From Gigantopelta aegis (lineage: Eukaryota; Mollusca; Gastropoda; Neomphalida; Peltospiridae): DNA of 64,000 bases. The first letter of the stretch is position 1, and every line of letters begins with the position of its first letter. The DNA is taken from the NCBI RefSeq assembly GCF_016097555.1, contig NC_054706.1, forward strand, positions 74,244,674 to 74,308,673. The letters run 5' to 3'. Made by a program: the position numbers and the translations under genes. Shown here one piece after another: positions 1-64,000 of the stretch. Below the pieces are notes generated by a model, which did not search any database, had not been told where the DNA came from, and saw only the letters and a list, made by a program, of their open reading frames with translations.

Positions 1-375
1 AGACCCCGATTAAAAACATAATGTTTTTGGTTTTTTTAAAAGCCTTGTAGAATGCTCGCTTGCCTGGTTTTTGAGCTTAACGTTAAATGAATACACTGAG
101 GCCGCTTTGACAGATGCTCTGCCTCATGTTAATGTAAAAATATAAGAAATTCCACAAGGTTTATTCTATGTCTACAACTAAAACTAACCCTAACCCTAAT
201 GTTTGAACTGAACAAATAATCAGATCTTAGTATTTCTGCTACAGCAAAATTACATTGCAGCCAGAATAATTTATGCCCAGAACATTTTGTAGCTTACACA
301 TGAACCAGTCAAGTCAATAATAGTGAATATTTGCAACAAAACTCTGAACTAAATGGAACCCAGGTTAAAATGTCT

Positions 376-858
376 ATACTGAGAGACATAAATAATGTAA
401 TGGGCATTTTACTGATATTTTCGGAAAGAAATGTCATATATATATTATGCATGCGAACAAATGAGATACTGGTAACAACTAAGAGAAAGAAGATCTTGTG
501 TGGGGTTATTTTTTTCCACGCAATAAAACAATTTTTTTCCCCAGCATTACTTATAGAATATTGAAAAAAGATAGGAAAAAAAAAAAAAAGTTGCTTTCAT
601 AGGGAGACCAGTGCAGGCAAAGCATGTGCAAAAATATTTTCATATGTAATGCTGTGTTGCAATAAACACCATGTTATGTTTTTTGCTTCAAACTCATTTT
701 ATTCCTTACCCCTCCACCACTTAAACATAATCATCTTTCATTTACTGTTGTTACCATGTTATTTTGTCCACATGTTTAAGCTTAATATATATGATATGAC
801 ATTTCTGTAAGAAAATATTCATGCAATACCCATTGCATTATTTATGCCTCTCGGTATA
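376..858. mobile_element. Long-TIR MITE, copy 1
   Basis: The two ends are inverted copies of each other over roughly 115 bp. The left arm begins TACTGAGAGACATAAA near 377 and the right arm ends TTTATGCCTCTCGGTATA near 857. Both arms carry a GGTAACAA / TTGTTACC core and a TATA-rich stretch. No ORF resembling a transposase lies between them, so this is a non-autonomous DNA element. A second copy lies at 46630-47187. Superfamily not assigned; a TA duplication at the ends would suit Tc1/mariner but cannot be fixed here. Confidence 0.7.
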
Positions 859-2985
859 TTTTTGTGTAGGGTTGCTGCCTAGTATTGTATTTATTTTCAT
901 CCAATGCAGAAATTTCAAATTATACATGTAGTATTCCTAACATAATGAACTATTTTCATTTTAATTTCTGATAAAGCAGTACTGGTAGTTTTTTAATATG
1001 CATATCAGTGGAATTAAGTGCTTTTGATATTGTTACCAGTTTTGACAGTGGGTCATTATGTATCATGTCTATATGTATACACTATCCATTCACCAATATA
1101 TCTGTCACAGTGAGAACATTTTAAATATTGATGTTAAAAGTAGGATTTGAAGAGGTAGCAGTATTTATTTTCTGCACACTTTTCGTCCTTTTTTGTATAA
1201 TCACACCATTACGGGCATTAAAACTCCTCTTAAATTTTAAATTGAAAAAAAAAATTATGTTGCAAATACTTTAAAAATCACCAATATCCCAGGGGTGGGG
1301 AAAAATTAAATTGTTAATCGGTCCCGCTTGATGTCATCATTAACGGGGGGGGGGGGGGGGGGGGGGTGTGTGTGTGACAGGGAAAAAAAAGAAAGGAATA
1401 AAAAAAATAACTTTTTTTTTTTTTTATCACAGTGGAAAAAAACCACCCCACAAATTGTATATATTTTACATAATGGAATAAATAATATAAAAAAGGAATA
1501 AAAGTTATGAATTTAAATCCCATATATGTATAAAAAGTATGAGTATTCAGTACTGTGTCTTGAAAATTAATAAAAGATCGCACCGTTGAAGCGTTTGACA
1601 GCCTGAGCCAGCACGTTTAGACAAAGAGATTAATAACGTCATCACTGATTGGACGACATTTGACCTCTACTGGCTCTCGAGATAACCAGTACATGTAGCT
1701 GTTCTGCTTACTCCCACTTGTTAACAAAAAAGTGGAAACCTTTTATTAATTTTAAAATCCTCTATAATTATTGGATAGACTACATTGAACAGTCAACAAT
1801 AAATACATTTATAGATTATTTCAGTATATTTTATGCTATTTCAAGCAGTTTGTATTGCACAAAAGTCTCTTGCTTCGGACTGGGACACTCGACCGACAAA
1901 GCTTCGTACATAGGTGTTGACATGTTGATTGTAACCAGTTGCAAACTCTGGGTCCTTTGTTTTAATTGGAGTGTAATACCTTGATGGCTCTCTCACCAAG
2001 AATGGTGTTATTGTTAACGTCTGTTTTATCTCTTGACTGGCTCAGCAATTTTGACAAAATTAATGTCTAGCCTAGTGGCTGTGGATTGACACTACTGTAG
2101 GTCCGACTTCAGTGACTGACGATATATACTTAGACAGTCTTTAAAATCACAGACGTCTGAAACACAAGCTATACTGACCACTATTTATTTATTATTTTAA
2201 ATCATGCATGAGATACCGATGTCTGGGCAGACCGGTCCACTTGACGGATAAGAATTTGTTCCAATAATAGAAATGGACAGGTGCTTCGGACCGACAAGAA
2301 TGACAAAAGTGGGACCGGCAAACACGTGTTTTTAAAAAATAATTTCAGTCTCAGAGATCGAGATCGGTCCCAGACCGGAAGAAAAGGGCTTTTCCCCACC
2401 CCTGCAATATCCATACTACTAAAAACAAAATCACTCTTACTGAAAACAAAATCAGTCTTACTGAAAACATCACTGATATCAGGATATCATACTGACAAAC
2501 ACTGTTCACGATTGTAGTGATTTCCACAGCTTTATGATACTGAAATTAACCTGCTAGAATTTGTTTTAATACCATGAACTGTTACAGTTCATGTTATGCT
2601 TTCATGGCAATTTACACATTTTTGACAGAGTTATGGGCCTTTAACTAAGGAGATAGGAAAATGTGTTGGGGCCCAGTAAAGGACATGTATTGCCTTAGCA
2701 ATACTCTCAAAATGCTCTATGAACTATTCACAAATACTGCCATTTTCTTCCAGTCGGTTACAGGAAACTTTGAGTGTGTATGTAATAATGTACTAATGAC
2801 CGTGAAGGAAGTTGATAATACATCAGAAATCTTTTATATGTGATTTAACAACCTGGTACCTACTTCATCAGCATTATCATCGTTGTGTTCCATATTAAAT
2901 GACTCATTAACAATTTCATTAATTTTGTTTTTACTTAAACAGACAAAATGAACACCTTGCAGTTCCAGTAAACAGACACAGTTAT
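859..2985. other. Intergenic, no gene recognised
   Basis: AT-rich sequence. I see a G-run followed by a short TG run at about 1345-1376, which gives a proline-rich shadow ORF on the minus strand. A region around 2400-2480 repeats a short AAAACAAAATCA/CTTACTG motif. No coding region or complete element was recognised. Confidence 0.5.
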
Positions 2986-2990
2986 CCAAG

Positions 2991-3305
2991 AAGAGGTGGA
3001 ATGTAGCCCAGGGGTAAAGCATTCGCCTGATGTGTGGTCGGTTTAGGATCAATCCCCGTCTGTGGACCCATTGTCCTATTTTTTTTCTAGCCAGTGCACC
3101 ATGACCTGTATATCAAAGGCTGTGGTATGTGCTATTCTGACTAGGAAAGTGCATATAAAAGATACCTTGCTATTAATGAAAAAATGTAGCGGGTTTCCTC
3201 TCTGAGACTGTCTAAATTACCAAATATTTGACATCCAGTATCCGATGATTAATAAATCAATGTGCTCTAGTGGTGTTATTAAACAAAACAAACTTTTAAC
3301 TTTAT
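2991..3305 (+). mobile_element. tRNA-derived SINE, tail type B
   Basis: The head has an A-box-like GTAGCCCAGGGG and a B-box-like AGGATCAATCCCC. The conserved body follows: CCAGTGCACCATGAC, a TATCAAAGGCTGTGG motif and CATATAAAAGAT. The 3' tail is of the type ATTAATAAATCAATGTGCTC, ending in a TTAAACAAAACAAAC motif. This is the best full-length example of tail type B in the window. Confidence 0.85.
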
Positions 3306-3528
3306 CCTTTCTCCTTTATCCTTTATCTCAATGTTCACAACCAATATAGATGAAATTTTTCAGCTTTTCATCTTGTTTAGCTCTATCTTTTTTTGTGAAA
3401 AGGTTTTCACAAAGTAGACTGGATTTGATCTGAAATGCTCAAAAGGACCTTATTTAGGTATAGTATAGATGTTTCAGCTTTTATACGTAAATGGGTATTT
3501 GGCCCCATCATATCTCTGAGATGGTGGA

Positions 3529-3795
3529 AATTTGTGTTTTATTAACGACCCCACTAGAGCACAATGATTTATTAATCATCAGTTATTGGATGTCAAACAT
3601 TTGGTAATTTTGAGTCTTAGAGAGAAAAAAAAAATTCCATTAATAGCAAGGGATCTTTTATATGCAGCTATACTCCATCTCATAAACAGGATAGCAGATA
3701 CCACAGCCTTTGATGTACCAGTCATGGTGCACTGGCTAGAGCAAGATATAGCCCAATGGGCCCACCGATGGGGATCAATCCCAGACTGACCGTGC
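3529..3795 (-). mobile_element. tRNA-derived SINE, tail type B
   Basis: Read on the minus strand it runs from a tRNA-like head (near 3795) through the GTGCACCATGACTGG body to the AATCATTGTGCTCTAG tail (near 3545). Diverged but nearly full length. Confidence 0.8.
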
Positions 3796-3954
3796 ATTTT
3801 AATTTGTGGACAGGACATAACCCAATGTTGACGCCAACTAGCCAGGTTTATAATGTGTCAATGTTGTGAAATAATTACTTGTCATTTCTTTTAAAATATA
3901 TTGTTATGAAGAAAAAAGTAACCAAAGAAGATTTATTGAATTAAAGTTGACACC

Positions 3955-4138
3955 ACAGTACATTAACTGATTAATCATTGGTTGTTGGCTGTCAAACATT
4001 TCAAGTCCAACATACAGTCTTCAGAGAAAACCTGCAACATTTTTTAATTAGCAGCAAAAGATCTTTTATGCAGAAAACAGGACAGCATAGACCACATATT
4101 TAGATATAATAGTGGTGGAGCACTGGCTAACTGAAGAA
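3955..4138 (-). mobile_element. Degenerate SINE fragment, tail type B
   Basis: The minus-strand SINE body is recognisable by the GATCTTTTATGCAGA stretch and the TGATTAATCATTGGTTGTTGG tail core. The head is missing. Confidence 0.6.
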
Positions 4139-4687
4139 TGATGAGATAGAATTGTTCAGGTTTGCTTAAAGCCACTCCAGTACATTGAATCATCTGGCTA
4201 TTTGGGAGTTTATGTGCTAAGACTACTGTTTGTTATTTGCAGCAGATTTTATTTTAACATTGACTGGCTAGACTTTTGCTTCAGTTGGAATGTAAACTTA
4301 TTATTGTGCAAAAAAAAGACGTTTGATATGCATTACCTGCTGGCAGTTAGCATTTTCAGGAATAAAGTTTGGTCTGGAATAATTAAATTTCAAACTCATC
4401 AGAATTTTAAGTGGTATCTTGATCATCAGAATTTTAAGTGGCATCGTGAACTAAACTCGTTACTGTAACTTTAATGCATGAATTTACTGAGTTGCAAATA
4501 GCAGACTAATAACAACCAGCAAATTTGTCTCACACTTAAAAAAAAAGAAGAAAAAAAGATTAAAGCATTACCAAGCCGTGATGCTCTCAAAGTGCATTTT
4601 TGCCAAACTAATTTCAAGAACTGTTGAATTGCAAGAAATTACAGCATGTGTGCTAACAAGAACTTTGATCTCACAAAAAAAAAGACA

Positions 4688-5066
4688 AAAAAGGTGTTTA
4701 ATGACACCACTAGAGCACATTGATTTATCCTGAAATAATCGATGGTCGCGCACCTCAGAGCAAATGGTAAAGCAAACGTGTAGCTGAAATCAAATAAAAC
4801 AAATATTATTGATTAATTAATCGGCTATTGGATGTCAAACATTTGGTAATTCTGACACGTAGTCATCCGAGGAAACCAGCTACATTTTTCCTAATGCAGC
4901 AAGGGATCTTTTATATGCACTTTCCCACAGAAAGGAAAGCCTTTGACCAGTTATGGTGCACTGGTTGGAATGAGAAAAACCCCAGTCAGTTGAATGGATC
5001 CACTGAGGTGGTTTGATCATGCAACACAAGCGGGCACTCAACCCACTGAGCTAAATCTCGTCCCCA
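4688..5066 (-). mobile_element. SINE with alternative tRNA-like head, tail type B (interrupted)
   Basis: Minus strand. The head ends near 5066 with ATTTAGCTCAGTGGGTTGAG, a close A-box match and a different head from the other SINEs here. The body (GATCTTTTATATGCAC complement) lies at about 4905-4925 and the tail at about 4810-4850. The terminal tail piece (TTTAATGACACCACTAGAGC) sits separately at 4691-4720 behind about 90 bp of unrelated DNA, so the copy seems interrupted. Confidence 0.6.
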
Positions 5067-5256
5067 TTGCTATGAAGTGTACTACTAAACAACTTCCCAA
5101 AAATGTTGTCATAATTCCCCACAAAATAAGTCAGTTAATATTCAGATGCAAGAAAATCATGTGAACTAAACTAAAAAATAGTTCTTGGCTTGTTAAACCC
5201 TCCAATATTGCCATTAAAATCACTTTTTGATAATCGCTAATTATGCGATTCAGAAG

Positions 5257-5542
5257 GTAGTGTTTTATTTAACGACACACTCAACACATTTTATTTACGG
5301 TTATATGGTTAAGGACCACACAGATATTAAGGGAGGAAACCTGCTGTCACAACTTCATGGGCTACTCTTTTCAATTAGCAGCAAGGGATCTTTTATGTGC
5401 ACCATTCCACGGCCTTTGATATACCAGTCGTGGTGCACTGGCTGGATCAAGAAATAGCACAATGGGCCCACCGATGGGGATTGATCCCAGACCGACTGTG
5501 CATCAAGCGAGTGCTTTACCACTGGGCTACGTCCCGCCACTA
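5257..5542 (-). mobile_element. tRNA-derived SINE, tail type A
   Basis: Minus strand, nearly full length. The A-box complement (ACCACTGGGCTACGTCCCGC) lies at 5518-5537, then the GTGCACCACGACTGG body, then a tail of type A: TATAACCGTAAATAAAATGT followed by CGTTAAATAAAAC in complement. Confidence 0.85.
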
Positions 5543-5635
5543 TGCAATTCAGATGCCAGGAAATCACATTTCAGGCAATGTAATTGACCCCCCTCCCCAG
5601 ACAAGTTTCAAAAATAAATAAAATTGTTTTGCTTA

Positions 5636-5810
5636 AAGCATGTTGATTCATTAATCATTGGCTATTGAATGTCAAACGCACAGTCATCAGAGGAAACCTG
5701 CTACATGCAGCTAATGCAGAAAGTGATCTTTTATATGCACTTTCCCACAGACAGGAAAGCACATATCACATCCACTGACCAGCTGTGGTGCACCGGTTGA
5801 AACGGACAAG
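5636..5810 (-). mobile_element. SINE fragment, tail type B
   Basis: Body and tail of a minus-strand SINE: TTCATTAATCATTGGCTATT, then the GATCTTTTATATGCACTTTC stretch, then a GTGGTGCACCGGTTG stretch. Head missing or unrecognisable. Confidence 0.65.
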
Positions 5811-5819
5811 TTTAAAGAC

Positions 5820-6012
5820 GTATAACAATGAGTGAAAAAACCCAAACTTTCCAGGTTTATACTACCATGCAAAATAAGCATTCTGAGAGTACTGCTAAAG
5901 CAATGCATGCCCTTAATGGACATTTCAAGGGCCGTAACTGTCAGAAATGGATAACTCCCATAAAAGTCGAACTTATCTATAACTACATGATAAAGCCATA
6001 CACAAAATTTTA
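5820..6012. repeat. Dispersed repeat copy
   Basis: The segment with GCTAAAGCAATGCATGCCCT, TTCAAGGGCCGTAACT and ATAAAGCCATACACAAAATT resembles the repeat at 7460-7780 plus 8439-8560, so it is a family member. No element ends were found. Confidence 0.55.
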
Positions 6013-6337
6013 GCAGGAGGCATTGTGGGGAAAATGTCAATAACTATCCATGTATTCAAAACTGTTCATGAATGGCTGAGAGCCCGTTCTCATCATCCCA
6101 CTCTGTAGGATTTGAGAACAGGAACACATTCAGGAACGCATATATTCGCCTCCTCAAAATGTTCAGGAACACGTTTCCTACATCAGAATTGAGTTTTGAA
6201 TACATGATAAATTTAGATGCCAGGAATTAATGTTTTAGGTTATATAATTAAAATAAATTCTCTGCAAGTATCCTCTCTAAGATTTCGATCAGCATACACC
6301 CTGAAATCGGTTATTACTGGAAAGTTTAAAGTTTGCT

Positions 6338-6616
6338 TTTTGTTTAATGACACCACTAGAGCACATTAAATAATTATTAGCTATTGCATGTCACACATTT
6401 AGTAATTCTGACATGCAGTCATCAAAGGAAACCTGAGATATCTTTCCTAATGCAGTAAGGGATATTTTATATGTTCTTTCCCAGACAGGAAAACATACCA
6501 CAGCCTTTAACCAGTTGTGGTGCACTGGTTGGAACGAGACAAAAACCCCAATCAGTTGATCCTGCGACGCCAGCACCTCAAGCAAGCACTCAACTGACAG
6601 CTAAATCCTGCCCCGT
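6338..6616 (-). mobile_element. SINE with alternative head, tail type B
   Basis: Minus strand. The head ends near 6616 (GGGGCAGGATTTAGCTGTCA in complement) like the copy at 4688-5066. The body has the GGTGCACTGGTTGGAACGAG stretch, and the tail has TTAATGACACCACTAGAGCA near 6350. Confidence 0.75.
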
Positions 6617-6625
6617 TACTTTAAT

Positions 6626-6900
6626 GAAGGAAGGAAATGTTTTATTTAACGACACACTCGACACATTTTATTTACGGTTATATTGTGTCGGACCTATGGT
6701 TAAGGACCACACAGATATTGAGAGAGGAAACCCACTGCCACCACTTCATGGGCTACTCTTTTCGATTAGCAACACATACCACAGCCTTTGATGAACCAGT
6801 CGTGATGCACTGGCTGGAGCGAGAAATAGCCCAATGACGGGGATCGATCCCAAACTGACCATGCATCAAGCGAGGGCTTTACCACTGGGCCACATCTCTC
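6626..6900 (-). mobile_element. tRNA-derived SINE, tail type A
   Basis: Minus strand. It starts with GAAGGAAGGAAATGTTTTAT (tail in complement), then AACGACACACTCGACACATT, the CATGGGCTACTCTTTTCGAT body and the head complement TTTACCACTGGGCCACATC. It abuts the previous SINE with only a few bases between. Confidence 0.8.
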
Positions 6901-7459
6901 CCCCCCCCCCCACCCCCCCGTTACTGGAAAGTAACACATGTATACTAAGAGGAAAAAGTTTAGCATTGTACTTTAAACCACAAGCTACATTCAATGACAT
7001 GACAGTATCACATTTCATTTCACATTGAAAATTTCATGTTACTTACGCTGAAAAATTATGCAACAATTAAATTCAGTGTCCGATTTCATTTTAAAAGTGA
7101 ATAGTTTTCTTGTCATAGTATATAACATACCTTCTGCACCATTTACAGGTAGGCCTATTTTAAGTAAAATGAAAATGTGTTTATTTGAAATGAACAAAAA
7201 ATGCTGGATTATTATAGTGCACACTAAACCAAACAAGCGTTTAATTTCTGCTAGCATTCTTAGTTTTGGCACCTGATGTTAGCTGAATGTGTCGGCAGGA
7301 ACCTGTGATAAAATATGTACTGAACACAGTTTGTCGATTCCATGTGATTTTAGTTTAATCAGTCCACGGTTCAGTTATTTTAAACTGCAATCATACCAGG
7401 GCTAACTTCAGTCTGCTTTTATGTTCCTGATAACCTGGGTCAAACCATCATATTAATTA

Positions 7460-7788
7460 ACAAGCATTATGCTAAAGCAATACATGTCCTAAATTTAAGG
7501 GACATACCTTTGTGAAAAGGGGGGTAAATCACCATAAAAAATAAACGATCAGTAACGGGCATTAAAAAACAAAAGTCCAAGAAACTAAATTTTAAATCTC
7601 CTAAGTTCAATGGAAGTCAAACTTGATCTGTAACAGTACAGTATAAAGCTATACACAAAATTTCAGGTCAATATCTCGAGGCCTTCTGAAAAATTAAGTC
7701 TGGAAAACAAATTTTCAAGTTCAAGGGCCATAACTCCGCCAAAAATGGGTAAATCACCATAAAAATCACTTTATCTGTAACAGTAGAT
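7460..7788. repeat. Dispersed repeat, left part
   Basis: Two internally similar blocks contain GGTAAATCACCATAAAAA, CTGTAACAGTA and AAGCTATACACAAAATTTCA. The sequence breaks off at 7788, where a tRNA-headed retroposon begins, and resumes at about 8439 with the expected continuation TATATAGCTATACAAACAT. Confidence 0.6.
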
Positions 7789-8438
7789 TATTGAGCTCTG
7801 TGGTCTAGTGCACAAGCTGTTGGACAATCAAGCTGACGACAGTGGTTCAAATCCTGTCAAAGCTGGCTCTCACATTCATTCATCTTTCTCATCTATCACC
7901 CTCTGCCTAACATTCACATTATCTTAATATAAAAAACTTTCCAATTTCTCCCACGATTTCAATCTGTTTCGACCCTTTCTGTCAATTTCCTTTGACTCGG
8001 TCTTCTGAGCTGTCCACACCAATGCCTACCTGTCTCGACTTCTTCCACAGGTGCAGTCTCTATGTATTTCCCTGCACCCACCTGGCACCCTCGTCCTCTG
8101 CTGCTAATAAAGCTGGTCTGACCCACGGCATTAACTAATGACCGCCGGTAGTAGGGGTGCATAGTAGGTGGTTACAAGTGCCTCTTAACAATGCCAGAAG
8201 TAACTACTGAACACTCCCCGAAGTGGTCAGACTAAGCCCACAGCTAAAAGCTGATGGGGAACAGTTGTGTGGCACAGATAGCCACGGTTGGAGAGACAAG
8301 GACTGGGATGTGGAGGTGGACAGCGAAAGAAGTTAAAAGATAGGAGTTGCCAGATCGGGAAGAAATGAGATGGAATTCAAAGGAGAGAAAGGAAAGGAGG
8401 CACTGGGATAAAAAAAAAAAAAAAAAAAAAAAAAAAGA
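7789..8438 (+). mobile_element. tRNA-headed retroposon with poly(A) tail
   Basis: It begins with a good Pol III A box (TGGTCTAGTGC) and a perfect-looking B box (GGTTCAAATCC at about 7845-7857), and ends in a run of about 27 A at 8410-8437. Flanking AGATTAT on both sides (near 7786 and 8437) looks like a target-site duplication. The body is unrelated to the other SINEs in the window. At about 650 bp it is long for a SINE, so it may be composite. Confidence 0.6.
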
Positions 8439-8565
8439 TTATATAGCTATACAAACATTTTCAGCTCAATATTTCAAGGCATTATTTAAAAAAACCCATC
8501 CAGAAAACTATTTGTGGGACAGACAGATGGACAGACAGACAGACAGAAGGATGGAGATGAAACCT
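8439..8565. repeat. Dispersed repeat, right part
   Basis: This continues the repeat interrupted at 7788: AATATTTCAAGGCATT, then CCCATCCAGAAAACTATTTG, then a GACAGACAGACAGA microsatellite. Confidence 0.5.
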
Positions 8566-8629
8566 ATAGTTTCCTCCAGTTGGACTGGTAGGGGACTAAT
8601 AAGATGCAATAATGAATAATAATAAATGG

Positions 8630-9089
8630 TTTATTACTTCAAAATGTGTAATAAATTAAAATTAACATGAAGTTGACAGATGAGTACATTACAAATGCAA
8701 ATATTGGCTTTGTTACATTTTTTTCTGTCGTTGTAGCAAACTATAATTTTCAAGCTTGGTAAGGCAAAATTTAGATATATTGCATGGAACTTTTATGACA
8801 TCAGTACCAAATTCTAATTTCCCTCATTTTAGAACATTATATAGAAATGTACACTCCTATAATTAATATTACAAAACACAAAACCAAATGTATTACATAC
8901 TAGTACCTAATATACTAAATAATTTTTGTTAATTGTTCACATTATACGGATACATTGCCAAATTGGCCAATCTCTAATTCGCTTCAAAATTTAGTATTTG
9001 GCTAATAAAATGTTTAAATTAGCCACTTTGTAATAATTTCAAAAAAAATACCCAACAAATCTGAAAACTGGCTAGAACAAAATTCTTTT

Positions 9090-9120
<31 letters not shown>

Positions 9121-10998
9121 GTCAAAACCCCTCCTTTCTCAAGCCAATTTTCTTCTTTTCCTGCAATTATATTTTCCGGGGGAGCAGGTTTTGACTCCTT
9201 TATAATGTTTGCTTGCCAGTTTAGACCCCCTCCCCCTGTACCAAAATTCCTGCACAAGCACTGCTAAGTAATAACCAGGTAGTTTGCATGTTAATATTGT
9301 CACCAAATTTATACATTGCCCTGGGGTCACATTTATGGCATGCAGGTTAAAGACAAGCACTCGATGAACACATATCTGTTCCAAGTACAAAATCATCCTT
9401 CATTAGAATTTTAAAAAACATACGTCAATATAATCGCAACTTAAAAAGCAATTACAAAAACTTTAACAAAGTTCCAAGTGGCCAAAGGCTAACATTTATG
9501 GAACAAAACAAGTACAAAAACCATCCATTAAAAGGATTCAAAGTTCAAATTGGATAAAGTTTTAACAGTTTCCATTTTGAAACACGACTTTGTCTGAAGT
9601 TGCATTCATGTGCTGTTGAAATATGAAACACATACATTAAAGGTTAACTTTGTAATAAAATTGTTAACTATGGTTTAAATCTATTTTACTGTATACCTTT
9701 ATTACCAGTAATCAGTGTAAAAAGAGTTATTTCTACTTTTGCATTCATGTTAACTCTGCAAAGAGTTTTACAATATACAATTTTATTCAAAACAAGGATG
9801 ACACTAACTTTTCAGTACGTATACTAAAAGCTGCAGTCAGGGAAAATCACAAATTATATCCTTATTTAGCCAGAAAACAATTTTAATGCAGGATTTAATA
9901 TTTATAACAATAAAAGAATTTATTGAAAATGAAGACATACTTGGTGTCATCTCCTAATATTTGACTACAACTTGGCAAAACCTTTTTTGGGGGGGGTGGG
10001 GTGGCGGGTGGGAGGGGGGGGTCTGGTTTTTATTTTACTGAAACGTTTACCTTTAAAGTTGTAAGCTCTACATACAGTATTGGAGACATATTCTGGTTTC
10101 GTTTTTTTGATGTGATACCCATTTAAAACCAAAAGCAGAAATCATCTTTAAAAAGCTGAAACCTTTACATTTGCATTACATTTGAATAATATCAATTGTT
10201 CAGCATTTCAAATCAATTGCAATCTTCTTTGTAAAAATAACTTTACACACCAGACAAAAGATGAAATCCAATTTTTATTTTCAATCCTAAAAAATCATTG
10301 ATGGGTACTGAAATGTGGTAAGCTTCTTACAAGCTTTAAAATTAAAGTGGAGATAAAATTCAAGAATTTTTAATGCCTACTTTTAGCTTTTTAAGAACCA
10401 CTTTCAGAAACATTACCCAATTAGTTTATCAAGCTATGCTGAACTGATAATGTAATTACCCCCCTTAGACCAGTATTGAGGTGTTTTCAAGATAACATAT
10501 TACATATCAGCCGAAACATATTGCTGAAAACTGCAACAATATACATGTTAACAAATGTATTTCAGTATCAAGATTTTTATAAATTATGAAATATATTACA
10601 CCAATTCTAATGTGTTATTGCATGAACAATAGTTTAACATTCTGCTGATGTCAATGATTCTTAGAAATATTTTAACTTTTAAACTGTTACTAGTCTTTTG
10701 TTTTCTTTCTTTAATATTTCTAAAATTGTATAGGATATTGGCAACAAGTCGTCACACAAACTAAAAGACATAATGAACACAACACAGTAATAGATTATTA
10801 CATAGGTATATGTACGATGATATGGCTGCTGCCCTTGGTTAACATGGCACTTGTCTGTAGTTAATCAAAGTAAAATATAAACATATACTACTGGTTATTT
10901 ACAGGTGTATGTACATTACCTTGCAAGAGATCATCAGAATATTATTGCTAACTCTTAAAGTTTACAAATTTTTAAATTATACAGTCATAACTGACATA
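8630..10998. other. CAMLG downstream region / intergenic
   Basis: AT-rich DNA downstream of CAMLG, possibly partly its 3' UTR. It contains a (TG)n microsatellite at about 9093-9120 and a G-rich stretch near 9990-10020. Candidate minus-strand AATAAA signals exist (for example near 10026), but none can be tied to a transcript end. No gene was recognised. Confidence 0.45.
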
Positions 10999-11172
10999 CA
11001 GTGAAACCCCTTAACAAACTGGACCCTCAATAAACTAGAATTCTCTCAAAACCAAGTGTTTTTCACTTTCCCTTTTTAAATATTAGTACAGAACATGACC
11101 TCTCAAAACAGGACATCCCGTAAAAACATTTTACTTGGTCATGTGGGTGTCTGGTTTAGAGTGGTTTCACTG
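10999..11172. mobile_element. Tc1/mariner-type MITE
   Basis: The 174-bp element starts CAGTGAAACC and ends GGTTTCACTG, flanked by TA on both sides (10997-10998 and 11173-11174). The inner part also pairs imperfectly. A TA target and CAGTGAAACC ends fit Tc1/mariner-derived miniature elements. No coding capacity. Confidence 0.75.
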
Positions 11173-11507
11173 TATTTCCTAAGTCTCAACATAAAACAGT
11201 GGTTTCTGAACAGTTATTAGGATTAATAATGGGTATAATACAGAATGACAGAATCCCAAAGCTCCGAAGAAGACCAAATTAATGGAAATGAATATATGCC
11301 TTTCAATTATGACTGTTTTTAAAAACATTGATTTTGTGCAACAATATTCACTAACATTCCTGTTATTTCCGAGTCCACATAAACTTGCAATCTAAACTGA
11401 CTAGAAATCTGTGTTAGGTAGAAAAATGTACATTTTTATAGTCTGAGAACACCTATGTAATTCATAAATGTGATCAGGTTTTCTTCCCTCAGCATGTTCG
11501 GGTGAGA

Positions 11508-11820
11508 GAAGGAAGGAAATGGTTTATTTAACGATGCACTCAACACATTTTATTTACGGTTATATGGCATTGGACATATGGTTTAAGACCACACAAATAT
11601 CGAGGGAGGAAACCCGCTGTCCCCCCTTCATCGGCTACTTTTTTCGATTAGCAGCATGGGATATTTTATATGCATCATCCCATAGACAGGATAGCACATA
11701 CCACAGCCTTTGATGTACCAGTCGTGGTGCACTGGCTGGAGCGAGAAATAGCCCTATGGGCCCACCCCAAACCGACTGTGCATCAAGCGAGTGCTTTACC
11801 ACTGGGCTACGTCCTGCCCC
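11508..11820 (-). mobile_element. tRNA-derived SINE, tail type A
   Basis: Minus strand, full length. The tail complement GAAGGAAATGGTTTATTTAA is at 11511-11530, the body GTACCAGTCGTGGTGCACTG near 11715-11735, and the head complement TTTACCACTGGGCTACGTCC at about 11795-11815. Confidence 0.85.
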
Positions 11821-12269
11821 CGGGTAAGAGAGTGCTCAGACTCAAGACCTAACTCATAACTTTCTTTTCACCTATCCTATCATTAATCATGACAGGGAAA
11901 AACCCCATAAAATTAATTTTGAAAGCAACCACAAGTTTTCAACCCCTTAAAATACCTCCCGCCCATCAGCATTACTGGAACAATCCATTTGCTGCCAATT
12001 CCAAACTTCAAATAGCTAGTTACCACAACACCAATGCATATGAATGCTCCAACTCAGGTAAAATATGGAAAATAGCACCATAGAAATATGCAACAGCGAA
12101 ATAAAAAAATATTTTAAATTTACAAGATTTACAGTGTTATCAGGAACATATTGTTAAAAAAAAATTGGTCCAATGCCCTCAGTTACACCAAAAGCACAAG
12201 ATATTTTAAGTTGTGCTGTTAAATGTTGGTCCAAGCTTTAATATTGCACCAAATGCAATAGTACTCCAA

Positions 12270-12848
12270 GGCCCTGTTTTATGAAACGATCTTAGTCCTA
12301 AGATCACCTTAAGTGTATAATGTCCTTATGCACTTGAGGTGAACTTAGTACTAAGATCGCTTAATAAAACAGGGCATAACGTCCTTATGCACTTGAGGTG
12401 AAGTTAGTACTAAGATCGCTTGATAAAACGTGGCATAACGTCCTTATGCACTTGAGGTGAACTTAGTACTAAGATCGCTTGATAAAACGGGGCATAACGT
12501 CCTTATGCATTTGAGGTGAACTTAGTACTAAGATCGCTTGATAAAACGGGGCATAACGTCCTTATGCACTTAAGGTGATCTTAGTACTAAGATCGCTTCA
12601 TAAAACGTGGCATAAAGTCCTTATGCACTTAAGGTGATCTTAGTACTAAGATCGCTTCATAAAATGGGGCATAACGTCATTATGCACTTACGGTGATCTT
12701 AGTGCTAAGATTGCTTCGTAAAACAGGGAATAACGTCCTTATGCACTTAAGGTGATCTTAGTGCTAAGATCGCTTCATAAAACAGGGCATAACATCCTTA
12801 AGCACTTGAGGTGATATTAGCCCTAAGATCACTTTGTAAAATTGGGCC
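12270..12848. repeat. 59-bp palindromic tandem array
   Basis: About nine to ten copies of a 59-bp unit; successive GTCC landmarks are spaced 59 bp apart from 12381 to 12617. Most units carry the perfect 18-bp palindrome GATCTTAGTACTAAGATC or a close variant, followed by GCTT(C/G)ATAAAAC. It lies 160 bp downstream of the CAMLG stop codon, so it could be in that gene's 3' UTR, where each unit would form a hairpin in RNA. Confidence 0.85.
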
Positions 12849-13010
12849 TTGACTCTTGATGAATAAACACAAAGTAGAGACCAAAGTTTCACAAGCCAAA
12901 TTTACAATGTTCTATATTCCAAGAATGACATTCCGTTTTCACACAAATAGCCATGTTTTGCTCACTACATTTTTTTCACTACCTGTCACAGATTTGTATT
13001 TATCACTATT

Positions 13011-13184
13011 CTAGCTCATTATGATGTGACACACAATAAAGGAAAAGATAAAAAGGCCGCAGTCCTCTGTGACTGCAGTCATGTAGCCCATCACTTTGTT
13101 ATACGTGGCTATAACTTCGGGCTTGATCCCAGACAACATCAGGGCACCTGTCATCATAGAGTTGGAATGGGGAAGCTGCACTTC
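13011..13184 (-). CDS. CAMLG: CAMLG exon 4 (terminal)
   Basis: It starts after TTGCAG with GAAGTGCAGCTTCCC in phase 0 and encodes 57 residues, then TAG. It contains MLSGIKPEV and the last membrane segment. Confidence 0.88.
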   Translation of the reverse strand, partial: EVQLPHSNSMMTGALMLSGIKPEVIATYNKVMGYMTAVTEDCGLFIFSFIVCHIIMS

Positions 13185-16100
13185 CTGCAATTCAAATAAC
13201 AAGTATTAAACACACAAGTCTTAAATATTGATAGATGCCATCTTAAATATGATAAATATTAAGAGCATTAAATTTATGGGTTTTTGTTAAAAATACAATT
13301 TATCAGCAATGTCAAATAAGGATTTTTTATTGAGAGGACCAATCCATATTGGGGAGGGGGGCAACTCACACTATGTATGGATGTATGCATGTATGTATGT
13401 ACGTACATATGTATGTACATATGTATGGCTACACCACTGTGTCCAGTGATGCACAGCCCATCTGACAGTAGTTAAAACAGTTGGGGTTTTTATATACAAA
13501 CACAAAAAATCTACATATTGACTAGTGACAAGCAAGCAATTTTATTCACTTTCTTTTTGTGTAGATCTTGTTTGTTGTTTACAGAATTTTATATCCATGA
13601 GCAGTATGTTGACATAAATCCAATACGCCACAAACCCCTCCCTCACCAAATTCTTAAATTTAAATTAAAACAATTACCTTCATGTGAATATATTGATATG
13701 AGAATATGGCAATTTCCAAGGCAGCAAATGGCAAAAATATGGACTGAAAGAAAAAAAACACGAAAAATATATTGTTAGTACAATTACAAAAGAAAAGGCT
13801 AGTTTACTTAGTATCTACTTGGCATCTAACTGGTACACGATCTAAAACATGAAAACAAAACTTGCTCTAACTACACTTATACATGTACCTAGATCACTTT
13901 TTTATATTAACAACAAAGAGTCAAGTCTGAAGATTATATCTATCAGTTTTAATAGAATACTCTGACAATACTATGATTATCAGATGAGGGGTGAGGCAGG
14001 TATTAAAAAAGTTAAAACATACACGTGCCCGCACTGTGTGTTTATAAAATGACTTATTTTAACATTTTCATTTCAACTTATTTTCGTGCTTATATCCAAT
14101 TAAGGCTCAAGCACGCTGTCCTGGACACAGCTATCTGGGCTGTCTGTCCAGGCCAGTGGGTTAGTTGTTAATTGTTAGTGAGAGAGAAGTGGGTGTAATG
14201 ACCTCACATCTACCCACTGAGTCGTTAAAACTCGCTCTGGGTGGGAGCCGGTACCGGGCTGCGAACCCTGTACCTACCAGCCTTATGTACAATGGCTTAA
14301 CCACAAAGGCCAGTTATTTTAACAAAGTTGGCTCCGATTCAAAAGACCATAAATCTGCCAGCAATAGGAACAAAATATGATCAGTGTCAGATAGTGGTAA
14401 TCAATTTTTACAAATATCCCACCAATAAAACCAAAATGTGAGACCTGTGCCATCACAAGATAATTACCTATTAATATGGATAAATATGTTGTGGTCTACT
14501 AAAAACAGTAAGACTTCAAGGAATTAAATCTCTTCTACAACAATCTGGAGTCATGTTTGTTGATTGGTTTATTTAACATTTTTATATTAACTAATCTCAT
14601 GTATCTTACATAAAATTTGTCATCCAGACTTCAGGAACCTACAAGTATACCATAACAAAACATGTCATAAGGGAGGCTTGCAAAGAATATTAATTCACCT
14701 GTGCAAAATAAACAGTCATGCCTCATAGCTGGATTTATGAGTACGTGTATTCTCTAATTCTATTCAACAATTCAACTCTTTATTATACATACCTGAAAAT
14801 AAAACAATCCATAGTGTAAGGGTAATATCCATCGGACAATAATGGCAAGACATATGCAGCTGCAAAATCGTGTTCGGTCTAACATTTTCAAAGATGTCTT
14901 AATGTTCTCTGAAGATTCACTTGATGAAACAGCGGTCTGACTGACACTTTTGAAATCTTCATTATTCTGTCTGGAGGCTATCAAATGTTTCAGGTGAGCA
15001 ACTGTAGCATCCGATTCAATCTCACAGGTGTCATTGGCAACTTCAGGCAGCAAAGTTGGAATGTCGTTGTCAGCTGCAACTGGGACTTCGGTCTTGGTGA
15101 TCTCAACAGGTTTCTTATCCTCTGAAATCAAAAAGAGTACAGATTATAATGCATGTTACTAATTCATACTTGTAAACAAAACAAATACAACATTCTGGAT
15201 GTTATTAATTTTCTTTATTCTCAGGAAATGACAAAACTTTAGGCCTCTGAGAATTGACAAGTTTGAGTAAATCCATTTCATTTTGTAGAACCCATGATTA
15301 CAACTATCCTAAATATAATGTGCAAACACAAAAAAGATTATGTAAAACTAACTTTTGGTGAAAGAACCTATCATTCTCAATTTGTAGAGGTCTGAATTCA
15401 TGAAGTACATATGGTGAGATCTCAATCTAATTAAAATTAGCTCCACTATTACATGTGGATCTAACAGCAGCCCGTTGGCACTCATGTCCAGTTGACCTTT
15501 CATTCGACCAATCAAACCCTTACTTGCAAATTCATGCCAGTGGTTTAAAAAGAATTTGAAAACATTCAGGATTATGCCGAGGGTATACGAAATGATTCGG
15601 GTGAATTAAGAAGTATGCCGGAAATTAATTTAATTTTTTTTTTTTTTTTTTAAATTCGTTTCAAGACGGGAAAAAAAACTGTGATGGTATAGACATAAAA
15701 TCTGTTTATACTAGTATACAATCCAGAGTTTACTACTGCACTCTCCCCCCGGTTTTTTCAATGTTGAAATAGACCAACAAATTCGCCTATTACATAAATA
15801 ATCTCGCCCGATATTTTTAGAATTTGTATGCTACCGAATAATGCTATAAACAGGGAAGTGTAATTGGTCGATATTTGAATTGTTATTTATAGATGAAATG
15901 TCACCTGGACATGGGAGTCCACACAATACTGTTAGATCTACCAGGGTAGACCCAGTAGAACTAATTTTAATCAGATTGGTGAAATCTAACTCAGTTGCTA
16001 GATCAAACCACCTCAGTGGACCTCCTCAGATTGTTTGTTTTTTTCCAGTGCCCCATGACTGGTATATCAAAAGCTGTGGTATGTGTTGTATTGTGTGGAA

Positions 16101-17275
16101 AGTGCATATAAAAGATCCCTTGCTTCTAATAAAAAAATGTAGCAGGTTTTATCTTAAAGGTAGACTAAATTCCAACAAGAGCCTTATGTGTTGGAAAGAT
16201 GCATACCCGGACCAACAACACATACCGACACTTTAACAAATGAGAAACGCGTAATTTTAGAATTAATAAAAAAACGTGATTATTCCTGCTAACTGGGAGC
16301 AGCCATTTTGTTTAGTTTTTGTGACGTCCGGTGGTATAGCTTGGGGCGAAGTGACGTCAGCTCAGGTCCTTCTCTATTATGCACAGTGTAAACAAATGCT
16401 CTAATTTACGACAAGGTGCTTCGCTTTCATCAACCTGACTTGTAAAACAACATAAATATTTCAAAGTTTGACATCCAAAAGCTGGTGATTAATAAACTAA
16501 TGTGCTCATATATTATGGTATCATTCAAAACAAAACAAAATTTAACTTTACAAAGTACATCCTGAACTAAGGTACCAGCAGTGTACCAAGAATACTACTG
16601 GTGTTGGACTTGAATCAGTTGACATCTAAAATTATTTCATGTTCTAGCGCCTCTCACATTATACTGTAAGACCAAAACACCCTGGGTATAGGTCTGAGTC
16701 TGAAGAGTGTGTCTGGTGTATTTTGATGTCTGGGTCTGTAAATGTTACGTGTTGTCAATATAATTGACTGCGTTCATATCTTTGGATATATTATCTTCCA
16801 TAAACATCAACAATAATTAGGATTATTCCACATTGCTTAATATGTATATATTTTCTGTTATTTATTAACATACACATTTGGGTGGGAAAACGTGATAACA
16901 GTCGTTTTTCTTGTAGCCAAAGTTAATCTTGATGAACTATAGTTGACGCCACTACAGATACGGTGTGTTTTGTCACATTAGATTCAATGTGTTTCATTTT
17001 GGACTGGCACCATACTTCCCAGACCCAGTGTGCCCTAAACTGCTAAAGATGCCATCATTGTCAGGTGTATGAAATTCCTGAATGACAGTTTAGTTGTCTA
17101 AAAATAGCTTGTAAGCAAAATGCATTTGAGTATACCAAAGTTTTTAATTATTTAAAACGCAGGGATCAATACCATGTCCATCGTAATCCTGCCCCAGCAG
17201 TTTTTTCATGCGCTTTTCCGAGTTTTCAATAATTTTTCGTCGTCTTGCTTCTCGATTTTGTTGAAGCGTAGCCAT
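13011..17275 (-). CDS. CAMLG: Calcium signal-modulating cyclophilin ligand (CAML), GET pathway receptor subunit
   Basis: Four exons on the minus strand join without frame break: 17275-17173, 15121-14793, 13743-13678, 13184-13011 (TAG), 672 nt, 223 residues. CAML pairs with WRB/GET1 in the ER membrane to receive tail-anchored proteins from TRC40/GET3. Residues 11-28 (RRRKIIENSEKRMKKLLG) match the N-terminal basic NSE(x)R motif by which CAML/Get2 proteins bind the ATPase. A polar, probably disordered linker follows, then three membrane segments: about 125-144, 145-166 and 195-223. The last includes MLSGIKPEVI, like the LLLSGIPAEVI of human CAML, and ends FSFIVCHIIMS. Human CAML is 296 residues, so the linker is shorter here. 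All junctions use GT-AG. The start ATG has A at -3 and G at +4. Head-to-head with SLC25A16. Identification is by recall of the family, not a search. Confidence 0.88.
13678..13743 (-). CDS. CAMLG: CAMLG exon 3
   Basis: Acceptor CTTTCAG, donor GTAATT, 22 codons, SIFLPFAALEIAIFSYQYIH then MK. It aligns with the second membrane segment of vertebrate CAML (SIFAPFLTLQLAYM). Confidence 0.85.
14062..14318 (-). mobile_element. tRNA-derived SINE, second family (CTGGACAGACAGCC body)
   Basis: Minus strand, in CAMLG intron 2. The head has TGTGGTTAAGCCATTG and the B-box-like GGGTTCGCAGCCC. The body reads CTCTCTCACTAACAATTAAC and CCTGGACAGACAGCCCAGAT, and the tail GTGCTTGAGCCTTAATTGGA. It shares no sequence with the V-type SINEs elsewhere in the window. 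Confidence 0.75.
14793..15121 (-). CDS. CAMLG: CAMLG exon 2
   Basis: Acceptor TGATTTCAG, donor GTATGT, entered in phase 1 and left in phase 0. It encodes the acidic/serine-rich linker (EDKKPVEITKTEV at its start) and the first membrane segment (CICLAIIVRWILPLHYGL). Confidence 0.87.
15995..16550 (+). mobile_element. SINE interrupted by an unknown repeat
   Basis: In CAMLG intron 1. The SINE body runs from about 15995 to 16155 (TGGTATATCAAAAGCTGTGG, CATATAAAAGATCCCTTGCT). The tail resumes at about 16455 (GTTTGACATCCAAAAGCTGG, TTAATAAACTAATGTGCTC). Between them lie about 290 bp of foreign DNA beginning TTAAAGGTAGACTAAATTCC, with no matching inverted end. Confidence 0.65.
17173..17275 (-). CDS. 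CAMLG: CAMLG exon 1
   Basis: ATG at 17275, donor GTATTG at 17172, 34 codons plus one base. It carries the RRRK...NSE...R ATPase-binding motif. This exon is too short for a normal ORF list and was found by looking for the missing N-terminus. Confidence 0.85.
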
Positions 17276-17810
17276 TTTGAAATATATATGAGTTGTTAGC
17301 CGCTTTTTCGTATCTACTAATTAATGTAAAAACTGTGCTTATTGGAAACAGACAGATCTAATACTTGCTTTTTAATTTACACAAATACATATTTTTATAA
17401 ACATCTTTTTAATTCCGAATTTACGAAACTGTTTCAGAATATAAATAAAGAGATTTCGACCTTTGGCTTTTGATGAGAGATAATTTAATGGTTCCTTATT
17501 TCTGTTTGTATTGCCAGTCACAATGATAAGACGGGTCATACATTCTGAAATCAATTCAAAAACGTATTTGTTGTGGCCAGATTTTGATTTGTATTTAGTA
17601 TTAAATAAATGCATTGTTTGGACAAGTTTATGTTCCTCTTTATCAGTGTTATTGTTAAGTTAACTTTGTTAAACATAATTTTAGGTTAGGCTAGATGTGT
17701 GTGAAATGGATTGGCTGAATATTTTGACTTTTAGTAGAAAAACTATTTTACAATATCAATTATTGCTTACGTTTAAATTAAATAATTTCACCCATTTATG
17801 AAGTAACAGC
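17276..17810. promoter_or_regulatory. Shared intergenic region between CAMLG and SLC25A16 (putative bidirectional promoter)
   Basis: The 535 bp separate two divergent start codons. Both 5' UTRs and both promoters must lie here unless there are non-coding upstream exons. It is AT-rich with no evident TATA box at a convincing position and no recognised repeat, which is unusual for this repeat-laden window. Function is inferred from layout only. Confidence 0.55.
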
Positions 17811-17886
17811 ATGGCAGAATTGGTAAAACAGATCAACCAAAGAAAGGAAAAGATAGAAATTGCAGTGAAGACTTTTCTGTCAGGAG
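17811..17886 (+). CDS. SLC25A16: SLC25A16 exon 1
   Basis: It encodes MAELVKQINQRKEKIEIAVK then TFLSG and one base. Donor GTAAGA. It supplies the start of membrane segment 1 that exon 2 (GIAGCCAK) needs, with matching phase. Confidence 0.88.
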
Positions 17887-20800
17887 GTAAGAAAAAGTAG
17901 TCAGGTATGGATTTGGTGGAGGAGCGTACTCCCCTTTTTATCACTGATATTAGAGGATACTCCCCGAGTGGCTTGTGATATCATTTATCAGCACGAGTTG
18001 ATAAAAGTATGAAATCCGAGGCTTGCCGAGAATTTTTATTCTTTTATCAACGAGTGCTGATACATTACAAGCTGTCTAGGGAAAATATACTCCTCCATAT
18101 TAAATAAACGATTAACACGTCACATTGAATCAGAAAACCTAATAGCAGACAACCAAGCTGGCTTTAGAGAGAATAGAAGAACTACAGATAACATTTTTAT
18201 CATAAAAACGCTGATTAACAAATACATGAAACAGAAAAAAGGCAAGCTTTATCTCTGTTTCATTGATTTCCACAAAGCATTCGACACTGTTTGGAGAACC
18301 GGCTTACTCCTTAAATTACTTAGACTGGGTATTGGCGGGAAATTCTTTCAGATCTTAAAAGCTATGTACAGCAAAACCAAACTAGCCGTCAAAATTAACA
18401 ATCAAATAACTGACATGTTCCCATCTACAGTAGGAGTGAAACAGGGAGATAATTTAAGTCCCACTATGTTCAACATATATTTAGCCGATATGACATTCTC
18501 CATCGACTGCCACTCGCCCCACCTACTAAATGAAAGAGTGTCGCATTTATTATGGGCAGATGACCTAGTACTTTTATCAGAAACTCAACAAGGTCTACAA
18601 AAAGCGTTAGACGAACTCCACACATATAGCCAACAATGGCACTTATCAGTCAACTTAAAAAAGACAAACTCCATGGTTATACAGAAAGGAAAACCAAAAC
18701 ATGTAGCATATCAGTACGGCATGGAGCAAATCGAACAGACACACACATATATCTATTTGGGCTGTACCATTAACACCAATGGAAACTTGAGTACAACCAA
18801 AACAGATCTTGCAACTAAAGGATGTAAAACCCTATTCAGACTCCAAAAATCCTTTTCTGGATCACCTCCACCTCCCCAGATATATAACAAACTATTCGAC
18901 ACCCTAATCAAACCGATCCTTCTTTATAACTGTGAAATCTGGGGCATTGAACTAAATAATAAGATGAAAATACATGATCCTAATAAACTACTAGACATTT
19001 TAGAATCGGAACCATTCGAAAAAGTACATATAAAATTTTGCAAATTCAACTTACAGGTAGGAAGAAACACAACCAATATTGCATGTAAAAGTGAACTAGG
19101 CAGATACCCACTAATAAATGAAATAAATCAGAAAATTATAAGCTACTGGGCACATCTACAAAATCTACCTCAAGAACACACACTTCTACTTGATGCAGCT
19201 CAATACAGCAAGCTACTTGATAACAATAACAAAAACAGCTTTCACAACTACACAACAAACATGCTTAAGAAAAACTGCGTCGACATAAAACAATAACAAA
19301 AACAGCTTTCACAACTACACAACAAACATGCTTAAGAAAAACTGCGTCGACATAACAGCTATTGACACTACACCAAAAAACAAGAAAACTCTCAACAAAC
19401 TAGTAACTGAAAAACTACAACACAACTACAGGCAATACTTTAAACAAAAATTAAAAGACTCCGAAAAACTGTTATATTATAAACACATAGTACGACCATA
19501 TCAACTTGCCCTATACCTCGAAACATTAAATAATTGTAACCTAAGAAGACATGTAACTAAACTTAGAATATGTGCACACCGCCTCGAAATCGAAAGAGGC
19601 AGGTATCACAATATTCTCAGAAAAGACTGACTCTGCAAGCTTTGCAAAAAGGCAGTGGAAGATGAGGCGCATTTTCTCGTGGACTGCAAACAGCTAGAAA
19701 CGAACAGAAGAAAATATTTTATTACACTCGCACAAGAATTCCCAATATTCCAAACACTAAATAAATACGAAAAATGTTATTATATCATCAACTGCCCTAA
19801 AACACAACTCATTACAGTCGCACAACTCTGCTCAGATTTGGACACAGCACGAACTAGCCTTCTAACTAGACCCCCTGCCACTTAATAATATTTATTTATT
19901 TTAATTAACCAAATATCGAAGAACAGACAAAAGACAATAGAACCTGTTACACTACATGTACTTTATTAAACAAGAGTTGTAGTTTAGTTTTTTTGATGTT
20001 AGCGTTTAATTTTATGTACTTTATTTTTGCTGGTCTACCAGACTATGTTTTTATTATACATATATGAACATGGAAATAAAGTTATTGTATTGTATTGTAT
20101 TGTATTGTATTGTATATCACAAGACACAAGGGGGTATTTTTTTTAGCATCTATTATCATTCTTTTCATTTGCGACAATTGTAAACAATGTCAGTAATGTG
20201 GGTTGAATGCCACTATATTTGGCAGTGGTAGACTCGTTAACTAGCAGAATGACAGTGGCGTGACATCACTAATGATTGGTTTAGTGCTGAAACATACACA
20301 GTGACATAATGTATTGTGATTAAAATTTGACCAATCAAGATTATAAGAAGCGATATTAGTGATTTCCCTAGAAATTTGACAAGGCATGGTAGACCAAACA
20401 CTTTTGGGGCATTTTCACCATTTCCGGGGCACTTGTTTTTCATAAAAAATACACAACAATTAATTGAAATAAACATTAATGTAATTCATGTGCTTGCTTT
20501 AATAAATTAATGACAGATCTAAAAGGCATATTTTATTAATTATTAATACCTTTTGGGGTGTTTTATAAAGGCAGTTTTAGAATTAATAGTGAAAAAGGCT
20601 TGTTTAATCTCAGGGCAGCATGGTGCTGATTAAGGCAAGATGGTGCTAGACTATGCTAAAACAAGCTAGGGAAAACACTAGATATCTTCTATGAGAATAT
20701 CGCAGGCGATATCGCAAACTATAGTGCCTGATAATCATATTCCACTAGTAGAGAACACTAGACCATTGGCTATTAGATGCTATTTATGTTATAAGTAATA

Positions 20801-23800
20801 ATGAGTTGTATATCAATAACATATCGACTGAACTAAAGCAAGTTAGATGTGCTTTGTTTAACAAAGTTGTAAAATGAAAGATGCCATTTCTGTAACAAAC
20901 TGCATTCCGCTAAACATCAAAAACATGAATGTGATACTTATTACTTATGGAAAGCATATTTTACCTTTGTCAGTTACAGTATGTGAAATAAAATATATTG
21001 CAATCAGTTAACTTAAAAACAGTTCGACAAAATTGACAGTAAACAAAGCTGTAACACCATCCAGTAAACAGGAAAGTGTGTCATTAGGTTTTTAACAGCA
21101 TTATGGCACATACATTTGTAAAACCCCCACCTTTTTGCGCATGCATGGTTTGTCATTTTAATTTTTTTTTACTCAAACAAATAGAAGTTTTTAAAATATG
21201 CACTGGTTGAACACTTTGATTGATATTTTTTTTAAAAGGAAAAATCAATTTTGTCAAGATTAGTCAGTTCATCTTTCCACCTCCTTCCATGATTGCTGAT
21301 AACACTTGATGTCAATTCAGACAGGCAATGCGTTCATACCAGTGAATAGGTTGTAAAATATAAATTTTCTAATGAATTGATTCTTAATTAAAATAATTTA
21401 TACACTCAAAATTATTTACAATTATTGTGAATGGATTTTGTATACAATTCACTACAGTAGGTGCCCAAAAATGCAGCATAACTTTTGCAAATCAAATATA
21501 ATAATTGAAAAAAAGAAAGATTCTAACAACAGGGAGAATGACATTCATAAAATTAAATGATTTGGCCTTGTTGATCTGACATGTGGCATGCACTGAATGT
21601 TAATTCATCTTCCTCCGTTTTAACTAAAGGTCTACAAGTTTAATGGGCCCGATATCGGTAATTGTGAGGAATAAACAAAAAGGGTTAGTAAAATGAATGG
21701 TTTTAGAGGTTTGTAAACTTTTGTATTTAGATACTTACTTGTCTAAACTTTATTGTTAATGAAAATATTTGTAAACTGTGAAGAAAAACCTCACACATGA
21801 AAATCAAGCAGACGACGACAAATCTGATGTTGATTGTGCTAACCGTACATAAGAAAACAATTCTAACCTAATTTGAAGCCTAATGCAGTTAGTGACATTG
21901 ACAATACAAGTATCTTAAGACAGAAGTGTAGGTTTCTACGTCTTACATATTCTTAAAAAAAAACTGTTTTAAAAACATTTTGAAATTTCTTTTTCATCTA
22001 AAACATATTTAGGCACTTGCTTTTACAAGATTTAATTCATTAGTCATAGAGAAAACAGTTTCAGGAACTAGTACTAATGTTTTTTAATCATTAGTGTGTA
22101 CCAGCCAATCAAATTTGTTTAAATTGATGTTGGAGATTGATGTGTGATTCAAAATATCTTGCACTGTCTTCTTTTTGGATTTCCTAGAATATTATTTAAT
22201 TGTGAGTGTTAGCAGGCTTTTGTGGTCAGGGGTATAATGTGTCAAGATACTGTGTAAACTGATTTAATTAGATTATGATAGTATAATTATTCTGACCACA
22301 TTGTTGTTGCAAACAAGCAAACACGTGAAACAGTCATTTTCTAATCTTGAATTGAGACCCAGTGTTTTAAATCCATGACAGTATTTATCAAATGCTAAAC
22401 ATATATCAACATACTGTATGTATGGTACACCTCACAGGATCTCAAATAAAACTACAATTTTATTTTTGCCTATTTTTTAAAGTTATTTTTCCTATGTTAT
22501 TTTTTTTTAATGAATGTATATTTAATTTTAAGCTATTCTATTTGTGGTTGATTTCTAGGTTTTACCTGAATTTAGTTAATATTAAATTATAGGTTATAGT
22601 CCTGTGTAGAACTCTTATTTCCTCATTCATATCTTTATTATACATTCTATAATACAATAAAGATTGTCTATAGATAAAGGTCACCATACACTGGAGTATC
22701 ATACTGATGAGAACTATATTAATATGTGCATGTATTTAGTCTAACAGAAATGTGTTCTTGAACTAAGCTGTGTTTATGTATTACTCCTCAGGTATTGCTG
22801 GATGTTGTGCTAAGACAACAGTTGCTCCCCTTGACCGAGTGAAGATCTTACTGCAGGCACACAATCAGCACTACAAGCATTTAGGTCAGTGCTCTTTTAT
22901 GTCAGGTCATAGGGTTTAATGTGCACATTCAGAACATGCTGAACAACATTTAATATATAATTACAATCGTTAAAAAGTTTCTGATGGTCGACATCATCTT
23001 AACAATGGCTGAAAACTCAGGATAGTCCCTTTAATAGTACACTCAGGTTTCATCGCCAATGACATAGGTGTTTATAGCGGAAGGAAGACAGGTGTAGGGG
23101 CAAGGGCACCATACATGGCAGGGGCTCCAATGGTTTGGCAAGTAGCAATTTAAAAAATCCCTGCAACAAAAGGGTCATCTGTGAGGATCAACACCAGTCC
23201 ATGTCCATCACAACCGGTTACAGCTCTATAGTCCGAAGGTTTAACCCTAACCCTAACCCTAACCCTAGGTTCAGTAGTCCGAAGGTTCAACACTAACCCT
23301 AACCCTAGGTTCAGTAGTCCGAAGGTTCAACACTAACCCTAACCCTAGGTTCAGTAGTCCGAAGGTTCAGTAGTCTGAAGGTTCAACACTAACCCTAACC
23401 CTAGGTTCAGTAGTCCGAAGGTTCAACACTAACCCTAACCCTAGGTTCAGTAGTCCGAAGGTTCAACACTAACCCTAACCCTAGGTTCAGTAGTCCAAAG
23501 GTTCAACACTAACCCTAACCCTAGGTTCAGTAGTCCAAAGGTTCAACACTAACCCTAACCCTAGGTTCAGTAGTCCAAAGATTCAACACTAACCCTAACC
23601 CTAGGTTCAGTAGTCCAAAGGTTCAACACTAACCCTAACCCTAGGTTCAGTAGTCCAAAGGTTCAACACTAACCCTAACCCTAGGTTCAGTAGTCCAAAG
23701 GTTCAACACTAACCCTAACCCTAGGTTCAGTAGTCCAAAGGTTCAACACTAACCCTAACCCTAGGTTCAGTAGTCCAAAGGTTCAGTAGTCTGAAGGTTC

Positions 23801-26800
23801 AACACTAACCCTAACCCTAGGTTCAGTAGTCCGAAGGTTCAACACTAACCCTAACCCTAGGTTCAGTAGTCCGAAGGTTCAACACTAACCCTAACCCTAG
23901 GTTCAGTAGTCTGAAGGTTCAGTAGTCCAAAGGTTCAACACTAACCCTAACCCTAGGTTCAGTAGTCCGAAGGTTCAGTAGTCCAAAGGTTCAACACTAA
24001 CCCTAACCCTAGGTTCAGTAGTCCGAAGGTTCAGTAGTCCAAAGGTTCAACACTAACCCTAACCCTAGGTTCAGTAGTCCGAAGGTTCAGTAGTCCAAAG
24101 GTTCAACACTAACCCTAACCCTAAGTTCAGTAGTCCGAAGGTTCAGTAGTCCGAAGGTTTACTGACCTAACACCAGACTATTGAATTTTCGGACCATTGA
24201 ACCTTCAGACTATAGAGCGGTCCCCATCACAACCCACATACCTGCCACCACTTTCTTCAGAGAGCCACAACTGTTGTGTCTAGCAGTTTTTAAATCTGCA
24301 TGTAGTAGTGGTAATCAAAATTTCTGATGAAACTCTTAATTCAAACTTGACCACGGAAATGCAAGCTTTGTTTTAATTAATGATTGATAGTAAAAGTATA
24401 GAAATCAATTAATTCTTGAGTATATTTTGATTAAATATGCATCAGTAACAAGTGAAAATATGTAATAAAATCATGATTCTGTACAGGAGTCATGATTGCT
24501 GTCTGGTATTTCATTTCGTACAGATGTTAAATACAGCGTATACTACTGTGCATGTAGTTTACATAAAATGACATTGTACGGGGACTGTATGTAATGTAGC
24601 AGATTTATCAGCTGATTTTTTTACAATTTGAATAGTTTATCATTGCATGTATGCATATGTGTCTTTCCAGGAGTTTTTTCCACTATTCATCAGGTGGTTG
24701 TGAAAGAAGGATTTCTCGGATTATACAAGGGTAATGGTGTTCAGATGTTGAGAATCTTCCCATACGCTGCCATACAGTTTATGTCCTATGAACAGTACAA
24801 GAAGGTAAAGCCTAATGATTAAGTTGTATATTTAAATATGCTACACATTTATGTTAAGCATTTTTAGAATATAACTGAAGCCTACTTAGAACTGAAAAAA
24901 TTTATATGAATTTTTCTTTACTCAACATATATTAACAGTTTCATGCATACCAATTGTTAAAGATTTGGTGGAATCTTTATAAATTTTTAGAACATATTCC
25001 AATATTAAATTTCTCTTATTTAACAAAAGATTCCTTCAGAATGTTCCCATTGCATTAGTGTTTTGCTATTTTGCTTTGAGTCTTTAATACTGAATTTTGT
25101 ACTGAGGTTGTCTGGTTTTTATTGCAGCTTATCAAGAAATACTTGTCTGAAAACACCCACGTGATCAAATTGACTGCAGGATCTCTAGCTGGTATGTGCA
25201 GACACTTTAAAGTAACAAACCCTAGTTTTTAACACAACGGTGACTGAGTGTATTTTTCACTATAAGAGTCGTTTTTGATAATTGAAATCAGACATTATTT
25301 AAATGTTATTGTTTTTCTTTTTTGATTTTATTTACTATATATTTTGAAACTTTGGGTGCTAGCTACAAATTCATTCTTATCAATGGCTGGACCCTCATTA
25401 TGGTACCGGGGTGGCAACATTCTCAAAGAGAATTGCGAATACAGTACATATTCTGCTTCTCATAAGAATTTTAAAATTAGTTCTATACGTGTCTGTGATG
25501 ATGTTTTCAACTCTGTGTATTTTGTTTTTATCATATTGGTTTATGTTTAGCACAGTTCCGTACACTATATCCATTCCACTGTTCAACCGTAATGTTTGTT
25601 TGTATCTTCTTGAAGATTTTGTACTTGGTGTGTTAAGTCAGTATGCATTATTGTTTTTTTCCTGAATATGACTATTTCACAGCTGTTTACACCATGTTTT
25701 GCTAATAATTTTAGAAGTTTTGTGTTGACATTTGTCATTGCTTACCTTTGTCTGACAGCTAATAGCTGATGTGTTTTTCGTGCTGGGTGTCATTAAATAT
25801 TAATTCAATTAAGCTATGACCACATATACATGGATATGGATCTGATCATGCAGCAAATGCATACAGAAATGGGATGTGACAATCGGACGTAGTGTTCACA
25901 TATGTACGATTATAAATGCAATACATGTACGGCAATAGGTGTTCTAAGTTAAAAGGTAAATTTTGTTTTGTTTACCAACACCACTAACAGAGCACATTGA
26001 TTTATTAATCATTAATCACTGGCTATTGAATATCAAACATTTGGTCATTTCAGACTCGTAGTCTTAGAGGAAACCCGCTACCTTTTTTCCATTAGTAGCA
26101 AGGGATCTTGTATATGCATTTTCCAACAGACAGGACAGCACATATATACCTTTGACATACCAATCGCAGTATACTGGTTGGAACAGGGAAAACAGTCAGT
26201 GAATGGGTCCACTGAGGTGGATCGATCCTATGATGCATGCACCTGTACACAAATATATAAATGAAACAAAATATTTCCCTTAATGAGTAAATGGTCGGTT
26301 TTATACAGCCTCTACATAATCAAATTGTGATCAAATATATTGTCAAACACAGTGCAATCTTTTCTTGATTTTCTTGCTTTCTTTTTTTTATTCCTTCTTT
26401 CTTTCAACAATATTAATTTCTGTCCATATTTAAATAGTATAAATATATTACTGTTGTTAATGCTGTGGTATGTGTTACCTTGTCTATGGGAAAGTGCATA
26501 TAAAATATCCATTGCTAGTAATGGACAAATGTAGTGGGTTTCCTCTCTAAGACTGTGTCAGAATTTCCAAATGTTTGACAGCCAATAGCTAATACATCAA
26601 TGTGCTCTAGTGGTGTCGTTAAACAAAATAAACTTTTTTCAAATGAAACTAGCACGAGGGACTATACTTTCAACTTCTGGTGCACGGTTTGAAGTGCGGA
26701 TACGATTTCAATCGCTATTTGGAGTGATAAACAATATTGTGTCCGTATCCGGACATACGTGAACACCTCCACTAAAAACAATAGTTAGCCATTTTTGCCG

Positions 26801-29800
26801 TATCCAAATCCATATTCGTGTACATGTGCACACAGTTTTAGTCAGCAGCTGGATCAGATCGGTGTGAAATTTGTAAGTGCAAAGGTGTTCAGTTTTGTAA
26901 TTTTACTTGAAACACTAAATTATACCAACAGTTAAGAAAGATATATTTTCCACTTAAAGATAAAATATTTTTCTTTCAGAGTAATGAAAACTGCTCCATT
27001 ATGTAGACAGTTCATTCCATGTATACATGTAGCTGTCCATGCTATAAAAATGTCATAAAACCCTCACATGAATCTTCTCTTTTTTGTTTGCCTTTAGGTT
27101 TGACTGCAGTGGTCTTTACATATCCACTGGATGTCGTGCGAGCTCGACTTGCATTCCAGGTCAAAGGTGAACACATATACCTGGGTTTGCGACACACGGT
27201 CCGGTCCATTGTCCATGTGGAGGGGGGAACTAAGGCACTGTACAGAGGCTTAGTCCCCTCTATTCTCGGAATGGCACCATACGCAGGTGAGAAAAATAGT
27301 TACTGGGATAAAAATTGAATTTGAAAATTATCTTTTGCTATTAGGTGATGTTTTTTTAACCAGTATGTAGACTGATTCATTTTATCATAATCAAACAGAT
27401 TAATTTTGTAAAATGAGCTTTTTGGTAAATTTATTCTGAAATACATGTATAATCTACTGTGGGTGGAAGAAAGGAAGGAAGGAAATGTTTTATTTTTAAC
27501 GACACACTCAACACATTTTATTTATGGTTATATGGCATCAGACATATGGTTAAGGACCACACAGATATAAAGAGAGGAAACCCGCTGTCGCCACTACATG
27601 GGCTGCTCTTTTCGATTAGCAGCAAGGGATCTTTTCTATACACCATCCCACAGACGGAATAGTAAATACCACATCCTTTGTTACATCAGTTGTGGAGCAC
27701 TGGCTGGAACGAAAAATAGCCCATTGGAGTCACAGACGGGGATTGATCCTAAACCAACCATGCTTTCTTGCGAGTGCTTCACCACTGGGCTACGTTCCGC
27801 CCCTCTACTGTGGGTGGAAGCTGATACTGGGATGCAAGCCAGTGACTTATCCACTACACCACTGGGCTACGTTCCGCCCCTCTACTGTGGGTGGAAGCTG
27901 ATACTGGGATGCAAGCCAGTGACTTATCCACTACACCACTGGGCTACGTTCCGCCCCTCTACTGTGGGTGGAAGCTGAACCTGGGATGCAAGCCAGTGAC
28001 TTATCCACTACACCACTTGGCTACGTTCCGCCCCTCTACTGTGGGTGGAAGCTGATACTGGGATGCAAGCCAGTGACTTATCCACTACACCACTGGGCTA
28101 CGTTCCGCCCCTCTACTGTGGGTGGAAGCTGATACTGGGATGCAAGCCAGTGACTTATCCACTACACCACTGGGCTACGTTCCGCCCCTCTACTGTGGGT
28201 GGAAGCTGATACTGGGATGCAAGCCAGTGACTTATCCACTACACCACTGGGCTACGTTCCGCCCCTCTACTGTGGGTGGAAGCTGAACCTGGGATGCAAG
28301 CCAGTGACTTATCCACTACACCACTGGGCTACGTTCCGCCCCTCTACTGTGGGTGGAAGCTGAACCTGGGATGCAAGCAAGTGACTTATCCACTACACCA
28401 CTGGGCTACGTTCCTTCCCTCTACTGTGGGTGGAAGCTGATACTGGGATGCAAGCCAGTGACTTATCCACTACACCACTGGGCTACGTTCCGCCCCTCTA
28501 CTGTGGGTGGAAGCTGATACTGGGATGCAAGCCAGTGACTTATCCACTACACCACTGGGCTACGTTCCGCCCCTCTACTGTGGGTGGAAGCTGATACTGG
28601 GATGCAAGCCAGTGACTTATCCACTACACCACTGGGCTACGTTCCGCCCCTCTACTGTGGGTGGAAGCTGATACTGGGATGCAAGCCAGTGACTTATCCA
28701 CTACACCACTGGGCTACGTTCCGCCCCTCTACTGTGGGTGGAAGCTGATACTGGGATGCAAGCCAGTGACTTATCCACTACACCACTGGGCTACGTTCCG
28801 CCCCTCTACTGTGGGTGGAAGCTGAACTGGGATGCAAGCCAGTGACTTATCCACTACACCACTGGGCTACGTTCCGCCCCTCTACTGTGGGTGGAAGCTG
28901 ATACTGGGATGCAAGCCAGTGACTTATCCACTACACCACTGGGCTACGTTCCGCCCCTCTACTGTGGGTGGAAGCTGATACTGGGATGCAAGCCAGTGAC
29001 TTATCCACTACACCACTGGGCTACGTTCCACCCCTCTACTGTGGGTGGAAGCTGATACTGGGATGCAAGCCAGTGACTTATCCACTACACCACTGGGCTA
29101 CGTTCCACCCCTCTACTGTGGGTGGAAGCTGATACTGGGATGCAAGCCAGTGACTTATCCACTACACCACTGGGCTACGTTCCGCCCCTCTACTGTGGGT
29201 GGAAGCTGAACCTGGGATGCAAGCCAGTGACTTATCCACTACACCACTGGGCTACGTTCCGCCCCTCTACTGTGGGTGGAAGCTGATACTGGGATGCAAG
29301 CCAGTGACTTATCCACTACACCACTGGGCTACGTTCCGCCCCTCTACTGTGGGTGGAAGCTGATACTGGGATGCAAGCCAGTGACTTATCCACTACACCA
29401 CTGGGCTACGTTCCGCCCCTCTACTGTGGGTGGAAGCTGATACTGGGATGCAAGCCAGTGACTTATCCACTACACCACTGGGCTACGTTCCGCCCCTCTA
29501 CTGTGGGTGGAAGCTGATACTGGGATGCAAGCCAGTGACTTATCCACTACACCACTGGGCTACGTTCCGCCCCTCTACTGTGGGTGGAAGCTGAACCTGG
29601 GATGCAAGCCAGTGACTTATCCACTACACCACTGGGCTACGTTCCGCCCCTCTACTGTGGGTGGAAGCTGATACTGGGATGCAAGCCAGTGACTTATCCA
29701 CTACACCACTGGGCTACGTTCCGCCCCTCTACTGTGGGTGGAAGCTGATACTGGGATGCAAGCCAGTGACTTATCCACTACACCACTGGGCTACGTTCCG

Positions 29801-32800
29801 CCCCTCTACTGTGGGTGGAAGCTGATACTGGGATGCAAGCCAGTGACTTATCCACTACACCACTGGGCTACGTTCCGCCCCTCTACTGTGGGTGGAAGCT
29901 GATACTGGGATGCAAGCCAGTGACTTATCCACTACACCACTGGGCTACGTTCCGCCCCTCTACTGTGGGTGGAAGCTGATACTGGGATGCAAGCCAGTGA
30001 CTTATCCACTACACCACTGGGCTACGTTCCGCCCCTCTACTGTGGGTGGAAGCTGATACTGGGATGCAAGCCAGTGACTTATCCACTACACCACTGGGCT
30101 ACGTTCCGCCCCTCTACTGTGGGTGAAAGCTGATACTGGGATGCAAGCCAGTGACTTATCCACTACACCACTGGGCTACGTTCCGCCCCTCTACTGTGGG
30201 TGGAAGCTGATACTGGGATGCAAGCCAGTGACTTATCCACTACACCACTGGGCTACGTTCCGCCCCTCTACTTTGGGTGGAAGCTGATACTGGGATGCAA
30301 GCCAGTGACTTATCCACTACACCACTGGGCTACGTTCCGCCCCTCTACTGTGGGTGGAAGCTGATACTGGGATGCAAGCCAGTGACTTATCCACTACACC
30401 ACTGGGCTACGTTCCGCCCCTCTACTGTGGGTGGAAGCTGATACTGGGATGCAAGCCAGTGACTTATCCACTACACCACTGGGCTACGTTCCGCCCCTCT
30501 ACTGTGGGTGGAAGCTGATACTGGGATGCAAGCCAGTGACTTATCCACTACACCACTGGGCTACGTTCCGCCCCTCTACTGTGGGTGGGGATGCAAGCCA
30601 AGCTGATACTGGGATGCAAGCCAGTGACTTATCCACTACACCACTGGGCTACGTTCCGCCCCTCTACTGTGGGTGAAAGCTGATACTGGGATGCAAGCCA
30701 GTGACTTATCCACTACACCACTGGGCTACGTTCCGCCCCTCTACTGTGGGTGGAAGCTGATACTGGGATGCAAGCCAGTGACTTATCCACTACACCACTG
30801 GGCTACGTTCCGCCCCTCTACTGTGGGTGGAAGCTGATACTGGGATGCAAGCCAGTGACTTATCCACTACACCACTGATGTCTTTGATATTTAATATGTT
30901 TGTAATATTTAACATGTTTCTGATATTTAACCTGTTTAATATTTATCATGTTTTTAATATTAAACACATTTTTGGTATTTGACACTTCTTTGACATTTAA
31001 CATCTTTTTCATATTTATCATCTTTTTTAACTTTAACATGTTATTTTTATCATATTTTTAATATTTAGCATTTAATATGTATAACGTTTTTGATATTAAA
31101 CATGCTTTTAGTCTTTGGTATGCAATTTGTTTTTCTTGGGCGTGTTTCAGGTGTCTCGTTCTACAGCTTTGAAATGAGTAAAATATTTTGTCTTGAACAC
31201 TTTCCGGACGTCCTTGGGAAGCCGTCACCTCTAAGCACTGGAGGAGTTGTTCTGATTCTTCCAGCCAAGCTCTTGTGTGGTGGAATGGCTGGGGCAGTCG
31301 CACAGACAGTGTCGTGAGTCACTTCATGGGTTAACGAGTCATAATCTTTTTGCGGATCATTTTTGGGGGATAACTCTGTTGCATTAAACAGCTTGTAAAT
31401 ATTAATAATGGTTTTATTATCACAAGTAGAATTTTTTTTATCTAAAATGGAGAGGATATAGTGAAATGGATATTTTCAATTTTAAAATTAATATATGCAA
31501 ATTATCAAATTAAACAGTTACAATAAATCTTTTCAAGAAACCTATTTTCATTTGTAATTTATATACAATATAATACAATATAACATAATGTTAACCCAAA
31601 ACCCTAATTTATATAATTTTTAGAAACCATGCTTTCAGAATATACTAATTCATGCAAAAACGGCAGTAGCTGAATATAAAACTATTGCAGTTTTATGTGA
31701 AATATTCCCCAAGTTGTATTATTTAAATGTTCTCTTTGTTGTATTCAGATATCCCCTTGATGTGGTCCGACGTCGGCTTCAGCTGTCAACAATGCTGCCT
31801 GATTCTCATAAATATGAAAGGTGAATATTTTAGTTTATTTTCCTTTTCCATGGCTTCTAGATTATGGTAGCCTCACTTCTATGGCTAGTGATAATCAATG
31901 TTGGGCTAGTAAATAAGTTCTATTGCCTTGCCCAATGGCTACTAAATAGTTTTTGGTCAAATGCTACATTTAAGTCTAATTTGTAAACACGAATATCCTG
32001 CCCACCTAACCACTGCTCCCTCCCCACTAAGCTCTATCTATAGGTGACATATCCGATTAAAAATTGTAATTATTTAAAGTAGGGCTAGTGAATTTTTAAT
32101 CATGGCTAGTAAAAATGTTAAATCGCTGATCCCATGGCTAGTGAATGTTTAATCATGGCTAGTAAAAATGTTAAATCGCTGATCCCATGGCTAGTGGATT
32201 TTTTTAACAATTCTAGAAGACCTGCCTTTTCCCATCTAACATACAGGTACGTTTTCTTGAACCTCGGTAATAGTTAAGTATTTGTTTACCAACTATCAGC
32301 AGAATTAGTTTTTAGTTTTCTCTCAAGAATAGGTGAGATAATGTTAATAAATTAAAGAAAGTTGAAGATGAATAGCAGTGACTATGGTAACATAATAATG
32401 AGGGTTTTTTAATTGACAGGGTTCAGGGTCATAACTAAGTGTGTTTTTTTTGGTACTGTATTAAAAAATTTCAGTGGCCTTCTCAAGATAATATGAAATA
32501 TACTTTTTAATAAATAAACCAGCAAAGTTTATGCTGAATTCCTTTTTTGGTTCTTGAACAATAATGTTCAGTAATACAAACTACCAACATCAAGTGATGT
32601 CATGACATTCTCAAATGACATTTTACGTTCATCGAGAAATGAACAAAGGCACATTGCTATGGCTGGACCAATGGGATGACTTTAAATTGTAATGAATTAA
32701 TACAAATTTAATTATTTTCTTTGTAAAGAGTAATGTTTTGACAAGTATGATAGAACTTCTATGATCTGTAATGACTGTAACACAAGTTTAATTAACGAAG

Positions 32801-34554
32801 GAGTACTGTTTTAACTAGTACTGTAGAACTTCTATGATCTGATTAACCAAGGAGTACTGTGTTAACTAGTCCTGTAGAACGTCTATGATCTATAATGAAT
32901 GTAACACAACTTTAATTAACCGAGGAGTACTGTGTTAACTAGTCCTGTAGAATGTCTATGATCTGTAGTGAATGCAACACAAATTTAAATAACCGAGGAG
33001 TACTGTGTTAACTAGTCCTGTAGAATGTCTATGATCTGTAATGAATGTAACACAACTTTAATTAACCGAGGAGTACTGTGTTAACTAGTCCTGTAGAACA
33101 TCTATGATCTGTAGTGAATGCAACACAAATTTAAATAACCGAGGAGTACTGTGTTAACTAGTCCTGTAGAATGTCTATGATCTGTAATGAATGCAACACA
33201 ACTTTAATTAACCGAGGAGTACTGTGTTAACTAGTCCTGTAGAACGTCTATGATCTATAATGAATGCAACACAACTTTAATCAACCGAGGAGTACTGTGT
33301 TAACTAGTCCTGTAGAACGTCTATGATCTGTAATGAATGCAACACAAATTTAAATAACCGAGGAGTACTGTGTTAACTAGTCCTGTAGAACGTCTATGAT
33401 CTGTAATGAATGCAACACAAATTTAATCAACCGAGGAGTACTGTGTTAACTAGTCCTGTAGAACGTCTATGATCTGTAGTGAATGCAACACAAATTTAAT
33501 CAACCGAGGAGTACTGTGTTAACTAGTCCTGTAGAACGTCTATGATCTGTAATGAATGCCACACAAATTTAATCAACCGAGGAGTACTGTGTTAACTAGT
33601 CCTATAGAATGTCTATGATCTGTAGTGACTGCAACAACCGAGGAGTACTGTGTTAACAAGTCCTGTAGAACGTCTATGATCTGTAGTGAATGTAACACAA
33701 ATTTAATCAACCGAGGAGTACTGTGTTAACTAGTCTTGTAGAATGTCTATGATCAGTAGTGAATGTAACACAAATTTAATTAACCGAGGAGTACTGTGTT
33801 AACTAGTCCTGTAGAACGTCTATGATCTGTAATGAATGTAACACTGTGTTAACTAGTCTTGTAGAACGTCTATGATCTGTAGTGAATGCAACACAAATTT
33901 AATCAACCGAGGAGTACTGTGTTAACAAGTCCTGTAGAACGTCTATGATCTGTAGTGAATGCAACACAAATTTAATCAACCGAGGAGTACTGTGTTAACA
34001 AGTCCTGTAGAACGTCTATGATCTGTAGTGAATGCAACACAAATTTAATCAACCGAGGAGTACTGTGTTAACTAGTCCTGTAGAATGTCTATGATCTGTA
34101 GTGACTGCAACAACCGAGGAGTACTGTGTTAACAAGTCCTGTAGAACGTCTATGATCTGTAATGAATGTAACACTGTGTTAACTAGTCTTGTAGAACGTC
34201 TATGATCTGTAATGAATGCAAAACAAATTTAATCAACCGAGGAGTACTGTGTTAACTAGTCCTGTAGAATGTCTATGATCTGTAATGAATGTAACACAAA
34301 TTTAATTAACCGAGGAGTACTGTGTTAACTAGTCCTGTAGAACGTCTATGATCTGTAGTCGTCTGTTTGTGTTTCCTTTCAGTGGTTGGATTCAGACTCT
34401 GATCGTTATCTACAAGGAGCACGGCATGTCACAGGGCCTGTACCGAGGTCTCAGTGTCAACTACATCCGCATCATGCCGATGGTGGCTGTGTCGTTCACC
34501 ACATACGAGTCCATAAAGCAGATCCTGGGACTTGACACGGGTATAGACAGGTGA
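17811..34554 (+). CDS. SLC25A16: Mitochondrial carrier SLC25A16 (Graves disease carrier homologue)
   Basis: Eight exons join in frame to 963 nt, 320 residues plus TGA: 17811-17886, 22792-22884, 24671-24804, 25128-25191, 27098-27286, 31151-31313, 31749-31820, 34383-34554. All introns are GT-AG. The three carrier signatures are PLDRVKI at residue 38, PLDVVRA at 132 and PLDVVRR at 242, each followed by the second half of a two-helix repeat, so the fold is complete with six membrane segments. Stretches such as GIAGCCAKTTVAPLDRVK, VKEGFLGLYKGNG, RLAFQVKGEH and GLMP/GLVPS-ILGMAPYAG match human SLC25A16 (332 residues) closely. The family member is an inner-membrane carrier linked to coenzyme A import; its exact substrate is unsettled. 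The start has A at -3 and G at +4. Introns 1, 2, 5 and 7 are filled with repeats. Confidence 0.93.
17940..18062. mobile_element. Foldback element, left part (split by LINE)
   Basis: CTTGTGATATCATTTATCAG near 17971 and a TATCAACGAGTGCTGATA stretch ending at 18062 are inverted copies around a short centre. The expected outer right end (complement of CTTGTGATATC) appears only after the LINE, as ATATCACAAG near 20117. The LINE therefore inserted into this hairpin-forming element. Confidence 0.55.
18063..20115 (+). mobile_element. Non-LTR retrotransposon (I/Jockey-group LINE), 5' truncated, nearly intact
   Basis: In SLC25A16 intron 1, same strand as the gene. The reading frame starts in mid reverse transcriptase (SCLGKIYSSILNKRL, at about 18071) and holds motif A (FIDFHKAFDTV), motif B (GVKQGDNLSPTMF) and motif C (WADDLVLL). 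The C-terminus has the CCHC knuckle CKLCKKAVEDEAHFLVDC (C-x2-C-x8-H-x4-C). The 3' end is an (ATTGT)n tail at about 20080-20115. Damage is slight: a 67-bp tandem duplication at about 19223-19356 shifts the frame, and a single TGA at 19628 probably arose from CGA. Endonuclease and ORF1 are absent through 5' truncation. Clade assignment within the I/Jockey/CR1 group is uncertain. Confidence 0.85.
20116..22791. other. SLC25A16 intron 1, remainder
   Basis: AT-rich intron sequence. Apart from the foldback remnant at 20116-20150, no complete element, RNA gene or coding exon was recognised. The 3' splice site at 22791 has a moderate pyrimidine tract. Confidence 0.5.
22792..22884 (+). CDS. SLC25A16: SLC25A16 exon 2
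   Basis: Acceptor CTCCTCAG, donor GTCAGT. It encodes GIAGCCAKTTVAPLDRVKIL and LQAHNQHYKHL, the first carrier signature. Confidence 0.95.
22940..23030. mobile_element. Degenerate fragment of the 49880-type MITE
   Basis: TAATTACAATCGTTAAAA and GAAAACTCAGGATAGTCCCT followed by TTAA resemble the right end of the element at 49880-50247. Confidence 0.45.
23213..24225. repeat. Element with inverted ends filled by a 40-bp telomere-like array
   Basis: In SLC25A16 intron 2. The ends are inverted copies: CTCTATAGTCCGAAGGT at 23224-23240 and its complement (one mismatch) at 24201-24217. Inside are about 20 units with a 40-bp period: GGTTCAACAC TAACCCTAACCCTAG then GTTCAGTAGTCCGAA. Some units have an extra GGTTCAGTAGTCCGAA piece. 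The first unit has four TAACCC repeats in a row. TAACCC is the common animal telomere motif, but here it is embedded in a longer unit. Confidence 0.85.
24671..24804 (+). CDS. SLC25A16: SLC25A16 exon 3
   Basis: Acceptor TCTTTCCAG, donor GTAAAG, ending in phase 0. It encodes VKEGFLGLYKGNGVQMLRIF and PYAAIQFMSYEQYKK, the matrix helix and second membrane segment of repeat 1. Confidence 0.95.
25128..25191 (+). CDS. SLC25A16: SLC25A16 exon 4
   Basis: Acceptor ATTGCAG, donor GTATGT. It encodes LIKKYLSENTHVIKLTAGSL plus A, the inter-repeat linker and start of membrane segment 3. Confidence 0.92.
25757..25806 (+). mobile_element. SINE 3' tail fragment, tail type C
   Basis: TAATAGCTGATGTGTTTTTC then GTGCTGGGTGTCATTAAATA, the tail type also seen at 56155-56235 (complement) and 63958-64000. 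No body upstream. Confidence 0.55.
25964..26240 (-). mobile_element. SINE, alternative head, tail type B
   Basis: Minus strand in SLC25A16 intron 4. Tail TTATTAATCATTAATCACTG near 26000, body AGCAAGGGATCTTGTATATG, and head-side GGGTCCACTGAGGTGGATCG as in the copy at 4688-5066. Confidence 0.7.
26458..26638 (+). mobile_element. 5'-truncated SINE, tail type B
   Basis: It begins at GCTGTGGTATGTGTTACCTT and runs to the GTGGTGTCGTTAAACAAAAT tail. The head is missing. Confidence 0.75.
27098..27286 (+). CDS. SLC25A16: SLC25A16 exon 5
   Basis: Acceptor GCCTTTAG, donor GTGAGA. It encodes YPLDVVRARLAFQVKGEH and YRGLVPSILGMAPYA, the second carrier signature and its partner helix. Confidence 0.95.
27470..27803 (-). 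mobile_element. tRNA-derived SINE, tail type A, with 17-bp target duplication; founder of the 77-bp satellite
   Basis: Minus strand, full length, in SLC25A16 intron 5. Flanked by perfect 17-bp repeats TCTACTGTGGGTGGAAG at 27453-27469 and 27804-27820. The A box (complement of CCACTGGGCTA) lies in the head near 27781-27791. The 77-bp array starts immediately at its 5' end. Confidence 0.88.
27804..30880. repeat. 77-bp satellite array, about 40 copies
   Basis: The period is exactly 77 bp (CTACTGTGG at 27805, 27882 and onward). Units are almost identical: TCTACTGTGGGTGGAAGCTG, ATACTGGGATGCAAGCCAGT, GACTTATCCACTACACCACT, GGGCTACGTTCCGCCCC. Variants include an AACCTGGG form spaced 4, 1, 6, 5 and 5 units apart and one partly duplicated unit near 30585-30610. 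Each unit joins the last bases of the SINE head to flanking DNA. Near identity means recent amplification or ongoing homogenisation. ORFs seen in it are shadows of the repeat. Confidence 0.95.
30881..31112. repeat. Degenerate short tandem repeat (about 18-20 bp units)
   Basis: Repeated variants of GATATTTAACATGTTTTT between the satellite and exon 6, about a dozen imperfect units. Confidence 0.6.
31151..31313 (+). CDS. SLC25A16: SLC25A16 exon 6
   Basis: Acceptor GTTTCAG, donor GTGAGT, ending in phase 2. It encodes VSFYSFEMSKIF and LLCGGMAGAVAQTV, the end of repeat 2 and start of repeat 3. Confidence 0.94.
31749..31820 (+). CDS. SLC25A16: SLC25A16 exon 7
   Basis: Acceptor GTATTCAG, donor GTGAAT. 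It encodes YPLDVVRRRLQLSTMLPDSH and KYE, the third carrier signature. Too short for a normal ORF list. Confidence 0.93.
31850..32215. repeat. GGCTAGT-rich region with a tandem duplication
   Basis: In SLC25A16 intron 7. ATGGCTAGTAAAAATGTTAA and CGCTGATCCCATGGCTAGTG occur twice in a row at about 32095-32200, within a region of scattered GGCTAGT motifs. Confidence 0.55.
32695..34358. repeat. 73-bp minisatellite, about 22 copies
   Basis: In SLC25A16 intron 7. The unit includes GTCTATGATCTGTAGTGAAT, GCAACACAAATTTAATCAAC, CGAGGAGTACTGTGTTAACT and AGTCCTGTAGAAC; spacing of 73 bp was checked at 33246, 33319 and 33392. Early units are more diverged. Some later units carry deletions (for example a shortened ACAACCGAGG join at about 33630 and 34110). 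The array runs to 24 bp before the exon 8 acceptor. Confidence 0.92.
34383..34554 (+). CDS. SLC25A16: SLC25A16 exon 8 (terminal)
   Basis: Acceptor TTTCCTTTCAG only 24 bp after the last unit of the 73-bp array. It encodes GLYRGLSVNYIRIMPMVAVS and FTTYESIKQILGL, then a short tail and TGA. Confidence 0.94.
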
Positions 34555-34571
34555 TGGTTGCTGCACTCTAG

Positions 34572-34975
34572 ATTGTCATCACGTCAGCTTGATGTTCATT
34601 AGGTTGTCATCAAATCTGCTTGATGTTCATTGGGCTGTCAATAAATCTGCTTGATGTTCATTGGGTTGTCATCAGGTCAGCTTTATGTTCATTGGATTGT
34701 CATCACGTCAGCTTGATGTTCATTAGGTTGTCATCAAATCTGCTTGATGTTCCTTGGGCTATCAACAAATAAGCTTGTTGTTCATTGGGTTGTTATCTAG
34801 TCAGCTTGATGTTTATTACATTGTCATCATATCAGCTTGATGTTCATTGGGTTGTAATCAGATCAACTTGATGTTCATTGGGCTGTTATCAAATTAGTTT
34901 GATGTTCATTGGGTTGTCAACAAATCAGCTTGATGTTTATTTGGTTGTCAACAAATTGGCTCGAAGTTCACTGTC
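34572..34975. repeat. 31-bp tandem repeat, about 13 copies
   Basis: It begins 18 bp after the SLC25A16 stop codon, so very likely in its 3' UTR. The unit includes TTGTCATCACGTCAGCTTGA then TGTTCATTAGG; copies differ at many sites, so it is older than the 77-bp array. Confidence 0.8.
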
Positions 34976-35103
34976 TGGCTTTTCATCTAGTGCATAATTT
35001 TAAAATCTTGCATAATCAGTGGTACTGATAGTTGGTGGCCCACCCATGGCTGAACAAGTAAATTTGCTGACATGTCATAAGGATTACTATTTCAGCAACA
35101 TAT

Positions 35104-36485
35104 GAGGGCTCGAACTTAAGAATTTATCACCTACGGCAATTCAAAAAACAAACTGCCGTCGGTGAAAGGGCTGACCGACAGCAATTTTGAGTTTGCCAAT
35201 GGCAATTTTTTAACTGACTTTTACAACAAATAAAGTTGACTGAAAGGTTATTTTTCTGTAAGTACATGTAGTCATATTTCTTCATTTTATGTCAATAAAC
35301 TTAAGTAAAGAAGAATTTATTATAAATAGAATCATGGACTACTAGCATAAGCTAACATTTATCAGAACCTGGTGATTCTGAGACTTTCTGAAGTTGCCCA
35401 AATTTTCTGTAAATATGACATGAAAATTGTTCTATGGATGACATTAAATTGTATACAGTGTTCTCGCTGGGTGAAAATTAAAGGAGGATGGTCATGTAAA
35501 AACAACAACAAAAAAAAAAACAAGAACTCAAAAGCAAAGAAAAAAGTGAACGTTTGGTTACCGTAAAATAATAAAGAGTTTTTTAAAGTGATCTCCTACA
35601 CTGTGATAACATTTTTCTGTTCTTTTTATTTCCATTTTCATTGATTGAATCGATTGCATTGATATTGCCAGATGATAAATATATTTTATTAAGAACTGCT
35701 GAATAAACAAATGGCAGTAAGTAAAAATCATCAGTTTTGACCAATTAAATCTGCAACTGAGGATAAAATATCAGACACGAGTTAGTGGACACAAAAGACA
35801 GAATGACTGTTCTGATCATGTGACAAATTTGGCACCAAATTGTTTTTGCCAAAACGATAAAAAAAAACAAAAAACATTTTGTTGCTAAAATAAAATAAAC
35901 TTTTATTGTGTGTATCAAACATACAAATGGATACTAGTATGGTATACAACAGAGGCTGTTAAAAATATTGTTAAATTACGCTACGGTCAGTCGTAAAGTA
36001 CTGAAGTTTTTTGTCAGTTGCACTTTTGTAAACAACGTGGCTTGTTTCCTTTGATGTCCAGTGTGCAGACTGATCGATGTTTTTCAGTGTGAAAAAAGAG
36101 TGCATTTTGAAATAACTGAGCTGGGTGTTGTATATTATAACAGGATGCTGAAAAATAAAGAGGGGCGCAGAAAAAAACAAATGGGGCTGCCAAACGTCAA
36201 AAGGGGTGGCAAAACATGAAAGCGAGGAGGCAAAATGCAGTGAGAACACTATTATTTCCATCAAGTAGTACTAACTAAACACCCAATCACAGTATTAACT
36301 CCAACCAGAATCCGAACGCTTGTGTTAAATACTGGCAGATGATGTTCATACACGTTTATATATTTTACCATCGATGAGGAGCTTTACCGATGGCAGTAAT
36401 TTTTATCCGGCAGCACAAAAGTGCCATCAGTGATGCCCCCAACCAACGGAAGTTTATATATTGCCACTGTTAAGTTCGAGCCCTG
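35104..36485. mobile_element. TIR DNA transposon remnant (hAT-like ends), outer element
   Basis: The left end (G)AGGGCTCGAACTTAA and right end TTAAGTTCGAGCCCTG are inverted. Both are flanked by ACATAT (35098-35103 and 36486-36491), a possible target duplication. The ends resemble hAT-type CAGGGnnCGAA ends. No transposase was recognised. It contains a second TIR element at 35457-36250. Confidence 0.6.
35457..36250. mobile_element. Inner TIR element nested in 35104-36485
   Basis: AGTGTTCTCGCTGG at 35457 and its complement CAGTGAGAACACT ending at 36250 form inverted ends. A 97-codon minus-strand ORF (36264-35971) lies mostly inside. It does not match a transposase I recognise. Confidence 0.5.
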
Positions 36486-36708
36486 ACATATTTTCAAATC
36501 AATATTGGAGATGACTAGTCAAATGCAAAAGTTAAAAAAGCAAAACAACATTTATTATTGGCAATTTGGCAAATTTGGACAGAATATATTTAGCCAAATT
36601 ACAATTTCAATTAGCTGTTGTCATCTGTGATATGTCTGAGTCTGCATTGAGTTGCAGTTAGGCATCTCTGTACAAGTAGTTTGGCCCAGCTCATCTGTCC
36701 ATATATAG

Positions 36709-38126
36709 TGATCCATATTAGCCTAGCCTCTACTCTTTGACCAATCCAGCTTGGGTGACCCGCAGTTATCCATATTAGCCTAGCCTCTACCCTTTGACCA
36801 ATCCAGCTTGGGTGACCCGCAGTTATCCATATTAGTCTAGCCTCTACCCTTTGACCAATCCAGCTTGGGTGACCTGCAGTTATCCATATTAGTCTAGCCT
36901 CTAACCTTGACAATCCAGCTTGGGTGACCCGCAGTTATCCATATTAGTCTAGCCTCTACCCTTTGACCAATCCAGCTTGGGTGACCCGCAGTTATCCATA
37001 TTAGTCTATCCTCTACCCTTTGACCAATCCAACTTGGGTGATCCGCAGTTATCCATATTAGTCTAGCCTCTACCCTTTGACCAATCCAGCTTGGGTGACC
37101 CGCAGTTATCCATATTAGTCTAGCCTCTACCCTTTGACCAATCCAGCTTGGGTGACCCACTGTTATCCATATTAGTCTAGCCTCTACCCTTTGACCAATC
37201 CAGCTTGGGTGACCCGCAGTTATCCATATTAGTCTAGCCTCTACCCTTTGACCAATCCAGCTTGGGTGATCCACAGTTATCCATATTAGTCTAGTCTCTA
37301 CCCTTTGACCAATCCAGCTTGGGTGACCGCAGTTATCCATATTAGTCTAGTCTCTACCCTTTGACCAATCCAGCTTGGGTGACCCGCAGTTATCCATATT
37401 AGTCTAGCCTCTACCCTTTGACCAATCCAGCTTGGGTGACCCGCAGTTATCCATATTAATCTAGCCTCTACCCTTTGACCAATCCAGCTTGGGTGATCCG
37501 CAGTTATCCATATTAGTCTAGCCTCTACCCTTTGACCAATCCAGCTTGGGTGATCCGCAGTTATCCATATTAGTCTAGCCTCTACCCTTTGACCAATCCA
37601 GCTTGGGTGATCCGCAGTTATCCATATTAGTCTAGCCTCTACCCTTTGACCAATCCAGCTTGGGTGACCCGCAGTTATCCATATTAGTCTAGCCTCTACC
37701 CTTTGACCAATCCAGCTTGGGTGACCCGCAGTTATCCATATTAGTCTAGCCTCTACCCTTTGACCAATCCAGCTTGGGTGACCCGCAGTTATCCATATTA
37801 GTCTAGCCTCTACCCTTTGACCAATCCAGCTTGGGTGACCCGCAGTTATCCATATTAGTCTAGCCTCTACCCTTTGACCAATCCAGCTTGGGTGACCCGC
37901 AGTTATCCATATTAGTCTAGCCTCTACCCTTTGACCAATCCAGCTTGGGTGACCCGCAGTTATCCATATTAGTCTAGCCTCTACTCTTTGACCAATCCAG
38001 CTTGGGTGACCCGCAGTTATCCATATTAGTCTAGCCTCTACCCTTTGACCAATCCAGCTTGGGTGATCCGCAGTTATCCATATTAGTCTAGCCTCTACCC
38101 TTTGACCAATCCAGCTTGGGTGACCC
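36709..38126. repeat. 57-bp minisatellite, about 25 copies
   Basis: The unit includes ATCCATATTAGTCTAGCCTC, TACCCTTTGACCAATCCAGC and TTGGGTGACCCGCAGTT; the 57-bp spacing was checked at 36751/36808. Because 57 = 3 x 19, the minus strand stays open and gives repeated VEARLIWITAGHPSWIGQR, with only small indels breaking it. No flanking exon supports translation. Confidence 0.92.
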
Positions 38127-38493
38127 TAGCAGGAACTGAAGCTTCCACTGGTATAGATCTCGGGGTCATTGAGACATGCAAGCTACCTCACTACTTCAAG
38201 GATTGGACCATAAGATTGTAAACAAAATATAACAAAATTAATCCTCTTAAAACAAATCTATTTATTTTATCTATCTGATTTATCTTTTAATGCGTGAAAG
38301 GTCAAGGTGTTGTGATTACTTCTCGTCAACGTGGTTATGGAATCGGTACACCTCGACCAACCTCATGGCAAGGCCATACATGTAGCATGTGTGTGGTGTC
38401 ATTAAAGATTTGAGTCTAGACTCTAAAGTTTTATAAGCACGGGCCCTGGAATAGATTCCAAAACATTTAATGCCATTATATTTCAGATATTAA

Positions 38494-39037
38494 CCCTTTC
38501 AGACTCGTTAACCCATTGTCTTCAAAGTGCCCCAGGAATTGATATATTTGACCGTTAAACAAAGGATACATTTACAGATGGTTTTTTGATGATAACTTAT
38601 TTATTATTCATAGTAGAAGACTGGTTCAAGCATATTTGTAAATGTAAGTCAATTTTCTATGAGAAGGAGCTCATTATTATACATATATAGAGGTATATTA
38701 AACAATTAATTATCACTGTTACATTATGATAAAACATCACTATTGCGGTAATTTTCCATGAAGGTCGTATTATAGAAAATGGATGTCGCCATTGTAGTTA
38801 ACAGAACACTTATACCAAATAGGCTGAAAAGTTCCGAACAAATGAGCATATTCTCACGGCAAACCATGTAACACTTCTACAGGATGTTGTTGTTAGCACT
38901 GCCTCTATTGCGCATGTCAACCTGTGACAAATTTGGTGGTAAATACAAACTGAAAACACACAACGGGATTTCCCGTTCTGTAGTCTGAACAGTGATTTTG
39001 TTTTTAACAGGAGTTCCCGTTCCATAGTCGGAAAGGG
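38494..39037. mobile_element. piggyBac-type MITE (TTAA-flanked)
   Basis: The 544-bp element has ends CCCTTTCAGACT and AGTCGGAAAGGG (complement CCCTTTCCGACT, one mismatch), with TTAA at 38490-38493 and 39038-39041. TTAA duplication and a CCC start are the piggyBac signature. It has no transposase ORF. Confidence 0.75.
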
Positions 39038-39041
39038 TTAA

Positions 39042-42000
39042 TAACAATAATATGTCGAAAACCATTTGAGAAACCAATAAGCTAGTCTTGACCATACCTG
39101 GTATTAAACTCTTTATAAAAATAATTCAGTAAGTAAAATTCTTGTCCAAACAAAAGTAGAGAAATGTTTTTATTGCATATATTTGTGCTGTTAGCTTCAG
39201 ATACATTTATTTACAGGTAATGTTGCCATAGTGACTGTGCTTATGATGCACTATCATCATTGTACCATTCTACATTTTAATAGTAGATATTTAAATAGCT
39301 GCATTGCCTCAGGAAACCAATCAGAATAATAACTGGAGTTGGTATGTACAAACAAACACAACAAATTCTCAGGAAAAAAAAAGAGGAAAATTCAGGAAAA
39401 ACTAGGGGAATTTTATTGCATGCACAAAGTAAGAATGCTGGACAAAGCTTGCTTTGATCTTTAGAAACCAAGGCTTTTGTTCCAAGTAATTTGGGACATG
39501 AATTTTTTTGTCTGTTCTAGGCATACCATTTTTTTTTTTTTTAAATGCAGTAATGTGAATGATAGCTGATAAAGAGTTGTATATATTCAGAAATGCATTT
39601 CAAGTTGTTATAATCTAACTACAGCTTAACATTCCATTGATTTGGAGGTGAAATGTTTGGAGGTTAGTATGTTTGTACTTAATTTGGGCTTCCTTATTTT
39701 GGGCACATCCTCTATCGCCTCATCTTTAGTGCAAACTATGGAAACATACATGAAAGGAAACCTTCATACATTTATATAGCATAGTTAAAGGAACATGACA
39801 AGTGTTTATGTTTTAGGTTAATGGTGTGGGATAGATAAGAAAAAAGGCAAGGCTTATTGAACCGTGATACTTGTTTGTCACATAGACTGCTTTCTGTATT
39901 GGTTTCAAAGAGTGCATGCAAGACTGAAGCTAGTCAGGTGGAAATAAGTACTCACGACAGTCAAATGCTTAAAAACATTTGTGCCAAACATAGTAATTAT
40001 GATAGTATTTAATAGTGTAAAAATTACAGGTATTCATGGCATATAGTAGTAGTTAATAGCATATTTTTTGGTTACTTGCTTGCTTACTTACTTACCGGTA
40101 ATCCCCTTTGCCAAAGGTTACACCTTGAGAAAAGAATATTTTTTAATTTGAATGATTTTATTTGTCTACAAGTTGTGAGAAAATTTAAATTAGTAACATG
40201 CATCCTGTTTCTTACAAATAATCATATGCTCGTAGTAATTATAAAATTAAAATCTCGTACCAAAGTGTGTTGCTTTCAGCAGCATTGTGTGAGTGGATGA
40301 CAAACTTTATGATTAAAAATATGTGCAACAGTAGTGGCTCCAGGGTAGTGGATCCAGGGGGGATCCAGGGGTCCGGACCCCCCTTTTTGAAAACCGACCA
40401 TAACCGTTAAGGAGAAATGTGATTATATTAACTGTTCTGTGTAAAAGGAGAGATCATTCATCACATTTGGACCCCCCCCCCCCCCTTTCAGAAATCCTGC
40501 ATCCATGCCTGTGCAACACACACACACACCCTGTCGGCTTTCTGTAAAATTTGACAGATTAATAGTGTACATGTTTTTATTATTTGAGTATGGGATATGT
40601 GTCCAGAATTTGGTATTGACTGGTTTAAATATTTGAAACTTATATTTGATTTCATGATTTGTTCAAAAATATAGTGTGTTAGTGATGCTTCCAGTTATTT
40701 ATCCTCAAAATGTCCAAAATATGTTAGGTATATATAATTATGTAGTATTGTAATAAAAATTCATGCAAATGTGTTTCTGTATTTATTGATATGTTAATAA
40801 AAGTTAAAACATACATATGTTTCATGTCTGTTGTAGCAGTACTAATAGTTGTTTTCCCCATATATGCTTACTGATGAATGACTAGAAGGTAAAAACAATA
40901 ACTGTAATTATTACAACACCGGTAGTTACTTTCATTAAATGTATTCATCATCAAAGCTTTTGAAATTAGTAGATGGGGTTTTTTGGGGTGTTTTTTTTCC
41001 ATGTTGTGTACCATGTATTTTATTTGAAACCCATGCATCTCTATGAAATGTTCTGGGTTTTCTTTCTTTTTCTTTTCTGTTTTGGAGGGATGTCTTTTGT
41101 ATTCCTAATTAGTTGTATGTTAATTATTTTCTTTTTACCACTGATGCAAATTAGAATATTTAACTATGTATTGTTTGTTGCATTGCAATTTTAGTATATT
41201 AATAAAATTTATTAACATTTATAATGGTGACAGTTTGTTAATAATAGTTTGTTGAGTTAAACTATTTGTTTTAATAATTTTTATGTATTTTATGTGTGTC
41301 TGCTGATTTACATCAGATGTTTTATTACAAAAATAAGAAAGATTTTCAATCTTTCTGCATTAAATAAAATGTATGACCAATATTTATTCCTTAAACTGTA
41401 TTACGCAAGTAGCCAAATAAAGTGACAAAGTATATTAACAAAGCATTATTAATGTCAAAACTGATTTTGAAGAAATGTTTGTGATCTCATTTTAAAAATG
41501 TACAATAATACTCTGTTTTGAAAGTGTAATGTATAAATTTACAATCCGGTTCAATCTTACTTCATGCAATATTCCCTAATGGCAATTTTTGGGAACGTAT
41601 AGAACAGAAATAATAGTTTTAATATGATCTCATATACAAGATTTGAGACATTTAAAAAAAAAAACTGTTTTAACTTGTATAAATAGTAGAATTGAACAGA
41701 CACATTTAAGTAGTTAATCAGGTTGGTGAGCACTTGTGGCTGTTTGCATTTGTTTCAGTATACATCATATTGTTGTTTAATCAGCTGTAAGCACTTTACC
41801 AGTTTACACTGCAAGCCAAGCAAGACAACACAAGTGCCATGTTGATTATTTTTAAAAGTCGGAAGCTGTTTCAGAAAAGTAAGACGACTACTAGTATTTT
41901 CTTTTCATCTTAACCTGTAACCTGAACTCTAACCAACAGAACTTAAAGATCAGGTTAAGTTTTCATGAAAAGAAAAATAATTATCAAAGGGTTTTTGTTT

Positions 42001-42553
42001 CATTTCTTGTCATCTTAATGTTTGTTAGACGTAATGTTATAAGAGATTATGAAAATAGAAAAGAGAAAAGGTTTTCATCAATCAGATGAATGCAGTGATG
42101 TGTATAATTGTAAATATGAATGATTAACAGTATTTGTTGCAGCATTTGCTGTAAACACAATTACCACCTGCCGCCCACTAATGAACACACAGTATGTTGG
42201 TTTTTTATTCAGTGATTAGTTAGAAATACTGCACCATGTCCTATACCGTAGGGGAAGATATACATTTACTACTTGAATGTAGGTGGAGATTTCATATAAA
42301 ATGTGTGCATTTTTATGACCAATATCAAATAAATAAATAAATTCATAGACTTGTGTGGATGTTATAGTAGGGAGGCTTAAGTTCAAGTTTTATTTATGAA
42401 GAGTTTAGTTTCAAAACCCAATATATTCATGGGTTTGATGCAACATGATGTAGCATAATAGCAGTTTCAACGTCCTGTTCAATGGGCATAGATCATGTTT
42501 TGACAGAAACTTTATTCTGGTATTGTTGAGTTGATGTAATATCAATATATGTT
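39042..42553. other. Intergenic, no gene recognised
   Basis: AT-rich DNA. A repeat-like stretch around 40335-40520 contains GGATCCAGGGGTCCGGACCC and a later TTTGGACCCCCC run. A CA run lies near 40515. No gene or complete element seen. Confidence 0.45.
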
Positions 42554-42703
42554 CACTGCTAATCGAAAAGAGTAGCCCATGAAGTGGCGACAGTGGGTTT
42601 CCTCTCTCAATATCTGTGTGGTCCTTAACCATATGTCTGATGTCATATAACCATAAATAAAATGTGTCGAGTGCTTCGTTAAATAAAACATTTCCTTTCT
42701 CCC
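42554..42703 (+). mobile_element. 5'-truncated SINE, tail type A
   Basis: GCTAATCGAAAAGAGTAGCC to CGTTAAATAAAACATTTCCT. Only the 3' half is present. Confidence 0.8.
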
Positions 42704-44804
42704 AAAATCTGGAAATTGGCATGTATCGCATTTTGGAAACGAACTCTTCATATACATTGTATGTTATATAATTGTCATCTCAAAATAAAAGCATTAAAGC
42801 TCTGCTTGGATAGCATGTCAAGTGGCTGTTTGCCAAAGTTTATTACGCCTTGAAATGGCTTCTTGCAGAAATGATGCCTGCAGAAATCAGTTGTGTAAAT
42901 ATCACTTCATCATTTTGATAGCCCTTTATTTAATATTTGACTTGTGGATTTGGCAGCTCTAACAGTGATTTGTAAAATCTGACATTGCAAACTGTGTATA
43001 TATGTTTTTAGCATGTGAACTTTGGGTCTAATTTCAGAATCTAGATCTGTCTAATATAAAAATTGTAAATGTTGTATTGGTTTCAAATAGAAGAAACTAT
43101 GCCTTAATATGACAACAACTTTGTAGAAGATAAAAATTCTTTTACACCTGTATTTATTGGATTTTCTTAGTTTTCTGGTTATTGAATAATTTTAGGTATG
43201 TTTATCCAGATAAGGAATGGTCTGTTATCACATTGTACCTGTGTCCAGTGTCATAAGACTTGGAAGGTGTGGGAAAAGGTGGGACTTGGGGTTGCAGTCA
43301 CCTTTTTACATTGGCAGAATTTTAGTGACATTCTCTAGCAAATTTGATAAATTCAGGAAAAATTAGGACAAAAAACAATTTACAAAGCGAAATGTTGCAT
43401 GTTGCATATCACTGATATAGTGGTATACATCCTGAAATTCCGAAAAATAACCGTTATTTTAATGTTGTATAGAGTGTTCGGCTTTTCCAAGGTCATTTCA
43501 GCTTTTATCTTTAAATGGGTATCATGCAGTACGTGTTCACCACTTGAATCAGTACGAACCATTGGTATACAGTGTCTTTCATAGCAATTTCAGTAAGCCA
43601 CATTGTGTTTCTAATTGGTTTCTTTAATAACCTGATAAATTGTAAATAAATATACAGTGGTGGAGGATCCAGTGTTGGCGACACCTAACTGAAAATAACT
43701 GGGAATGCAGCAAAATAAAATAAAATAAAATAAAAAGGACTTAATAATATACTAGTAGTGTTTTCTCCAAGTAGAGAAAAAGATAACTTAGGAACTAACA
43801 GGTCAGTTTATATCATGTTTTTGTAAATCCCAGCTGGGCACTTACTTACCTTTGTTCCCCCCATCTCCTGCAGTACATCTTCGTGTCTGAACCTCTTTTG
43901 GATATAGGCATGTTAATAAAGTTAAAAGTAAAGTGTATCTTTATGACTGAGATAACAAAATGTACTTTTCAGTACGAACATTTAAAATAATTGTGCTGAC
44001 GGGTGACCACTTTTGCCAATAAATTCCACTCTGGATCCAACCAACATGTATACATGTACTGAAGAAGCGTTTTTATGTGAAAATGTATTTTAAAAAACAT
44101 TTTGATATTGTTAGTAAGTGATTTTAATTGTTCACTGTGGAATCTGTTATATTATAATTTTGTTTTTAATGTAATATTAATTCCTTCTTGTACTGTACAT
44201 GTTATAAATAAAATTCGCAGAGTGATGATGCAAACCAAAATATATTGCTCGCACAAGTTAGGGCAGTTAATTTGATTTGCAAAGACATAAAATGTATTAT
44301 ATTCACTTTGTTGTTGTTTCTAATTAGTAGCACTGATACATATCGAACGTTTTACCTACTCCACTTGACATGGTGCGAATTGCATTGTGATTTAATTGAT
44401 ACTAACAAAAGCACCTGGTTTCACTTTTAGTATACATGTATATGGAATTCTTTCTTGTGCATCCCACCAGCCACGCACCCCGTTGACGAGGAGCACGTCA
44501 CTAATTTCGATGGTCTAATGGGTGAGCATCTACACCCTGAAATATATGTTATTGATGCAAAATTCAAACACGTGATGTTCGCTGTTAGTAGTTTAATATT
44601 GTGTATTTACTGGGTGTTGTTTAAACAGTTGGCTAACTCTCTAGAGGGAGCAGGTATTATAAGGTGAAGTACTAAACATGATGGGATAATTGTTCCAAGT
44701 TTCATACTGCTATTTTGTTCCCCATGGTCACCAACTGTGCTCCACTACTCGCCGATTTGTTTCTATGTCAATACAATATGAATGAGAATTTCTAACTAAT
44801 TTGG
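42704..44804. other. Intergenic, no gene recognised
   Basis: AT-rich, with an (AAAAT)n microsatellite at about 43705-43733. A 49-bp stretch at 44474-44522 has acceptor- and donor-like borders (CCCACCAG before, GTGAGC after) and an open frame (THPVDEEHVTNFDGLM). No family was recognised. Confidence 0.4.
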
Positions 44805-44808
44805 TTAA

Positions 44809-45144
44809 AGGCATACTGTCACAGATTTAAGGACTTTATTTCTCTAAAAATTAATAATAAATCAAAATTACATTAAATTTTACAGACCAAATCTACCTAT
44901 TGCATCACTTTAACTACACCATAATGGAGTGAAATACATGTCAACCCTGTCAGCAATGTTAGTTTTTTAATTATGGATCATTGGCATAATTCAGTTATTT
45001 TTACAAAATATCATTAATAAGTGGAGTATGTTGGTTACGTAGATGGTTGAATAAAGTACATTTAGGGACAAATCAGATTTATATATTTTTAAGTAATACT
45101 TTGTTAGACCATGTAATAGGTCAGTGGTCTGTGACAATATGCCT
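44809..45144. mobile_element. TTAA-flanked MITE, AGGCATACTGTCACAGA ends
   Basis: The 336-bp element has ends AGGCATACTGTCACAGA and TCTGTGACAATATGCCT, with TTAA at 44805-44808 and 45145-45148. Another piggyBac-like target signature with unrelated termini. Non-coding. Confidence 0.75.
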
Positions 45145-45179
45145 TTAAATAAAAACAAAAGAATCTGGCTAACTCTTTT

Positions 45180-46000
45180 AACTTTACTCTCCGCTGTACT
45201 GATGATCCTATATCATTCAATATTACCAGGATTACAGATTACCATCCCCAGATTTACCCACATGAGTTAGAAATAAAAGAAACAGTATCCTACCTCGATC
45301 TATGCATAGAGATTCAAAGCAACACTGGTCTCCAAACTAAAGGGATAACTTCAATTTTCGTAAAGTTAATTTTCCCTTTATGTTGAGCAATATACCTTTT
45401 GCTCCAGCTTTCGATGTTTTCATATCACAACTTCTAAGATACCTTAGGGCATGTTCAGTGTATTCGGATTTCAAACAACACCTTATCAGTCTGGCACAAT
45501 TGTTCCATCAGGGTTATGATGTCCAGGACACCCGAGGGCATTCAGACAGGTTGATGGTAGACAGCTGAAGGCTAAATTCGATGACCAAAATATTGCACGA
45601 TGCTATTCCATATGTTGAACTTGTGCATACGTTTTCATCTCTTTGGTGAAACTCTTCATCTTTTTAGATGAAATGACGGACTTGACAAATGTGGTGGCAG
45701 TACTCAAGACGGGTGCCAACGGTAGATATATGGTCACCTTTCACGAACACCTGATATTATCACTGTTATGGCAGTGATTCACGAGTGGGTATTGTCACAA
45801 CTGTATTTTCGATTTAGTAAACTATTCTGGGAGTTGCAGTCCTCTTTGTGGCGATGCAAGAAGGATAAAATCACCAGTGAAGGATCTAGGGAGTGGTTGT
45901 CCTATAGACGAGGCACTAGATAGGAGATTCGTGGACAATTCCACTATTTTGCTAAATGCCTATTCGACTTTGCATTCTGCAGAGCTACGGCCCTGATCAT
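45180..46000 (+). mobile_element. Broken retroelement fragment (reverse-transcriptase-associated C-terminal region)
   Basis: The translated segment around 45380-45540 contains SNIPFAPAFDVFISQLLRYL and RACSVY, a pattern I associate with the region downstream of the reverse transcriptase domain in retroelements with NIPSSPAYG..ISQL motifs. Family not settled. Clearly broken and old. The repeat at 46198-46400 may be its 3' part. Confidence 0.35.
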
Positions 46001-46197
46001 GTATTTCGGTTTTGTCTGTCGCCGTCAATGTTACTTCTTTCTTTCTTTTTTATTGATTGAAACGTATTTCATTGCTTTTTAAAAGAACAAATGTATTAGG
46101 CACAAGTTCTACAACTTACTAGGCCTTCTCCATAATAGATACATGTTACGACAGTAATACACATTAAAATTTTAAATATGAACAGAAATAAATATTT

Positions 46198-46400
46198 TCT
46201 AAGCTTGTCTTTGGAGTGGCAGTCTTCCTACAGGCGGTGAAGGCGAGAAAACATGTTGCGGATCTCCTAGAAGAGTGGCGGTCTTCTTAAGGACGACCAC
46301 CTAATAGTAGATCATGGAAGCAATCACGACTTTGCCGAACGTCCTGTCGACTCTTAGATGCGATTTTGATAATGGAATACGGTTTTATCGTTCAGATTAC
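46198..46400 (+). repeat. Dispersed repeat, copy 1 (pair with 58935-59118)
   Basis: Shares TTGCGGATCTCC, ATCATGGAAGCAATCACGAC and TTTGCC...CTTTCGACT-like blocks in the same order with 58935-59118. Possibly the 3' end of the retroelement just upstream. Confidence 0.55.
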
Positions 46401-46629
46401 GTAATACCTGAATTAGTTTAAAAACCGATGGTTTACAATAGTCATATTTTAAAATGTATTTAAAACGAAATTCACTGAAACTCATCTTCAGTATCTCCTC
46501 TATCACAGAATTTACAAATATTTTATGATATTTTACCATCTGAGGCAATCGTTCACGTTCAAAATAAATCATAGCACTAGCTGTAGATTTTTTTAAACAC
46601 AAACATTTTCAAAATTTTAATATAAATTT

Positions 46630-46682
46630 GATAGGCCTAAATATCGCAATGGGTATGTCACTGAATATTTTTTTACAGAAAT

Positions 46683-46726
<44 letters not shown>

Positions 46727-47187
46727 GCATGTGGACAAATGACATATTGGTAACAGTAAGTGAAAGAAGATTTTGTTTAAATCGGGATGGATGTAATAAA
46801 ATGAGTTTAAAGCAAAAAACACAATTTGGTGTTTATTGCAACAACACAGCATTGCATATGAAAATAATTTTGTACATACTTTGCCTGCACTGGTCTCCCT
46901 ATGAAAGCAACCATTTTTCCCTTGCCTTTTTTCAATATTTCATGATAAGTAATGCTAAAAAAAATTATGTTTTATTACTGAAAACCCCACCACCAAGTTC
47001 TGTTTTTTGTTTCAAACGCATTTTATTAGTTTTATTTTCTCGAACATAATCTTCTTTCAGTTACAGTTGTTACCAGTATCTCATTGGTCCACATGCATAA
47101 TATATAATGTATATGATATGATTTGACATTTCTGTAAGACAATATCAGTAGAATGCACATTGCGTTATGTATGCCTCTCAGTATATA
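46630..47187. mobile_element. Long-TIR MITE, copy 2
   Basis: Same family as 376-858. The arms keep the same order because they are mutual inverted repeats, but the central segment (TTGCCTGCACTGGTCTCCCT near 46880) is the reverse complement of copy 1 (AGGGAGACCAGTGCAGGCAA near 600). Copy 2 is therefore inserted in the opposite orientation. Its left arm has grown a (TA)n tract at 46688-46722. Confidence 0.75.
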
Positions 47188-48110
47188 TCTGGTTCTTCAG
47201 TAAAACCCCAAATCTTACTGGCATAATTCATAATAGGCTGTACACAAGAATCGAACAATGATAACTGCCTCAGTATTTTATTCAGCATTAGTTCGATAAT
47301 TTTTTAAGTTAAATCAAATGTTGCTTTCATTGACTGACTGTGACAAGTAACTGTGTGTGCAGGGTGGTGGTGTTTTTCTTGTTGACGAACGTTAGGTAAT
47401 TTTCGAGGCGACGGAGGTCTTAATGTTACAACAAAAAGACGTTATATCGGTGGGAGGTGTGTGTTAAAATTCCCAACATTATGCGTTACATAATTATTGA
47501 ACGACTAGATATAAGCAGCTTACAAATCTATTTAGATGGCATGCATGAGGTTGCTATAAAACACATAATAACCCTTGACCGTGTACAGAGGTCATTCATT
47601 GCCTACCGGAATACATCCAGTAGTATAAAATCGGTTAAATATATATTATCTCGTATCATTTTTACAAAAAACAACAACAAAAACCCAAACAAAACAAACA
47701 AAACAAACCAGATCTGACTGATGGTTTTTCATTTGATTTACAGTGGTACAAACTCAGGATTGTCCCTTTACTGGGTAAAATGTAAAATAAAACTTTTTGA
47801 AGGCATTTTAAAAAGTATTTGATTCCAATTTGTTTTTAATAAGCCTCTTCCCATTCATTTTAAATCTTCTGAATTTTAAATTGCGCCCGTCATATTAACG
47901 ACCTCACTTATGTCTCGATCGGGCAACTGACATAAGTAGATATAAGCATGACAAGTTTAGCTTGGTTTCTTGGCTGCCTGTCCTTTTTAATCATACATAC
48001 TACCGTATGGTGTTGAGCCTATTTGCGTTGTATTGTTTGACCATCATAACATCCTCGACACATTTCATTGAAGCGCTGTCGTATGTGGGAAGGGAGGAGG
48101 TAAAGGACGG
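47188..48110. other. Intergenic, no gene recognised
   Basis: AT-rich DNA with a short AAAC-rich stretch near 47670-47710. A fragment of the 49880-type MITE end (CAAACTCAGGATTGTCCCTT at about 47753-47772) is present. Confidence 0.4.
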
Positions 48111-48111
48111 G

Positions 48112-48660
48112 GCTCTAGCTCGGTTGGCAAAGCACTCGCCCGAGATGATTTCGTCTTAAGATAGAATCGCTTCAGTGAATCCATTATCTGATTTTTACCG
48201 GCCTCGGTGGCGTCGTGGCAGGCCATCGGTCTACAGGCTGGTAGGTACTGGGTTCGGATCCCCGTCGAGGCATGGGATTTTTAATCCAGATACCGACTCT
48301 AAACCCTGAATGAGTGCTCCGCAAGGCTCAATGGGTAGGTGTAAACCACTTGCACCGACCAGTGATCCATAACTGGTTCAACAAAGGCCATGGTTTGTAC
48401 TATCCTGCCTGTGGGAAGCGCAAATAAAAGATCCATTGCTGCCAATCGGAAGAGTAGCCCATGTAGTGGCGACAGCGGGTTTCCTCTCAAAATATGTGTG
48501 GTCCTTAACCATATGTCTGACGCCATATAACCGTAAATAAAATGTGTTGAGTGCGTCGTTAAATAAAATACTTCTTTCTTTCCATTATCTGATTCAGCTC
48601 CCCCTCCGCCTTCCGAACCAGTGCCCCACGATTGGTATATCAAAGGCCGTAGTATTAGTC
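48112..48660 (+). mobile_element. Diverged tRNA-headed SINE, split by a younger SINE
   Basis: The left half starts with TCTAGCTCGGTTGGCAAAGC (A-box-like) and ends at the target site. After the inserted SINE the sequence resumes as CAGCTCCCCCTCCGCCTTCC and GAACCAGTGCCCCACGATTG, then the usual TATATCAAAGGCCGT body. Confidence 0.65.
48194..48580 (+). mobile_element. SINE with CCGGCCTCGGTGGCG head, tail type A, 14-bp target duplication
   Basis: The head has GGCATCGG-type sequence with a near-perfect B box (GGGTTCGGATCCC). The middle is TGATCCATAACTGGTTCAAC and the tail TATAACCGTAAATAAAATGT to GCGTCGTTAAATAAAATA. Flanked by perfect TCCATTATCTGATT at 48180-48193 and 48581-48594. Confidence 0.9.
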
Positions 48661-49875
48661 CAGGAAATATAATGAAAGACCAAGCGCAAATTACAAAAGT
48701 TTTAATTTCAACTGTATTAAACTCGGTACATATAAAAAATGTCTTAAACTCGGTACATATAAAAAATGTAGGACAGTATAATTAGTGGAACAATTTTAAA
48801 TTCAATGTTGAAAATATGCTAGTTAAAATAAGATGGAAAACACTAACATCTTAATTTTATACTTCTATATTCATCTGTAACTCAAATAAACATGAGAATA
48901 ACTTTAGTAGCTATCTAACACTTCAAAAGTGTTCGAAAATTAATATAAATTACAATTCAATGAAACTAACATTTGTTATTTTAAAGTTTTGCAGTGTTAG
49001 CAATAATGTGTCGTATACTCTACCTGCTACATGCTGTGATTGCCATTTCATTATCAGTATCTATTATTTTACGTGCAATATGCCTTACTGTCTTCAGTCC
49101 GGCGCCATATTAACGTGGAAGATGAAATGTGTTGAACGTGCAGTTAAATAAAATATAAAAAAGAACAAAGGACTGAGACCCACATTGTATCAATAAGCAG
49201 TTCCTGGTCCCCGTACATTTCAGAAGAAATTGTCAAAATAGTTGGACATTTTTATACTATTCACAGTAATTTAGGGAACATATAACGTTGAAAAAATCCA
49301 ACCCTAATATATTTTAATACTAATCAGGTTTGTATGCTATTCTTTTAAATGTGGCTTTTGCCTTGGTTGACTGTCATAACGAAAATGCTGCATCTCATTT
49401 GTTTTTAGTTGCATATGTAGTGAGATGACATTTTCCATTAACATATTTACCAATAATGAATGAAAACGCCCATATTTTCATGAACACTGGGACATTTAGA
49501 AAACAAAATCATGCAGTACTTTTAATTGTTGTAATAGATAAACTGGTTATGAAATCTGTGAATACAACTATTATTTCAGGTTAGGGATAACCAGCTGACT
49601 CACAAAATAATAATGTGGATCATGTATTACGAGGTCACAATTATATAAACTAGTTCTGTTACGTTTCAATGTGGGTCAGTATATAAACAAATCATAATGC
49701 TGAATTGTAGTAACATACGTAACATTTCTGCTGGTAATGTAACAAATTAATACATGCACGTGCTTTAAAGAAATCTCAAAATGTTTGTTGCATTGGGATG
49801 TTATTCTGCATCTTATACCTTATTTAGTAAATCTTTCTGGTTGTTGTCAAAGTTCTCTGAAATGTTTATTATAAC
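48661..49875. other. Intergenic, no gene recognised
   Basis: AT-rich DNA with a short direct duplication ACTCGGTACATATAAAAAAT near 48721-48766. No gene seen. Confidence 0.4.
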
Positions 49876-49879
49876 TTAA

Positions 49880-50247
49880 AGAGACATTCCTGAGTTTGCT
49901 GCACATTAAAATGTTTCCGACTAAAAAAATATTTCTACGATTAAACTTACATATTAAATATATTTTCTTATTTAGAATATCAGTGTTTGTATATTCAATG
50001 TGTTTCTGGTCGTCTTAATATTTGTAAGAAGCCCAAACTGGATTTTGTCTTAAAATAATTTCGTACGTACGAAAACCCCCAAACATTTTAGGAAATAAAA
50101 TGAAATTTACGCTAGTACAAATATTAGAACGATCAGAAACACGTTTAATATACAGCCACTAATATGTTTGATATGTAATTACAATCGTTAAAATGTCTCT
50201 GTTAGTCGATAACATATAAACATTGCAGCAAACTCAGGAATGTCCCT
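49880..50247. mobile_element. TTAA-flanked MITE, AGRGACATTCCTGAGTTTGC ends
   Basis: The 368-bp element has 24-bp inverted ends (AGAGACATTCCTGAGTTTGC left; complement of GCAAACTCAGGAATGTCCCT right) with one mismatch, and TTAA at 49876-49879 and 50248-50251. Fragments of the same family occur near 22940-23030 and 47753. Confidence 0.8.
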
Positions 50248-50251
50248 TTAA

Positions 50252-51185
50252 TGTGACCTGACATTATCAAGAATCTCCTCCAAACAAAGTTCAAATTATT
50301 AACTTTACTTTTAATTATATGTTTAATGTATTATTCTTACCACATTCTGATTGAAAAAGACTAACGCATCAGTTAATCCTATGTTTTCAATGTATTGGTC
50401 ATTTCTGCATTTATACTAATTTTATGAAAATACGACTGCTTAAATATTGCAGACCTATCATATATCAACCTCGTCATATAGAAAACATTAATATCGTGAA
50501 TGTATCCCAGTTAGAAGTCGAGTTATTGCATTTCCTATTTCAGTAGGTTCATGATGGCCATCTTGGATTTCTATGTTATAATTCATAGAACCAGGGTAAA
50601 AGTTATTTTCATCCAAGAAAACAGATTTATGCATTTATAAGTAACAATATCATCTAGACAGCTAGAAGCTGAAATAATAATATTTTGTAGAATTTCGTTA
50701 CAGTTTCTTTGTTATACTGACAGACATATTGGATTTATTTTATATATAACTGACAAAACCACTTCAAAGATAACACATATCAATTCTTAGACATATAAAG
50801 CATAGGAATAACGTAATATGAATGCACCTCAGTTAGAACTCTGGACATTATATTTTATGTTTTAATAGATACTGTGGTGGCCATCTCGACTTTTCAAGGA
50901 TAAACAATGGAAATATTAGTTGGTAATATTTATTTTTAAATCAGCATCTTTAAATTATGTAAAATCAATTGAATTGACGCTTTGTTTACAAAATGTCCTG
51001 GGAAGCACGTTTTAATATATATATATATATGCCCTAATCTAATATTGATGACATCAGTGCTTAGACTACACTAACTTTAAAACCAAATTAATATCTGTTG
51101 AATTCATTATATTTTTCTACATTTTTAATATATCATTCCTGATTAAATTATAAGCACACTGTTAATTTCATTACTTTTGCAATTT
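50252..51185. other. Intergenic, no gene recognised
   Basis: AT-rich DNA with a short TA tract near 51016. Two loosely similar blocks around 50440-50600 and 50740-50900 (TCAGTAGGTTCATGATGGCC compared with TAGATACTGTGGTGGCCATC) suggest an old duplication. Confidence 0.35.
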
Positions 51186-51189
51186 GTGA

Positions 51190-51368
51190 TGGGTATACCA
51201 TTATATTTGGGCATAGATTACCTGGACTATATGTACTATCCTGTTTTGGCGGAAGTGCATATAAAAGATCCTTGCTGATAATGGGAAAATGTAGCGGGTT
51301 TCATCTAAGATCACGTTTCAAAAATAACGAAATGTTTGACATCCAATACGCGATGCTTAACAATAACT
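51190..51368 (+). mobile_element. Degenerate SINE, tail type B
   Basis: GGAAGTGCATATAAAAGATC to GTTTGACATCCAATACGCGA. Head and terminal tail are lost. Confidence 0.65.
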
Positions 51369-51710
51369 AAAACAAACTGTCGTATGTAGTTCAAATTTAA
51401 TATACCGAATGATGTTTTTATTATCAAAAAAGTATAAGAATACAGGTTAATTTGTGCTAACTTAAAATTTAGATACATACACAGTATTTATTACAATATT
51501 GTAACAGGTGGCAAATATTGGCTACCAAGGGCTACAAGAGGCGCCTACGAAATGGTTCATCTGAAATATTTAAATACGATTCATCCATCAGTAGACACAT
51601 TTCGTCTGCACTATTACAGAAATATGTCGGTAGGAACATATTTTAATATTTTATTTTATTGGCTGGATCAGTGATCAGGGCCAAGGTATCAGAAAGAAGC
51701 CACCACAGCA

Positions 51711-51860
51711 TGTACAAACATAGCCTCTTTCAGTGAATGCTCATTTCGTTCAGTGTTAAACGGAGCATCAAAAGACGAGTCACATTTTAAGGTCATCCAA
51801 GATGTAGGCTCATACAAATATAAACTGCCAAGAAGGTCGTCTAAAATGTAGTGTCATTGA
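51711..51860 (+). repeat. Duplicated open-frame module, copy 1
   Basis: About 145 bp with an open frame of 40-odd codons ending TAG (NIASFSECSFRSV ... SYKYKLPRRSSKM). A second copy is at 54817-54957, about 96-97% alike by eye. Their differences all change the amino acid, so I do not infer a working gene. Its first 23 bases recur at 52222-52244, just before the LINE. Confidence 0.6.
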
Positions 51861-51949
51861 AGTGAAAAAAGTAAAGATAATAAACTATACTGAATGGCGA
51901 CATCCCGTGTATAGTAAAGTTATTTCCACATCAGCTATAATTTATCTCG

Positions 51950-52218
51950 GGACGGGACGTAGCTCAGTGGTATTTAGCGATCCCCGTCGGTGGGTCCATT
52001 GGGCTATTTTTCGTTCTAGCATGTGCACTACGACTGGCATATCAAAGGCCGTGGTATGTGCTATTCTGTCTGTGGGATGGTGCATATAAAAATCCCTTGT
52101 TGCTAATGGAAAACTGTAGCGAGTTTTCTCTTCAAGAACATATGTCAAAATTACCAAATGTTTGACATCCAATAGCTGATGATTAATAAATCAATGTGAT
52201 CTAGTGATGTCGTTAAAC
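51950..52218 (+). mobile_element. tRNA-derived SINE, tail type B
   Basis: ACGGGACGTAGCTCAGTGGT head, CATATCAAAGGCCGTGGTAT body, and a GATTAATAAATCAATGTGAT tail ending GTCGTTAAACAAAC. The head has lost some bases between the A and B boxes. Confidence 0.85.
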
Positions 52219-52242
52219 AAACATGTACAAACATAGCCTCTT

Positions 52243-54535
52243 TCTGGAGACCTATAGCTCATTTATAAAATGGCTTCAGGGTTCATCGCTAACAGAATAA
52301 AGCAAACATTGGACAAAATAATAGATAATGACCAAACTGGTTTTGTAAAAGAAAGATATATTGTTGAAAATATAAGACTAATATATGATATTATGCAATG
52401 TACCGAACTGAATAATATTTCTGGATTACTACTTCTTATAGACTTCAAAAAAGCATTTGATTCATTATCATTGTCATTGATATTTTCAATTTTAAATCAT
52501 CAATAAAAGATTGGATCAAACCATTTTATAATAAATTCTATGTCAAGAGTAATACAAAATGGATTTCTATCTCAACCAATCATTTTAAAACGGGGATACA
52601 GACAAGGCGACCCACTATCGCCATACATTTTAATGTGCTGAAATTCTTGCAATTATTATTAGAAATAACCCAACTATTAAAGGCATAAATATAGATGCTG
52701 AAGAATATTTAATATCGCAATATGCTGACGACACATGTTTTATTCTAGATGGATCCCTTCGCAGTACTCTAATAGAAATTAGAATATAATGAACAGATTT
52801 CAGGCCTAAAAATAAATTATTCAAAATCAAAAGCTATATGGATTGGGAGCAAAAAGTTTTCTAAAGGTGCTTACCACCATACAAGATGGAAATTGGACTG
52901 TGGCGCAACACAATTCAATTTACTTGGTATTAATTTTTCAGTAGATTTGGAAAATATTATTGCAGTTAATTATGAATCTAAAATAAAAGAAATGCAAAAC
53001 TCCATGAAACTGTGGTTTATTAGAAAACTAACAGTCTTAGGAAAAATAGTTGTTCTTAAAACTTTAATAATACTTAAAATAACACATCTTTTAATATCAT
53101 TACCTAATCCTGGAGAAACGATCTTAAAACACTTAAATACGTTATTTAAAAAATTTATATGGCAGAATAAGCCTGAAAAATTAAAACGTGATTTAATAAC
53201 TCAAGACTATAAAGCTGGAGGTCTTAAAATTATAAACGTAAACAATTTTATGACTGCCTTAAAATGCTCATGGCTACGAAGATTATTTATAAGTAATTCA
53301 CAATGGGTAAACCTATTTAATTCGGTTACTGGTAAAACAACAAATGAGATATTAAAATACGGAGACTATTATTTAACAAGAAAAATTTAAAATATTGCAA
53401 ATAGATTTTGGAGAGATACCCTACTTAGTTGGCTAAAAACGGAGAAAGAACTTAATCCTCAAACCGTATTAATATTTGGCTGAATGATAGAATACTCATT
53501 GATCGTAAGCCATTTCTATATAAACACTATTTTTAAAAAGGAATTGTTTTTATAAACGACCTTATTGACGAAAAAGGTGATCTTTTAAAATACGATCAGT
53601 TCATAAAAAAATACAATATATCCACCAATTTCATTAGCTATGCTTCGTTAACAAATGCAGTGAAAACGTACATATATAGTTTAGATGATATGAAAGATAA
53701 CAGATTTAAAATGGTTAATAACCCAGTTCTTCCATTTAAACTTAATCTTTTATTAAAAAGACAAAGAGGATGTAAGGATATGTACAACTTATTAAACTCT
53801 AAATCCATAACTCCAAAATCGCAAGCTAAATACACCAATCAAGGTTTTATCTTTTCATCAAGTGAATGGGCAGAATATTATTTACTTCCTTTTCAGAGCA
53901 CTCAGGATTCAACATTAATATGGTTTCAATATAGACTAGTTCACCGAATCTTGGCTACGAACACTTTCTTATATATTATTCACTATGTTGAGTAAAACAT
54001 GTATAGCTTTTGTAACAACCATCCAGAAACCATACCACATCTATTTTGCGAATGCAATAAGGTTCACAACTTATGGATTACAGTACAAGAGTGGATATTG
54101 ACTCAGACTGGTATTATAATTAATTTCAATAAAAATAATGTCATCTTTGGTATTATTAATAACGAAAAATCTAACTTCCTTAACTGGTTAATTATTAACA
54201 TAAAATATTATATTTATGGAACTAAGATACAAAAAAGAATTTAGAAATCAAAGTTGTTAAAAATTTGTTGAAACAAACATTTGAAATAGAAAGATTTATT
54301 TTATATCAAAATTACAAATACGAAATGTTTAATAAACAATGGGCTGCATGGGCTAATTTATTTAATGATAACGAAATATATGGTGTTAGCTTAAGTTTGT
54401 TCTTGTTCTTGTTCGGAGATAGCGGAAAACAGGAAAAAGAAACATACACCTCACGTATAAACTTATCTAGTCTTCTACCTCTTTCTCCTCTTTCTTATCC
54501 TCTCTCTTTTTATAATATCCCAGATTAAACCAATT
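52243..54535 (+). mobile_element. L1/Tx1-type LINE, 5' truncated, multiply broken
   Basis: It starts in mid reverse transcriptase (FWRPIA) and continues in pieces: DQTGFVKERYIVENIRLIYD (52330-52390), LLIDFKKAFDSLS (motif A), RQGDPLSPYI (motif B, about 52600), a QYADDTCFILDGS (motif C, about 52720) and LLGINFSV (52920). Then follow thumb-like IRKLTVLGKIVVLKTL, LISLPNPGE and the C-terminal part to about 54400. Several frameshifts and stops separate the pieces. Imperfect 17-18 bp flanks ACAAACATAGCCTCTTTC (52226-52243) and ACAACATAGCCTCTTTC (54816-54832) look like a target duplication. The wording matches L1/Tx1-group LINEs of molluscs and fish. Confidence 0.8.
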
Positions 54536-54759
54536 ACATGTATGTATATTTACTACTCTTGTACCCACTTACATTGATGCCTTTTTGCATATATGTATGT
54601 GTGAATATATGTATGTACATATGTGTATGTATCGGAGGACATCCGGGTACGTGTGTACGTATTTGTTTGTGTATGGATATATGTGCTGTATATTTATTAT
54701 ATGTACAGCAGTGATTTGGGGCTCCCATCCCTGACACTGCTATGTTTGTGATCTGGGAC

Positions 54760-54767
54760 AATACCCC

Positions 54768-54798
<31 letters not shown>

Positions 54799-54803
54799 AC
54801 ACA
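54760..54803. repeat. Poly-C and (CA)n tract at LINE 3' side
   Basis: About 20 C followed by a CA run at the junction between the LINE 3' region and the duplicated module. Confidence 0.8.
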
Positions 54804-54816
54804 AAACCCACTACAA

Positions 54817-54957
54817 CATAGCCTCTTTCAGTGAATGCTCATTTCGTTCAATGTTAAACGGAGCAGCAAAAGACGGGTCACATTTTAAGGTCATCCAAGA
54901 TGTAGGCTCATACAGATATAAACTGCCAAGAGGGTCGTCTAAAATGTAGTGTCACTG
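54817..54957 (+). repeat. Duplicated open-frame module, copy 2
   Basis: Same order and stop as copy 1 at 51711. It reads NIASFSECSFRSM, then SYRYKLPRGSSKM and TAG. The sequence after the stop (from GATTCGG on) is unrelated to that after copy 1. Confidence 0.6.
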
Positions 54958-54969
54958 ATTCGGTCTAGT

Positions 54970-56060
54970 TGAATGTTGAAAGACGTGGTATATTCTGTCC
55001 TGTGGAAAATTCGAATATACGTTTTTCTGCTGCTAACTGGTGGGAATAAACTGGCTAATGGCAGCATGTTTTTCCTTTCATTACATAGACCAAGTATCGT
55101 AAATACAGTTATTGTACCTCTAATAATATCAGTAGTTTAAAACCTTCTGAGATGTTGAACGTACATTTGACAATTTCTGACATTGTTGACTTTTGTGTTG
55201 GGGAAATAAACAAATATCTGTCACATTCAAAGAAAGTTCGTAAAAATTAGGCTAAAACAAGCACAGAACTTAACTCACTCGTAAACATGGTATATTTCTT
55301 AATACTTGTTTTTCTATGATTTTCAAAAAATCATTTTCAAAATTAATTTTGTTATCTGTTTATTCAAGCCACATGATTGTTCTGGCTTCAGGTGGCAAAA
55401 CTACCTGCACATATATCTTTAAACAACAACAACAAACATTTACGAGTCTATTTATGAAATCTGAATGCATCTTATATGTTTAACACAAAAAGTTAGCCAT
55501 TATAACAAAATCATTTGCTCAACTGTTATATTCGTATTCCAAATATGTCTGTTAACATTGTTTGACGTGGAATTTGCCTTAAAATATTAAAATACATTTT
55601 TATAAATAATTAATAAAACACTGAACAGTTTTGTTGTAGAAAAAGCTATACAACTAACGTTTCACTCACTGAAAAACAGTAATGTAGTAAACAATATTTA
55701 TGGTTAATACATTCTATTGAACTTTGCTGCATAGCAGGCAGTTAAGTGCTCATTTGAAGAGTATAATATAAATAGTAATAAAAAGAATCTATTTGCATAA
55801 GAACTGTTTGCTTATAAACATAATGCTTACGATCACCGAAACTGGTCTTTATACACTAATATTAACCTTATAAAGACTATCTATTTCTGAAACCAATGCG
55901 GGTTGAAAGTCGATATACAAAAACCAGAGAAGAAACCAACGAAGAATAATCAAATTCATTGTGCACATTAGTATTAGGAAATTGACTAAATAAGACATAC
56001 GTATTACTATATTAGTACTGTCACCGTATAAATCGACTCCGGCCATATGGTAGGGTCATG
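54970..56060. other. Intergenic, no gene recognised
   Basis: A weak SINE body remnant (ACGTGGTATATTCTGTCCTG, 54984-55045) is followed by AT-rich DNA without recognisable genes. Confidence 0.4.
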
Positions 56061-56064
56061 GTCT

Positions 56065-56067
<3 letters not shown>

Positions 56068-56153
<86 letters not shown>
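56068..56153. repeat. (GA)n microsatellite
   Basis: About 43 GA dinucleotides, uninterrupted; the shadow ORF on the minus strand is poly(Leu-Ser). Confidence 0.95.
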
Positions 56154-56154
<1 letters not shown>

Positions 56155-56157
<3 letters not shown>

Positions 56158-56235
56158 GTGAATGAATGAATGTTTAACGACACCCCAGCACGAAAAATAC
56201 ATCGGCTATTGGGTGTCAAACTATGGTAATGCAAA
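56155..56235 (-). mobile_element. SINE 3' tail fragment, tail type C
   Basis: AATGTTTAACGACACCCCAG then CACGAAAAATACATCGGCTA, complement of the type C tail. The (GA)n tract abuts its 3' end and may have grown from the SINE's terminal repeat. Confidence 0.65.
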
Positions 56236-56437
56236 TAAATAAAGTGATGATCAACATCAATATAAAAATTCAAGACTTAAACAAAAACAGTGTAAAGAAC
56301 TGTACAAAAACACAAATATCACAGAATTTTACGGATACTGAATCTTACTCAAAACTTCAATTTTGTGCTGTATTGGCCATTCTCAAAGAGAATGTTACAC
56401 CCCTGCACCACGGTGAGGTTACAGCACACGCAGGACA

Positions 56438-56474
56438 GAGAGACAGAGAGACAGAGAGAGACAGACAGACAGAC

Positions 56475-56541
<67 letters not shown>
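56438..56541. repeat. GACAGA/(GA)n microsatellite
   Basis: GACAGAGAGACAGAGAGA grades into a pure GA run from about 56479. Confidence 0.9.
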
Positions 56542-56543
<2 letters not shown>

Positions 56544-56589
56544 TGACATTCGATATAGATATTAAAGATATTCAGACAAAGACCGAAAA

Positions 56590-56790
56590 GAAAGAAATAT
56601 TTTATTTAACGGCGCAGTCATTATTTTAATGACGATTATATGACCGAGATAATTAAACTCGTTGCCGCCACTCCATGGGGTAATATGTTTCGATTAGCAG
56701 TAAGGGATCTTTCATATGCACCACCTCACAGACATGATAGTACATACCACAGCCTTTGATACACCAATTGTGGAGCTACAAGCGCAGCTG
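56590..56790 (-). mobile_element. Degenerate SINE, tail type A-like
   Basis: Complement of the tail (AGAAATATTTTATTTAACGG), then GTTTCGATTAGCAGTAAGGG and ACAGCCTTTGATACACCAAT. Headless; a second SINE follows at once. Confidence 0.6.
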
Positions 56791-56794
56791 CCAG

Positions 56795-56990
56795 AGAGAA
56801 AAGAAGAAACTCGCTTCCGCCACTGAATAAATAAATAACAAGGCATCTTTTATATGCATTTTTCCCATATTATAGTATATACCACGGCTTTTAATATACC
56901 AGTCGTGGGACATCGATGCAATCGATCCCACGACCTATCGGACTTCACCCAACGCTCTACCACTAAGCTACACCTCGCTCCACTCGCAGC
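56795..56990 (-). mobile_element. Degenerate SINE with intact tRNA-like head
   Basis: On the minus strand the head reads GGTGTAGCTTAGTGGTAGAG (A box), then GTGGGATCGATTGC (B box). This is the most tRNA-like head in the window. The body GTGGTATATACTATAATATG follows; the tail is lost. Confidence 0.6.
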
Positions 56991-57315
56991 AAGGGTCAAG
57001 TTCCTATAACCTCTGATGAACTCATGCATGCCATAACCTTCGTTTTCACTCCCTTTTAAACGTCTCACGCAAAGCGGGAAATAAACAAACAATTGTCACT
57101 AGTCCGGTCATGACCCCGTTATTCTCACCTCGTCTGAAGACGTACAGGCCATAAACCATGTGATCTTATATCCCTGTAATACAGGCTGGACTATACCAAT
57201 TAAAATCCCATAGGCGACCATGTTAACGTTTGTGTTTAAAAACACTATATACAATATATCAACCAAACTATGACCCATAAATATCAGTACTACAACCCCT
57301 ACCTCAAAGTATTAA

Positions 57316-57695
57316 ACCGGCCTCGGTGGCGTCGTGGTAGGCCATCGGTCTACAGGCTGGTAGGTACTGGGTTCGGATCCCAGTCGAGGCATGGGATTTG
57401 TAATCCAGATACCTACTCCAAACCCAGAGTGAGTGCTCCGCAAGGCTCAATGGGTAGGTGTAAACCACTTGCACCGACCAGTGATCCATAACTGGTTCAA
57501 CAAAGGCCATGGTTTGTGCTATCCTGCCTGTGGGAGGCGCAAATAAAAGATCCCTTGCTGCTAATCGGAAGAGTAGCCCATGTAGTGGCGACAGCGGGTT
57601 TCCTCTCAAAATCTGTGTGGTCCTTAACCATATGTGTGACGCCATATAACCGTAAATAAAATGTGTTGAGTGCGTCGTTAAATAAAACATTTCTT
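57316..57695 (+). mobile_element. SINE with CCGGCCTCGGTGGCG head, tail type A, 12-bp target duplication
   Basis: Very similar to 48194-48580. Flanked by TCAAAGTATTAA at 57304-57315 and 57696-57707. B box GGGTTCGGATCCC intact. It sits inside AT-rich DNA that continues across the insertion (CTACCTC before, CTGCAGAAAATGGG after). Confidence 0.9.
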
Positions 57696-58371
57696 TCAAA
57701 GTATTAACTGCAGAAAATGGGACCTTTCATGGCTCATTTTCGGTGTAACCAGATGTTTCTACAACACCCCTAGTTTCGCACAAAATTTGTGTACTTTTTT
57801 TTACAGGTATCCCATACATGTTCCAAGCACAAGGCTACTTTACACGGTGGTACTACATCAAATAAAATTGCATACATTTTTAGCCCAGATGAAACTATTT
57901 TTTTTTACAACCAACACACTCACATTTATAACCAATCACAGGACTTGTAGTGTTAACCTCTCTGTCAGAAGTTCGTTGCACCTCGAACTTCGACCCAGCC
58001 GGAAATTAATTGGTATAGTGCAACCTATAACTAGGTATCAGCAAGAAAACGACCAATGAAAAACAACATTTCACTCTTAACGTATATGCTGTCATTAAAA
58101 TATCCATATATCATCGGGTTATCCAATTTTTAGAAGTTATCAAGTGCAGTGAAAGGAAGAAGAAGAAAACAGAAGAAACAACTAACAAAACAGAAAACAA
58201 TTTATATATAAACCCAGACAAAAGCAAAAACAATTGTTTGACAGTAAAGAAGAAATCGAGGCAAAAGTAAAACCAAAAAACGAACAGTGGCTTTTTGTGT
58301 TGGACATACAACAAATTTGTTTTTCAACTTTGACAGATTGTGATACATTTGAATTTCTCTTATTTTTAAAA

Positions 58372-58740
58372 ATGGTTGCCGGAGATTACAGTATAAACAC
58401 TGGAGTGGTAAAACGGTTCGGGGCTGTGGACTACGTCCTGTTTACGCTCACTCTACTCATATCATGTGGAATCGGTGTCTTCTTCGCCATCAAAGACCGA
58501 AACGTTGTCACCACGAAGAATTACCTGCTTGCTGGACGGAAAATGGACATCGTGCCGGTGTCGATGTCGTTGGTGGTGACGTTCATGTCGGCGTTGACGC
58601 TGCTCGGCACCCCGGTGGAGATGTACAACTACAACACCATGTTCTGGTGGCTCAGTCTTAGCTTCGTGTTCGCTCTCAGCGCCGTCATTCGAATCTTCAT
58701 ACCTTTTCTCTTTCAGTTGAGAATTACCAGCACATTCGAG
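58372..58740 (+). CDS. SLC5A-like exon 1
   Basis: 123 codons ending in phase 0 at GAG before GTAAGA. Codon choice is visibly GC-richer than the surroundings, as expected for real coding sequence. Confidence 0.9.
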
Positions 58741-61700
58741 GTAAGAAACACTAATAGATGCAAATTAATGAACTATTAACGAATTATCAATTAATAAATT
58801 AATGAATTATTTGATATATTCTCAGTTATTTCGACATGTCCATAATATCAATGTAATGTTGTATGGTGGTGTTGATGAACAAGATTCCTCGCCCCAAATC
58901 CGCGCATGATAAATACACCTACAGTAGGGGTTTTGTAAGCTAGTCTTGGGAGTGGCAGGCCTCCTGTTGCGGATCTCCAAGGGGAGTGACGATCCTCCTA
59001 AGGGTGAGCACCCTAAAGTGGATCATGGAAGCAATCACGACTTTGCCAAACATCCTTTCGACTGCCATGTGCAGAGATACGATTTTGATTTCGGAATACG
59101 CTTTTGTCGTTTATATTTATTAAAATAATGAATCCGTTGAGACCATAAAAGCTGAATGATAAAAACTTCTTTCTGAGTCAATAATTCTTCGTTTTTCCTT
59201 TCGTTTTATGCAATAATGAAAACCTCAAAATATCCCAATACTGACCAACTAAATTGATCGTACAACTTGTGTCAAAGCAAAATTCTTGTTCTTGAAGGTG
59301 GCCTTCTAAGTTTTGTTCATTCTTCAGAACCCAGTTACATACACATTAACCGACATTACAAGTTGAAATAAATGGTGATTAACATGACATTTATTATCGT
59401 AATACGTTGTGTGAGAAGGGTGTCTTGAGTTAGTCCGTGTCTTTTATGACAGTACTACAGTAAAAAACGAAGTATCAAGGTTATATTAGAAATGAGAAGT
59501 TTTGTATATGGCGTGAAAAAGGCATCACGCGATTGCCCGTGTCTTTATAAAAGTATAGTAAAACTGGACTATCAGGCCTATATTTCAAATGAGAAGTTTT
59601 ATATATGGTTTGCTTTAATTAAAATATCTAGTTTTTCATGGTCCAATCATTTCACATGAAAAATAATAATTATTAAAAAAATCAGGCATGATAAATATAA
59701 CGTGCATATGTTTTGCAATTTATTTAATTTTATATATAAGTAAAACAAATGACTGTTGTGAGTTTTATAGAAATTACGTCCTTAGGGAAAAGGAAAGAAC
59801 AGAGAACTATTTGTTTAACGACACCTCAGCACATTTTTAATAATGGTTATTTTGTCTAACGTAGGGTTATTTTGAGAAAGAAAACTCATTTCCGCTACAT
59901 AGACTAATCCTATGGAATAGCAAGAAGAGATCTTTTATATGCATTTTTCACAGACAGAAGAGCACATACCGCACAAATGATTTTACTCTGCACAAGAGTG
60001 ATTCCAAAAGAAGTTATGACAGAGTAAGCAGCTTTGACTCGATGTCGGGTCATGTACTTTGTCTACGAGAAAACTGTTCTTGGCCACGACATATGGTTCC
60101 AATTCCCTCTGTAGGAGGACTGCCACTTATAGGGCATGCCATTACAGACGCCAAAACCTTTCTGCAATATCTGTATTATCAAAAGGATAGAAGAGTGCGC
60201 ACACGGATGTATATATAATAATATTCAAATAAAAAACTAAGTATTTTACAGAAATCTTACTCAAATTATTTTGAGGGCGAATCATATGTTATTTTAGTTG
60301 TTAAAAGAGGTAATATTATGAGGAAAGATGTTGCAATAGCAACAGACTCGGGGAAAATGTCTTTAATAGAAGATGTTTATTCAAACACCGATATAATACC
60401 CTCACTCCAATTCAATTCCAATTCCAAATTGTTTAGCGTGCACATTCAGAGCAAGCTGTTGTAGCGCACACCTGTCCTGGGTACAAGTACCGGCCTCGGC
60501 CGGTTCCTCCGTCCAGGACAGGAAAGGGTTGGGGAGGGTGCAGGAGGGACCGCCTGCACTGGCAGGTACAAGGAATCACCAGCAGTCCAACCATAGTTGG
60601 TAACAGGCGGGAGGGGGTATGGTGCTATGTAATTTGGAATGTCCCGTAGGATTAAGCCAACGGGAAATGGTGCGCATTTTAATGAAGGAAGTTTGGCGCA
60701 ATTTTGATGGTCGTTCTAAAAATAAAAGGTAGGGAGCTACGTATGAGTGTGGATTTTTAGTAGACCGAGAGTAGCTCGTAGTTAAGACCTGCGGATGATG
60801 AGGTGTCTCCTTGTTTGCCAATAGGGCCCTTAGAAAGGGCCTGATCGCTTCTGATCGTGGCATGACAACCCAGAGGAGACTCGGCGCAATTGTGTATATA
60901 ATTTTCCGTCGCTACTCACACTAAATGGACAGCGTGTGTTTGCCGAGTCTCAGGTTTCCGTGTACAAGTTGCCGTGTCAGGGTGACATCACAGGGCCGTG
61001 CACGTCGTACGTTTCCTCAAAAGGGTGACTGAACATTAAATTGTGTTTTTAATGTGTTCATTTCTGCACAAACATTGATATTTAGGTCTACTCCTGTGGA
61101 AATGCAATTATTCTATTTGAAAGAATCGAGATTTGTTTGAGTACTTTTTTCAGTATGACATACACAATTTATGACTTTATTCTTGTAAGATGTTATTTGT
61201 CAGAGCTGATTTCAATCAGATTGTTATTTATCATGTAAAAATTTCTAAATAAATTTGCAATTGTTTGTGATATTTTGCACAGCACAAAACTTTATTTCCA
61301 TATATGTACTGATAACGATGTAAAAAATGTGAATTAAACAGATCAAACGCATAGCAGTTTTTCACTTCTAAACAGTCAATATAATTGGTTAAGACAAACT
61401 GGTTGCAGGATAATTATATTTGATAGAATTACAATGTTTAAAATGATATACTCCCCACCCCTAAAAACCACCCAAAAACAAAACAAAAACAACATACAAC
61501 AAAAACAACAACAACAACAAATCCCTAACGAAACCAAACAAAAAAATGAAGAAAAAAAGACCAACAAAAGACCCCCAAACAACAACAACAACAACAACAA
61601 ATAACAACAAACAACACAAAACATAGGTCAAACACAGTAAGCTTTCAGTGAAAAACGTTTTATGTTTTATAATTTTTCTTTTAATTTATGATTACATTAA

Positions 61701-62966
61701 TGCTAGATACAAATAATGAATCTTTAATAGATAGGACAATTCGAGACCATCTCAGGTTTTTTGTTTTGTTTGTTTTGATTGCTTTTAGCGTGCTATTTAA
61801 GAGAAAATCGCGTAGAATACAGATTAGTTTACAGCATCTGTTAAAGCAGTCTAAATTATACAAAGTCGGTATACCTTATTGCAATCCAAAAGTGTCCCCA
61901 GCAATCATTTTCGAGCGGTCTTTGTCTCAGAATTTTGTTTTTGATTGTTGTTGTATTTCAGTATTTGGAGTTACGTTTCAGCAAGAAAGTGCGAGTTTTA
62001 GGCTGTCTCATACTCATTGTGCAGACGGTAAGTAGATTTATATATTATTATCAAGGAAACGTGACCACAGACCATGGCACTGAGTGCATGCATGCAATAC
62101 ATTTATCACATCACACATAGACTATGACATAATGCCTCTCTTTAATACCTACATATAAAATATTAATAACTATGGATCCACAGTCCAGGGTCGTTCCTGG
62201 GGAAGGGGAGGGGACTGTTGCATCTACAAACAAATATGAAAAAGTGTCCCTTTTTGTTCAAGTTTGCCTTTTATGTCTACTTGAAAAAGATCCTCTATTG
62301 CTGTACATGTACCCCGATTCTTTTGTACTGCTATCTCACGTATTTTAAGCCATGTACAGTCATGTTGTCAATGTTAATAGATGAGGAATGTGATCAGGTC
62401 AGTGTGTTTGAAGTTCAATTGGATTTAAGGACAAAAAACAAGTTCAAATGATTGAAATGAATATTAAATTTAACATTAATTGAAATTGTTTTTGAACTTA
62501 CCTGGATTTCCCGTATTAAGTCCATGTGAAATGCAGCCCGTGGACTTAAAGACTGGACATTTTACCTATTTAAGTCGATGGGCTTAAATTCGAATAATAG
62601 TTTTTGACAGGAATCTTAAGCCGACGTGAAATGCAGTCCATGGGCTTAAAAACGGGCAATTTTACCTATTCAAGTCGATTGGGCTTTAATTCGAATAATA
62701 GTTTTTGACAGAAATCTTCCCTGGGACAACTTTATAATGACAGATTTTAGAACATACTAACATTACATATGCATTGAATGACAGGACTATTAATAATTCA
62801 ACACATGCAGAAACAAGTTTTGATAAGGTCTTCTAAGACTTCTGTGTAATCAAGTTATAAAGTTATTAAGCAGGTTCATAAGACATGGAAGTGGGTGTGG
62901 CACTCGAGGACGAAAATACACTTTTTTTTGTCCTATTCTACATAAATAAAAATAAAATCTGGCTTA

Positions 62967-63002
<36 letters not shown>

Positions 63003-63307
63003 ACTCCTCCACTAGAGACTGTGGACTTCACACCAGCGAGTGTGCCCACCCCTATCCATCTTACCCATTCCAGATATTGTTCCTACGGACCTGTCAAATC
63101 AAAGTTGTAAGCAGAGTAATATGAATTTTATGAGCAACAATTAGTTTTCTGGCAGAAACACAATATTTTGCAAAATATTATGCAATAATTTGCAAACAGC
63201 GTGCAATACTAAACAAACTGTCTAAAAAATTTGAGGTTTTGTTTTTACTTTACAGTTGATATATCTGGCGTTCGTCTTATACACCCCATCATTAGCGCTG
63301 TATGCAG
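58372..63307 (+). CDS. Sodium-solute symporter, SLC5A8/SLC5A6-like (sodium-coupled monocarboxylate or multivitamin transporter), 5' part
   Basis: Three coding exons are visible: 58372-58740, 61962-62027, 63256-63307; the rest lies beyond the window. Together they give the first 162 residues of an SSF-family transporter. Exon 1 starts MVAGDYSINTGVVKRFGAVD and holds membrane segment 1 (about 20-42), then LLAGRKMDIVPVSMSLVVTF and MSALTLLGTPVEMY, the sodium-site helix region typical of SLC5A5/6/8/12. Exon 2 (YLELRFSKKVRVLGCLILIV) and exon 3 (LIYLAFVLYTPSLALYAG) align with the same stretch of human SLC5A8 (YLELRFNKCVRLCG, APALAL). The plasma-membrane carrier couples sodium to lactate, short-chain fatty acids or vitamins; the substrate cannot be told here. 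Start chosen at ATG 58372 (A at -3, G at +4); no upstream in-frame ATG. Confidence 0.88.
58935..59118 (+). repeat. Dispersed repeat, copy 2
   Basis: In SLC5A-like intron 1. Counterpart of 46198-46400, sharing GTTGCGGATCTCC and GGATCATGGAAGCAATCACG with the same order of blocks. Confidence 0.55.
59119..59790. other. SLC5A-like intron 1, AT-rich
   Basis: It holds a short internal near-repeat (GAAATGAGAAGTTTTGTATA near 59488 and CAAATGAGAAGTTTTATATA near 59586). Nothing else was recognised. Confidence 0.4.
59792..59985 (-). mobile_element. Degenerate SINE, tail type C
   Basis: TTTGTTTAACGACACCTCAG (tail in complement), then GATCTTTTATATGCATTTTT and CAGACAGAAGAGCACATACC. Headless. Confidence 0.6.
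60390..60890. repeat. GC-rich unassigned repeat-like segment in SLC5A-like intron 1
   Basis: It stands out from the AT-rich intron: CTGTCCTGGGTACAAGTACC, a GGCCTCGGCCGGTTCC palindromic stretch, then GGTTGGGGAGGGTGCAGGAG. No ends or coding region were identified; a dispersed element is the likeliest explanation. Confidence 0.4.
60891..61961. other. SLC5A-like intron 1, 3' portion
   Basis: AT-rich with a long CAA/AAC-rich simple sequence at about 61480-61615, which gives hydrophobic shadow ORFs on the minus strand. Confidence 0.5.
61962..62027 (+). CDS. SLC5A-like exon 2
   Basis: Acceptor TTGTATTTCAG, donor GTAAGT, 22 codons, phase 0 at both ends: YLELRFSKKVRVLGCLILIV then QT. Confidence 0.88.
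62516..62717. repeat. 101-bp tandem duplication in SLC5A-like intron 2
   Basis: Two copies of a 101-bp unit (GTGAAATGCAGYCC, TTTTACCTATT(T/C)AAGTCGAT, ATTCGAATAATAGTTTTTGA), the landmark lying at about 62601 and 62702. Confidence 0.75.
62968..63001. repeat. Poly-C tract
   Basis: About 34 C in a row in SLC5A-like intron 2. Length in an assembly is unreliable. Confidence 0.9.
63256..63307 (+). CDS. SLC5A-like exon 3
   Basis: Acceptor CTTTACAG, donor GTAAGA, 17 codons plus one base: LIYLAFVLYTPSLALYA. Too short for a normal ORF list; found by extending the SLC5A8 alignment. Confidence 0.85.
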
Positions 63308-63341
63308 GTAAGACACAAATGTTTACTGTACATTAAATCCA

Positions 63342-63740
63342 TAACATTTTGTTTAACGACACCGCTAGAGCACATTGATTTATTAATCACCGGCTACTGG
63401 ATGTCAAACATGTAGTATTCCGGACACGTAGGACTGAACTTACGCAACCTGTTTTTCTTAAACACAGATGTTTAAGTATTGTAAATTTTGTAAATTCGGG
63501 CCGTAGTCTTTAGATGGACACCCATTAGTATTAGTTTTCCATTCATAGTAAGAGATCGTTTATATGCCGTTTCCCACAAACAGAATAGCACGTATCACGA
63601 AATACGCAAATCGTGGGACACTGGTTAGGACGGGGGGGGGGGGGGGGGGGGGGGGGGGGCAATAGGTCAACAGAGGAGGTTCGGTGCTACAATTTAAGCA
63701 AAATGAGCGCTCGACTGATTGCACTAAATCCTGCTCCCTA
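63342..63740 (-). mobile_element. Degenerate SINE, tail type B, with internal insertions
   Basis: Complement of the tail (TTTAACGACACCGCTAGAGC) at 63350, body GATCGTTTATATGCCGTTTC near 63555, and a head-side AATGAGCGCTCGACTGATTG near 63700. A G-run of about 26 interrupts it at 63634-63659. Confidence 0.6.
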
Positions 63741-63957
63741 TCCATTCAATTTAATTATCAGCTTCTTAAGTACTGTTTGAAATTTTTCGTTTGAACAATT
63801 TCAGCCACAGTAATATATCCGATGTACTGTGTGTCTGTTTTATTCATGTCTATTATTTACCTTGATTTTATGTATTGTATTATACTTTTCCCCCACAGCT
63901 CCTTACACTGTGGTTTTACATGAATATATATAAATAATATTGCCATATACTTACTAT

Positions 63958-64000
63958 TTGTGACACCCAATAGCCGATATGTATTTTTGTGCTGGGGTGT
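63958..64000 (+). mobile_element. SINE 3' tail fragment, tail type C, at window edge
   Basis: GTGACACCCAATAGCCGATA then TTTTTGTGCTGGGGTGT, cut off by the end of the window. Confidence 0.6.

Follow-up and report, generated by a model that had tools for sequence, protein, structure and literature searches.

A SINE insertion appears to have founded a private minisatellite in the 64,000-nucleotide stretch of DNA analysed here (the window). The best explanation for the 40 tandem units that adjoin the SINE is, with high probability, that the element inserted, that a first duplication was paired by an 8-base microhomology between its head and the neighbouring target DNA, and that the resulting repeat then grew. 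Four features visible in the genome underlie this account: the anatomy of the locus, the microhomology, the match of the units to this particular SINE copy and the repetition of the same pattern at other loci.

A full-length SINE at the edge of the array

The earlier note described a full-length SINE between perfect 17-bp duplications, and its coordinates hold base by base (Table 1). The target duplication that marks target-primed SINE insertion is thus present at both ends, with 17/17 bases matching. The element, which is probably V-SINE/RUDI-like, belongs to a dispersed multicopy family with 7428 candidates and 18,452 exact head-plus-body pattern matches in the genome. Another 19 SINE hits lie in the window, many of them partial or from related families, and the head recurs among these other copies. 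Scoring of 40 of the 7428 genome candidates yielded a family consensus from the best-matching 29 other copies, and comparison with it places the head of the window SINE within the SINE family. Boxes A and B in the head were recognised by eye only, and Rfam searches, run at E up to 1 over 26500-32000 and at E up to 10 over 27700-28020, returned no match.

The window SINE differs from the family consensus at 29 of 334 positions (8.7%), although its target duplication is perfect. This combination gives conflicting signs of the insertion's age and counts against the account; a diverged source copy would explain both observations.

Table 1. Features of the SINE, the minisatellite and the adjoining DNA, in positions of the window.
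Feature	Position	Strand	Details
Target-site duplication, SINE 3' side, outside the array	27453..27469		17/17 identical to 27804-27820; TCTACTGTGGGTGGAAG
Full-length SINE with tRNA-like head	27470..27803	-	334 bp; head at 27803, tail at 27470
77-bp minisatellite	27780..30877		40 units plus 8 bp; TRF 40.1 copies, 98% matches
24-bp SINE head within the unit	27780..27803	-	Intact in 36/40 units
8-mer CACCACTG, SINE head side of the founding microhomology	27780..27787		Breakpoint tie range 8
Target-site duplication, SINE 5' side, within the repeat unit	27804..27820		TCTACTGTGGGTGGAAG; intact in 36/40 units
36-bp target DNA within the unit	27821..27856		From unit table; 27804-27864 (61 bp) found only here
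Unit 37, with 11-bp insertion copying part of unit 37 (GGATGCAAGCC)	30551..30638		From unit table
8-mer CACCACTG closing the array, target side of the founding microhomology	30870..30877		From breakpoint fit
Degenerate AT-rich tandem repeat adjoining the array	30878..31110		TRF periods 18 and 52; self-matches

Each unit of the array fuses SINE head to target DNA, as had been proposed: in plus-strand order, 24 bp of head are followed by the 17-bp duplication and then by 36 bp of target. The estimate of about 40 units of 77 bp was also accurate, with 38 units of 77 bp, one of 76 and one of 88 preceding the final 8 bp. The boundaries required revision. The array had been said to begin exactly at the 5' end of the SINE (27803), but it begins 24 bp inside the head, and unit 1 therefore includes the SINE's own head. 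At the other boundary, the last unit does close at the 8-mer as claimed, but the DNA that follows is a degenerate repeat and not unique. Neither TRF nor reading of the window sequence revealed an array on the opposite side of the SINE, and the only two inverted repeats found in 27440-31200 both fall within the AT-rich stretch.

A coding stretch beside the array (27100-27285) matches mitochondrial carrier proteins (Pfam accession PF00153, E 1.3e-12), so the array is probably intronic. The second presumed exon (31153-31311) has no Pfam match. No function is indicated for the array, which is most likely neutral DNA.

An 8-base microhomology bounds the founding segment

The occurrence of CACCACTG both in the SINE head and exactly 77 bp away (27857-27864), which the earlier note had pointed out, was confirmed by reading. 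CACCACT opens all 40 units and the complete 8-mer opens 39, its last base being changed in unit 4. When one mismatch is allowed, the match extends to 10 of 11 bases (CTTCACCACTG / CTACACCACTG). The founding segment is thus bounded by a direct repeat of 8 bp, within the 5-10 bp range, and the theoretical chance of a perfect match of at least 8 bases at both ends of one random duplication is ~1e-4. The eighth base of the microhomology is the G at head position 24, where the family consensus would give only seven matching bases.

These parts suggest the following course. The SINE would have inserted, probably in an intron, duplicating 17 bp of target. Read on the minus strand, its head contains CAGTGGTG, and a chance copy of this 8-mer would have been present 53 bp upstream of the insertion point. 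An error of replication or repair could then have paired both 8-mers and duplicated the segment between them, from the SINE head (24 bp) through the 17-bp duplication into the target (36 bp). Unequal exchange, conversion or slippage may subsequently have expanded the resulting 77-bp direct repeat into the array of 40 units. The sequence of SINE, first 77-bp duplication across the 8-mer and growth was originally advanced as the simplest reading, and the parts support it as such. We infer the order of these steps in time, the enzymes involved and the placement of the first duplication at or after insertion.

Similar arrays at other loci

A pattern of two SINE heads 65-95 bp apart matched 3019 times in the genome. 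Requiring a SINE body word as well (spacing 60-90) gave 61 matches at 58 places, which were sorted by eye on 80-base rows. Foreign DNA lies between the heads at 27 of these places, window included (five of the 27 were sorted without full sequence); the remaining 31 are duplications inside the SINE head or are ambiguous. Full sequence was examined for 21 of the 26 non-window places with foreign DNA. Seventeen of these 21 loci have at least three heads in one run and three have only two heads, while C3:87905088 has four heads with damaged units in between. As the search required, the SINE at the end of each array extends beyond the head; some of these SINEs are truncated or diverged farther on. 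The target parts vary between loci as read, the window's being the one compared genome-wide.

The replicates speak partly for and partly against the proposed scheme. Target duplications were called where the 5' copy adjoins the SINE head, with no shuffled control. In favour of the scheme, duplications of 13-15 bp with 0-1 mismatch were recognised at five of the 21 loci (C2:54013667, C4:69172565, C8:2155209, C3:33762682 and C3:93172921) and weaker ones (10/11) at C6:87857362 and C12:3381412; none was accepted at 14 of the 21, a result that counts against the scheme. Furthermore, the far end of the array starts with a head at four of the 21 loci (C3:33762682, with three heads, and C3:63733309, C7:31885458 and C5:11994517, with two heads), an arrangement that the simple scheme does not predict.

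Recurrent microhomology at founding junctions

To locate the founding breakpoint, the units were each matched to the parent SINE at one end and to the far flank at the other, and the span of breakpoints that fitted equally well was taken as the number of shared bases. Fourteen loci have a visible far end and 13 were usable. Those left out of the count were C3:87905088 (junction fit cost 30), four loci in which the far end was not reached (C15:22078277, C6:17954548, C3:93172921 and C11:2074724) and the four named above in which the far end starts with a head.

The 13 loci share 8 (window), 2, 10, 5, 3, 5, 11, 5, 4, 4, 0, 5 and 2 bases, with a mean of 4.9. Random breakpoints in the SINE and flank of the same 13 loci share a mean of 0.67, and the probability of four or more is 0.016. 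At least four bases are shared at nine of the 13 loci, or at eight of 12 if the window is excluded (binomial P about 2e-12). Against this stand one junction with 0 shared bases, on a conservative count, and three with only 2-3. The 0 is the entry for C12:3381412, where six of seven units permit 5, and the entry of 2 for C2:24285276 is likewise conservative, as three of five units permit 6. C4:69172565 was entered as 5, with three of 17 units giving 2, and C6:87857362 as 4, with an indel in its flank. The excess of microhomology at other loci argues that the window's 8-mer is not a lucky detail of a single locus. The recurrence of microhomology agrees with the published model, in which duplication takes place between short direct repeats.

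The same junctions bear on the possibility that the first duplication was made during retrotransposition, in one event, by a cDNA end or a 5' joining step that switched template at the microhomology. Such an origin would be consistent with the position of the replicates read, all on the 5' side of the SINE, which is joined last, though the search pattern covered only that side. However, the shared bases sit roughly 17-48 bp into the head, away from its end, and at least one array, C1:3630711, has foreign DNA joined to a SINE tail, which indicates that the 5' side is not required. We therefore regard a duplication made in the act of insertion as unlikely, if still worth considering.

Growth of the array

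Twenty-six of the 40 units are identical to the consensus, and 14 carry changes (units 3, 4, 7-9, 14, 17-19, 24, 31, 33, 37 and 38). Units 3, 7, 8, 19 and 24 share one two-base variant; a single change is common to units 17 and 18, and another to units 31 and 38. Exchange, conversion or local duplication would produce recurring variants of this kind more readily than independent mutation would. The 11-bp insertion in unit 37 is as a template switch would leave it. The units differ from one another far less than the SINE differs from its family, which suggests that the array is either young or well homogenised.

The 26 identical units, together with a copy number that is known from the assembly and not from reads, also raise the question of whether the 40 copies are partly an assembly product, the true array being shorter or longer. 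This seems improbable, as the changes in the other 14 units help to anchor the assembly, and both junctions of the array are in any case unaffected.

Probable origin of the units from this SINE copy

The target half of the unit was considered as a possible relic of an old SINE or tRNA, in which case ordinary recombination between two SINE heads might account for the array. Read on the minus strand, the target half resembles a tRNA A box by eye. Its local alignment to one window copy of a second SINE family gives a score of 28 (300 shuffles: 95% point 26, maximum 34), but its alignment to the other window copy gives 25, under the 95% point. At C6:87857362, 14 of 16 flank bases agree with the head by eye. 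On the other hand, the target half of the window array has neither a relative elsewhere in the genome nor an Rfam match (both at E up to 10), and the exact shared stretch is 2-11 bases long in 12 of the 13 readable junctions and 0 in one. Recombination between two heads is thus a very unlikely source of the array.

The array was found at one place only. An 85-bp junction query produced 40 matches in the 1.15-Gb genome and the 61-bp target half (27804-27864) also produced 40, all of them at this locus, in a search that skips very common words. The expectation of an array without widespread independent copies is borne out for both the junction unit and the target half, and the locus differs in this respect from a dispersed satellite, in which the same unit would occur at many places. 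The left flank (370 bp) has one match in the assembly, with no second haplotype or paralogue found, and neither an empty nor a SINE-only allele was seen in this assembly.

Within this single locus, the units carry the signature of the neighbouring SINE. An A is present at head position 8 in all 40 units, the first of which is the SINE's own head, and in three of 29 other copies. A G at head position 24 is found in two of the 29 and the two bases together in none, even though these copies are the best matches to the window SINE and their selection favours base sharing. The presence of an uncommon head base in all 40 units strongly suggests that the SINE came first and that its junction gave rise to the array. 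Insertion of SINEs into repeats does occur, but the converse order, in which a 77-bp satellite existed first and received the SINE at its edge, is scarcely credible for a unit that holds 24 bp of this SINE's head, uncommon base included, when that head belongs to a large family and the satellite is found nowhere else in the genome.

SINE heads as a possible hot spot

A broader proposal, which is possible but which we would hold only tentatively, is that the 5' junction of this SINE family serves as a genome-wide minisatellite nursery, with heads seeding far more arrays than other SINE parts. Every insertion would set an identical head beside new target DNA, and a private array could arise wherever a few head bases are found again within about 50-60 bp. 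Pair counts with 15-base words favour the head, which gave 3019 pairs where the tail gave 598 and the middle 544, even though head plus body has fewer copies (18,452) than tail plus body (43,166) or the middle word (114,912). Long arrays dominate the pair counts, and the search words used in the comparisons differ in length and stringency. The head pairs among the matches listed come from only 5 loci, all within the first 10.3 Mb of C1. Body-anchored counts go against the head, with 61 of 18,452 heads and 196 of 43,166 tails, where the counts are of rows, several per array for both and more so for tails. Eight tail places were read: six resemble SINE tail on SINE, one is ambiguous and one, the array at C1:3630711 (24 rows), joins a SINE tail to foreign DNA, which suggests that tails can found arrays too. 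Since the evidence points both ways on head versus tail, the hot spot stays a lead.

Relation to known systems

The window array is a further case of a published model, in which a segment between short direct repeats is duplicated and then expands. Reviews and surveys also describe tandem repeats that derive from TEs, SINEs among them. Alu-derived minisatellites in human were reportedly described by Jurka and Gentles in 2006. The model of Haber and Louis (1998; as outlined in PMC3389668 and PMC6947457) places the origin of minisatellites between short direct repeats. In that outline, as at our locus, direct repeats of 5-10 bp flank the unit, the array ends in a copy of the repeat, and expansion comes later. 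The difference is that one short repeat here came via a SINE insertion with target duplication, so that the prior state can be deduced.

Human Alu-derived minisatellites (Ahmed and Liang, 2012; PMC3389668) are likewise tandem repeats of SINE parts. The portions of that paper available to us describe the units as TE sequence and do not mention fusion of a head to local target, whereas the arrays reported here are such fusions. According to the same portions, two established models explained only 6% of human TE-derived repeats, whereas the junctions here often share bases. SINE-derived satellites of squamates (PMC10702118) resemble our arrays in their tandem SINE parts, in the extended terminal SINE unit at one end and in their many independent origins, and one of their unit types has 44 nt of unknown origin. 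Their abundant units, in the part of the account available, are mainly internal SINE and common among loci; ours combine the head with a locus-specific flank. PcH-sat of Patella caerulea (PMC11121367) is similarly a gastropod tandem repeat containing part of a SINE (Nin-SINE). It is said in the text available to make up about 10% of the genome, to be pericentromeric and to contain a SINE part without boxes A and B, whereas the array described here occupies a single locus and keeps the SINE head end. A search of mostly open literature, available in part, turned up no account of private arrays that unite a SINE head with local flank, which is weak evidence of absence.

What is new here is the occurrence of tandem heads with a SINE body at 58 places, through which the founding of arrays can be read in replicate. 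The first duplication of a minisatellite can seldom be seen, since the state that preceded it is lost. A SINE provides a known starting sequence, and both sides of the founding junction thus become readable. The replicates allow the length of the shared bases, the position of the junction and the size of the array to be measured, and the role of microhomology in the birth of arrays thereby becomes countable rather than anecdotal.

Other repeats in the window

Besides the 77-bp array, the window contains four more minisatellites, and none of the four (59-, 73-, 31- and 57-bp units) overlaps the window's SINE matches. A composite array contains CTAACCCTAACCCT, a telomere-like motif. ARAGORN calls a tRNA of uncertain type at 57320-57391; judged by eye, this stretch is a tRNA-like SINE head from a second family.

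Additional repeats in the window
Feature	Position	Source
Composite array, 40/56/96-bp units	23242-24159	TRF
Minisatellite, 59-bp unit	12317-12841	TRF
Minisatellite, 73-bp unit	32842-34359	TRF
Minisatellite, 31-bp unit	34573-34970	TRF
Minisatellite, 57-bp unit	36707-38126	TRF
Second SINE family copy, body	48359	
Second SINE family copy, body	57478	

SINE joins and SINE-derived arrays elsewhere in the genome

Searching the G. aegis assembly for head pairs with the adjoining body word revealed a near-identical short linker in three separate doubled-head SINEs (C10:3401861, C10:3611542 and C10:9755781), as if one SINE carrying a duplicated head had itself dispersed. Tail-on-tail joins are recurrent among the tail pairs: at C1:21999457, C1:26713636 and C1:27402145, for example, a SINE tail is closely followed by a SINE 3' part from the same family or another.

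The tail-pair search also identified an array of ~45-bp units at C1:3630711-3633562 (24 rows among the matches listed), in which foreign DNA is joined to the SINE tail. This array is a 3'-side counterpart of the head-junction 77-bp minisatellite. In the middle-word pair search, a SINE middle word recurs at ~67-bp spacing through a long array at C3:49542331-49548991, and satellites can thus form from internal SINE parts too.
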